Source: Bacteroidota bacterium (GTDB lineage Bacteria > Bacteroidota > Bacteroidia > AKYH767-A > 2013-40CM-41-45). Taken from it: 38,330 bases of DNA. Every line of letters starts with the position of its first letter. Within the stretch, counting starts at the first letter, position 1. Below, in pieces: positions 1 to 38,330 of the stretch. Made by a program: the position numbers and the translations under genes. The notes below the pieces were generated by a model. The model made no database searches and had not been told where the DNA came from. It saw nothing but the letters and a program-made list of their open reading frames with translations. The stretch lies in NCBI GenBank assembly GCA_026391945.1, contig JAPLDA010000107.1, positions 1 to 38,330 on the forward strand. The letters run 5' to 3'.

Positions 1-65
1 AATCATCGATTGAATAGGGACGAATTTACCATTCAATAGCCATTTGCAAACTGAAATCCCGAGTC

Positions 66-1826
66 GTGTTTTCCATTGATAACATAGTTTTAACCAAGGG
101 GCATCAATTGCTTTTTTTACTGTTCGCAGTTGTTGCATTAAACGTGAATACATTATTTCATGAATATGCGTTAGATGATATCGTGGTGATGACAGAAAAC
201 AGGCTGGTTCAAAAAGGGATCAGCGGAATTCCAGACCTGCTCACAACCGATTATGTTTATGGATATTCCACAAAAGCAAACATCCTCTCTTCTGTTCGTT
301 ACAGGCCGGTGTCGTTGATTTTATTTGCACTGGAATACCAGTTTTTCGGAGCGAATCCTTTTGTAAGTCACTTGATCAACTTATTATTATTTGCCCTTCT
401 GATATCGCTATTATACCAATTATTGAAAACGCATTTATTCCGGGATCAACATGCCTACTTGGCCTTTTTTAGCTGCCTTTTATTTGCCATACACCCGGTT
501 CATACGGAAGTAATTGCTAATGTAAAGAGTCGTGACGAACTCCTTACGTTTATTTTATTGATTGTATCGTTGCTGACGTTCATGAAATTTATCAAGCAGA
601 GTTCCCGAGGATCGCTCCTGTTGTCGTTATTATGTTTTATGCTTGCGCTGCTTACAAAGGAAACTGCAGTGACATTTATTGCAGTTGTGCCCCTGACTTT
701 GTATTTTTTTTTAAATCATTCTTTATACCAGTCACTTCGGCATTCGATTCCTTTTATACTTGTCTTCCTGGTATATATGGCCATTCGGTACCTGGTTGTC
801 GGGTTGAACTCCTACCCGGTAAATGATGTAACGAATGCTCCTTACTTATATGCAACGACTGCGGAAGCATTTGCCACCAAAATATTTATTTTATTTAAGT
901 ATGTCTGTTTGTTATTGGTTCCCCTGACTTTAACCACGGATTATGGTTACAATCAAATCCCTTATATCCGGTTGAATTCATTTCATTTTATTCTTTCATT
1001 TATCCTGATTGCCGGCCTGGTATTGTTTGCTGTTTATGCTTTCAAAAGAAAATCCATTTTCTCTTTTTGCATTTTATATTTTTTTGCTACCATTTCAGTC
1101 GGGACCAATTTGATTTTTGATTTTGGTACGACCATGGCTGAACGGATGCTTTTTCAGCCTTCATTGGCATTTTGCATCCTGATGGGTTTGTTATTCATCA
1201 AAATACATTACTCCTCAAAAATATCCTCAGCGATTTCTTTACTCCTGGTTCTGACCCTGTTCTCAATTAAGACGATTGCTCGAAACAATGAATGGAAAAA
1301 CAATGAAACGCTTTTCCTGGCTGATGTGATTTCATCACCGAACAGTGCGAGAATCAATTTGTACGCATGTGAACAGTACATCATGAAAGCAAACCGGGAA
1401 AACGATTTGCTTTTGAAAAAAGCCTTTCTCGAAAGGGCGATTGATCATGGTGAACAATCGTTCAGGATCTATTCAAAATTTGCTTACACCTATTTACGGC
1501 TTGGATTGGCTTATTATTATTATGGGGATTATTTTAAAACCGCTGATCTCTGGCTGCAGGCAAACAGGGCAGAGCCCGGCAATCCTGAAGTGCAAAAGTG
1601 GACAACCTTTTTAAGCGACCTGTTTTACAAGCAAGGCAATGGATTTTCGGAACACGACAAGAAGGAAGATGCCATCCGGTTCTATTTAAAATCAACTGAA
1701 CTCAATCCCGGCAACACGGATGCCTGGTATCATTTGGGCGCCGTTTATCTTGCAGCGAACGATACAGTCAATGGCTTGAAAGCATGGGAGGTTGTTAAAA
1801 AACTGGATCCTGGTCACCCGTTTTAA
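66..1826 (+). CDS. TMTC-like polytopic membrane protein with C-terminal TPRs (first tandem copy)
   Basis: This is a 586-residue inner-membrane protein with about ten hydrophobic segments over residues 14-410 and a soluble tail. The first outer loop carries an acidic pair in YALDD (D37, D38), then YRP (79-81), HPVHTE (143-148), SRDEL (155-159) and a KE pair (198-199). This layout resembles TMTC/DUF1736 proteins, eukaryotic members of which are protein O-mannosyltransferases using a dolichol-phosphate sugar. Residues from about 470 to 580 look like TPR helices. A glycosyltransferase role is inferred from family; the substrate is unknown. The start is a GTG. A weak -7-like GCCATTTG (39-46) lies 19 nt upstream, the usual spacing in this window. 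A close paralogue follows 41 nt downstream. Confidence 0.72.
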   Translation: MFSIDNIVLTKGHQLLFLLFAVVALNVNTLFHEYALDDIVVMTENRLVQKGISGIPDLLTTDYVYGYSTKANILSSVRYRPVSLILFALEYQFFGANPFVSHLINLLLFALLISLLYQLLKTHLFRDQHAYLAFFSCLLFAIHPVHTEVIANVKSRDELLTFILLIVSLLTFMKFIKQSSRGSLLLSLLCFMLALLTKETAVTFIAVVPLTLYFFLNHSLYQSLRHSIPFILVFLVYMAIRYLVVGLNSYPVNDVTNAPYLYATTAEAFATKIFILFKYVCLLLVPLTLTTDYGYNQIPYIRLNSFHFILSFILIAGLVLFAVYAFKRKSIFSFCILYFFATISVGTNLIFDFGTTMAERMLFQPSLAFCILMGLLFIKIHYSSKISSAISLLLVLTLFSIKTIARNNEWKNNETLFLADVISSPNSARINLYACEQYIMKANRENDLLLKKAFLERAIDHGEQSFRIYSKFAYTYLRLGLAYYYYGDYFKTADLWLQANRAEPGNPEVQKWTTFLSDLFYKQGNGFSEHDKKEDAIRFYLKSTELNPGNTDAWYHLGAVYLAANDTVNGLKAWEVVKKLDPGHPF

Positions 1827-1839
1827 AAAGAATAGTTAC

Positions 1840-1847
1840 CATCTTTG
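1840..1847 (+). promoter_or_regulatory. Candidate -7 element of second TMTC-like gene
   Basis: CATCTTTG differs at one base from the Bacteroidota -7 consensus TAnnTTTG and ends 20 nt before the ATG at 1868. No convincing -33 TTTG is seen. Confidence 0.4.
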
Positions 1848-1867
1848 CGTGAAATTATTTTGAGACC

Positions 1868-3667
1868 ATGAATTTCATTTTGACTGTTAAAAAGTACATA
1901 AGCAATACCCGGCACCAGGTGATGATCCTTTTGCTTCTGGCATTGGGTTTAAACATCAACACGCTGTTCAATGAATATGCACTGGATGACCTTGTTGTAT
2001 TAACCGGCAACTCGCTGGTTGAAAAGGGGATTAAAGGGATTCCGGAAATTCTTACGAAGGAATATTTTTATGGCCTTGATAAAAAGGAAAGCGATTTATC
2101 AGGCGGGCGCTACCGGCCGTTCGCATTGGTGCTGTTCGCCGTAGAGTACCAGTTTTTCGGGGCCAATCCGTTTGTCAGCCATCTGATAAATGTTCTTTTA
2201 TTTGTCTTGCTCATTTATTTATTGTACAGGTTGTTGCATGAACACCTGTTGCGTGACCGGCATGGATCGCTGGCTTTTTTCACGTGTCTTTTGTTTGTGG
2301 TTCATCCCATACACACCGAAGTCATTGCCAATGTAAAGAGCCGTGATGAACTCATCACATTGGTTTTGTTATTGACTTCGGCTTTTGCAATCATCAGGTA
2401 TGTTGAAAAACGATCGCCCATCCTGCTTGTTCCGGCGTTGCTCTGTTTTTTTCTTGCCTTGCTTACCCGTGAAAGTGCCGTACCATTCATCGGTATGGTT
2501 CCTTTGATTGCTTATTTTTTTTATCACCAGTCCGTAAAAAAATCGTTGCAGCTATCGCTTCCATTGATTGCTGTCTTTATTGTTTACCTCGGGATACGGG
2601 TTTCAGTTGTCGGATACGGCCATATTGGAAATAAAGACATCCTGAATTATCCTTTTGTGTATGCTTCACCAACCGAAGCCTTTGCCACCAAAGTTTTTTT
2701 AATGATTAAATATTTGTGGCTGCTGGTTTTTCCTCATCCGTTATCTTTTGATTATGGATACAATGAAATACCATACATCAGCATCGGATCGGTGAAGTTT
2801 ATTCTTTCTTTTATGGCGATCGCCGGTTTGCTTGCCTATGCCGTATTTACTTTTCATAAGAGAGCCTTATTTTCCTTCTGCATCCTGTTTTTTGCATTGA
2901 CGATTTTTTTGTTTTCAAATTTTGTGATCGACATCGGGGCGCCATTGGCCGAACGCCTTTTGTTCCTGCCTTCATTGGCTTTCTGCATCGTTATAGCAAC
3001 ATGGTATTTAAAATATGAAACAAAAAACATTGCCGTCACCAATGCCATCATGTTGATCGTCTTAATCCTGTTTTCAGTAAAGACCATACAAAGAAATTTT
3101 GAGTGGAAAAATAATGCAACACTGTTTTTTGCGGATGTAAAAACCTGTCCGAACAGCGTGAGAACAAATCTATATGCCGGTCAGCAGTGTCTTTTAAAGG
3201 CTAAATCGGAAACAGACAAGGCGATCAAGGCTGAATATTATAAAAAAACTATTTTCTATGACGAAAGAATTCTGAGCATCTATCCTCACTACCGGTATAT
3301 ATACGAAGACCTTGGGTTTGCCTATTTTGGTTTAAATAATTTCTGGAAGGCGGCTGATCAATGGTTACAGTCTTACAGGCTGGATCTTTCCAATCAGGGT
3401 GCAAAAAAAAGGGTGGATATGCTCAGTGATGTTTTCTATAATAATGGAAACAACAGTTACCGAACCGGGGCTGTTGATTCCGCTATCGTATTTTATAAGA
3501 AGGCTGTAGAGTTAAACGAAAACAATGTGGATGCCTGGTACAACCTGGGCGGATCCTATTTTTTAATCAACGATACCAAAAACGGAATTGAAGCCTGGCA
3601 GAATGTTCTCAGGCTTGCTCCCAATCATCCTTTGGACAGGGAGCGGTTTCAAAAAAAAACGAAATGA
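1868..3667 (+). CDS. TMTC-like polytopic membrane protein with C-terminal TPRs (second tandem copy)
   Basis: This 599-residue protein is a paralogue of the preceding gene, alignable almost end to end. It shares the early acidic pair (D40, D41), the GANPFVSHLIN block, HPIHTEVIANVKSRDEL and the EWKNN motif just before the soluble tail. About ten membrane segments are followed by TPR-like helices (about 480-590). It ends in a basic tail absent from the first copy. As a TMTC/DUF1736-like protein it may transfer a sugar from a polyprenyl carrier to exported proteins; this is inference. It has its own -7-like CATCTTTG (1840-1847), 20 nt before the ATG, so the copies may be transcribed separately as well as together. 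No acceptor protein or polyprenyl-sugar synthase gene lies beside them. Confidence 0.72.
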   Translation: MNFILTVKKYISNTRHQVMILLLLALGLNINTLFNEYALDDLVVLTGNSLVEKGIKGIPEILTKEYFYGLDKKESDLSGGRYRPFALVLFAVEYQFFGANPFVSHLINVLLFVLLIYLLYRLLHEHLLRDRHGSLAFFTCLLFVVHPIHTEVIANVKSRDELITLVLLLTSAFAIIRYVEKRSPILLVPALLCFFLALLTRESAVPFIGMVPLIAYFFYHQSVKKSLQLSLPLIAVFIVYLGIRVSVVGYGHIGNKDILNYPFVYASPTEAFATKVFLMIKYLWLLVFPHPLSFDYGYNEIPYISIGSVKFILSFMAIAGLLAYAVFTFHKRALFSFCILFFALTIFLFSNFVIDIGAPLAERLLFLPSLAFCIVIATWYLKYETKNIAVTNAIMLIVLILFSVKTIQRNFEWKNNATLFFADVKTCPNSVRTNLYAGQQCLLKAKSETDKAIKAEYYKKTIFYDERILSIYPHYRYIYEDLGFAYFGLNNFWKAADQWLQSYRLDLSNQGAKKRVDMLSDVFYNNGNNSYRTGAVDSAIVFYKKAVELNENNVDAWYNLGGSYFLINDTKNGIEAWQNVLRLAPNHPLDRERFQKKTK

Positions 3668-3766
3668 AAAATCATGTTTAACCCATGCTGGTCATTTCGT
3701 TACCGCGGCAATGAGAAAAGAATTCAGCTACTTCGATTAAAATGAAATCCTGTCTGATTTTAAAAT

Positions 3767-3774
3767 TACCTTTG
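3767..3774 (+). promoter_or_regulatory. Candidate -7 element of LKR-like gene
   Basis: TACCTTTG is an exact match to TAnnTTTG and ends 18 nt upstream of the ATG at 3793. A -33 TTTG at the expected spacing is not evident. Confidence 0.55.
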
Positions 3775-3792
3775 CAGACTTAAAAAAAATTT

Positions 3793-5013
3793 ATGCCGAA
3801 AATTAAAGTTGGGATCATCAGGGAAGGTAAGATTCCTCATGATAAAAGGGTTCCTTTTACTCCTGAACAATGTGTTGTAATCACTAAAGAATTTCCTGAT
3901 GTGAACCTGGTGGTTCAACCAAGTGACTGGAGAAGTTTTAAGAATGAAGAATATGAAAAGGCCGGGATTGTTTTGCAGGAGGACATGTCGGATTGCGATA
4001 TATTAATTGGTATCAAAGAGGTTCCAAAACCGGATCTTGTTCCCGGAAAAAAATATTTATTTTTTTCCCACACCATCAAAAAGCAACCACACAACCGGGA
4101 ATTGCTGAAGATGATCCTGGCAAAGAAAATCACGCTCATCGATTACGAATGCATGGTGGATACTCATAACAACCGCATCATTGGCTTCGGCCGTTATGCG
4201 GGAATTGTAGGGGCTTACAATGGTTTGATGGCGTACGGCTTGAAATACAATTTGTTTAACCTGAAACCCGCTCACCTTTGCCATGATAAGAAGGAACTTT
4301 TTCATCAGCTCGAATCGGCGAATCTGCCTAATATAAAAATTGTTGTAACCGGCGGAGGGCGTGTTGCCAATGGTGCATGCGAAACGATGGGTGCAATGAA
4401 TATCCGGAAGGTGACTCCGTATGAATTCCAGAATTATTCATTCCGTGAAGCCGTGTATGTGCAGTTGCATTCGGAGGATTATTATGAAGCAAAAGATCAT
4501 TCTCCTTTCAGCGCTTACGACTTCCATCATCATCCTGAAAATTACCGTTGCACATTCAGCAAACCGGATTCATTTGCGTCCATCTCAGATATGCTGATCC
4601 ATTGTACTTATTGGGATCCGCGGGCAGACATCCTTTTCACCAAATCGCAAATGCGGGATCCTGATTTTCGGATCAGTGTGATTGCTGATGTTACCTGCGA
4701 CCTGAACGGAAGCGTTCCTTCTACCACAAAAGCGACCACCATCGATGATAAATTTTATGGATACGACCCGATGAATGAAAAGGTGATCGAACCATTTTCA
4801 AAAGCAGGCATCACAGTGATGGCCATTGATAACTTGCCCTGTGAACTGCCGCGTGATGCTTCCGATGGATTCGGGAAGCATTTGTTTGAAAGGGTACTGC
4901 CTTCTTTATTTGGTGATGACAAAGAGGGAATCATCGAACGTGCTTCCATAACTAAAAACGGTGAGCTGACTGCACGGTTCAGTTACCTGGATGATTATGT
5001 GAAGTCAAGCTGA
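3793..5013 (+). CDS. Saccharopine dehydrogenase / lysine-ketoglutarate reductase (LKR) family oxidoreductase
   Basis: This 406-residue NAD(P)-dependent enzyme belongs to the alanine dehydrogenase/Lys1/LKR superfamily. The N-terminal part has GIIREGK and KRVPFTPEQ near residues 7-25. The nucleotide-binding loop is GGGRVA (187-192). The C-terminal DNLPCELPRDASDGFG (346-361) resembles the DNLP-x-QLP-x-EA-x-FG block of lysine-ketoglutarate reductases, which favours LKR over alanine dehydrogenase. Such enzymes interconvert lysine plus 2-oxoglutarate and saccharopine; here that reaction is inferred only. No separate saccharopine-cleaving partner is adjacent. It stands as a single-gene unit with its own promoter and is convergent with rpe. 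It could alternatively act on another amino acid. Confidence 0.8.
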   Translation: MPKIKVGIIREGKIPHDKRVPFTPEQCVVITKEFPDVNLVVQPSDWRSFKNEEYEKAGIVLQEDMSDCDILIGIKEVPKPDLVPGKKYLFFSHTIKKQPHNRELLKMILAKKITLIDYECMVDTHNNRIIGFGRYAGIVGAYNGLMAYGLKYNLFNLKPAHLCHDKKELFHQLESANLPNIKIVVTGGGRVANGACETMGAMNIRKVTPYEFQNYSFREAVYVQLHSEDYYEAKDHSPFSAYDFHHHPENYRCTFSKPDSFASISDMLIHCTYWDPRADILFTKSQMRDPDFRISVIADVTCDLNGSVPSTTKATTIDDKFYGYDPMNEKVIEPFSKAGITVMAIDNLPCELPRDASDGFGKHLFERVLPSLFGDDKEGIIERASITKNGELTARFSYLDDYVKSS

Positions 5014-5071
5014 CGTTTTTCTTTCCTTGATGAGATGAGTTCTTCTGAAAAATTATTTTGAAATGGAGAAC

Positions 5072-5722
5072 TCAGGCAGTTTGTTTTAACTGTTTAATTG
5101 TTTCTGCCGGGTTTGAAGAAGAAAAAACGGTGTTGCCTGCAACCAGCACGTCGGCACCAGTTTTAAGCAGGAGGGAAGCGTTGTTCAGATCAACACCTCC
5201 GTCAATTTCGATTTTTGCTTTCGAATTTTTTTTGAGGATGATGTTTTTCAGTTGTTCGATTTTCTGGTACGTGTGCTGGATAAATTTCTGTCCGCCAAAA
5301 CCCGGATTCACACTCATCATACAAACCAGGTCAATGTCAGCAATAACATCTTCCAGGACATTCACAGAAGTATGCGGATTGATGGCCACTCCAGCCTGCA
5401 TACCGGCAGCATGAACCTGCTGGATGGTCCTGTGGAGATGAGTGGACGCTTCGTAATGGACACTCAGGATGGCTGCTCCGGCATCCTTGAATTGCTGGAT
5501 GTATCGTTCAGGCTGCACAATCATCAGGTGGACATCAAGCGGTTTCTTCGCAGTCTTTTTGATGGCATGGATAACCGGAAATCCAAAGGAAATATTCGGA
5601 ACAAAAACTCCGTCCATCACATCGAGGTGGAACCAGTCAGCCTGGCTCTGATTAACCATTTCAATATCACGTTCAAGATTGGCGAAGTCAGCGGATAGGA
5701 TGGAAGGGGCGATGAGAGGCAT
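5072..5722 (-). CDS. rpe: Ribulose-phosphate 3-epimerase
   Basis: This 216-residue TIM-barrel enzyme interconverts ribulose 5-phosphate and xylulose 5-phosphate in the pentose phosphate pathway. The family signature is complete: APSILSADFANL near the N-terminus, HLDVMDG with metal ligands H32 and D34, DVHLM with H65, the flexible NPGFGGQ loop (139-145), and EIDGGV with the catalytic D174. Its length is normal. The ATG is set by the start of the conserved MPLIAPSILSADF block. An AT-rich, imperfectly repetitive leader lies upstream, with a weak -7-like TACCTTAG at 5759-5766. The gene lies downstream of the sigma gene on the same strand, but a terminator separates them. Confidence 0.97.
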   Translation of the reverse strand: MPLIAPSILSADFANLERDIEMVNQSQADWFHLDVMDGVFVPNISFGFPVIHAIKKTAKKPLDVHLMIVQPERYIQQFKDAGAAILSVHYEASTHLHRTIQQVHAAGMQAGVAINPHTSVNVLEDVIADIDLVCMMSVNPGFGGQKFIQHTYQKIEQLKNIILKKNSKAKIEIDGGVDLNNASLLLKTGADVLVAGNTVFSSSNPAETIKQLKQTA

Positions 5723-5828
5723 TGGATTTTAGATTTAGGAATTTTGGGAAATTTTCTTCTAAGGTAAAAGCAAAAAAGGAGATGGGGAAATTAATTGGCT
5801 AATTACAGGATTCGTAATTCGATGCAAA

Positions 5829-5859
5829 ATAAAAAAGTCCCCCGGTTTCCGGTGGACTT
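5829..5859 (-). terminator. Intrinsic terminator of the primary sigma gene
   Basis: The stem pairs 5835-5845 with 5849-5859 (11 positions, one internal mismatch, 3-nt loop). On the minus strand it is followed by a run of six T and further T-rich sequence. It lies 26 nt past the sigma gene stop and separates that gene from rpe. Confidence 0.85.
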
Positions 5860-5884
5860 CCTATTGCTTTAAGGTTTGAGTTGA

Positions 5885-6751
5885 TTAACCAAGGTAAGTT
5901 TTTAAGATTTTGCTTCTTGACGTATGTTTCAATCGCCGTATAGCTTTTTCTTTGATCTGGCGAACACGTTCACGAGTGAGATCAAAACGGTCACCGATTT
6001 CTTCAAGCGTCATAGGCTGTTCGCCGACTTCCAGTCCGAAGTATAAGCGGATCACATCTGCTTCGCGGGTGGTAAGTGTAGAGAGTGCGCGTTCAATTTC
6101 TCTTCGTAACGATTCGCTGATCAGCATGTGATCAGGATTCAACTGATCCTCGTCTTCCAGTACATCAAGCAAACTGCTTTCTTCTCCTGAGACCAGCGGT
6201 GCGTCCATGGAAACATGACGCCCGGAGGTGCGCATCGTGTCTTTGATATCATCGGATGTGAGTTCAAGCACCGTTGCGATTTCATCGGCAGAAGGTTCCC
6301 GTTCGAATTCCTGTTCGAGTTTGGAAAATGCTTTGTTGATTTTATTGATCGATCCGATTTTATTCAGTGGCAAACGCACGATACGGCTTTGTTCGGCAAG
6401 AGCCTGGAGGATTGACTGGCGAATCCACCACACTGCATAGGAAATGAATTTGAATCCGCGGGTTTCATCGAAACGCTGTGCTGCTTTGATCAATCCCAGG
6501 TTTCCTTCATTGATGAGATCGCCAAGGGTAAGTCCCTGGTTCTGGTATTGCTTTGCAACGGATACGACGAAACGAAGATTGGCTTTGGTTAATTTCTCAA
6601 GTGCTTTCTGATCGCCACGTTTAATGGCCTGTGCAAGTTTCACTTCCTCTTCGGCCGTGATCAGTTCAACCCTTCCGATTTCCTGTAAATATTTGTCGAG
6701 AGAGGCCGTTTCCCGGTTCGTAACCTGTTTGGTAATTTTTAGCTGACGCAT
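5885..6751 (-). CDS. rpoD: Primary (housekeeping) sigma factor, short Bacteroidota type
   Basis: This 288-residue sigma-70 protein directs RNA polymerase to housekeeping promoters. Region 1.2 begins near [13 protein letters not shown] (19-31). Region 2 contains [16 protein letters not shown] and the -10-melting [16 protein letters not shown]. Region 3 covers about 125-205 and region 4 ends with the helix-turn-helix [19 protein letters not shown]. Region 1.1 and the non-conserved insert of E. coli RpoD are absent, which is the normal state for Bacteroidota. This form recognises -33 TTTG/-7 TAnnTTTG promoters, and such sequences are frequent here. The 222-nt upstream gap to pnp carries two hairpins, and the promoter there is not obvious (TTATTTCG at 6835-6842 is a weak candidate). 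Confidence 0.95.
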
Positions 6752-6850
6752 TCGTAAATGTTAAGTAATAAATTTAAGTAAGAATAACTGAATATCTGAA
6801 ACGGCAGCATGTTGATTTAGTTTCAAAGCCTCCCCGAAATAACAAAAAAT

Positions 6851-6883
6851 CCTTACAAATTTTATGAACACCTGTTTGTAAGG
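6851..6883 (-). terminator. Second hairpin in the pnp-sigma intergenic region
   Basis: A perfect 9-bp inverted repeat (CCTTACAAA, 6851-6859, with TTTGTAAGG, 6875-6883; 15-nt loop) is followed on the minus strand by GATTTTTTG. It may be a backup terminator for pnp or a structure in the sigma gene leader. The stem is AT-rich, so strength is uncertain. Confidence 0.5.
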
Positions 6884-6911
6884 TGCAGCCTGCTTTTCCG
6901 CTGATGTTTTC

Positions 6912-6946
6912 AAAAAAAAATGCAACCCTTTTCAATAAGGATTGCA
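6912..6946 (-). terminator. Intrinsic terminator of pnp
   Basis: The stem pairs 6921-6930 with 6937-6946 (one mismatch, 6-nt loop). It is followed on the minus strand by nine T residues (6912-6920). It lies 28 nt past the pnp stop. Confidence 0.85.
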
Positions 6947-6973
6947 TTCTGTAAGAACAGGGTTCAAAGTGTA

Positions 6974-9121
6974 TTAAGACTGCACTTTATCCTGTGGTTT
7001 TTTTTCAGGACGAGGAAGAAGAACCTTCCGGGAAAGTTTCATTTTGCCAGTCTTTTTATCAATATCAATCAGCTTCACCTGGATTTTTTCTCCTTCTTTG
7101 AAAACACCTTCCATCGAAGCAAGCCTGTCCCAGCTGATTTCAGAGATATGCAGCAGCCCGTCTTTGCCAGGGATGATTTCCACAAAAGCTCCGAAGTCCA
7201 TGATGTTTTTCACTTTCCCTTCGTACACTTCACCGATTTCAGGAACAGCAGTGATGGCTCGTATCCGGGCCATGGCTGCATCAATGGAAGCTTTGTCGCT
7301 GGATGAAATTTCAATGACACCCTGGTTATCGATTTCCTCGATGGAGATGGTGGTATTGGTTTCACGCTGCATTTCCTGGATCACTTTTCCACCCGGACCG
7401 ATCACGGCTCCGATGAATTCTTTTGCAATGATCATCTTCTCGATGCGAGGAGCATGTGGTTTGTAGTCAGCGCGAGGCTCAGCTAACGTCTTCAGCATTT
7501 CACCGAGGATATGCATTCGTCCTGCTTTCGCCTGGTTCAGTGCCTGGAGCATGATGTCATTCGGCAAGCCCTGGATTTTCAAATCCATCTGGCAGGCACA
7601 AATTCCTTTTTCAGTTCCTGTTACTTTGAAATCCATATCACCGAGATGATCTTCATCGCCGAGGATATCAGATAATACCGCAAACTTTCCTTTGCCGTCG
7701 GTGATGAGTCCCATGGCAATTCCGGAAACCGGTCTGCGTAATTTCACCCCGGCATCCATCAGTGCAAGTGTTCCCGCACATACAGTAGCCATCGAAGATG
7801 ACCCGTTTGATTCGAGGATATCAGAAACCACACGGATGGTATAAGGGCACTCTGATTCCGAAGGTAACATCACTTTCAGAGAACGCATGGCAAGGTTACC
7901 ATGACCGACTTCACGTCTTCCCGGGCCCCTGTTCGGTTTGACTTCACCGGTTGAAAAAGCCGGGAAGTTGTAATGAAGAAGGAATTTATTTGATCCTTCC
8001 GTCATCGCCAGATCGATGGTTTGCTCATCGAGTTTGCTGCCGAGCGTTACAGTTGTCAACGACTGTGTTTCGCCACGGGTAAAAATAGCGGATCCATGAG
8101 TGGAAGGGAGGTAATCTACTTCACACCAGATCGGGCGGATGTCGGTTGTTTTTCTACCGTCTAACCGTTTTCCTTCATCGAGGATGCAGGCACGCATGGC
8201 ATCACTTTCCACGTCGAAGAAGTAACGCTTGATCATGGATTTTTTTTCATCGCGTTCTTCTTCCGGAAGAGTTTCCATAAAATCCTTCAGGATATTTTCA
8301 AAAGCTTCGCTTCTTTCACTCTTGTTATTACCTGAACTGGCAATTTTATAAACTTTATCATAGGTCGCTTTGCGGATGTTCTCCCGAAGCGATTCATCAT
8401 TGGTTTCATGAGAGTAGGTGCGCTTTTCTTTGTTGCCGCATAATTCCCGAAGTTCCAACTGTGCTTTGCACTGTATTTTGATGGCCTCGTGAGCAAACTG
8501 AATGGCCTCCAGCATTTCCTGTTCGGAAACCTCTTTCATTTCACCTTCCACCATCACGATGTTTTCCATGGAGGCGGCAACCATCAGGTCCATATCAGCC
8601 CGTTCAAGGTCGCTGGTAAAAGGATTGATACAGAATTTACCATCGATCCTCGCAACACGCACTTCCGAAATTGGTCCGTTAAAAGGGATATCAGAAATGG
8701 TAATTGCAGTGGACGCAGCGAGGCAAGCCAAAGCATCAGGCATAATATTTTTATCACCTGAAATCATAGTAACCATGACTTGAATTTCAGCATGATAATC
8801 ATCTGGAAATAATGGTCTTAATGCACGATCGATTAAGCGGCTGATTAAAATTTCGTATTCTGATAATCTTGCTTCGCGTTTAAAGAAGCCTCCAGGGAAG
8901 CGACCCATCGATGCAAATTTTTCCTGGTAATCTACTGACAGTGGTAAAAAGTCGGCTCCTTCTTTAGGTTCTTTGGAAGAGACAACTGTTGCAAGTAACA
9001 TAGCATCGCCCATTCTTACAACTACGGATCCGTCGGCTTGTTTAGCTAATCTTCCGGTTTCGATGGTCACTGTTCTTCCGTCACCAATATCGAATGATTT
9101 GATAATTCCTTTGTTTGACAT
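6974..9121 (-). CDS. pnp: Polyribonucleotide nucleotidyltransferase (PNPase)
   Basis: This 715-residue phosphorolytic 3'-5' exoribonuclease degrades mRNA and can add tails. Two RNase PH-like domains are visible: the first holds [16 protein letters not shown], the second [11 protein letters not shown] and the catalytic GDMDFKVTG segment near residues 480-490. A KH domain follows with IGPGGKVIQ, then an S1 domain starting at [16 protein letters not shown]. The tail is short and charged. Length is normal. The ATG is fixed by [16 protein letters not shown]; just upstream are two tandem copies of a 13-nt AT-rich repeat. The rpsO-terminator-pnp order is the widely conserved arrangement, and pnp must rely on read-through or its own promoter, which I could not pinpoint. 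Confidence 0.97.
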
Positions 9122-9145
9122 TGAATTGATTTATTGAATTGATTT
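9120..9145. repeat. Two tandem 13-nt repeats at the pnp start
   Basis: ATTGAATTGATTT occurs twice in direct tandem, touching the pnp start codon. Similar AT-rich micro-repeats precede phoU, accD and the FAH gene. Confidence 0.8.
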
Positions 9146-9172
9146 GAATAAAAATTGTTGCAACATAGAAAG

Positions 9173-9201
9173 AAAAAAGGCATCCGCCTCAGACGGATGC
9201 C
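9173..9201 (-). terminator. Intrinsic terminator after rpsO
   Basis: A perfect 8-bp stem (GGCATCCG, 9179-9186, with CGGATGCC, 9194-9201; 7-nt loop) is followed on the minus strand by TTTTTTCTTT. It sits between rpsO and pnp. Confidence 0.88.
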
Positions 9202-9225
9202 ATTGTATGATGAAACAATTGTTGA

Positions 9226-9492
9226 TTATTTTCTGATGTTAAGATCGCTGATGATCTTCCTGTACCGCTCAATATCTGTTTTCTGGAGATAATCAAGAAG
9301 GCTTCTTCTTTTTCCAACCAGGGAAATCAGGGCACGTTGAGTGGAGAAATCCTTTTTCGACTCCTGCAAATGCTGGGTCATTGAGTTGATCCGCTCGGTA
9401 AAAAGAGCGATTTGCGATTCGGCTGATCCTGTATTTTTTTCGGAACTGCCGTACTTTTTAAAGATACTTTTTTTCGCTTCTGCAGCAATCAT
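9226..9492 (-). CDS. rpsO: 30S ribosomal protein S15
   Basis: This 88-residue protein binds 16S rRNA early in small-subunit assembly. The S15 signature is clear: KYGSSEKNTGSAESQIALFTERI, followed by QHLQESKKDFSTQRALISLVGKRR and LLDYLQKTDIERY. Length is standard. The ATG matches the usual family start, and a good promoter lies 34 nt upstream (9527-9557). It is followed by an intrinsic terminator and then pnp. In other bacteria S15 represses its own translation; no such leader can be judged here. Confidence 0.97.
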   Translation of the reverse strand: MIAAEAKKSIFKKYGSSEKNTGSAESQIALFTERINSMTQHLQESKKDFSTQRALISLVGKRRSLLDYLQKTDIERYRKIISDLNIRK

Positions 9493-9526
9493 TTTGTCTA
9501 CTTATTTTTAATGGTTAAACGGACGG

Positions 9527-9557
9527 CAAAGGTAAAAATTAAATCCGTTCCGGCAAG
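9527..9557 (-). promoter_or_regulatory. Promoter of rpsO (-33/-7)
   Basis: On the minus strand CTTG (9554-9557), a 19-nt spacer and an exact -7 TACCTTTG (9527-9534) match the Bacteroidota pattern TTTG-N19-TAnnTTTG with one mismatch. The -7 lies 34 nt from the rpsO ATG. Confidence 0.75.
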
Positions 9558-9570
9558 TGCAGAAAATAAA

Positions 9571-10416
9571 TTAATTCTTCAGCATGATCAACAAAGAGAC
9601 GATCTTTTTCTTGAGTTCGCGCCTGTCGACGATGAAGTCTAGAAAGCCATGTTCCAGAACAAATTCGGCTGTTTGGAATCCTTTAGGCAGATCTTTACCG
9701 ATGGTTTCTTTTACAACGCGGGGTCCGGCAAACCCGATCAAAGCTCCCGGTTCTGCAATGTTGAGATCGCCCAGCATGGCATAAGAAGCAGTGACACCTC
9801 CTGTAGTCGGATCGGTCATCAATGAAATAAAAGGGAGTCTGGCTTCGGCAAGCAAGGTGAGTTTCGCCGAGGTCTTGGCCATCTGCATCAATGAATAAGC
9901 GGCTTCCATCATCCTCGCTCCGCCTGATTTGGAAATAATCATAAGCGGCAATTTGTGTTCAAGGCAATAGTCGATGGAGCGTGAAATTTTCTCACCTACC
10001 ACCGAACCCATCGAGCCGCCAATGAAAGTAAAATCCATGCAGGCGATGACTAAATCTTCTTCGCCGACTTCTCCATGTGCAGTTCTGATCGCATCGCTGA
10101 GGCCTGATTTTTTTTGTGAGTCCACGATCCGGTCGGTGTATTTTTTGGTGTCCGTAAATTGCAATGGGTCATCTGAACTGAGGTTGGGGTTGAGTTCAAG
10201 AAACTCGTTGTTGTCAAAAAGGATTTCAAAATATTCTGCTGATCCGATCCGGTCGTGGTAATTGCATTTCTCACACACATACATACTGGCCATGTGATCT
10301 TTGGTGGGCACAATGGTTTTGCATGACGAGCATTTATGCCACAATCCTTCGGGAGTTTCTTTCTTCTCCTTTGTTGAAGTGGTGATGCCTTCTTTAATTC
10401 GTTTGAACCAGGACAT
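9571..10416 (-). CDS. accD: Acetyl-CoA carboxylase carboxyltransferase subunit beta
   Basis: This 281-residue subunit, with AccA, transfers the carboxyl group from carboxybiotin to acetyl-CoA to make malonyl-CoA for fatty-acid synthesis. An N-terminal zinc ribbon has cysteines C29, C32, C48 and C51. The crotonase-like carboxyltransferase fold follows, with [32 protein letters not shown] and the [13 protein letters not shown] segment. Length is normal and the protein appears complete. It is 76 nt downstream of the aldolase gene on the same strand, separated by an AT-rich repetitive leader without a clear -7, so co-transcription with the aldolase is possible. accA is not in the window. Confidence 0.96.
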
Positions 10417-10492
10417 TTGATTTGCTGATTTGATGATTAAATAATTAGCCGATTTTTTTATTAGCTAACGATCACATTAGCTCATTGACTAA
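10417..10492. repeat. AT-rich repetitive leader between aldolase gene and accD
   Basis: This segment consists of near-repeats such as GATTTGCTGATTTGATGATT and several TTAGC/GCTAAT words. I see no coding potential or clear promoter. It resembles the short variable intergenic repeats common before genes in Bacteroidota. Confidence 0.5.
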
Positions 10493-11551
10493 TTAAGCAA
10501 TTGTAATTTCCTTCGACAGGTAAACTTCCTGGATCATATTTAACAGGGCAACACCCTCTTTCATTGGTTTCTGAAATGCTTTTCTGCCGGAAATCAATCC
10601 CTGTCCACCGGCACGTTTGTTAATGACCGCTGTAGTTACAGCTTCTGCAAGATCGGAGGCGCCTTTCGATTCTCCGCCTGAATTAATCAGCCCGGCTCTT
10701 CCCATGTAACAGTTGGCTACCTGGTACCTGCATAAATCTATCGGGTGATCGGTGGTGAGTTCAGAATATACTTTTGGATGAGTTTTACCAAAGCCGATTG
10801 CGGTATAGCCGCCGTTGTTCGTTGGAAGTTTCTGTTTGATGATATCAGCCTGCAGGGTCACGCCGAGATGATTTGCCTGGCCGGTCAGATCAGCGGAGGT
10901 ATGATAATCGGTTCCGTCTTTTTTAAAACCACTGTTTCTCAGGTAACACCAAAGCACAGTGGCCATGCCCAATTCATGTGCATAATCAAATGCTTCAGCG
11001 ATTTCCTGAATCTGTCGCGAGGATTCATCAGAACCGAAATAGATGGTTGCACCAACCGCTGCAGCGCCCAGGTTCCATGCATCCTGTATGGATCCGAAAA
11101 GAATCTGGTCATACTTATTGGGATACGATAAAAATTCATTGTGATTAATTTTAACAATGAATGGAATTTTGTGAGCATATTTTCTGGATACGGAAGCAAG
11201 CACACCGAATGTTGATGCAACAGCATTGCAACCGCCTTCCATGGCGAGCCTGACGATGTTTTCAGGATCAAAATAAGCCGGGTTGGGTGCAAAAGAAGCT
11301 CCGGCAGAGTGTTCGATTCCCTGGTCAACTGGAAGTATCGACAAGTAACCTGTTCCCGATAACCTGCCATGGTTGTACAACTGGTGAAGATTCCGGAGTA
11401 CCTGGTTGTTCCGGTTGGTGACAGAAAAGACCCGGTCAGAAAAATCAGGTCCGGGCAGGTGAAGCATTTCCTTTTTTATTGTTTTTGATTCATGCTTTAA
11501 TAAAAAATCCGAATTGTTTCCGAGTAGTTCTGTTATCTTTTGGTACGACAT
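10493..11551 (-). CDS. fbaB: Class I fructose-bisphosphate aldolase (DhnA/FbaB type)
   Basis: This 352-residue lysine-dependent aldolase cleaves fructose 1,6-bisphosphate to triose phosphates or runs in reverse. The C-terminal half closely follows E. coli Fba[23 protein letters not shown], the [21 protein letters not shown] block and an ITIA end. The N-terminal half has the phosphate-side strand segments [15 protein letters not shown] and [10 protein letters not shown]. Length matches the family. The metal-free Schiff-base mechanism is family knowledge; I did not assign the lysine by alignment. A promoter with an exact -7 lies 28 nt upstream. It may form a two-gene unit with accD. Confidence 0.93.
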
Positions 11552-11579
11552 GGTATGAATGAAAATATGTTTTCAAGTG

Positions 11580-11610
11580 CAAAGCTAAAATAGAAATCGG
11601 AAAACAGAAA
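11580..11610 (-). promoter_or_regulatory. Promoter of fbaB-type aldolase (-33/-7)
   Basis: On the minus strand TTTC (11607-11610), a 19-nt spacer and an exact -7 TAGCTTTG (11580-11587) fit the Bacteroidota consensus with one mismatch in the -33. The -7 lies 28 nt upstream of the ATG. Confidence 0.75.
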
Positions 11611-11661
11611 CTGAGGTACGATTCCGGTTCAAAAAAGGATCAGAATAACACAGGCCTTTTA

Positions 11662-14079
11662 TCAGAATGGATAGCCGATGGCCAGGTTGGGTGTGATGTC
11701 TCTCAACATGAATTTTTGTTTTGAATAAACCCAACGGTCATTCAAATCGAGTGAAGGGTCGTGGAATTTGACAGCGCCATCAACCCGGAGAATAAAAAAG
11801 GAAAAATCGAAACGAAGTCCGAGGCCTGCACCCACTGCCAGTTCATTCGTGAAATTCTCCGGGATAAACTGTGCGCCGGGCCTGGCGGCATCCTCGTGGC
11901 GTGTCCAGATGTTACCGACATCGATGAAAGCCGCTCCTTCCAGCACTTTGAAGATCGAAGACCGCACTTCGACATTGGCTTCAAATTTCACATCACCGCT
12001 TTGTTCGATGTTGATTTCATTTTTATACGATCCCGGGCCGAGTGTCCTGGCCTGCCATGCACGCAGACTGTTGGCACCACCTCCGAAAAAACTTTTTTCA
12101 AAAGGCAGGGATGATGAATTCGTTCCTTCGATGCCGTACCCGATGGCTATCCTGTAAACAAGCGTATTGTGTTGGTTCAGGCGTTGATGATAGCTGACAT
12201 CAATGTCGGGTTTGATGTACTGCGCATAAGGAATCCTGGTGATGGTTCGTTTGCCATCACTGGTTCTCGGTTCATTCATAATTGCGCTTACGATCGGCGC
12301 GACGATGTTTCCTGCCGTTTCAAAATTTCCCCTGAAAAAAATAAAACTCCTGTTCGGTCTCAGTGATTGGTTGGTATAAACAAAAGTAATTCTTCCGGCA
12401 GGAGTGAGGTGGGTGCGGTAGCTGTTCAGAAGATTCAGGTCAAGGCTTTTGGAGAGTTTGTCAGAAAAAGGTCCGGAGAGATTCACCCTCACGGAGTTCA
12501 CATCAGCCAGGTACCATGACCATGATTTGGTGATGGATTCGCTCCAGGCATATCCAAAAGAACCGTTCCATATTCTCCTGTTGTAATCCGGCCTGTCCTG
12601 GTAATTGAAGCTCACTGAAAAATTGGTTCTCGGGTTGGCATAACGTGATGTTTTCCTCGTAATAAAATTTGGAAGAAGGAACTTCTTAATATTCATGTTT
12701 ACTTCCGGACCGATCTCGAAGGTGTTGAAGAAAAATAATTTTTTAGCGGCGAGGCTGTCGTTGAAATTCCGTAATGCTTCCACGGCTCCTTTCACCCTGA
12801 ACTCAAAAGCTTCGGCACCTTTGAATGTATTTTTATTCCGGTAACCAAAACTTCCGGCCAGCCCGAGGTTGCCGCCGGCATGAGTCGCTCCTGTTTCAAT
12901 GGTATAATCCTGTTTTGGAATCGGTGTGAGTTGAATGGAAACATCCAGCAAATAATTCAACTGGCTGCTGTCCCTCGGAACTTCGTTGTAAATGATTTTG
13001 ATGAACTTGAAAACTTTCAGGTCAAGCAGACGCGTGTAAGAATAATCAAGGTCCTTTTGTTTAAACAAATCACCCTTCCTGAAAAAGATAGCACGAAGAA
13101 TGGCTTCCTGTCTGAATGGCTGCCTTCCGGGCTTGTTGAGAAAAATGTAATCTCTGAATCGCAATGTATCCGCCGGTATCACAGACGGATCTTTGGGATT
13201 AAAATCAGGCTGGATGTAAATGTTACGAAGAAAATAGGGCTGATGATTTTCGGGCAGTGCATCTGCTTTCGCAGTATGGTCAGCATTTTCATTCACCCGG
13301 TTGACATAAAGAAAAAGATCGGTTTCCCTCGTTCCAAGCGCACTGTCCACTTCAATGGTGATGTAGTTTTTGTTGAAGAAATAATAACCGGAGTTTCTTA
13401 ATTCGTTGGCCATCCGCTCTCTTTCTTTTTCGATCACATCTTCATCATACCTGGCTGCACCGCGGAGGAGTGAGTTCGGCCCGCTGTTGTTGATGAGCGA
13501 CTGAAGGACGCTGTCTCTTGAAGTACAGGTAATGTTCCGGATGATGTAAGGCTCATGAGTCTCTATGGTGTAACTCACATTCGCCTGGTGATTCTTCCTG
13601 TAAATGGTGGTGTCATGAACGGTTGCATTAAAAAAACCTTTGCGGAAAAGATACAATTGGAATTGCTTTTTTGTCCGGTCAGTAAGTACCGTATCGAGGA
13701 TAGCCGGTTCTTCCCCGATGTTCAGCAGTTTTTCCCGGAATATCAGTTTGTCGGTGCTGATTTCTTTTTTTCCTTTTGCACGCCGGATTTCATTTTCCTT
13801 TTCAGTTTTTTGAATCCATGCCGCTTTCTTTTTTTCAGTCCTTTCTTTGTTAACCAAATTATAGAACCACAGGTGAAAGCGAAACATCCCGAATATCTTC
13901 CTGTTGGGTTTTTGTTTGATTAATAGTTTCAAATCCTCTTTGCTGATTGCCGGGTTGTCGACAGTGACCGTATTTTTATTAAGAAGGAATTGATCATGAC
14001 TGAGCTTTCGTGCAGGGTTACACGCTACGGTGACCAGTACGGTCAGTAAAATAAAAAAAGTTTTACGCTGTGACTTCAC
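11662..14079 (-). CDS. BamA/TamA-family outer-membrane protein with lipoprotein-like N-terminus
   Basis: The protein is about 805 residues from the chosen GTG. It starts KSQRKTFFILLTVLVTVAC, a signal peptide ending in a lipobox-like Cys. The following RKLSHDQFLLNKNTV matches the start of Bacteroidota surface-antigen D15 proteins, which are often lipoproteins. Several POTRA-like repeats follow (about 35-420). The rest is a 16-strand-type barrel with GIEGTNSSSLPFEKSFFGG and SLRAWQ, the usual TamA/BamA lid region, ending in a terminal Phe. The likely role is insertion or export of outer-membrane components. The GTG at 14079 is preferred to an upstream ATG at 14451 for three reasons: the longer form overlaps mgtE by 163 nt, it lacks a leading signal peptide, and an exact -7 (14101-14108) lies 21 nt before the GTG. 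Confidence 0.85.
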   Translation of the reverse strand: MKSQRKTFFILLTVLVTVACNPARKLSHDQFLLNKNTVTVDNPAISKEDLKLLIKQKPNRKIFGMFRFHLWFYNLVNKERTEKKKAAWIQKTEKENEIRRAKGKKEISTDKLIFREKLLNIGEEPAILDTVLTDRTKKQFQLYLFRKGFFNATVHDTTIYRKNHQANVSYTIETHEPYIIRNITCTSRDSVLQSLINNSGPNSLLRGAARYDEDVIEKERERMANELRNSGYYFFNKNYITIEVDSALGTRETDLFLYVNRVNENADHTAKADALPENHQPYFLRNIYIQPDFNPKDPSVIPADTLRFRDYIFLNKPGRQPFRQEAILRAIFFRKGDLFKQKDLDYSYTRLLDLKVFKFIKIIYNEVPRDSSQLNYLLDVSIQLTPIPKQDYTIETGATHAGGNLGLAGSFGYRNKNTFKGAEAFEFRVKGAVEALRNFNDSLAAKKLFFFNTFEIGPEVNMNIKKFLLPNFITRKTSRYANPRTNFSVSFNYQDRPDYNRRIWNGSFGYAWSESITKSWSWYLADVNSVRVNLSGPFSDKLSKSLDLNLLNSYRTHLTPAGRITFVYTNQSLRPNRSFIFFRGNFETAGNIVAPIVSAIMNEPRTSDGKRTITRIPYAQYIKPDIDVSYHQRLNQHNTLVYRIAIGYGIEGTNSSSLPFEKSFFGGGANSLRAWQARTLGPGSYKNEINIEQSGDVKFEANVEVRSSIFKVLEGAAFIDVGNIWTRHEDAARPGAQFIPENFTNELAVGAGLGLRFDFSFFILRVDGAVKFHDPSLDLNDRWVYSKQKFMLRDITPNLAIGYPF

Positions 14080-14100
14080 GTATGTATAATTCCGTTTGGA

Positions 14101-14108
14101 CAAAAATA
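14101..14108 (-). promoter_or_regulatory. Candidate -7 element of BamA/TamA-like gene
   Basis: TATTTTTG on the minus strand is an exact TAnnTTTG match, 21 nt upstream of the GTG start, and supports that start. No -33 TTTG is clear. Confidence 0.6.
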
Positions 14109-14288
14109 ATATAATTAGAGCCCGAATGATTTTAACAGAGTTGAATGATTTGAACAATTTTAACCGGGTTTCCATCCGGTTGCTGAGAGTGATTTTCCCC
14201 TGAACACATTTCCTGCCAGTAAACACGAAGTGACCATCCAAAAAATACGATGCCGGTTTCCAAAACTGAAAAGATGCTGAAAATTTTT

Positions 14289-15671
14289 TTACAGCACGGT
14301 TCCCCGCAGGATAATGAATGCCACCGAGAAATAAATGATCAGCCCGGTCACATCCACCAGCGTTGCAACAAACGGGGCGGAAGATGCGGCCGGATCTGCC
14401 CCGAGTTTTTTTAACACGATGGGCAGCATGGATCCTGCAAGTGTTCCCCACATCACCACACCGATGAGTGTAAAGAAAATCGTCATGCTGATCAGGAACC
14501 AGTATTCACCGTAGTTATGAAAGTTGAGAACCTGCCAGAGAAAAATTCTCAGGAAACCAACGCCACCTAAAATGGTTCCCAGAGTAAAACCGGAAAGTAA
14601 TTCCCTTCGCATCACCCTCCACCAGTCGTGGAATGTGATTTCACCCAATGCCATGGCACGGATGATAATGGAAGAAGCCTGGGATCCGGAATTTCCCCCG
14701 CTGGAAATAATCAGCGGAACAAACAGTGCAAGCACGACAGCTTTGCTTATTTCTCCTTCGAAATATCCCATGGCCGTAGCCGTAAACATCTCACCGAAAA
14801 AGAGAATGACGAGCCAGCCTGCGCGTTTTCGTACCAGCTTGAAAAAAGAAATCTGGCTGTACGATTCGTCGAGTGCTTCAATACCTCCGAACTTCTGGAT
14901 ATCTTCCGTATCTTCTTCTTCCATGACGTCCACCACGTCGTCGATGGTGATGATTCCCAGCAGTAAGCCATCGAAATCCGTCACCGGCAATGCCACACGG
15001 TTTGATTGTTTGAAAAGTTTCACCGCTTCCTCCTGGTCGTCTTTTGCATTCAGTGAAATGAACTGATGATCCATCAGGTCGTTGACTTTATTATCCAATG
15101 GTGCGAGAAGGAATTGCCGGACTTTGATGTCATCAATCAGGAAACCGCGGTTGTCGGTTACATAAATTACATTCAGCGTTTCACTGTTTTTTCCATGCCT
15201 GCGGATGTATTCCAACACCTGGTTCACCGTCCAGTCTTCCTTCACCGAAATAAAATCAGGTGTCATCAAACGCCCGATACTTTCTTCGGGGTACTGAAGA
15301 AGCGATTGCGCCGTCTTCCTTTCTTCATCGGAGAGAAGCGACAGGTATTTCTGAAAGGTGACGGGAGGAAGTTTCTCGAACAAGGCCGTCCGGTCATCAG
15401 CAGAAATCAGGTTCAGCGTATGAGAAAGCTGGTCGATGGTAAATGAACTCAGCAGTTCTTCCTGCTTGTCGAAATCCAGGTTCTCAAAAGTTTTAATTGC
15501 TTTTTCAGCATCGAGTACCTGGAATACCTTAATAAAATCAATGCTCCTGGAGGTATTGATCATTTCTGCCAGTTCTTCAGGCTGGAGCATGGAGGTAAGA
15601 TGCTTCAGCTTATAAAGATTACCGGTGATCAGCCGTTCCGCAAGGAGTTCTTTTTCTTCTGTGCTAATCAT
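14289..15671 (-). CDS. mgtE: Magnesium transporter MgtE
   Basis: This 460-residue Mg2+ channel of the inner membrane has the full MgtE layout. The N-terminal helical superhelix spans about 1-125, and includes the EESIGRLMTPDFISV transition. Paired CBS domains that sense cytosolic Mg2+ occupy about 130-250, with ITIDDVVDVMEEEDTED at the end. The plug helix is followed by a five-helix pore from about 280 to 458. The pore signature SGGNSGSQASSIIIRAMALGEI and the ADPAASSAPFVATLVDVTGL helix are intact. Length is normal. A near-consensus -7 (15744-15751) lies 72 nt upstream. Further upstream is a terminator hairpin with a competing segment and a short ORF, so leader control is conceivable but unproved. 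Confidence 0.96.
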   Translation of the reverse strand: MISTEEKELLAERLITGNLYKLKHLTSMLQPEELAEMINTSRSIDFIKVFQVLDAEKAIKTFENLDFDKQEELLSSFTIDQLSHTLNLISADDRTALFEKLPPVTFQKYLSLLSDEERKTAQSLLQYPEESIGRLMTPDFISVKEDWTVNQVLEYIRRHGKNSETLNVIYVTDNRGFLIDDIKVRQFLLAPLDNKVNDLMDHQFISLNAKDDQEEAVKLFKQSNRVALPVTDFDGLLLGIITIDDVVDVMEEEDTEDIQKFGGIEALDESYSQISFFKLVRKRAGWLVILFFGEMFTATAMGYFEGEISKAVVLALFVPLIISSGGNSGSQASSIIIRAMALGEITFHDWWRVMRRELLSGFTLGTILGGVGFLRIFLWQVLNFHNYGEYWFLISMTIFFTLIGVVMWGTLAGSMLPIVLKKLGADPAASSAPFVATLVDVTGLIIYFSVAFIILRGTVL

Positions 15672-15743
15672 ATCAGGCCAGGATTCATTCGTTCAATGGG
15701 TTTCCCCGGATCATGATCATTCCATCATGAATGAGAAGGATGG

Positions 15744-15751
15744 CGAAGATA
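15744..15751 (-). promoter_or_regulatory. Candidate -7 element of mgtE
   Basis: TATCTTCG on the minus strand has one mismatch to TAnnTTTG. It lies downstream of the terminator at 15799-15834 and 72 nt upstream of the mgtE ATG, so mgtE can have its own promoter. Confidence 0.45.
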
Positions 15752-15798
15752 AAAACAATTGAACAATTTTCCGGTCTTTCAACCAATGAATCAGCCTG

Positions 15799-15834
15799 CA
15801 AAAGAAAACCGCCGGTAACATCTGTTACCGGCGG
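15799..15834 (-). terminator. Strong intrinsic terminator upstream of mgtE
   Basis: A perfect 12-bp stem (15809-15820 with 15823-15834), GC-rich at its base, closes a very small loop. On the minus strand it is followed by TTTTCTTTT. It lies about 190 nt beyond the stop of the 16023-16682 gene, leaving an unusually long 3' region before termination. Confidence 0.88.
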
Positions 15835-15934
15835 CTTTCTACACGAAAAACATGAACACAAAAACTATTCAATTACACAACAATTATTGTACTGATAACC
15901 CTGTAAACCATCAATGAAAACACGACTGAATTTT

Positions 15935-16006
15935 TTAACAATTAAACAACTCTTTCTTTTCACCTGTAAAGATGGTATGACCGGCGGTTTTATTTGTCAT
16001 GTCCAT
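15935..16006 (-). CDS. Possible 23-residue small ORF
   Basis: An ATG-initiated frame encodes MDMTNKTAGHTIFTGEKKEL followed by FNC and TAA. It begins 16 nt after the stop of the upstream membrane-protein gene and precedes the terminator and mgtE. No Shine-Dalgarno sequence is visible and no homologue is recognised. It may be a leader peptide, a translated part of a small RNA, or chance; chance is quite possible at this length. Confidence 0.2.
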   Translation of the reverse strand: MDMTNKTAGHTIFTGEKKELFNC

Positions 16007-16022
16007 GTAAAATAACTTTTCT

Positions 16023-16682
16023 CTAAGTAGTCTTTTTCTTTATAGCGGCAATCCCGGTGATGGCGATCATCAGCCAGCCGGCTCCGAACATGATCCAGAA
16101 ATACCAGGGAAAGTTTGTTGAGAAATGTTCCTTGCCGGCATCTGCAGTTGTTACCATATATTCCTGAAACCTGAACGTAAAAGAAAAGATGATGATCAGT
16201 GACCCGGTGATGAGAAGAAAAATATCTTTCCGGCGAATGACTGAAGCAGTTCTTTCTTTCCGGATGAGAAAAACAGCAAGCAGGATCATGGTGAGCGACA
16301 GGATGACGGGAGCCAGCACCGGGCCGATCCATGGAACGGGGATGAGAAAAAGAATGTCGGGATCCAGGATGGAAGCCGGCCAGGTGAGAAAGAGTTTCAG
16401 GTAGAGGTAATAGAACAGATCCCAGGTTCCGAAGCAAATTAAGAAGGAAGCGAGACGTTGAATTTTTGTTTTGCCCGAAAGAATGGCAACAGCAACCAGC
16501 ATCACCAGGGTGGATGCTTCTCTCAGTATTTCAACCAGGGCAATGGCAGGTTCAATAGGACGAATGGGGAGTTTAAATCCGTCGGGATAATAAATTTTAC
16601 GAAGGTAAATCACCACGGCACTCTCGAGGAAAGCCATGGAAATGCTGAAAAGAACCAGCCATAAAATTGTTTTCCTGTTCAT
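16023..16682 (-). CDS. Uncharacterised six-span membrane protein
   Basis: This is a 219-residue protein with about six hydrophobic helices: near 6-28, 46-68, 76-98, 108-140, 150-168 and 188-212. A conserved-looking motif sits after the first helix: ESAVVIYLRKIYYPDGF (20-36), followed by a charged REASTLVML helix start. I do not recognise a named family, though the ESAVVIYLR...YYP pattern looks like a conserved bacterial hypothetical. No catalytic motif is evident. It is divergent from the gene at 16781 and upstream of mgtE on the same strand. The ATG is the first in frame and starts immediately before the first helix. Confidence 0.75.
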   Translation of the reverse strand: MNRKTILWLVLFSISMAFLESAVVIYLRKIYYPDGFKLPIRPIEPAIALVEILREASTLVMLVAVAILSGKTKIQRLASFLICFGTWDLFYYLYLKLFLTWPASILDPDILFLIPVPWIGPVLAPVILSLTMILLAVFLIRKERTASVIRRKDIFLLITGSLIIIFSFTFRFQEYMVTTADAGKEHFSTNFPWYFWIMFGAGWLMIAITGIAAIKKKTT

Positions 16683-16757
16683 GATAACGGGGAACGGGAT
16701 AAAAATGAAATTATTTTTCGATCACCTGTTTTTCTTTCCACATTATACCAGAACAGT

Positions 16758-16774
16758 TACTTTTGTCGACAAAA
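16758..16774 (+). promoter_or_regulatory. -7 element overlapped by a 14-bp palindrome
   Basis: TACTTTTG (16758-16765) exactly matches TAnnTTTG and ends 15 nt before the ATG at 16781. The perfect palindrome TTTTGTCGACAAAA (16761-16774) overlaps it and covers the expected transcription start, as an operator might. Confidence 0.5.
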
Positions 16775-16780
16775 TAAATT

Positions 16781-17329
16781 ATGTCGATGGAAGAAACAGT
16801 ATTTGGAATCGGATCGAGAATCAAACATCCTGAATTCGGAGAGGGTGTTGTGATACAGGTTAAACCTGCAACTTACCTGGTGACGTTTATGCAAAACGGT
16901 ATTCGGGAAATATCCCGCAATTATGAAAAGTTCGAAGTCATTGATCTTGCTGATCCGGATAATGACCTGGTGAGTCTTGCAGACATTGAACAACTGATGA
17001 TTGGAGTTCTCCGGAAATTTTCTGACATCCATGAACGCGTGGAAATCGGTCATAAGTGGGCCGGCGGATCCTTGATCATGAAACCCGGCGACACGTCATT
17101 AAAATCCAAAGAAGTTCCCATTGATATTTTCTTCAACAAAATAGTGATGTTGCGCGACCGGTTACGTGTGTTGGAGCAACGGATTAATGCGCATGAAAAA
17201 CTGACGGACGATGATAAAGTGAACATGCAGCAATACATCACCCGTTGTTACGGCTCACTCACCACTTTCAACGTGCTGTTCAAGTACGGAACGGATCATT
17301 TTGTGGGCGAAAAAGGCAGCAGGGAATAA
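16781..17329 (+). CDS. Uncharacterised conserved protein with SH3/Tudor-like N-terminal segment
   Basis: This is a 182-residue soluble protein. Residues 8-55 (GSRIKHPEFGEGVVIQVKPA and following strands) resemble the small beta-barrel of DUF3553/CarD-like or UvrD-tail domains, with the pattern G-x-x-V/I-x-H-x-x-F-G-x-G. The remainder (about 65-175) is predicted helical and charged, with PIDIFFNKIVMLRDRLRVLEQRINA suggesting a helical or coiled-coil segment. There is no signal peptide and no catalytic motif. I recognise it only as the type of conserved hypothetical found in Bacteroidota. A nucleic-acid or polymerase-binding role would be a guess. It is convergent with phoU. A second ATG at 16787 is an alternative start. 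Confidence 0.75.
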   Translation: MSMEETVFGIGSRIKHPEFGEGVVIQVKPATYLVTFMQNGIREISRNYEKFEVIDLADPDNDLVSLADIEQLMIGVLRKFSDIHERVEIGHKWAGGSLIMKPGDTSLKSKEVPIDIFFNKIVMLRDRLRVLEQRINAHEKLTDDDKVNMQQYITRCYGSLTTFNVLFKYGTDHFVGEKGSRE

Positions 17330-17370
17330 ATACTGAACAAGCGAATGCTACTGATCGAAAACACTTTCCC

Positions 17371-18045
17371 TTATTCGTTGGTGTTTTTTCCGGGGAGATG
17401 CTTGAGGACTTTTGCTTCGATGTAAAAAATTATTTCTTCCGCCACATTTTTAACCTGGTCGCCGGTACGTTCCAGTTTTCTGATGGCAGAGATGATGTGA
17501 AGACACTGGCCTGTTTTTTCGGTATTCGTCCGGATGATATCTTCCACCACTGAATTTGCATTTGCATTGATCTCATCCAGCGAATCATCTTTTTTAAAAA
17601 CTCCCCGTGCAAGTTTGGTATCTTCTGTATCGAAAGAAGCACGCACATCCGTGAGCATCGAAACGGCGATGTCAAACATATCTTCCAGCTTCGTCTGGTG
17701 AACCAGCTCTTTGTCGAACCGGCCGGAAGTTGCCGCAACGTAGCGGGAAATCCCGTCGGCGATGTCGCCAATCCGTTCCAGGTTGGAATTGATTTTCAGA
17801 ACCGCCAGCACAAATCTCAGGTCGATGGCAAGTGGATTAAAAAGAGCAAAAATGTTTTCACAGTCTTTGTCAATTTTCAGTTCGAGCGCATTCACCCTTC
17901 GTTCATTGAAATTGACTTCCCTGGCAATTTCAGAATCATTGTTCAGCAAAGCAGTTTTGCTTTTTTTCAATTGCGAGGTAACGAGGTCGAACATTTCGAG
18001 TGCTTCTTCTTTCAGTTGCTTGAGTTCGATGTCGAGATGTGTCAT
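17371..18045 (-). CDS. phoU: Phosphate transport system regulator PhoU
   Basis: This 224-residue all-helical cytoplasmic protein links Pst transporter activity to the PhoR-type kinase and represses the Pho response when phosphate is plentiful. It has the two repeated three-helix PhoU bundles. The metal-binding motif of the first is visible as INSNLERIGDIADGISRY and of the second as IRKLERTGDQVKNVAEEI, both E-R-x-x-D. Length is normal. It is the last gene of the porin-pstSCAB-phoU block, 65 nt after pstB. Three tandem 7-nt repeats lie just before its ATG. It is convergent with the 16781 gene; no strong terminator is seen in the 41-nt gap. Confidence 0.93.
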   Translation of the reverse strand: MTHLDIELKQLKEEALEMFDLVTSQLKKSKTALLNNDSEIAREVNFNERRVNALELKIDKDCENIFALFNPLAIDLRFVLAVLKINSNLERIGDIADGISRYVAATSGRFDKELVHQTKLEDMFDIAVSMLTDVRASFDTEDTKLARGVFKKDDSLDEINANANSVVEDIIRTNTEKTGQCLHIISAIRKLERTGDQVKNVAEEIIFYIEAKVLKHLPGKNTNE

Positions 18046-18052
18046 TTTTTTA

Positions 18053-18073
18053 GTATTGAGTATTGAGTATTGA
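18053..18073. repeat. Three tandem GTATTGA repeats before phoU
   Basis: Three exact 7-nt copies in direct tandem end 8 nt upstream of the phoU ATG, in the pstB-phoU gap. They are AT-rich and non-coding. Confidence 0.85.
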
Positions 18074-18110
18074 AGATTTGTGATTGTATTTTTTGTCTAA
18101 CATCTCCCTT

Positions 18111-18866
18111 CTATCCAAATCTTCCCGTCACATAACTCTGTGTTTTCGGGTCTTTCGGATTGGTGAAAATAGTTTGTGTGTGATCGTATTCGATGAGTTC
18201 ACCAAGGTAAAAAAATGCTGTCATGTCACTAACCCGTCCCGCCTGTTGCATGTTGTGAGTAACGATCATGATGGTGTATTTATTTTTCAGTTCATAAATC
18301 AACTCTTCAATTTTAGCGGTAGAAATCGGATCCAGCGCCGATGCCGGTTCGTCCATGAGAACAACGGAAGGCTCGATGGCGAGTGCACGTGCAATGCACA
18401 GCCGTTGTTGTTGTCCGCCGGAAAGTTCAAACGCGGATTTCTTCAGCTTGTCTTTTACTTCCTCCCATAAGGCCGCCTGTTTCAGGGAAGTCTCCACACG
18501 TTCTTCAATGAAATTTTTGTGGCTGATGCCATTTACGCGCAAACCATAAGCAACGTTTTCAAAAATACTTTTCGGAAACGGATTGGGTTTTTGAAAAACC
18601 ATCCCGACTTTTTTCCGGAGTTCATCCGTGCGCAAACCTTTTGTGTTGTAAATATCCTTGCCATCGAGCAAAACTTCTCCTTCGATTTTTACACCATCAA
18701 TCAAATCATTCATCCTGTTAAACAACCTGAGGAAAGTAGATTTGCCGCAGCCCGAAGGTCCAATCAAAGCCGTAACCGTATTGGATTTCACCGTCATGCT
18801 GATTCCTTTTAGCGCGTGAAAGTCATTGTAATAAAGATGGACGTTCTTCGATTCTATTTTAAACAT
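18111..18866 (-). CDS. pstB: Phosphate ABC transporter ATP-binding protein PstB
   Basis: This 251-residue ATPase powers high-affinity phosphate import through PstCA. Walker A is GPSGCGKST (36-44), the Q-loop lies in [17 protein letters not shown], the signature is LSGGQQQR (148-155), Walker B is [13 protein letters not shown] with D172-E173, and the switch histidine is in [10 protein letters not shown]. The FQKPNPFP-x-SIF-x-NV block is a PstB hallmark. Length is normal. It lies 87 nt downstream of pstA and 65 nt before phoU in the same direction. Confidence 0.97.
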
Positions 18867-18953
18867 ATTTTTTTCGGATGATCAGGAAGGAAAATTTCCT
18901 GCCGGTTTAATTTTTTTGCTGTTTTGATTCAGGCCATGACCTGATTGCAGAAC

Positions 18954-19808
18954 TCAATTCATTTTCACTTTTTTACTTAAGTACTTTCTCAATGCATTTG
19001 ATAGCAGGTTGAGAATTAAGACAAGCAGGACAAGGATAAGCGCCGTTCCGTAGGCCATGTCACGCGAGGCTTTGATATCGGTCCCGCTCGTTGAAATTAC
19101 ATAGAGATGGTAAGGCAAAGCCATCACCTGGTCGAAGATTCCATGAGGAAGTTTCGGGAGGAAGTAAGCAGCCACGGTGAATAAGATAGGAGCTGTTTCT
19201 CCTGCAACTCTTCCGATGGAAAGAATCAGCCCGGTGATGATGTTGGGTAAAGCCATTGGCAAAACCACGCGCCCGATGGTCTGAAGTTTCGTACCTCCCA
19301 AGGCCAGGCTTCCTTGCCGGAATGAATCATCTACGGCTTTTAAAGCTTCTTCCGTAACCCGGATGATAACAGGCAGAGCAAGCAAGCCAAGAGTTAAAGA
19401 GCCGGCAAGAATAGAGTCTCCGAATTTTAATTTGTTAACGAACAGTGCCATTCCGAACAAGCCAAAAACAATGGAAGGAATGCCGGCGAGATTATTCGTC
19501 ATCAGTTTAATGAGCCGTTTGATGAAACCATCTTTTGCATACTCATGAATGTAAATACCGGAAAGTACGCCAACCGGAAAAGCGAATAGCATGCTTCCCG
19601 CAACGAGGCATAACGTACCGATGATGGCAGGATAAATTCCGCCTTTCGTCATTCCTTCTTCCGGCATTTTGGTGATGAAGTCCCAGCTGATCACATGAAT
19701 GCCACGAACGAAAATAAATCCGAGTATTGAAAAAAGTATGGCCAGCACTCCGAAACTCAGCAGCCTGAAAACCCAGAAAGCAATTTTTTCTTTTATTCTT
19801 TTGTTCAT
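18954..19808 (-). CDS. pstA: Phosphate ABC transporter permease PstA
   Basis: This 284-residue inner-membrane permease has about six helices. The binding-protein-dependent transport signature is seen as EEALKAVDDSFRQGSLALGGTKLQTIGRVVLP, the EAA loop that contacts PstB. GVLSGIYIHEYAKDGF and NLAGIPSIVFGLFGMALF are typical of PstA. With PstC it forms the transmembrane channel. Length is normal. It lies 28 nt downstream of pstC. Confidence 0.96.
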   Translation of the reverse strand: MNKRIKEKIAFWVFRLLSFGVLAILFSILGFIFVRGIHVISWDFITKMPEEGMTKGGIYPAIIGTLCLVAGSMLFAFPVGVLSGIYIHEYAKDGFIKRLIKLMTNNLAGIPSIVFGLFGMALFVNKLKFGDSILAGSLTLGLLALPVIIRVTEEALKAVDDSFRQGSLALGGTKLQTIGRVVLPMALPNIITGLILSIGRVAGETAPILFTVAAYFLPKLPHGIFDQVMALPYHLYVISTSGTDIKASRDMAYGTALILVLLVLILNLLSNALRKYLSKKVKMN

Positions 19809-19836
19809 CCGTGTCTATTGATACAAAGTAATTTAA

Positions 19837-21042
19837 TTACCTGGTAAATTTTCTTTTGTTTGAAATGTATTCCACCCACATGTTAATCAGCATGGTGATG
19901 ACAAATAATATACAGCCCAAAGCAAACAATGCTTTGTAATGAACGCCGCCCTGCGAAGCTTCTCCTAATTCTGCAGCGATGGTTGCAGGAATGGTTCTGA
20001 CCGGCTGCAACAGGGAATGAGGCATGACGGCTGCGTTTCCTGTTACCATCAGTACAGCCATGGTTTCACCGATGGCACGGCCGATTCCTAAAATGGCAGC
20101 AGCGGAAATGCCGGACATGGAGTAGGGCAGGATGACACGGTGAATGGTTTGCCACCTGTTTGCACCTAAAGCGAGAGAAGCTTCTTTCATGGCTCTCGGC
20201 GTATTCCTGATCGCATCTTCTGAAACGGTGATGATGGTCGGCAATGCCATGATGCCAAGAACAATACTTCCAGCCAGCGCAGTTTCACCGACAGGCAAAT
20301 TAAATATTTTCTGTATTTCAGGAACAATGACGATCAACCCGAAAAAGCCATACACTACGGAAGGGATACCTGCCAGCAATTCAATAATTGGTTTGATGAT
20401 GTTCCTCACTTTTTCATTCGCTACTTCTGCCATGTAAATTGCCGTAGCAAGTCCGACGGGCAATGCAAAGAGGATGGCAAAAATACTCACCCAGAAAGTT
20501 CCCATGATCAAAGGAAGGACGCCGAGCTGCACAACCGGTTCTGCTGTTGGAAACCATTGTGTTCCGGAAATAAAATCGGGCAGGTTGTTCTTGTCGATTT
20601 TTACGACGGTGCCATGAAAATTTTTTGAAACATATTTTTCGTTGAAGACAGCAAGCAAGCCCGGAATGCTGTCAACCAGTTTGTCGAGTTTCTCAGGAAG
20701 AAATTCAAAGTTGCTGCCGATTTCTTCTTCTGAATAATAATTCGAAATGTCGTTGATGGTAAACAGAATGATGGAATCGTTTTTTCCGCCCACATCCTTC
20801 CAGTTGGTAATTTTCTGATCGAAGATGTCCTTTACCTGTGCCGGACTTAAATGGCCGACAGGATTGTGATGGTTAACGGTGATGGCATTTTTATTTTCTA
20901 CCGGTGACGTATTGAAAAGAGAAATCCCCTCCGAAAAAAGGAAAACAACAATGAGAAGGACGGTAAGACTGGTCACCGTTCCACTCAGCATCAAAATTCC
21001 TTCGATGAGTTTTTCAAAAAATCTTCTGAAGAATTTACTCAC
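19837..21042 (-). CDS. pstC: Phosphate ABC transporter permease PstC with extra PstS-like periplasmic segment
   Basis: At 401 residues this permease is longer than the roughly 310-320 typical of PstC. The C-terminal two thirds are normal: ATAIYMAEVANEKVRN, LAGIPSVVYGFFGLIV, and the EAA loop EDAIRNTPRAMKEASLALGANRWQTI. The extra length lies between helix 1 (about 15-40) and helix 2 (about 172). Residues 53-103 include LSPAQVKDIFDQKITNWKDV and VGG, closely resembling residues 109-157 of the neighbouring PstS. The phosphate-contacting SRETSSGT of PstS is replaced by TINDISNY, so phosphate binding by this segment is unlikely. It may dock PstS or act in sensing; that is inference. It lies 104 nt downstream of pstS. 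Confidence 0.95.
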   Translation of the reverse strand: MSKFFRRFFEKLIEGILMLSGTVTSLTVLLIVVFLFSEGISLFNTSPVENKNAITVNHHNPVGHLSPAQVKDIFDQKITNWKDVGGKNDSIILFTINDISNYYSEEEIGSNFEFLPEKLDKLVDSIPGLLAVFNEKYVSKNFHGTVVKIDKNNLPDFISGTQWFPTAEPVVQLGVLPLIMGTFWVSIFAILFALPVGLATAIYMAEVANEKVRNIIKPIIELLAGIPSVVYGFFGLIVIVPEIQKIFNLPVGETALAGSIVLGIMALPTIITVSEDAIRNTPRAMKEASLALGANRWQTIHRVILPYSMSGISAAAILGIGRAIGETMAVLMVTGNAAVMPHSLLQPVRTIPATIAAELGEASQGGVHYKALFALGCILFVITMLINMWVEYISNKRKFTR

Positions 21043-21146
21043 AGGTTACAATTTATTTACGATTCAGTAACACGATTCGGTTTCAAACAGCAATAGCGCT
21101 TTTACCGCGCCATTGCAATACGAATATATTAAAAACCAAACCTCTC

Positions 21147-21971
21147 TTAATTCAATGAAATATAACCGACTTGTTCAACAATTTTTTGTCCTTCGGGAGA
21201 AAGAACAAAATCAACAAATGGTTTCACCATTTTTTCCTTGGCGGAAGGCACATAGTAATACAGCGGCCTTACAATCGGGTACGTTTTGTTTTTTGCATTC
21301 GCAACAGAAGCATTCACAAATGTTTTTCCTTTGTCGTAAGAAACCGCAAGATCTTTTACTTCTTTTGTCACATAAGCGAGTCCCACGTAACCAATGGCTC
21401 CTTTGGTCTGGCTGACGGATTGAATGATTGCTCCCGTAGCCGGCATGTTTAAAACAGAAGAAGCATAATTCTTCTTGTTCAATACATGGTCTTTGAAGAA
21501 CTCATAGGTACCGGAACTGGTTTCGCGCGAGTACACAACGATCTTAAGATCATCGCCGCCTACTTCTTTCCAGTTGGTGATTTTACCGGTATAGATGGCT
21601 TCGATTTGTTCGCGGGTAAGTTTGGTTACTTTGTTTCCGTTGTTGACTATTACAGAAAGTGCATCCCGTGCAATCGTGATTTCCTTATAAGCTTTTCCGG
21701 CATCCTGGAGTTTTAAACGCTCATCCATTTTCAACGAACGGGATGACATGGCGATATCGGTGGTGCCATCCATCAGTGCTGCGATTCCAACACCGCTTCC
21801 GCCTCCGATGACGGCGATGTTCTGACCGCTGTTCTTTTTCATGTAACTCTCTGCTTCTTTCTGGGAAAGAGGAAGTACCGTGTCACTTCCTTTGATGACT
21901 ATTTTTGATTGTGAAAATCCTGCCGCGACTGTCATGATTACAGTGGCAAGAGTGAAGATTGTTTTTTTCAT
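21147..21971 (-). CDS. pstS: Periplasmic phosphate-binding protein PstS
   Basis: This 274-residue protein has a signal peptide (residues 1-20, cleavage near AGFSQ). It captures phosphate in the periplasm and delivers it to PstCA. Ligand-binding motifs are present: KGSDTVLPL (27-35), GGGSGVGIAALMDGTTDIAMSSR (56-78) and SRETSSGTYEFF (148-159), together with ARDALSVIVN (101-110). The family segment LTREQIEAIYTGKITNWKEV followed by GG is also found in the PstC loop. No lipobox is seen. A direct repeat ATAACA-N5-ATAACA lies 59-75 nt upstream and is a candidate Pho box. The gene lies 77 nt downstream of the porin, with a possible internal promoter. Confidence 0.96.
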   Translation of the reverse strand: MKKTIFTLATVIMTVAAGFSQSKIVIKGSDTVLPLSQKEAESYMKKNSGQNIAVIGGGSGVGIAALMDGTTDIAMSSRSLKMDERLKLQDAGKAYKEITIARDALSVIVNNGNKVTKLTREQIEAIYTGKITNWKEVGGDDLKIVVYSRETSSGTYEFFKDHVLNKKNYASSVLNMPATGAIIQSVSQTKGAIGYVGLAYVTKEVKDLAVSYDKGKTFVNASVANAKNKTYPIVRPLYYYVPSAKEKMVKPFVDFVLSPEGQKIVEQVGYISLN

Positions 21972-21990
21972 TTTATTTTTTTTGTTTTGG

Positions 21991-21998
21991 TAAAGTTC
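21991..21998 (-). promoter_or_regulatory. Weak -7-like element upstream of pstS
   Basis: GAACTTTA on the minus strand has two mismatches to TAnnTTTG. It is listed because it sits 31 nt downstream of the ATAACA direct repeat, the same distance as at the porin promoter, and activator-dependent promoters often have weak core elements. Confidence 0.35.
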
Positions 21999-22029
21999 GT
22001 CAATGATTGATCCAACAAGTTGTTTCCTG

Positions 22030-22046
22030 TGTTATCAAATTGTTAT
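22030..22046 (-). promoter_or_regulatory. Candidate Pho box upstream of pstS
   Basis: On the minus strand ATAACA-N5-ATAACA is a perfect hexamer direct repeat with an 11-nt period, the geometry used by OmpR/PhoB-family regulators. It lies 2 nt past the porin stop and 31 nt upstream of the -7-like element. Confidence 0.5.
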
Positions 22047-22048
22047 GT

Positions 22049-23539
22049 TTAGAATTTAATCTGTGCGCGAAGTGTGAACACATTGTCCTTGAGATCGCTG
22101 TTGTATCCTGCCAGGTTTTTACTCGTTTCATTTTTCACCATGTCATAATAGGCAGTTAGTTTTACGTTCGCATCCCAGCGGTAAGCAAGGCCGAGACCGA
22201 GTGTAGAATATTTAAGATCGGTTGCATTAAGCGCTTTGGTTCCGGCTTTAACAGCTTTGCCAATGTCATCGCCCTGAACATCTGTATTCGGATCGTACCA
22301 GTCATATTTTACAAGTACCTGCCATGGAGTTTGACCAATACTTTGTATGAAGTAGAAATATGCTCCGTTAAATTTTCTTTTATAAAGATCACTTGCAGCA
22401 GTTGTGGTAGTTGCTTTTGTAGTGGTAGTGGTAGAAGTAGTGGTTGATGTATGGGGGTTACCGAGTGAGTCGATCGTGGTAACGGAAGTTGAATTGGATG
22501 TTGACGTTGATGTGTAAGCAGTTGATGCTGCATCTGTCGGTGCAGAAGCAGGGCTTACGGATGAACCTGAAGTTCCGGGTTGTGTTCCCTGGATATATTC
22601 AGCACGAATCGTTGTAATACCGGCCATCCAATCAATACTCACTTGTCCGTCCACACCAAGGTAGTTTCTTTTTACTTCAGTCCTGGCAGCAATATCAGGA
22701 TGAATGGTTGTTTTATTAATATCAATTACAAAACCTTTTACACCCGCTGAATCAATTCCCGATTTATAAAGATTTGATTGATCCTGGCGGAATCCACCAT
22801 CGCAATACGACACTCCCAGGCCATATTTTACTTTCTCCGTTTTGTTTGAACGAGTCATTGAAAGATGCGCGATAAAATCCTTGAACTTATCGAAGTCACT
22901 TGTGTTGGCACCGGCACCCGGACCACCCGTCCCGTTAAACATTCCCGCTTCTAATTTCAACCAGTTCCAGTTGGAGATTTTTGGGCCTTGTATCGTAACC
23001 ATTGCTCCCAGGTCTCTTTCATTCGGGAAAATTGTTTGCGACATTCTTCCACGCTCAGGAGATTCGCGCAAACTTGATGAGTAACCGATCTCATATCCAA
23101 ACGGACGGTTTTGCATTCCGGCTGTCATTGAAAACCAACCGCTCCACGGATCTGTGAATTTTGCATACAAGTCTTTGATGGTTGCACCTTTTTCGCTTAC
23201 ATCAATTTGAAATACGTACTGTGAGGTGGACCATCCCAAATCGTTATTCGGACTATCGTACTGAACTTTCACCCTTCCCCTGCGAAGCATAAATCTTTTG
23301 TCAGCACCGCTGCCGAAATTTCCCCCGGCAAAAGAAGCTGTTCCTGCAGAATCAGTCAATTGAAACTGGGATTGGATGTAACCACTGATTTTGATCCGGC
23401 TGATGACATCCAGTGTTGATTGAATGGATGCCACTCTTCTGGTGAGTGTATCCATGGGTGATTCTGTTTCCTGGGCTGTTGCTTTCAGTGCAAAAGCGAA
23501 AGCGATGATCAGAAGGTTTCGTGTTAAGCGTAGATTCAT
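22049..23539 (-). CDS. Phosphate-selective porin O/P-type outer-membrane protein
   Basis: The protein is 496 residues from the chosen ATG, with a signal peptide MNLRLTRNLLIIAFAFALKA cut near ATAQ. A short coiled-coil-like region (DTLTRRVASIQSTLDVI) precedes the barrel. The barrel has RFMLRRGRVKVQYD, QNRPFGYEIGYSSSLRESPERG and an alternating C-terminus ending in KF, as in the Porin O/P family. Residues about 319-384 form a Ser/Thr/Ala-rich insert, unusual and probably an outer loop. Its position before pstS suggests phosphate passage. An ATG at 23575 would add 12 residues, but the -7 (23559-23566) would then lie inside the coding region, so 23539 is preferred. Confidence 0.88.
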   Translation of the reverse strand: MNLRLTRNLLIIAFAFALKATAQETESPMDTLTRRVASIQSTLDVISRIKISGYIQSQFQLTDSAGTASFAGGNFGSGADKRFMLRRGRVKVQYDSPNNDLGWSTSQYVFQIDVSEKGATIKDLYAKFTDPWSGWFSMTAGMQNRPFGYEIGYSSSLRESPERGRMSQTIFPNERDLGAMVTIQGPKISNWNWLKLEAGMFNGTGGPGAGANTSDFDKFKDFIAHLSMTRSNKTEKVKYGLGVSYCDGGFRQDQSNLYKSGIDSAGVKGFVIDINKTTIHPDIAARTEVKRNYLGVDGQVSIDWMAGITTIRAEYIQGTQPGTSGSSVSPASAPTDAASTAYTSTSTSNSTSVTTIDSLGNPHTSTTTSTTTTTKATTTTAASDLYKRKFNGAYFYFIQSIGQTPWQVLVKYDWYDPNTDVQGDDIGKAVKAGTKALNATDLKYSTLGLGLAYRWDANVKLTAYYDMVKNETSKNLAGYNSDLKDNVFTLRAQIKF

Positions 23540-23558
23540 GTTTGTTTTATTTTGATGG

Positions 23559-23566
23559 CAAAGTAA
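23559..23566 (-). promoter_or_regulatory. Candidate -7 element of the porin-pst block
   Basis: TTACTTTG on the minus strand has one mismatch to TAnnTTTG and ends 19 nt upstream of the ATG at 23539. A TTTG lies upstream at 23590-23593 with a 23-nt spacer, longer than usual. Confidence 0.5.
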
Positions 23567-23597
23567 GCATGCCATTGTTAGGTGATTTTCAAATCCA

Positions 23598-23614
23598 TGT
23601 TAAATTAAGATTAA
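23598..23614 (-). promoter_or_regulatory. Candidate Pho box upstream of the porin
   Basis: On the minus strand TTAATC-N5-TTAACA gives two related hexamers with an 11-nt period. It lies 31 nt upstream of the -7, exactly as the repeat before pstS does, and resembles the TTAACA-N5 boxes of Bacillus PhoP. Confidence 0.45.
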
Positions 23615-23702
23615 GAAATCACGGAATGCAATTGACAACCCGGTATTGAAAAAAAACTGAATATTCATCATTACGTATCATTTCTATAACGACTTTTGCT
23701 TT

Positions 23703-24497
23703 ATGAAACCAATAAAACAATTCCTGTTCACTCTGATTTTAGCTTGCTCATCCATTGTTTTTTGTTACGGACAATCGGCGGAAGAATTATTTAAACAAGG
23801 GAAGGATTCTCTTGCTTTCGGTAATGTACAGGCTGGGGTCATCCTGATCAACAGGGCTGCTGTGGCCGGTTTGCCGGAAGCGGAGTATGCGCTTGGAACC
23901 TTGTATCAACAGGGCAACGGTGTGGAGAAGAACGACACGACGGCTGCTTTCTGGATGATCAAAGCTTCCGAAAACGGATGGCGTGACGCGCAGTACCAGC
24001 TCGCTTACCTGTATGCCGGTGGAAAAGGCGTGCAACACAGCCTTGATAAGGCATTTGAGTGGTCCTTAAAATGCGCGTGGCTGCGCCATCCTGAGTGCAT
24101 GCAGAATGTCATCAATTGTTATGGGGATGGAACCGGTACAGAAAAAAGTATGGATTCTGTAATCACCTGGATGATCAGGCTTGGCAAACTCGATGCGCCT
24201 TCCGACCTTCAGTTCAGCCAGTATATTACCTATGCAAGAGTGAACCTGGCCACGATGTACCAGGTTGGAGATAAAGTGAAAAAAGATGCGGTGAGGAGTT
24301 ATGCATGGTATCTTTTGTACAATGAAACCAAACGTGATTTCGCTGCGCCTGAACAAAAAAAATACATCGACATCATCAAAATGGCAGAGAAGAAACTAAA
24401 AGAAACGGAACGGAAGAAAGCAAGGGAGGAAGCCGTTTTGCTTACCGGCCGTCCGTTGAAAAATCTTGCTAACCTGTTCCAGCTCGAAGTGCAATGA
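23703..24497 (+). CDS. Exported Sel1-like repeat protein
   Basis: This 264-residue protein starts with a signal peptide (about 1-23, ending CYGQ). Sel1/TPR-like repeats follow: AEYALGTLYQQGNGVEKNDT, then AQYQLAYLYAGGKGVQHSLD, then a more divergent VNLATMYQVGDKVKKD copy. The C-terminal 60 residues are charged and helical. Such repeats usually mediate protein-protein contacts; no enzyme motif is present. It is divergent from the porin-pst block and precedes the phoB/phoR-like genes, so it may belong to the same stimulon, but it has no clear Pho box. A -7-like GACTTTTG (23691-23698) lies only 4 nt before the ATG, implying a very short or absent leader, or a different promoter. Confidence 0.8.
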   Translation: MKPIKQFLFTLILACSSIVFCYGQSAEELFKQGKDSLAFGNVQAGVILINRAAVAGLPEAEYALGTLYQQGNGVEKNDTTAAFWMIKASENGWRDAQYQLAYLYAGGKGVQHSLDKAFEWSLKCAWLRHPECMQNVINCYGDGTGTEKSMDSVITWMIRLGKLDAPSDLQFSQYITYARVNLATMYQVGDKVKKDAVRSYAWYLLYNETKRDFAAPEQKKYIDIIKMAEKKLKETERKKAREEAVLLTGRPLKNLANLFQLEVQ

Positions 24498-24603
24498 GTA
24501 TGAATCCGTTCTTACGGTTTGAACTGAAACCTGTTTTGTTTTCATTTGATCCGTCTCCTGTTGAAGAGTAGAGTTCATGAAATCATGGCCATAATCTTTT
24601 CTT

Positions 24604-24611
24604 TACTTTTG
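24604..24611 (+). promoter_or_regulatory. Candidate -7 element of the response-regulator gene
   Basis: TACTTTTG exactly matches TAnnTTTG, 49 nt upstream of the ATG at 24661. No -33 TTTG or TTAACA repeat is seen at the expected distances. Confidence 0.55.
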
Positions 24612-24660
24612 CTTAACATTCAGTTGATGTTGCTCCTCTATCTTCAACAAAAATTTTAAT

Positions 24661-25350
24661 ATGAAGAATGGTCCTTTAAAAATATTGTTGGTGGATGATG
24701 AACCGGATATCCTCGAGTTCATGGAGTATAACCTGAAGAAGGAACACTATGAAATTTTTAAAGCCGGCAACGGGAAGGAGGCGATAGCCGTTGCAAAAAA
24801 AAACCATCCCGACCTGATCATTCTCGATATAATGATGCCGGAAATGGATGGCATCGAAGCCTGCCGCACGTTGCGTGAACTTCCGGAGTTTAAGGAAACC
24901 ATGATTGTTTTCCTCACCGCACGCAACGAGGACTATTCACAGGTTGCCGGTTTTGAAGTCGGCGCTGATGATTACATCACCAAACCCATCAAACCGAAAG
25001 TGCTGATCAGCCGGATACAGGCGTTGTTCAGAAGGTATCATGGAAAAGATCAAACGGATAAATCGAAAATCATGATCGCCGGCGATCTCCGGATCGACCG
25101 TGAACAGTACCTCGTGTACCAGGCGGGAAATAAAATTGTTCTTCCGAAAAAGGAGTTTGAACTTCTTTCTCTGCTGGCTTCCAAGCCCGGGAAAGTTTTT
25201 ACGCGTGATGAAATCCTCGAACGTGTGTGGGGAAACGACATCATCGTGGGTGACCGCACTATCGATGTTCACATCCGGAAACTGCGGGAGAAGCTGGGAG
25301 AAGATCACCTAAAAACCGTGAAGGGAATCGGTTACAAATTCGATTTTTAA
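24661..25350 (+). CDS. PhoB-like response regulator (OmpR family)
   Basis: This is a 229-residue DNA-binding response regulator. The receiver has acidic residues D12-D13, phospho-acceptor D56 in DLIILDIMMPEMDG, T86 in FLTAR and K108 in TKPIKP. The C-terminal winged helix (about 130-229) has PKKEFELLSLLASKPGKVFT, VWGNDIIVGDRTIDVHIRKLREKLG and VKGIGYKF, standard for OmpR/PhoB proteins. It is followed by a histidine kinase and sits next to the pst block, so it is the likely phosphate-response activator. The direct role is inferred from context, and phoB is a reasonable but unproved symbol. Confidence 0.95.
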   Translation: MKNGPLKILLVDDEPDILEFMEYNLKKEHYEIFKAGNGKEAIAVAKKNHPDLIILDIMMPEMDGIEACRTLRELPEFKETMIVFLTARNEDYSQVAGFEVGADDYITKPIKPKVLISRIQALFRRYHGKDQTDKSKIMIAGDLRIDREQYLVYQAGNKIVLPKKEFELLSLLASKPGKVFTRDEILERVWGNDIIVGDRTIDVHIRKLREKLGEDHLKTVKGIGYKFDF

Positions 25351-25377
25351 TTTACCAGGTATGTTTTCCTGTATTCG

Positions 25378-25385
25378 TATCTTTG
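25378..25385 (+). promoter_or_regulatory. Candidate -7 element before the histidine kinase
   Basis: TATCTTTG exactly matches TAnnTTTG, 20 nt upstream of the TTG start at 25406. It suggests the kinase can be transcribed separately from the regulator. Confidence 0.5.
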
Positions 25386-25405
25386 TGATCTATTTGTAAT
25401 CAGCA

Positions 25406-26452
25406 TTGAAAAATCCAACTCCCCGAAGTCTCGCCCTTATCGCAGCTCTGGTGGCTGCTTTCATCGTTGTTGTCGCAGAGTTCATTACGAACGTTTCACC
25501 TTATTTTCACAAGAACTGGATTTCACTGCTGGTGGTTTTCGCGATTGCTTTCATCACCACCTTCATCATTTTTTATTTTCTTCTTGAAAAATTCATTTAC
25601 CGGAAAATTAAACTGATCTACAAGACGATTTCAAATTTCAGAAGTGCAAAAGAAAAATCCACCGGGATTCACCTGGGTGATGACATCATCGGCGGCGTGA
25701 GCCAGGAGGTGATGGACTGGCAGAAAAACCGCAGCGATGAAATCACGGAGTTGAAAAGGATGGAAAGTTTCAGGAAGGAATTTTTGGGGAATGTTTCACA
25801 CGAACTCAAGACGCCGATTTTCAATATCCAGGGATACATCCATACGTTGCTCGAAGGCGGAATTGATGACAAAGAAGTGAATCTTCATTACCTGCAGAGA
25901 GCTTCTAAATCGGTTGATCGTTTATGCCTGATCGTGGAAGACCTTGAATCCATCAGCAAACTCGAAGCCGGTGAAATGATTCTGGAACAACGCGTGTTTG
26001 ATATGCATGAGCTGGTGCACGATGTTTTTGAATCGATGGAAATGCAAACTGTTGAAAAGAAAATCAAGTTGGGTTTTAAAGAAGAAAGCGACCGGTCGTT
26101 TTTTGTGTATGCTGATAAGGAACGAATCCGGCAGGTGCTGGTAAACCTCATCGTGAACTCGATCAAATACGGAAAAGAAAACGGTTTGACGCTGGTTGGT
26201 TTTTATGACATGGATGAAAATATCCTCGTTGAAATTACCGACAACGGAATCGGAATTGAACAGGAACACCTGCCGCGATTGTTCGAGCGTTTTTACCGGG
26301 TAGATAAGAGTCGTTCGCGGGAAGCGGGAGGAACTGGTTTGGGCCTTGCGATTGTGAAGCACATCATCGAAGCGCATCAGCAGTCCATTAACGTTCGCAG
26401 TACATTTGGAATCGGAACCACGTTTGCATTTACGCTGAAGAAGGCGAGATGA
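25406..26452 (+). CDS. PhoR-like sensor histidine kinase
   Basis: This is a 348-residue membrane kinase. Two helices (about 8-29 and 39-61) are joined by a very short periplasmic loop, so extracellular ligand sensing is unlikely. A short linker (62-120) without a clear PAS domain follows. HisKA has FLGNVSHELKTPIFNIQGY with H132. The ATPase domain shows N-box VNLIVNSIKYGKENG, G1 EITDNGIGI, F-box LFERFYRVDKSRSREAGG and G2 GTGLGLAIVKHI. The start is a TTG, the only initiator upstream of the first helix, with a -7 20 nt before it. It likely phosphorylates the preceding regulator. With little periplasmic domain, input probably comes from PstSCAB/PhoU. Confidence 0.92.
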   Translation: MKNPTPRSLALIAALVAAFIVVVAEFITNVSPYFHKNWISLLVVFAIAFITTFIIFYFLLEKFIYRKIKLIYKTISNFRSAKEKSTGIHLGDDIIGGVSQEVMDWQKNRSDEITELKRMESFRKEFLGNVSHELKTPIFNIQGYIHTLLEGGIDDKEVNLHYLQRASKSVDRLCLIVEDLESISKLEAGEMILEQRVFDMHELVHDVFESMEMQTVEKKIKLGFKEESDRSFFVYADKERIRQVLVNLIVNSIKYGKENGLTLVGFYDMDENILVEITDNGIGIEQEHLPRLFERFYRVDKSRSREAGGTGLGLAIVKHIIEAHQQSINVRSTFGIGTTFAFTLKKAR

Positions 26453-26471
26453 CCTTTCTTTTTCCGGATTT

Positions 26472-26834
26472 TTATGATGCCAGCGCTTCGATGTAATTCT
26501 CTTCGCTCAGTTGAAAAGGAATCCCGATTTTTTTCGCTTCAAGAGTTTCAAACAGGTTTTCTGCAAACTGGTGTTCGCTGACCGGGTCGCTGTAAATATT
26601 TCCGAAAATATTCGACATCGTGCTGGAGAAAACCGCAATGCAAACCGAATAGTTGTCGGCCGAAAATTTCAGATCCATCAGTGAAGACAAGGTACTAAGC
26701 CCTTCTCCTTTGGAAGCGCTGATGATCCCGGTTTTAAAATCAGCATACTGAACCCGGTAGTTCATTTTCTTCAGCACCGATTCGCAGTAGCTGAATACGA
26801 TGGGCAAGTTGTAGTTGTACAGGTTGATTTTCAT
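26472..26834 (-). CDS. Uncharacterised small soluble protein
   Basis: The protein is about 120 residues from the ATG at 26834 (MKINLYNYNLPIVFSYCESV). A longer form from 26873 adds 13 residues that look non-conserved. It reads as a small alpha/beta protein: helix (8-21), strand NYRVQYADFKTGIISASKG (about 25-43), then strands around DLKFSADNYSVCIAVFSSTM and a C-terminal helix. No signal peptide, membrane segment or catalytic motif is seen, and I do not recognise the family. It is convergent with the histidine kinase and 110 nt downstream of another unknown gene on the same strand. Confidence 0.65.
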   Translation of the reverse strand: MKINLYNYNLPIVFSYCESVLKKMNYRVQYADFKTGIISASKGEGLSTLSSLMDLKFSADNYSVCIAVFSSTMSNIFGNIYSDPVSEHQFAENLFETLEAKKIGIPFQLSEENYIEALAS

Positions 26835-26944
26835 GATTGTTTTTGATGTAAAATAATACACACCATGTTTCATGAAAATGACCGGGATGTTAAAGAATCG
26901 TCAACAGTTCCGGGGTAATTTTATCTCTAATCGATACGATGAAA

Positions 26945-27607
26945 TTAATTTCCCGACTCGGAGAAGTAGGTAAAAGCAATTCCGGATTTTTTTTCACTTG
27001 AAATTTCCGGCGTTGGCACCAACGGGATCAAAAGTTCAGAATTAGAAAATTCCAATTCCAAATTCAACAGGAAATATCCGGCCCGGTCAATGTCAAACAG
27101 CCAGATCATGGTCTCGATGTCTTCTTTCGACTGTACTTCCCGGACATGAGCAATCTTCAGTTTCTCTTTCATCAAATCCAGTTTTTCGAAAAATTTTCTT
27201 CGTTGTTTCTTCTTAGAGGGAATCATGGATGGCGTATAGTAAACAAAAATTGAAAAACCATCCGACTGAATAGTATTCAATGACTGAAAAATATTTTCTC
27301 TTTTTTTGTCGGAAATTGAATCCAGCATGTCCCCAAAGTCATCAACAAGTTTATTCATCTTAAGCTTGGAATTTTTGTAGCCAAATTTTAAAATCATAAA
27401 AAAGTAAACCGGCAGGAAGTAAACCGCCGTTACTAAAACAATGATTGGAATTCCGAAACAAATCACCATCACTGTAATACCGAACTTCGTATTGACAAAC
27501 CTCAGATAAAACGGGTACTTTTTATGGAACCGGTCGCGGCGTGAACTTCCATCATACTTTTCGAAGTGGTAGAGGTATTCGCTGAGAGGAAAAATGACGG
27601 CTCGCAT
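26945..27607 (-). CDS. Uncharacterised membrane-anchored protein
   Basis: This is a 220-residue protein with one long hydrophobic stretch (about 43-75, VMVICFGIPIIVLVTAVYFLPVYFFMI), long enough for a helical hairpin. Charged N- and C-terminal parts flank it. The C-terminal domain has a lysine-rich KKKQRRKFFEKLDLMKEKLK helix (about 131-150) and later strands such as AGYFLLNLELEF. No known motif was recognised. A well-formed promoter lies 70 nt upstream (27678-27707). It is divergent from mltG, and may be transcribed together with the small gene at 26472-26834. Confidence 0.7.
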   Translation of the reverse strand: MRAVIFPLSEYLYHFEKYDGSSRRDRFHKKYPFYLRFVNTKFGITVMVICFGIPIIVLVTAVYFLPVYFFMILKFGYKNSKLKMNKLVDDFGDMLDSISDKKRENIFQSLNTIQSDGFSIFVYYTPSMIPSKKKQRRKFFEKLDLMKEKLKIAHVREVQSKEDIETMIWLFDIDRAGYFLLNLELEFSNSELLIPLVPTPEISSEKKSGIAFTYFSESGN

Positions 27608-27677
27608 GAAAAAATTTATGACAAGGTGTTAACTTTTTTCCTAATAAGGGATGCAGTCGGAGTTGTTGATTCTAAAG

Positions 27678-27707
27678 CAAATGTATTCTTTTTACCAACT
27701 TCTCAAA
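27678..27707 (-). promoter_or_regulatory. Promoter of the 26945-27607 gene (-33/-7)
   Basis: On the minus strand TTTG (27704-27707), an 18-nt spacer and TACATTTG (27678-27685) match both elements of the Bacteroidota consensus exactly, with a spacer one nucleotide short. This is the best promoter match in the window. Confidence 0.75.
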
Positions 27708-27771
27708 AGAAATCAGTCCGGAACTTCAGCCTCCGGTGAATGAAATGTTTCCACAAAAAAATAATAATCAC

Positions 27772-27795
27772 TTTTATGCCGATGGCAGCATAAAA
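27772..27795. repeat. Inverted repeat in the mltG upstream region
   Basis: TTTTATGC (27772-27779) and GCATAAAA (27788-27795) form a perfect 8-bp inverted repeat with an inner TGCC/GGCA alternative. It ends 16 nt before the mltG -7, where a -33 element or operator would lie. No T-tract follows on either strand, so a terminator is less likely. Confidence 0.5.
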
Positions 27796-27811
27796 ATTCT
27801 TTCCTTTCAAT

Positions 27812-27819
27812 TACTTTCG
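27812..27819 (+). promoter_or_regulatory. Candidate -7 element of mltG
   Basis: TACTTTCG has one mismatch to TAnnTTTG and ends 20 nt before the ATG at 27840. Confidence 0.5.
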
Positions 27820-27839
27820 CTTCCTGTTAAGAAAGCATT

Positions 27840-28910
27840 ATGCCGAAGAAGAAGAAAAAGAAAGCGAATAAAGTGATACGCATATTCTGGTCAGTTGTTA
27901 TCATGCTGGCCATCGTGGCTGCAACAGGAGGGTATCTCGTGTACAGGGAAATCTACAAACCCAACCTCACCATCACCGACTGGAAACGTCCTCATTTCAT
28001 TTTGATCCCCACAGGTTCGGGATTTGAAGATGTCGTGAAGATTCTTTCAGGTCAGCATCTCCTCATCAATGAAAAAACTTTTCGCTGGACTGCCCAACAG
28101 ATGAAATATTCGGATGACAATGTGAAAGCCGGGAAGTACCAGTTAAAACAGGGGATGAGCAACAAATCGCTGATTACCATGCTGCGTTCCGGGAAACAGG
28201 TTCCGGTGGATCTTGTCTTCAATAACATCCGCACCAAAGATCAGCTTGCACAGAAGGTCGGGGAGCAACTTGAAGCGCCGGCATCCGCCATTCTTAACCT
28301 GATGAACGATGCTGATTACACCAAACAACTTGGGTTTACCCGCGACAACATCCTTTCGTTTTTTATTCCTGATACATACGAGTTTTACTGGAACACTTCC
28401 GCCGACCAGTTTTTTAAAAGGATGAAAAAGGAGTACGATAAATTCTGGACCGATTCCATCCGCAGGAAAGCAAAGGAAATTGGTTTCACTCCCGTCCAGG
28501 TTTCCGTGATCGCATCCATCGTGCAGCAGGAAACCAGGAGGGATGCCGAAAAGAGCCTGATTGCAGGCGTGTACATCAACCGCTATAAAAAAGGGTGGAA
28601 GCTGGAAGCCGACCCGACACTCGTGTATGCGCTCGGCGATTTTTCAGTGAACCGTGTGTTGAGCGTGTACAAGGAAATTGACTCACCATACAATACGTAC
28701 ATGTATGCCGGACTTCCGCCGGGGCCAATCTGCCTGCCTACGATTGCATCTCTGCATGCCGTATTGAACTACAGCAAACATAACTACCTGTATTTTTGCG
28801 CGCGCGAAGATTTCTCCGGGTATCATAGCTTCGCCGCCACGTATGATCAGCATTTGCTGAATGCACACCGGTTCCAGAAGGCGCTCGACAAGCGGGGAAT
28901 CCATTCCTGA
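27840..28910 (+). CDS. mltG: Endolytic murein transglycosylase MltG
   Basis: This 356-residue enzyme is anchored in the inner membrane by one helix (about 14-34) after a very lysine-rich start. It cleaves nascent glycan strands in peptidoglycan and is thought to set strand length. A LysM-like region (about 50-120) with KAGKYQLKQGMSN is followed by the YceG catalytic domain: SFFIPDTYEFYW (173-184), IASIVQQETRRDAEKS with probable catalytic E231, AGVYINRYKKGWKLEADPTLVYALGD, and SPYNTYMYAGLPPGPI. The first Glu of the E. coli VEKET motif is Gln here, but the ET Glu that I take as catalytic is kept. Length is normal. Confidence 0.95.
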   Translation: MPKKKKKKANKVIRIFWSVVIMLAIVAATGGYLVYREIYKPNLTITDWKRPHFILIPTGSGFEDVVKILSGQHLLINEKTFRWTAQQMKYSDDNVKAGKYQLKQGMSNKSLITMLRSGKQVPVDLVFNNIRTKDQLAQKVGEQLEAPASAILNLMNDADYTKQLGFTRDNILSFFIPDTYEFYWNTSADQFFKRMKKEYDKFWTDSIRRKAKEIGFTPVQVSVIASIVQQETRRDAEKSLIAGVYINRYKKGWKLEADPTLVYALGDFSVNRVLSVYKEIDSPYNTYMYAGLPPGPICLPTIASLHAVLNYSKHNYLYFCAREDFSGYHSFAATYDQHLLNAHRFQKALDKRGIHS

Positions 28911-28917
28911 CCGGGCA

Positions 28918-28948
28918 TTTCACAGAATGAAAAAGTGTTTTAATTTCG
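28918..28948 (+). promoter_or_regulatory. Promoter of the phosphohexomutase gene (-33/-7)
   Basis: TTTC (28918-28921), a 19-nt spacer and TAATTTCG (28941-28948) fit TTTG-N19-TAnnTTTG with one mismatch in each element. It lies 70 nt before the ATG at 29019. Confidence 0.6.
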
Positions 28949-29018
28949 CCAAAGAAAATTCAGGGGTTTAACTTTTACACGTTGCGAAAGGGAACCCGGA
29001 CAGTAAAAACAATTCATC

Positions 29019-30431
29019 ATGCAAAAAATAAAATTCGGAACCGATGGATGGCGCGCCATCATTGCCAAAGATTTCACAGTTGAAAATGTAACGCGTGTTG
29101 CTGAAGCAACGGCTGCGTGGCTGCTGAAAGAGAAAAAAAATCCATCGGTTATCGTCGGCCATGACTGCAGGTTCGGCGGAAAACTTTTTGCGGAGACTGT
29201 TGCCAAAGTGATGGGAGCGAATGGAGTTAAAACATTTCTCGCCGAAGGTTTTGTATCCACACCGATGATTTCCATGGGTGCGCTCGATTATAAATGCGAT
29301 CTCGGAATCATCATCACGGCAAGCCACAACCCGCCTTCATACAATGGTTTCAAGCTGAAAGGATCGTATGGCGGCCCGCTTACGCCTTCCAAAGTCCAGG
29401 AGATTGAAGACAGGATCAAGGATCAGTCTTCGGTGGATACTGAGAAGATATCACTGAAGGAACTCGTTGAAAAAAATCTGCTGGTTGTCGTTGACCTCGA
29501 AAGCGATTATGTCCGTCATGTCGAAAAACATTTTGATCTCGACGCCATCCGGAATTCGAAAATGAAATTTGCGTATGATGCCATGTATGGTTCAGGTCAG
29601 AATGTGATCAAGCGGTTGTTCCCTAACATCACCATGCTGCATTGTGATGATAACCCCGGCTTTCACGGACAGGCACCGGAGCCGATTCACAAGAACCTCA
29701 AAGAATTTTCGGAACTGATCAGGAAGAGCGGAAACATCGATTGCGGTTTGGTTACAGACGGTGATGCTGACCGGATCGGGTTGTATGATAACAAAGGAAA
29801 TTTTGTGGATTCGCATCACATCATTCTCTTGCTCATTCATTATCTCTATAAGTACAAAGGCATGCGAGGGAAAGTCTGCACGGCATTCAGCACCACTCCG
29901 AAAGTGGAGAAATTGTGTAAACATTACGGGATACCGGTGGAGACGGTGAAAATCGGTTTCAAATACATCTGCGAAATCATGATTCACGAAGATGTGTTGC
30001 TTGGCGGAGAAGAGAGCGGCGGCATTGCCATCAAAGGACACATTCCTGAACGCGACGGAATCTGGATGGGGCTGGTGATCTGGGAATTCATGGCGAAGAG
30101 CGGAAAGTCGTTGCCCGACCTTGTGAAAGAAGTGTATGACATCGTCGGAGCTTTTGCTTTCGAGCGTTCCGACCTTCATTTGAAAGAAGAAGTGAAAGAA
30201 AAAATCGTGAAGAACACGGCCAACGGTGCTTATACAAGTTTTGGAAAATACAATGTGAAGAGAGTGGAAGACATGGACGGCTACAAATATTTTTTTGACG
30301 ATGATAACCGTGAATGGCTTTTGATCCGCGCGTCCGGAACGGAACCTGTGTTGCGTACGTATGCTGAATCGACTACGCGTGAAGGCGCTTTTGAAATTCT
30401 GAAAGCGGCAGAAAACACCTTGCTGAATTAG
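29019..30431 (+). CDS. Phosphoglucomutase/phosphomannomutase family protein
   Basis: This 470-residue alpha-D-phosphohexomutase moves phosphate between the 1 and 6 positions of a hexose phosphate. It has the start KFGTDGWRAI, the catalytic phosphoserine loop TASHNPPSYNG (S102), the Mg2+ loop DGDADR (D247, D249, D251), the sugar loop GGEESGGI and the phosphate-binding RASGTEPVLRTY. Length and order are normal. The sugar cannot be set by sequence alone: glucose, mannose and glucosamine phosphates are all possible, so no symbol is given. The family feeds cell-envelope sugar synthesis, which suits its place beside mltG. Confidence 0.92.
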   Translation: MQKIKFGTDGWRAIIAKDFTVENVTRVAEATAAWLLKEKKNPSVIVGHDCRFGGKLFAETVAKVMGANGVKTFLAEGFVSTPMISMGALDYKCDLGIIITASHNPPSYNGFKLKGSYGGPLTPSKVQEIEDRIKDQSSVDTEKISLKELVEKNLLVVVDLESDYVRHVEKHFDLDAIRNSKMKFAYDAMYGSGQNVIKRLFPNITMLHCDDNPGFHGQAPEPIHKNLKEFSELIRKSGNIDCGLVTDGDADRIGLYDNKGNFVDSHHIILLLIHYLYKYKGMRGKVCTAFSTTPKVEKLCKHYGIPVETVKIGFKYICEIMIHEDVLLGGEESGGIAIKGHIPERDGIWMGLVIWEFMAKSGKSLPDLVKEVYDIVGAFAFERSDLHLKEEVKEKIVKNTANGAYTSFGKYNVKRVEDMDGYKYFFDDDNREWLLIRASGTEPVLRTYAESTTREGAFEILKAAENTLLN

Positions 30432-30438
30432 CATCGTC

Positions 30439-31440
30439 TTGAAAAACAAACCAAGGAAATTCACCGGAAAAGTGCGCGGCATTTTCGGGAGATGGATTTC
30501 TGATTTTCATCGTTCAGCTTTTTTCATTCCAGGACTCACTTTGATCTTGCTGCTTTCCTGCAGCCGGATGGAAGCACAATCCGACTCACTTTCATTTTTT
30601 CAGCCATCTCCAACACTGAATCATCAACGTGTGAACCTGGTGAAATACTCCGCTGCAGGATTGTACCCGGTGAGTATGTTCTGGTTGTACACGCAATGGT
30701 ACCAGCATTACCCGCGCTCATCTTTTCATTTTTTTAATGATGAAGGCGAGTGGCTGCAGATGGACAAAGGCGGACACATTCTCGATTCGTATACGATCGG
30801 GAAAGTTGGTTTTCAAACATTGAAATGGGCGGGAGTTGAAAACAGGAAAGCCATCTGGTACGGTGCAGGAATCGGTTATGCATTTCAAACCACGCTGGAA
30901 GTGTTTGATGGTTTCTCCTCTCAATGGGGATTTTCGCTCACCGACATGGCTGCCAACACCATTGGCAGTGCGGCATTCATCAGTCAGCAATTGGCATGGA
31001 ATGAACAACGGATTTTTTTGAAGTATTCTTTTCATCAGACTGAATTTTCAAAATACCGTCCCAACGAACTCGGAAGTAATCTTCCCGAAAATATTCTGAA
31101 AGATTACAACGGGCTTACCTATTGGTTGTGTGTGAATCCATATTCATTCATGAAAAAGGAATCCGGGTTTCCGAAATGGCTGGGATTTGCTTTCGGTTAC
31201 GGAGCGGAAGGTATGATCGGTGGTTATTCGAATCCATCAGTGGTGGATGGAAAAAGTGTATCGGCATTCGACCGCTACAGGCAATATTATCTTTCTCTCG
31301 ATATTGATCTTTCGAGGATACAAACGCATTCTAAATTTTTATCGGGATTTTTTAAGGTGATCAACTTCATCCGGTTGCCTGCTCCGGCCATTGAATTCAA
31401 CAATGGCCATCGAACAAAATTCTATGCACTCTGTTTCTGA
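30439..31440 (+). CDS. DUF2279-type exported protein
   Basis: This 333-residue protein has a signal-like hydrophobic segment FIPGLTLILLLSC (29-41). A possible lipid-modified Cys (SCSRMEAQ) is preceded by a basic stretch. The body has WLQMDKGGHILDSYTIGKVG and AFQTTLEVFDGFSSQWGFSLTDM with following ANTIG, the His/Asp-rich core I associate with DUF2279 proteins of unknown function. The rest (about 190-330) is rich in aromatic residues, consistent with beta structure. The start is a TTG 7 nt after the mutase stop. No ATG precedes the hydrophobic segment, so TTG is accepted. It probably shares a transcript with the mutase. Confidence 0.75.
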   Translation: MKNKPRKFTGKVRGIFGRWISDFHRSAFFIPGLTLILLLSCSRMEAQSDSLSFFQPSPTLNHQRVNLVKYSAAGLYPVSMFWLYTQWYQHYPRSSFHFFNDEGEWLQMDKGGHILDSYTIGKVGFQTLKWAGVENRKAIWYGAGIGYAFQTTLEVFDGFSSQWGFSLTDMAANTIGSAAFISQQLAWNEQRIFLKYSFHQTEFSKYRPNELGSNLPENILKDYNGLTYWLCVNPYSFMKKESGFPKWLGFAFGYGAEGMIGGYSNPSVVDGKSVSAFDRYRQYYLSLDIDLSRIQTHSKFLSGFFKVINFIRLPAPAIEFNNGHRTKFYALCF

Positions 31441-31445
31441 TTGAT

Positions 31446-31453
31446 TACTTTTG
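31446..31453 (+). promoter_or_regulatory. Candidate -7 element of the DUF2027-Smr gene
   Basis: TACTTTTG exactly matches TAnnTTTG and ends 23 nt before the ATG at 31477, just after the preceding stop. Confidence 0.6.
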
Positions 31454-31476
31454 ATTTTTGTTTTTAAACTCTGACT

Positions 31477-32562
31477 ATGCGGCTTAACATCGGTGATAAG
31501 GTTCGTTTTCTGAATGAAGCCATAGAAGGTATCGTCACACGCATCCTCAGCAATGAGCGTGTGGAGATCACGACTACGGAAGGATTCACACAAACTGCCG
31601 CCGAGCAACACCTCGTGAAAGTAGAATTCACGATGGAGGAAAAGGTTGTTGAGCCGGAAGAACAGAGCGGAAAGCAGGAGACAGCCGGAGTGTCATCCCG
31701 TGAAAAAAATCCTGATGCGAAAGCGATTTACCGTCCACCCTTCATTCCTTCCCTGAAAAATGACGAAACCATTTATGCCGCTTTCGTGCTGAAGGATGAA
31801 CGAATCCCTCTTACGAGTGACATTGAATTTACGCTCATCAACAATTGCAGTTATTCTATTGTTTATTCTTTGTCAAAAAAGAAAAGTGATTTGCGTTCAG
31901 GTGTGGCTGCCGGTCTTTTAAAATCGCGAACGGAACAATTCATCGGAACTTTTTCGCAGGATGAATTGCATACGTTCGACGGATTCACGATTGAATTTTT
32001 ATTTTTTGAAGAGAATGATTTTGTTCCGCGTCCGCCGGCGGAAAAACATATTTCCATCACCTCATCCGATTTTATTGCCGAAGAATACTGGGAGACGCTG
32101 AAAGGCCGGGATGAACGGATTCTCCTGATGCCTTTGCACATGATCCATGCTGAAAAGGAAGTGAGTGTAAAAAAACTGCTCGACCGTTACCAGAAAAAAG
32201 AAGAGGAAGACAAAGCGAGAAGCGAACTGTTTTCGAAGGGTTCGAAAAATAAAATGAAGCCGAGGAAATTTGTGTTGTTGTCAAAAGAAAAAGTTGTTGA
32301 CCTGCACATTGAAGAACTGGTGAAAGATCATGCTTCCATGAGCAATGCCCAGATCATTTCCTACCAGCTCAACTTTTTTCATTTTGAAATGGACCAGGCC
32401 ATATTAAACAAACTGAACAAAATCATTTTCATTCATGGAGTGGGGCAGGGGGTTTTGAAAAGTGCGATTAAAGAGGAGCTGAAAAAATTTCCGAATATCC
32501 GGTATCGTGAAGCGTCGAGTGAAAAATTCGGTTACGGCGCCACAGAAGTTGAATTTATTTAA
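31477..32562 (+). CDS. DUF2027 and Smr domain-containing protein
   Basis: This is a 361-residue soluble protein. Residues 1-48 (IGDKVRFLNEAIEGIVTRIL) form a small beta-barrel like the KOW/Tudor fold. The middle (about 90-220) is the DUF2027 beta domain with ADP-like FVLKDERIPLTSDIEFTLIN segments. A charged linker follows. The C-terminal Smr domain (about 275-361) carries VVDLHIEELVKD and FIHGVGQGVLKSAIKEEL, the DLHxE and HGxGxGxL motifs of the MutS2 tail, which is a nuclease or RNA/DNA-binding unit. MutS ATPase parts are absent. The architecture recurs in Bacteroidota; its cellular role is unknown to me. It is followed 9 nt later by a CDF exporter, likely in one operon. Confidence 0.9.
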   Translation: MRLNIGDKVRFLNEAIEGIVTRILSNERVEITTTEGFTQTAAEQHLVKVEFTMEEKVVEPEEQSGKQETAGVSSREKNPDAKAIYRPPFIPSLKNDETIYAAFVLKDERIPLTSDIEFTLINNCSYSIVYSLSKKKSDLRSGVAAGLLKSRTEQFIGTFSQDELHTFDGFTIEFLFFEENDFVPRPPAEKHISITSSDFIAEEYWETLKGRDERILLMPLHMIHAEKEVSVKKLLDRYQKKEEEDKARSELFSKGSKNKMKPRKFVLLSKEKVVDLHIEELVKDHASMSNAQIISYQLNFFHFEMDQAILNKLNKIIFIHGVGQGVLKSAIKEELKKFPNIRYREASSEKFGYGATEVEFI

Positions 32563-32571
32563 TCAAAGACG

Positions 32572-33570
32572 ATGGTCAATAACCTGAAGCAGGAAGCTGA
32601 TTATAAAATCAGGACGATGTACTGGGTGCTTGGGCTGGGCGCCATCCTCACCGCAGCGAAATTTGTAGCCTGGTACCTCACGCATTCCAATGCCATTCTC
32701 ACCGATGCGCTGGAATCCATCATTAACGTGGTGGCTGCTGCCTTTGGTTTGTTCTCATTGATTTATTCGGCACGACCGAAAGATGAAAACCATCCGTACG
32801 GACATGGCAAGATGGAGTTTCTCGCCGTTGGTTTCGAAGGAGGGTTGATCTTTGTCGCCGGTGGTGCCGTCATCCTCAAAGCCATCGAAGCGCTGATTCA
32901 TCCGCAGGAGATTACGGAACTTAGTGTCGGTATCAGCATCACCGTTTCCACCGGGATTATCAATTTACTGATCGGAAAATTTTTAATCAGGAAGGGAAAA
33001 CAACTTCATTCTGAAACATTGAAAGCGGATGGCCACCATTTGCTAGCTGACACGTATTCTTCTGCCGGGTTACTGGTCGGCCTGATCCTGATTTATTTCA
33101 CAGGCTTGTTCTGGATCGATAGCGTACTGGCCATTATACTTGGTTTGTACATCATCGTCATCGGTGTGAAGCTACTGAGAAGTGCATTGGCCGGGTTGAT
33201 GGATGAAGCGGATTTTATTGTTGCCGATGAAATCATTTCCGTGATCAGCAAAGAAAGAAAGCAACGATGGATTGACATGCACAACTTACGCGTGGTGAAG
33301 TACGGCTCTTCGCTTCACATCGATGCGCATCTCACCTTACCGTGGTACGACGACCTGAACTCAACCCATCACGAAGTAAAGGAACTGGAAGAAATCGTGA
33401 ATCAGCATTTCAAAAACCGCGTGGAATTTTTTATTCATACCGATCCATGCCGGGCTTTGTCCTGTTCCATTTGCCTGTTGAGCGATTGCAACGTGAGGCA
33501 ACACAAATTTGCAAAAGAAATTGAATGGACTACCGAGAACCTACTGAAGAATGAAATGCATACAAGCTAA
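32572..33570 (+). CDS. Cation diffusion facilitator family metal transporter
   Basis: This 332-residue proton-coupled divalent-metal exporter has six helices. Metal-site segments are seen as NAILTDALESIINV in helix 2 and LKADGHHLLADTYSS in helix 5, with the CDF marker HPYGHGKMEFLAVGFEG between. The cytoplasmic domain (about 215-332) holds a His-containing YGSSLHIDAHLTLP strand. It ends with a Cys cluster, DPCRALSCSICLLSDC, giving C-x5-C-x2-C-x4-C. This suggests extra metal or redox sensing. The metal cannot be assigned; iron, zinc and manganese are all possible. It follows the Smr gene by 9 nt. Length is slightly above the roughly 300-residue norm because of the tail. Confidence 0.93.
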   Translation: MVNNLKQEADYKIRTMYWVLGLGAILTAAKFVAWYLTHSNAILTDALESIINVVAAAFGLFSLIYSARPKDENHPYGHGKMEFLAVGFEGGLIFVAGGAVILKAIEALIHPQEITELSVGISITVSTGIINLLIGKFLIRKGKQLHSETLKADGHHLLADTYSSAGLLVGLILIYFTGLFWIDSVLAIILGLYIIVIGVKLLRSALAGLMDEADFIVADEIISVISKERKQRWIDMHNLRVVKYGSSLHIDAHLTLPWYDDLNSTHHEVKELEEIVNQHFKNRVEFFIHTDPCRALSCSICLLSDCNVRQHKFAKEIEWTTENLLKNEMHTS

Positions 33571-33614
33571 TTTCAGAAAGTAGATTGGGTTCAACCCTTT
33601 GCTTCAAAAAGTAT

Positions 33615-34226
33615 TCATCGCACCTGCACATCCAGCAATTTTTTTCCTTCCAGGAATGCTTCGAGGTGGTCACCGGGTTTCACGCGGCTCACACCCTTCG
33701 GAGTTCCTGTGAAAATAAGATCTCCTTTTTTCAGCGTGATGAATTTTGAAACGTAGGAAATGATTTTAGCGAATGAAAAAATCATCAGTTCATTGGTGGC
33801 CTGCTGAACCATGAGGCCGTTGAGGTCGAGACGAAAATTTATTTTGTTTAAATCTTTCAATTCAGTTTTGGAAATAAATTCTCCGACAGGAGCTGAGTGA
33901 TCGAATGCTTTCGCCGGTTCCCACGGCAACCCTTTCTCTTTTTGTTTCTGCTGGATGTCGCGCGCTGTGAAATCAATGCCAACCGTCACTTGGTCGTAAT
34001 AGCGATCGGCAAATTCTTCGGCAATGTGTTTTCCTTCCTTGCAGATTTTCAAAACGAGTTCCACTTCGTGGTGGATGTCATCAGAAAAAACAGGAATGTA
34101 AAAGGCTCGTTGCTTCGGTAACAAGGCGGTGTCCGGCTTCATGAAAAAAACCGGCTCCGTTGGAACTTCGTTTTTCAGTTCCTGCGCATGTTCAACATAG
34201 TTGCGGCCGATGCAGATGATTTTCAT
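33615..34226 (-). CDS. Fumarylacetoacetate hydrolase (FAH) family protein
   Basis: The protein is 203 residues from the ATG at 34226 (MKIICIGRNYVEHAQELKNE). Family members hydrolyse or isomerise beta-diketo acids, for example acylpyruvases. Metal ligands are in HHEVELVL (two Glu) and GIDFTARD (Asp), and LIFTGTPKGVSRVKPGD is the FAH C-terminal signature. An upstream ATG at 34325 would add 33 residues. That stretch is encoded by repetitive intergenic DNA and looks spurious. It is the last gene of a minus-strand run after the exonuclease gene. The substrate is unknown. Confidence 0.92.
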   Translation of the reverse strand: MKIICIGRNYVEHAQELKNEVPTEPVFFMKPDTALLPKQRAFYIPVFSDDIHHEVELVLKICKEGKHIAEEFADRYYDQVTVGIDFTARDIQQKQKEKGLPWEPAKAFDHSAPVGEFISKTELKDLNKINFRLDLNGLMVQQATNELMIFSFAKIISYVSKFITLKKGDLIFTGTPKGVSRVKPGDHLEAFLEGKKLLDVQVR

Positions 34227-34242
34227 AGATGGAAGAGGAAAA

Positions 34243-34281
34243 GTGTTTAGGTGTTTGGTGTTGAAGTGTTGAAGTGTTTGA
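34243..34281. repeat. GTGTT-based short repeats before the FAH gene
   Basis: Five consecutive near-copies of an 7-8 nt unit (GTGTTTA, GTGTTTG, GTGTTGAA twice, GTGTTTGA) lie 16 nt upstream of the FAH start. The adjacent GTCCAATAGTCTAATCGTCC (34301-34320) is similar intergenic repeat material. Confidence 0.75.
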
Positions 34282-34331
34282 GGAAGTTGCTCTCCAATGG
34301 TCCAATAGTCTAATCGTCCCATCATCTTTCC

Positions 34332-35105
34332 TCAGACTTTATTAACCCCCTTCAGTTTGATTTGCGTGATGACATTTTTCGTATTCGTTGCAAAATCCCC
34401 TTTCATCATCCAGTCGTAATACGAAGTATCAGTCCTGAAAATTTCTGAAACGAGTTTTCCTTTGTGCTTCCCGAAATTAAAAGTCTCTTCTCCTTTTTCA
34501 TTGAAGACAATTCGTCCGGCTAAATCAACATTTTTGGTGATCGAACTGTATTGTGAAAGGAAGTCCACATCGTTTTGAAGGGTATCGTATTTTTCAAGCT
34601 GAGCCACCAGCACTTCGAAAGTCGCCAGTGTATCTGCTTCCGCGCTGTGAGCGTTCTCCAGGCTTTTGTCACAGTAAAATTTATAAGCTGCAGAAAGTGT
34701 ACGCTGCTCCATCTTATGAAAGATATTCTGCACGTCGATGAGTTTTCTTTTTCCCAGGTCGAGGTGAAGATCCATGCGTGTAAATTCCTCGATGAGCAAC
34801 GGAATGTCAAACTTATTTGAATTGTACCCGGCAAGGTCGCAGTCGCCGATGAAAGCGTGGATGTCGCGCGCCACTTCGGCAAAGGTCGGGCTATTCCTGA
34901 CATCTGCATCGCTGATGTGATGAATGGCCGTGACTTCCGGTGGGATCGGGATTGTAGGATTGATACGGAGTGTTTTCGCATCGCGGTTTCCGTCCGGATG
35001 AATTTTCAGAAGAGAAATTTCCACGATTCGGTCAGAGCCTACATTTACTCCCGTGGTTTCAAGATCAATGAATACAAGAGGGCGGTTTAATTTTAACTGG
35101 AGCAT
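34332..35105 (-). CDS. DEDDh 3'-5' exonuclease with ExoX-like C-terminal domain
   Basis: This is a 257-residue nuclease of the DNA polymerase III epsilon type. Exo I is FIDLETTGVNVGSDRIVEIS (D and E metal ligands), Exo II is LAGYNSNKFDIPLL (Asp), and Exo III is NAHSAEADTLATFEVL (His and Asp). Residues about 210-245 (FNFGKHKGKLVSEIFRTDTS followed by YYDWM) match the small GKHKG domain found at the end of exodeoxyribonuclease X-like proteins. It probably trims DNA ends in repair or proofreading; it is not necessarily the replicative epsilon subunit. The start is fixed by the MLQLKLNRPLVFIDLE strand. It begins 16 nt after the PorE-like stop, so the two are likely co-transcribed. Confidence 0.92.
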   Translation of the reverse strand: MLQLKLNRPLVFIDLETTGVNVGSDRIVEISLLKIHPDGNRDAKTLRINPTIPIPPEVTAIHHISDADVRNSPTFAEVARDIHAFIGDCDLAGYNSNKFDIPLLIEEFTRMDLHLDLGKRKLIDVQNIFHKMEQRTLSAAYKFYCDKSLENAHSAEADTLATFEVLVAQLEKYDTLQNDVDFLSQYSSITKNVDLAGRIVFNEKGEETFNFGKHKGKLVSEIFRTDTSYYDWMMKGDFATNTKNVITQIKLKGVNKV

Positions 35106-35121
35106 AAATGAAAATTTTAAA

Positions 35122-36741
35122 TTATTGTTTACCTGTTTTAACTGTTATTTTTTTGGTGATGTTCACCGGAGGAAATTCATTGGAGATGGTGATTTCTTCT
35201 TTGTAAGGTGAAAAATTATATCCTTCCACACTCAGTTCATACGAACCCGGTTTTGCAGACAGTACAAATTCATTTCCCGGTGAGAAAGGTTTGTACGTCA
35301 TTGATACGGATGGATCAGACTTTGAAGTCAGCGTTGCTTTGGTGACTTCCACTTTCGCATTCGTTTCCGAAGCAACCGTTCCGGATATCAAAGAAAGAAA
35401 CGGGTGATCCGTTGTGTCCTGGTAAGTGATCCTGTAAATATCCCTGTCGCCCCAACCGCCTTCACGCCATGCCGCCACGTAAGCAGTTCTCTGATCGCCG
35501 GTCATGGAAAAGAAAAGATTGTCATCCGCATTGTTCACGGGGTAACCGATGTTCACCGGTTCACTCCAGCTTCCTGACGATTCATCATACACCGAACGGA
35601 ACACATCGTAACCACCCATGCTGTTGTGCCCTTTCGAACTGAAGTAAAGTGTTTTTCCATCCATCGAAATAAACGGGGCATCCTCATCGTATTTGGTATT
35701 GATCGCGGCGCCGAGATTTGCCGGCGTTCCCCAATCTCCATTCTCTTTTCTTTTCGACATATAAAGATCGCTCTTCCCTTTTGAATCTTTCCTTTCACTC
35801 GCAAAATATAAAGTTGATCCGTCGAGCGAGATGCTTCCTGCCGATTCAATTTCTTTGGAGTTGATGACCGGGCTAAACAGCGTTGACTTCTGCCACGTCT
35901 TTCCTTTCAGTGTAGCATAGGCAAGGTCACCGGTTCCTTCCGAGTTATCGAAATAGGCAATGATCGTATTTCCATCGGCCGATAAGTTCACGGATTCTTC
36001 GTCCCACTCGCTGTTGAGCGCCGCTCCAACGCTTTTTGCTTTTGACCAGGTGGTGTCTTTCCAGTTTGTCCAAAACACGTCAGCGGAATACATTCCGAGG
36101 TCTTCGATGAATCCGCCCATGTTTCCTTTTCTTCTAGATGAAAACACCAGCGTTTTTCCGTCAGCGGAAACAAAAGGATTGTAATCGTCATACGAAGAAT
36201 TAATTCCCTTGCCTAAATTTTCAAAAGTCACTTTCAGCGGATGAGCCGTTAACTCTTTTGCAGTCTCGCACATCTCTTCCTGGCGTTCTGCATCCGGAAA
36301 ATCCTTGACGGGTTTGGAGTGTGTTCCTCCTTTGTAAACTTCAAATGCATTAATGGCATCATCCCATCGTTCGGCATACATGTAAGCAAGTCCGAAGAAG
36401 TACATGGATTCTTTTCTCGGATTTTTTGATTTGGCGGCTGCATCAAAATATTCCAGTGCTTTTGCTCTGTTGCCATTCGTCATGAGATAGCAATAGCCAA
36501 GACGAAAATTAATTTCAGCATTGTTCGGATCTGTTTTGATCAACTCCAGGTAACCCTTCAACGCGCCGTTGTAATTTTCGGTGTTGAAAAGAGTGGCTGC
36601 ATCTTTTTTAACCGCCTTGGCCTCATCGGCAGTAAGCGTATGCTGCGTTTTGGTTCGTTGTGCCGTTGCATGGATCACTGAACACAACATCAATGAGCCT
36701 GCGACGAAAAATATTTTTCTCAGGAATTCCGGATGCTTCAT
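35122..36741 (-). CDS. PorE-like exported TPR / beta-propeller protein without OmpA domain
   Basis: This is a 539-residue periplasmic or outer-membrane-associated protein with a signal peptide (1-27, ending ATAQ). TPR units follow (about 40-150): NYNGALKGYLELIKTDPNNA and AEINFRLGYCYLMTNGN. A WD40-like propeller (about 180-440) has repeated SxDGKTLxFSS blades, for example PFVSADGKTLVFSSRR and PFISMDGKTLYFSSKGHNSM. A carboxypeptidase-regulatory-like domain (about 450-535) has PGSYELSVEGYNFSPY. This order matches type IX secretion protein PorE except that the C-terminal OmpA peptidoglycan-binding domain is missing and the protein ends in a normal stop. It may be a paralogue with a different role. 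A 50-nt gap follows the E2 gene. Confidence 0.88.
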   Translation of the reverse strand: MKHPEFLRKIFFVAGSLMLCSVIHATAQRTKTQHTLTADEAKAVKKDAATLFNTENYNGALKGYLELIKTDPNNAEINFRLGYCYLMTNGNRAKALEYFDAAAKSKNPRKESMYFFGLAYMYAERWDDAINAFEVYKGGTHSKPVKDFPDAERQEEMCETAKELTAHPLKVTFENLGKGINSSYDDYNPFVSADGKTLVFSSRRKGNMGGFIEDLGMYSADVFWTNWKDTTWSKAKSVGAALNSEWDEESVNLSADGNTIIAYFDNSEGTGDLAYATLKGKTWQKSTLFSPVINSKEIESAGSISLDGSTLYFASERKDSKGKSDLYMSKRKENGDWGTPANLGAAINTKYDEDAPFISMDGKTLYFSSKGHNSMGGYDVFRSVYDESSGSWSEPVNIGYPVNNADDNLFFSMTGDQRTAYVAAWREGGWGDRDIYRITYQDTTDHPFLSLISGTVASETNAKVEVTKATLTSKSDPSVSMTYKPFSPGNEFVLSAKPGSYELSVEGYNFSPYKEEITISNEFPPVNITKKITVKTGKQ

Positions 36742-36791
36742 TGGCAGATGAATGTCAGGTTAAACAGAAGTGAAAAATAAAAAAAAATAGT

Positions 36792-38111
36792 TCAGATAAT
36801 CCTGTTCACATCAAATTGTTCGAGGTAATCGGCCACACGTCTCAGGAAACTGCCGCCGAGCGCTCCGTCCACCACGCGGTGATCGTAGGATAAGGAAAGG
36901 AACATCATGTGACGGATCCCGATGGTATCGCCTTGCGGAGTTTCGATCACAGCCGGTTTTTTCCGGATGGCGCCGGTGGCGAGGATGGCCACCTGCGGTT
37001 GGTTGATGATCGGTGTTCCCATCACATTGCCAAACGTTCCGACGTTGGTGAGTGTAAACGTTCCGTCCTGGATTTCTTCAGGCTTGAGTTTGTTGTTGCG
37101 TGCGCGGTTGGCCAGATCATTCACCATTTTCGTAAGACCGGTGAGATTGAGGTAATCTGCTTTTTTGATCACCGGAACAATCAGGTTGCCTGTCGGGAGA
37201 GCCGCAGCCATGCCGATGTTGATGTCTTTTTTGATGATGATCTTTGTTCCGTCAACGGAGACGTTGATCATCGGGAAATCCTTGATGGCTTTGATGACGG
37301 CTTCGATGAAAATAGGAGTGAAGGTGATTTTTTCCTTCTCTCGTTTTTCAAAATCATTTTTCACTTTGTCTCTCCATTTCACCATGTTGGTCACATCCAC
37401 TTCTACAAATGAAGTGACGTGAGCAGACGTGTGTTTCGACATCACCATGTGATCGGCGATGAGTTTACGCATGCGGTCCATCTCGATGATTTCGACATGG
37501 CCGCTCACGGAAATAGCCGGAGAAGAAGGAGCAGTAGAAGGCACCGAAGGAGCCGCAACCGGCACCGAAGGAGCCGGCTGATAAGCCGGTTTTACTCGTT
37601 GTTCAAGGTGTTTGAGAAGATCCTGTTTGGTGACGCGGTCGTTCATGCCGGAACCTTTGATGGATTCCAGTTCAGCGATGCCGATACCTTCCTGCTTCGC
37701 GATGTTTCTCACCAACGGAGAATAAAATCTTCCGGAAGAAGAGGTGATAACAGTTGGTTCTGTATGAGCAGGAGTTGCAGCAACGGTTTCAGTAACCGGC
37801 TTTTCTGTTTTCCCATTTGATGAAGGAGAAGCCGTAACAACAGGCGCCGCAACAGGAATGCTTTCGGCTTTTTCATTTTCCGCGGTGATGAGTGCAATCA
37901 CTTCGCCGACTTTCACCACCTGTCCTTCTGCGAACAGCCGTTTGGAAAGAATGCCGGAAGCAGGAGCCGGAATTTCCGAGTCCACTTTATCGGTGGCGAT
38001 TTCCAGAACCGGTTCATCGGCTTCGATTTTATCGCCTTCTTTTTTTAACCACTTCAATATGGTTGCTTCGGCAACGCTTTCGCCCATTTTGGGCATGATC
38101 ATCTGAACCAT
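36792..38111 (-). CDS. Dihydrolipoamide acyltransferase (E2) of a 2-oxoacid dehydrogenase complex
   Basis: This 439-residue E2 core enzyme transfers acyl groups from lipoamide to CoA. The lipoyl domain (2-77) has EIATDKVDSEIPAPASG with the lipoylated Lys. An Ala/Pro-rich linker follows. The E1/E3-binding domain (about 130-172) has YSPLVRNIAKQEGIGIAELE and GSGMNDRVTKQDLL. A second Pro/Ala-rich linker leads to the catalytic domain (about 205-439) with LSYDHRVVDGALGGSFL (catalytic His, Asp). A single lipoyl domain and the sequence HVEIIEMDRMRKLIADHM fit branched-chain or unspecified oxoacid complexes. Pyruvate or 2-oxoglutarate cannot be excluded, so no symbol is given. E1 and E3 are not in the window. 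An exact -7 lies 36 nt upstream. Confidence 0.94.
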   Translation of the reverse strand: MVQMIMPKMGESVAEATILKWLKKEGDKIEADEPVLEIATDKVDSEIPAPASGILSKRLFAEGQVVKVGEVIALITAENEKAESIPVAAPVVTASPSSNGKTEKPVTETVAATPAHTEPTVITSSSGRFYSPLVRNIAKQEGIGIAELESIKGSGMNDRVTKQDLLKHLEQRVKPAYQPAPSVPVAAPSVPSTAPSSPAISVSGHVEIIEMDRMRKLIADHMVMSKHTSAHVTSFVEVDVTNMVKWRDKVKNDFEKREKEKITFTPIFIEAVIKAIKDFPMINVSVDGTKIIIKKDINIGMAAALPTGNLIVPVIKKADYLNLTGLTKMVNDLANRARNNKLKPEEIQDGTFTLTNVGTFGNVMGTPIINQPQVAILATGAIRKKPAVIETPQGDTIGIRHMMFLSLSYDHRVVDGALGGSFLRRVADYLEQFDVNRII

Positions 38112-38147
38112 GAGAGTATGAGAATTAACCTTGAAAATTTAGAGGAG

Positions 38148-38155
38148 CAAAGGTA
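38148..38155 (-). promoter_or_regulatory. Candidate -7 element of the E2 gene
   Basis: TACCTTTG on the minus strand exactly matches TAnnTTTG, 36 nt upstream of the ATG at 38111. The -33 is not clear. Confidence 0.55.
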
Positions 38156-38229
38156 GAAATTATCCGGAAGGAAAAGACAGAGGTTGCGGATTTCGGAATG
38201 AATCTTTTAACTCACAATGACCACTTTTT

Positions 38230-38330
38230 TTAACACGCCCTTCCCAACTGCCGCAATCCCTTTCTCACAATATTCAAATCCACATTCACGTGGTAGTCCT
38301 TTGCATAAAGGGAGTTGAGGCGGTGGATGG
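38230..38330 (-). CDS. 3' end of a truncated gene, possibly a glycosyl/sugar-transferase-type protein
   Basis: The last 101 nt read on the minus strand give an open frame of 32 codons, IHRLNSLYAKDYHVNVDLNI followed by VRKGLRQLGRAC and a TAA. The 5' part lies beyond the window. The pattern of an aromatic-rich LYAKDY followed by DLNIVRKGLRQLG is reminiscent of the C-terminal tail of polyprenyl-phosphate sugar transferases (WcaJ-type), but 32 residues are too few to be confident. Its stop is 118 nt before the E2 start, and the E2 has its own -7 in the gap. Confidence 0.4.
   Translation of the reverse strand, partial: IHRLNSLYAKDYHVNVDLNIVRKGLRQLGRAC

Follow-up and report, generated by a model that had tools for sequence, protein, structure and literature searches.

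The direct repeats upstream of pstS and of an adjoining porin gene, in the 38,330-nt window (the whole stretch of DNA analysed here), are very probably Pho boxes. On the sequence evidence, we give a probability of about 0.9 to their being operators from which the adjoining PhoB-like regulator (24661-25350) would activate a sigma-A promoter. The repeats are confirmed as more than chance in their context. Spacing, octamer phase and gene association all argue for the Pho-box identity first proposed in the initial annotation; its 11-nt repeats and their coupling to a -7 element also stand, whereas its number of repeats and its account of the regulator promoter do not. The features concerned are as follows.

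17371-21042, minus: pstC, pstA, pstB and phoU, identified by Pfam and NCBIfam
21147-21971, minus: pstS (TIGR02136, 266.8 bits, above cut-off)
21991-21998, minus: proposed pstS -7 octamer GAACTTTA, uncertain, 31 nt after the pair
22030-22046, minus: pair ATAACA-N5-ATAACA upstream of pstS, the distal half-sites of a row whose half-sites 3 and 4 are unrecognisable
22049-23539, minus: OprO/P-like porin, with a likely start at ATG 23539, not 23575
23559-23614, minus: porin Pho array with -7 octamer, predicted to serve the porin-pstSCAB-phoU operon; half-sites TTAATC (23614-23609), TTAACA (23603-23598), TTGAAA (23592-23587) and CTAACA (23581-23576), then N9 and octamer TTACTTTG (23566-23559)
24591-24646, plus: array before phoB; ATAATC, TTTACT, TTAACA (24613-24618), TTGATG, N9 and octamer TATCTTCA (24639-24646)
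24661-25350, plus: PhoB-like response regulator (Response_reg and Trans_reg_C)
25406-26452, plus: PhoR-like histidine kinase (HisKA and HATPase_c), with PnpS/PhoR as best NCBIfam matches, below their cut-offs
26475-26834, minus: orphan 120-aa protein, a predicted Pho regulon member
26849-26904, minus: array before the orphan gene; TTGACG, TTAACA (26893-26888), GTCATT, GAAACA, N9 and TTATTTTA (26856-26849)

Array geometry across Bacteroidota

Exact DTAACA-Nk-DTAACA pairs were counted at k = 0 to 27 in 50 pstS and 33 porin upstream regions, window included, from 44 Bacteroidota pstS loci. Spacer 5 occurs in 12/50 pstS and 15/33 porin regions, and the corresponding counts are 7 and 6 for spacer 16 and 3 and 4 for spacer 27; all remaining spacers have counts of 0-2, and the reverse complement of the same regions is near zero. 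Over whole loci and both strands, 48 pairs have spacer 5, 19 have spacer 16 and the rest number at most 5 each. The DTAACA pairs are rows of repeats with an 11-bp pitch and one fixed direction. With enrichment limited to spacers 5, 16 and 27, the 11-nt period earlier seen as fitting a regulator of the OmpR/PhoB type is upheld.

The coupling to the -7 element was assessed by picking pairs with at most one mismatch blind to the octamer and then seeking a strict TAnnTTTG downstream. Pairs lie 9 (6 sequences), 20 (5), 31 (9), 42 (3) or 53 (2) nt before it, with one off-phase case each at 19 and 37. Counted per sequence, 17/19 have pairs only at 9+11n nt, 31 being the commonest distance (binomial P 3e-16, a value that assumes independent sequences, which related genomes not quite are). 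The initial annotation had suggested searching relatives for an enriched 6-5-6 repeat at a fixed distance from TAnnTTTG; the outcome is positive, and its claim of coupling to the -7 element holds in this phased form. Because 31 = 9 + 2 x 11, the pair first noticed corresponds to the first two half-sites in a row of four, the last of which is separated from the octamer by 9 nt. In an alignment model of 55 sites, the octamer is preceded by TTAACA-like units at -48, -37, -26 and -15, counted from the octamer, and is followed by a C. A TTTG-like -33 element is not seen in this model, and half-site 3 occupies its expected place.

Arrays of the window

The coordinates and spacings given earlier for both 6-5-6 repeats agree with the sequence. 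The minus strand reads ATAACA-ATTTG-ATAACA at 22046-22030 and TTAATC-TTAAT-TTAACA at 23614-23598, and from the end of the pair to the octamer the distance is 31 nt in both cases, the octamers being GAACTTTA (21998-21991) and TTACTTTG (23566-23559), respectively. The -7-like elements lie where they had been placed, but they fit TAnnTTTG imperfectly: of the six fixed positions, one is wrong at the porin and two at pstS, and the phoB octamer TATCTTCA also has two mismatches. The visible pairs are indeed 11-nt direct repeats, yet each makes up the two distal half-sites of a four-unit array rather than the complete operator; at the porin, the fourth half-site CTAACA (23576-23581) had been overlooked.

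Profile R1, a sequence-only, gap-free alignment of 38 sites that excludes window sequence, has its top two matches in the 3.1-Mb genome at the porin (27.6 bits, E 9.9e-6, rank 1) and at the orphan gene (21 bits, E 0.0013, rank 2, matched at 26846-26901 minus). The phoB array scores 12.3 bits (24592-24644 plus) and ranks six. For a 64-nt model whose training sites, those of the R1 alignment, lie outside the window, the four best of 76,534 window positions are the porin (33.2 bits), the ORF at 26834 (28.9), phoB (11.4) and pstS (5.2); the next independent position reaches 4.7 bits. Among 2000 dinucleotide shuffles of each upstream region, none scored as high as the porin, orphan-gene and phoB arrays, and three did so for pstS. 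The sequence of these arrays, their conservation, spacing and specificity and their association with genes are direct observations.

Two of the four arrays lie where none had been described. The initial annotation saw neither repeat at the promoter of the regulator, but phoB is preceded by a diverged array (24591-24646 plus), which recurs in the same register in family genomes L234-L238 and L241, with at least six copies. It also missed the array before the orphan gene at 26834. Arrays likewise stand upstream of relatives of this gene in three loci (L254, L255 and L256), and the protein has relatives in another four genomes from the order. The protein matches no family in Pfam or NCBIfam; its AlphaFold model (pLDDT 84) has a distantly BamC-like/KA1-like fold. 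A weak paralogue is encoded at C85:12004-12258 (L258) in the same genome, about 1.7 kb from an OmpR-type regulator at C85:10039.

The pstS site is the weakest of the four (R1 4.8 bits) and is probably a weak internal site, with the main promoter at the porin. It may even be a decaying or accidental repeat, with pstS transcribed mainly via the porin promoter, a reading that is possible though somewhat doubtful. The low R1 score, poor half-sites 3-4 and octamer, and the absence of an array counterpart in 5/7 family genomes examined are in keeping with decay or accident. Both hexamers, however, are exact, the site is the window's fourth-best array (3/2000 shuffles), and strong pstS arrays occur in many other Bacteroidota. 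The closest family genome (L213) also keeps the pair, as GTAACA-ATTTG-ATAATA, spacer included; the octamer is not conserved there, GTTCTTTG standing 9 nt after the pair and hence in another register.

The regulator and its proposed mode of action

The nearest regulator had been called PhoB-like, and this description is apt. It combines Response_reg with Trans_reg_C, and its two best NCBIfam matches are the PhoB equivalog models TIGR02154, the best, and NF053854, although it scores below the cut-off of each (225.3 against 296.2 bits and 218.2 against 270 bits). It is accordingly named PhoB-like and is not filed as a member of the PhoB equivalog. Its DNA-binding domain aligns with that of E. coli PhoB (1gxp, 3t72); for the full-length protein, RegX3 gives the best alignment. 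This regulator is likely the protein that reads the arrays.

In the mechanism we propose, phosphate scarcity would lead the PhoR-like kinase to phosphorylate the PhoB-like regulator. Each operator would consist of as many as four TTAACA-like half-sites, arranged head to tail every 11 bp, with 9 nt between the last of them and the sigma-A -7 octamer TAnnTTTG, which is C-extended in relatives. Once bound to this row, the phosphorylated regulator would recruit RNA polymerase to a promoter that has no visible -33 element. Predicted targets in the window are the porin-pstSCAB-phoU operon and the orphan 120-aa gene (both strong), phoB (moderate, as autoregulation) and pstS (weak, internal). In E. 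coli, the direct repeats to which PhoB binds lie 10 bp ahead of the -10 (PMC1906773), and the protein makes contact with sigma region 4 (as described in PMC3973317). As the Bacteroidota octamer spans -12 to -5 (PMC9723704), the N9 spacer sets the last half-site at a place equivalent to that of E. coli PhoB, and by analogy the regulator may be a class-II activator of the same kind. Which protein binds, that it activates, that it does so in response to phosphate and where transcription starts are points that we infer.

Several findings count against the Pho-box reading: the poor array fit (5.2 bits) and unconserved octamer of the pstS site, the two sub-threshold PhoB equivalog scores, and five OmpR-type DNA-binding domains in the genome besides that of the regulator. 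Further, OprP of F. johnsoniae is not induced by Pi starvation (PMC8115612), yet an R1 match (E 0.042) lies upstream of the F. agrisoli porin.

With six such domains in the genome, another OmpR-family regulator might read the arrays, the more so as 6-5-6 geometry is common to the boxes of this family, for example the PmrA box CTTAAG-N5-NTTAAT (PMC3973317), and one of these other regulators has a TTAATC-type array nearby. We consider this improbable, as the arrays concentrate at phosphate genes and phoB, and phoBR adjoins pst in the window and in many relatives. The TTAATC-type array, at C5:3772-3830 (L114) in the same genome, reads TTAATC, TTAATC, CTAATT, TTAATG, N9 and TATGTTTG, with the same geometry and another half-site; it precedes an outer-membrane-efflux-like gene, near the OmpR-type regulator at C5:5224.

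Repression by the PhoB-like regulator, rather than activation, would be compatible with the position of the array taken by itself, but is very unlikely: the array stops 9 nt upstream of the -7 element and leaves it uncovered, the activating E. coli Pho box is similarly placed, 10 bp before the -10 (PMC1906773), and in F. johnsoniae Pi starvation induces matching gene classes (PMC8115612). That the repeats are a chance product of AT-rich promoter composition is contradicted by the shuffles and by the specificity of spacer, strand and phase and can practically be dismissed, even though the hexamer pair with at most one mismatch (WTAACA-N5-WTAACA) is no commoner genome-wide than its backwards control (54 matches against 67), a result for which the pair alone was rejected as a genome-wide predictor.

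The Pho-box reading is consistent with the genes behind R1 matches elsewhere. A match is found in 52/61 relatives at E <= 0.05 and in 36/41 Flavobacterium-group genomes at E <= 0.02, and 16/29 of the best relative sites examined precede a porin, pstS or phoB. Further genes behind matches encode PitA (PF01384), PlcP-like (PF12850), PI-PLC (PF16670), PhoX (PF05787) and DUF47 (PF01865) proteins and TonB receptors. Sites in the Flavobacterium group and F. agrisoli precede genes for TonB receptors (one adjoining phoB), DUF47, a PF04101 glycosyltransferase, PhoX, PlcP-like and PI-PLC proteins and lipoproteins; those in Bacteroidales precede pstC, a PHO4-family permease gene and phoB. Some sites in these regulon genomes are R1 training sites, and the remainder alone are independent. 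In F. johnsoniae, phosphate depletion is reported to induce most of these gene classes (PMC8115612), a comparison made by gene class, with sites from other Flavobacterium genomes. Non-Pho neighbours in the same loci were discarded as a negative control; they are contaminated, because the high scorers among them (DUF47, TonB receptors, lipoproteins) are themselves likely Pho genes.

Known Pho operators and genomic setting

The operator type is already known, and the arrays are very probably its Bacteroidota form. The PhoP box of Bacillus subtilis consists of TT(A/T/C)ACA repeats and resembles the arrays in its half-site and in its multi-repeat layout upstream of the core promoter; it differs in serving a standard -10 promoter. 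The cyanobacterial SphR Pho box, CTTAACCT, has 8-bp repeats with a 3-bp linker (PMC1906773) and shares a nearly identical core, (C)TTAAC, the 11-bp pitch, at least three repeats and pst targets. Unlike this box from another phylum, the Bacteroidota array is tied to the -7 octamer at N9. In E. coli, the Pho box consists of 11-bp units of the CTGTCAT type and lies 10 bp ahead of the -10 (PMC1906773, PMC4415409); the 11-bp direct repeats and the nearly equal distance to the core promoter are alike, whereas the half-site, the basic box of two units as against four here and the core element differ. The likeness to the PmrA box (PMC3973317) is confined to the OmpR/PhoB-family 6-5-6 arrangement, with a different regulator, half-site and genes. 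The octamers downstream of the arrays resemble that of the Bacteroidota sigma-A promoter (TAnnTTTG; PMC9723704), with the mismatches given above, but the promoters of the arrays have no visible -33 element.

R1 also matches pstS loci outside Bacteroidota. Four TTAACA-like units at 11-bp pitch occur at pstS loci of Dehalococcoidia (L060, L064 and L068), Stygiobacter (L057) and Zixibacteria (L055), and in a few non-Bacteroidota cases, including the three Dehalococcoidia loci, a TA-rich -10-like element follows after N9. We lean towards a phylum-wide Pho operator of four 11-bp half-sites, a fixed N9 and the divergent -7 octamer, in which the array replaces the -33 element; the same four units and N9 seem also to occur with an ordinary -10 in other phyla (few cases), in which case the geometry of activation would have outlasted a change of core promoter.

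No published Bacteroidota Pho box or operator sequence was found in the literature searched, most subscription journals lying outside its scope. Phosphate regulation in the phylum has so far been described by omics (PMC8115612) and by one PhoB EMSA, in which PhoB of B. fragilis binds its pst promoter, the box being unnamed there (PMC3547664). Arrays at one fixed promoter distance across Bacteroidota would make the phosphate response predictable from DNA. Once validated, the array model would list candidate Pho genes in any Bacteroidota genome, among them genes for TonB receptors and lipoproteins and those of the orphan 120-aa family; it also offers a direct test of a classical class-II activator on a -7 octamer promoter.

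The porin itself matches nothing in Pfam, Porin O/P (PF07396) included; among six relatives, one matches that family at 1.9e-7. Its predicted fold is a beta-barrel closest to OprP/OprO, the two top Foldseek matches, at E about 1e-13, being OprP (2o4v) and OprO for a model of moderate confidence (pLDDT 67). The N-terminus from ATG 23539 is signal-peptide-like; the longest ORF (22049-23575, minus) begins at 23575, within the promoter region. A long loop rich in Ser/Thr is a further feature of the porin. At its N-terminus, PstC (19837-21042, minus) has a binding-protein domain resembling PstS (aa 51-168, PF12849, 1.5e-7), and ORFs of similar length with a PF12849 match adjoin pstS in family genomes. 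Besides the PhoB-like regulator and PhoR-like kinase, the plus strand of the window carries a Sel1-repeat gene and, at 66-3667, two tandem genes for similar large membrane proteins, each about 590 aa long.
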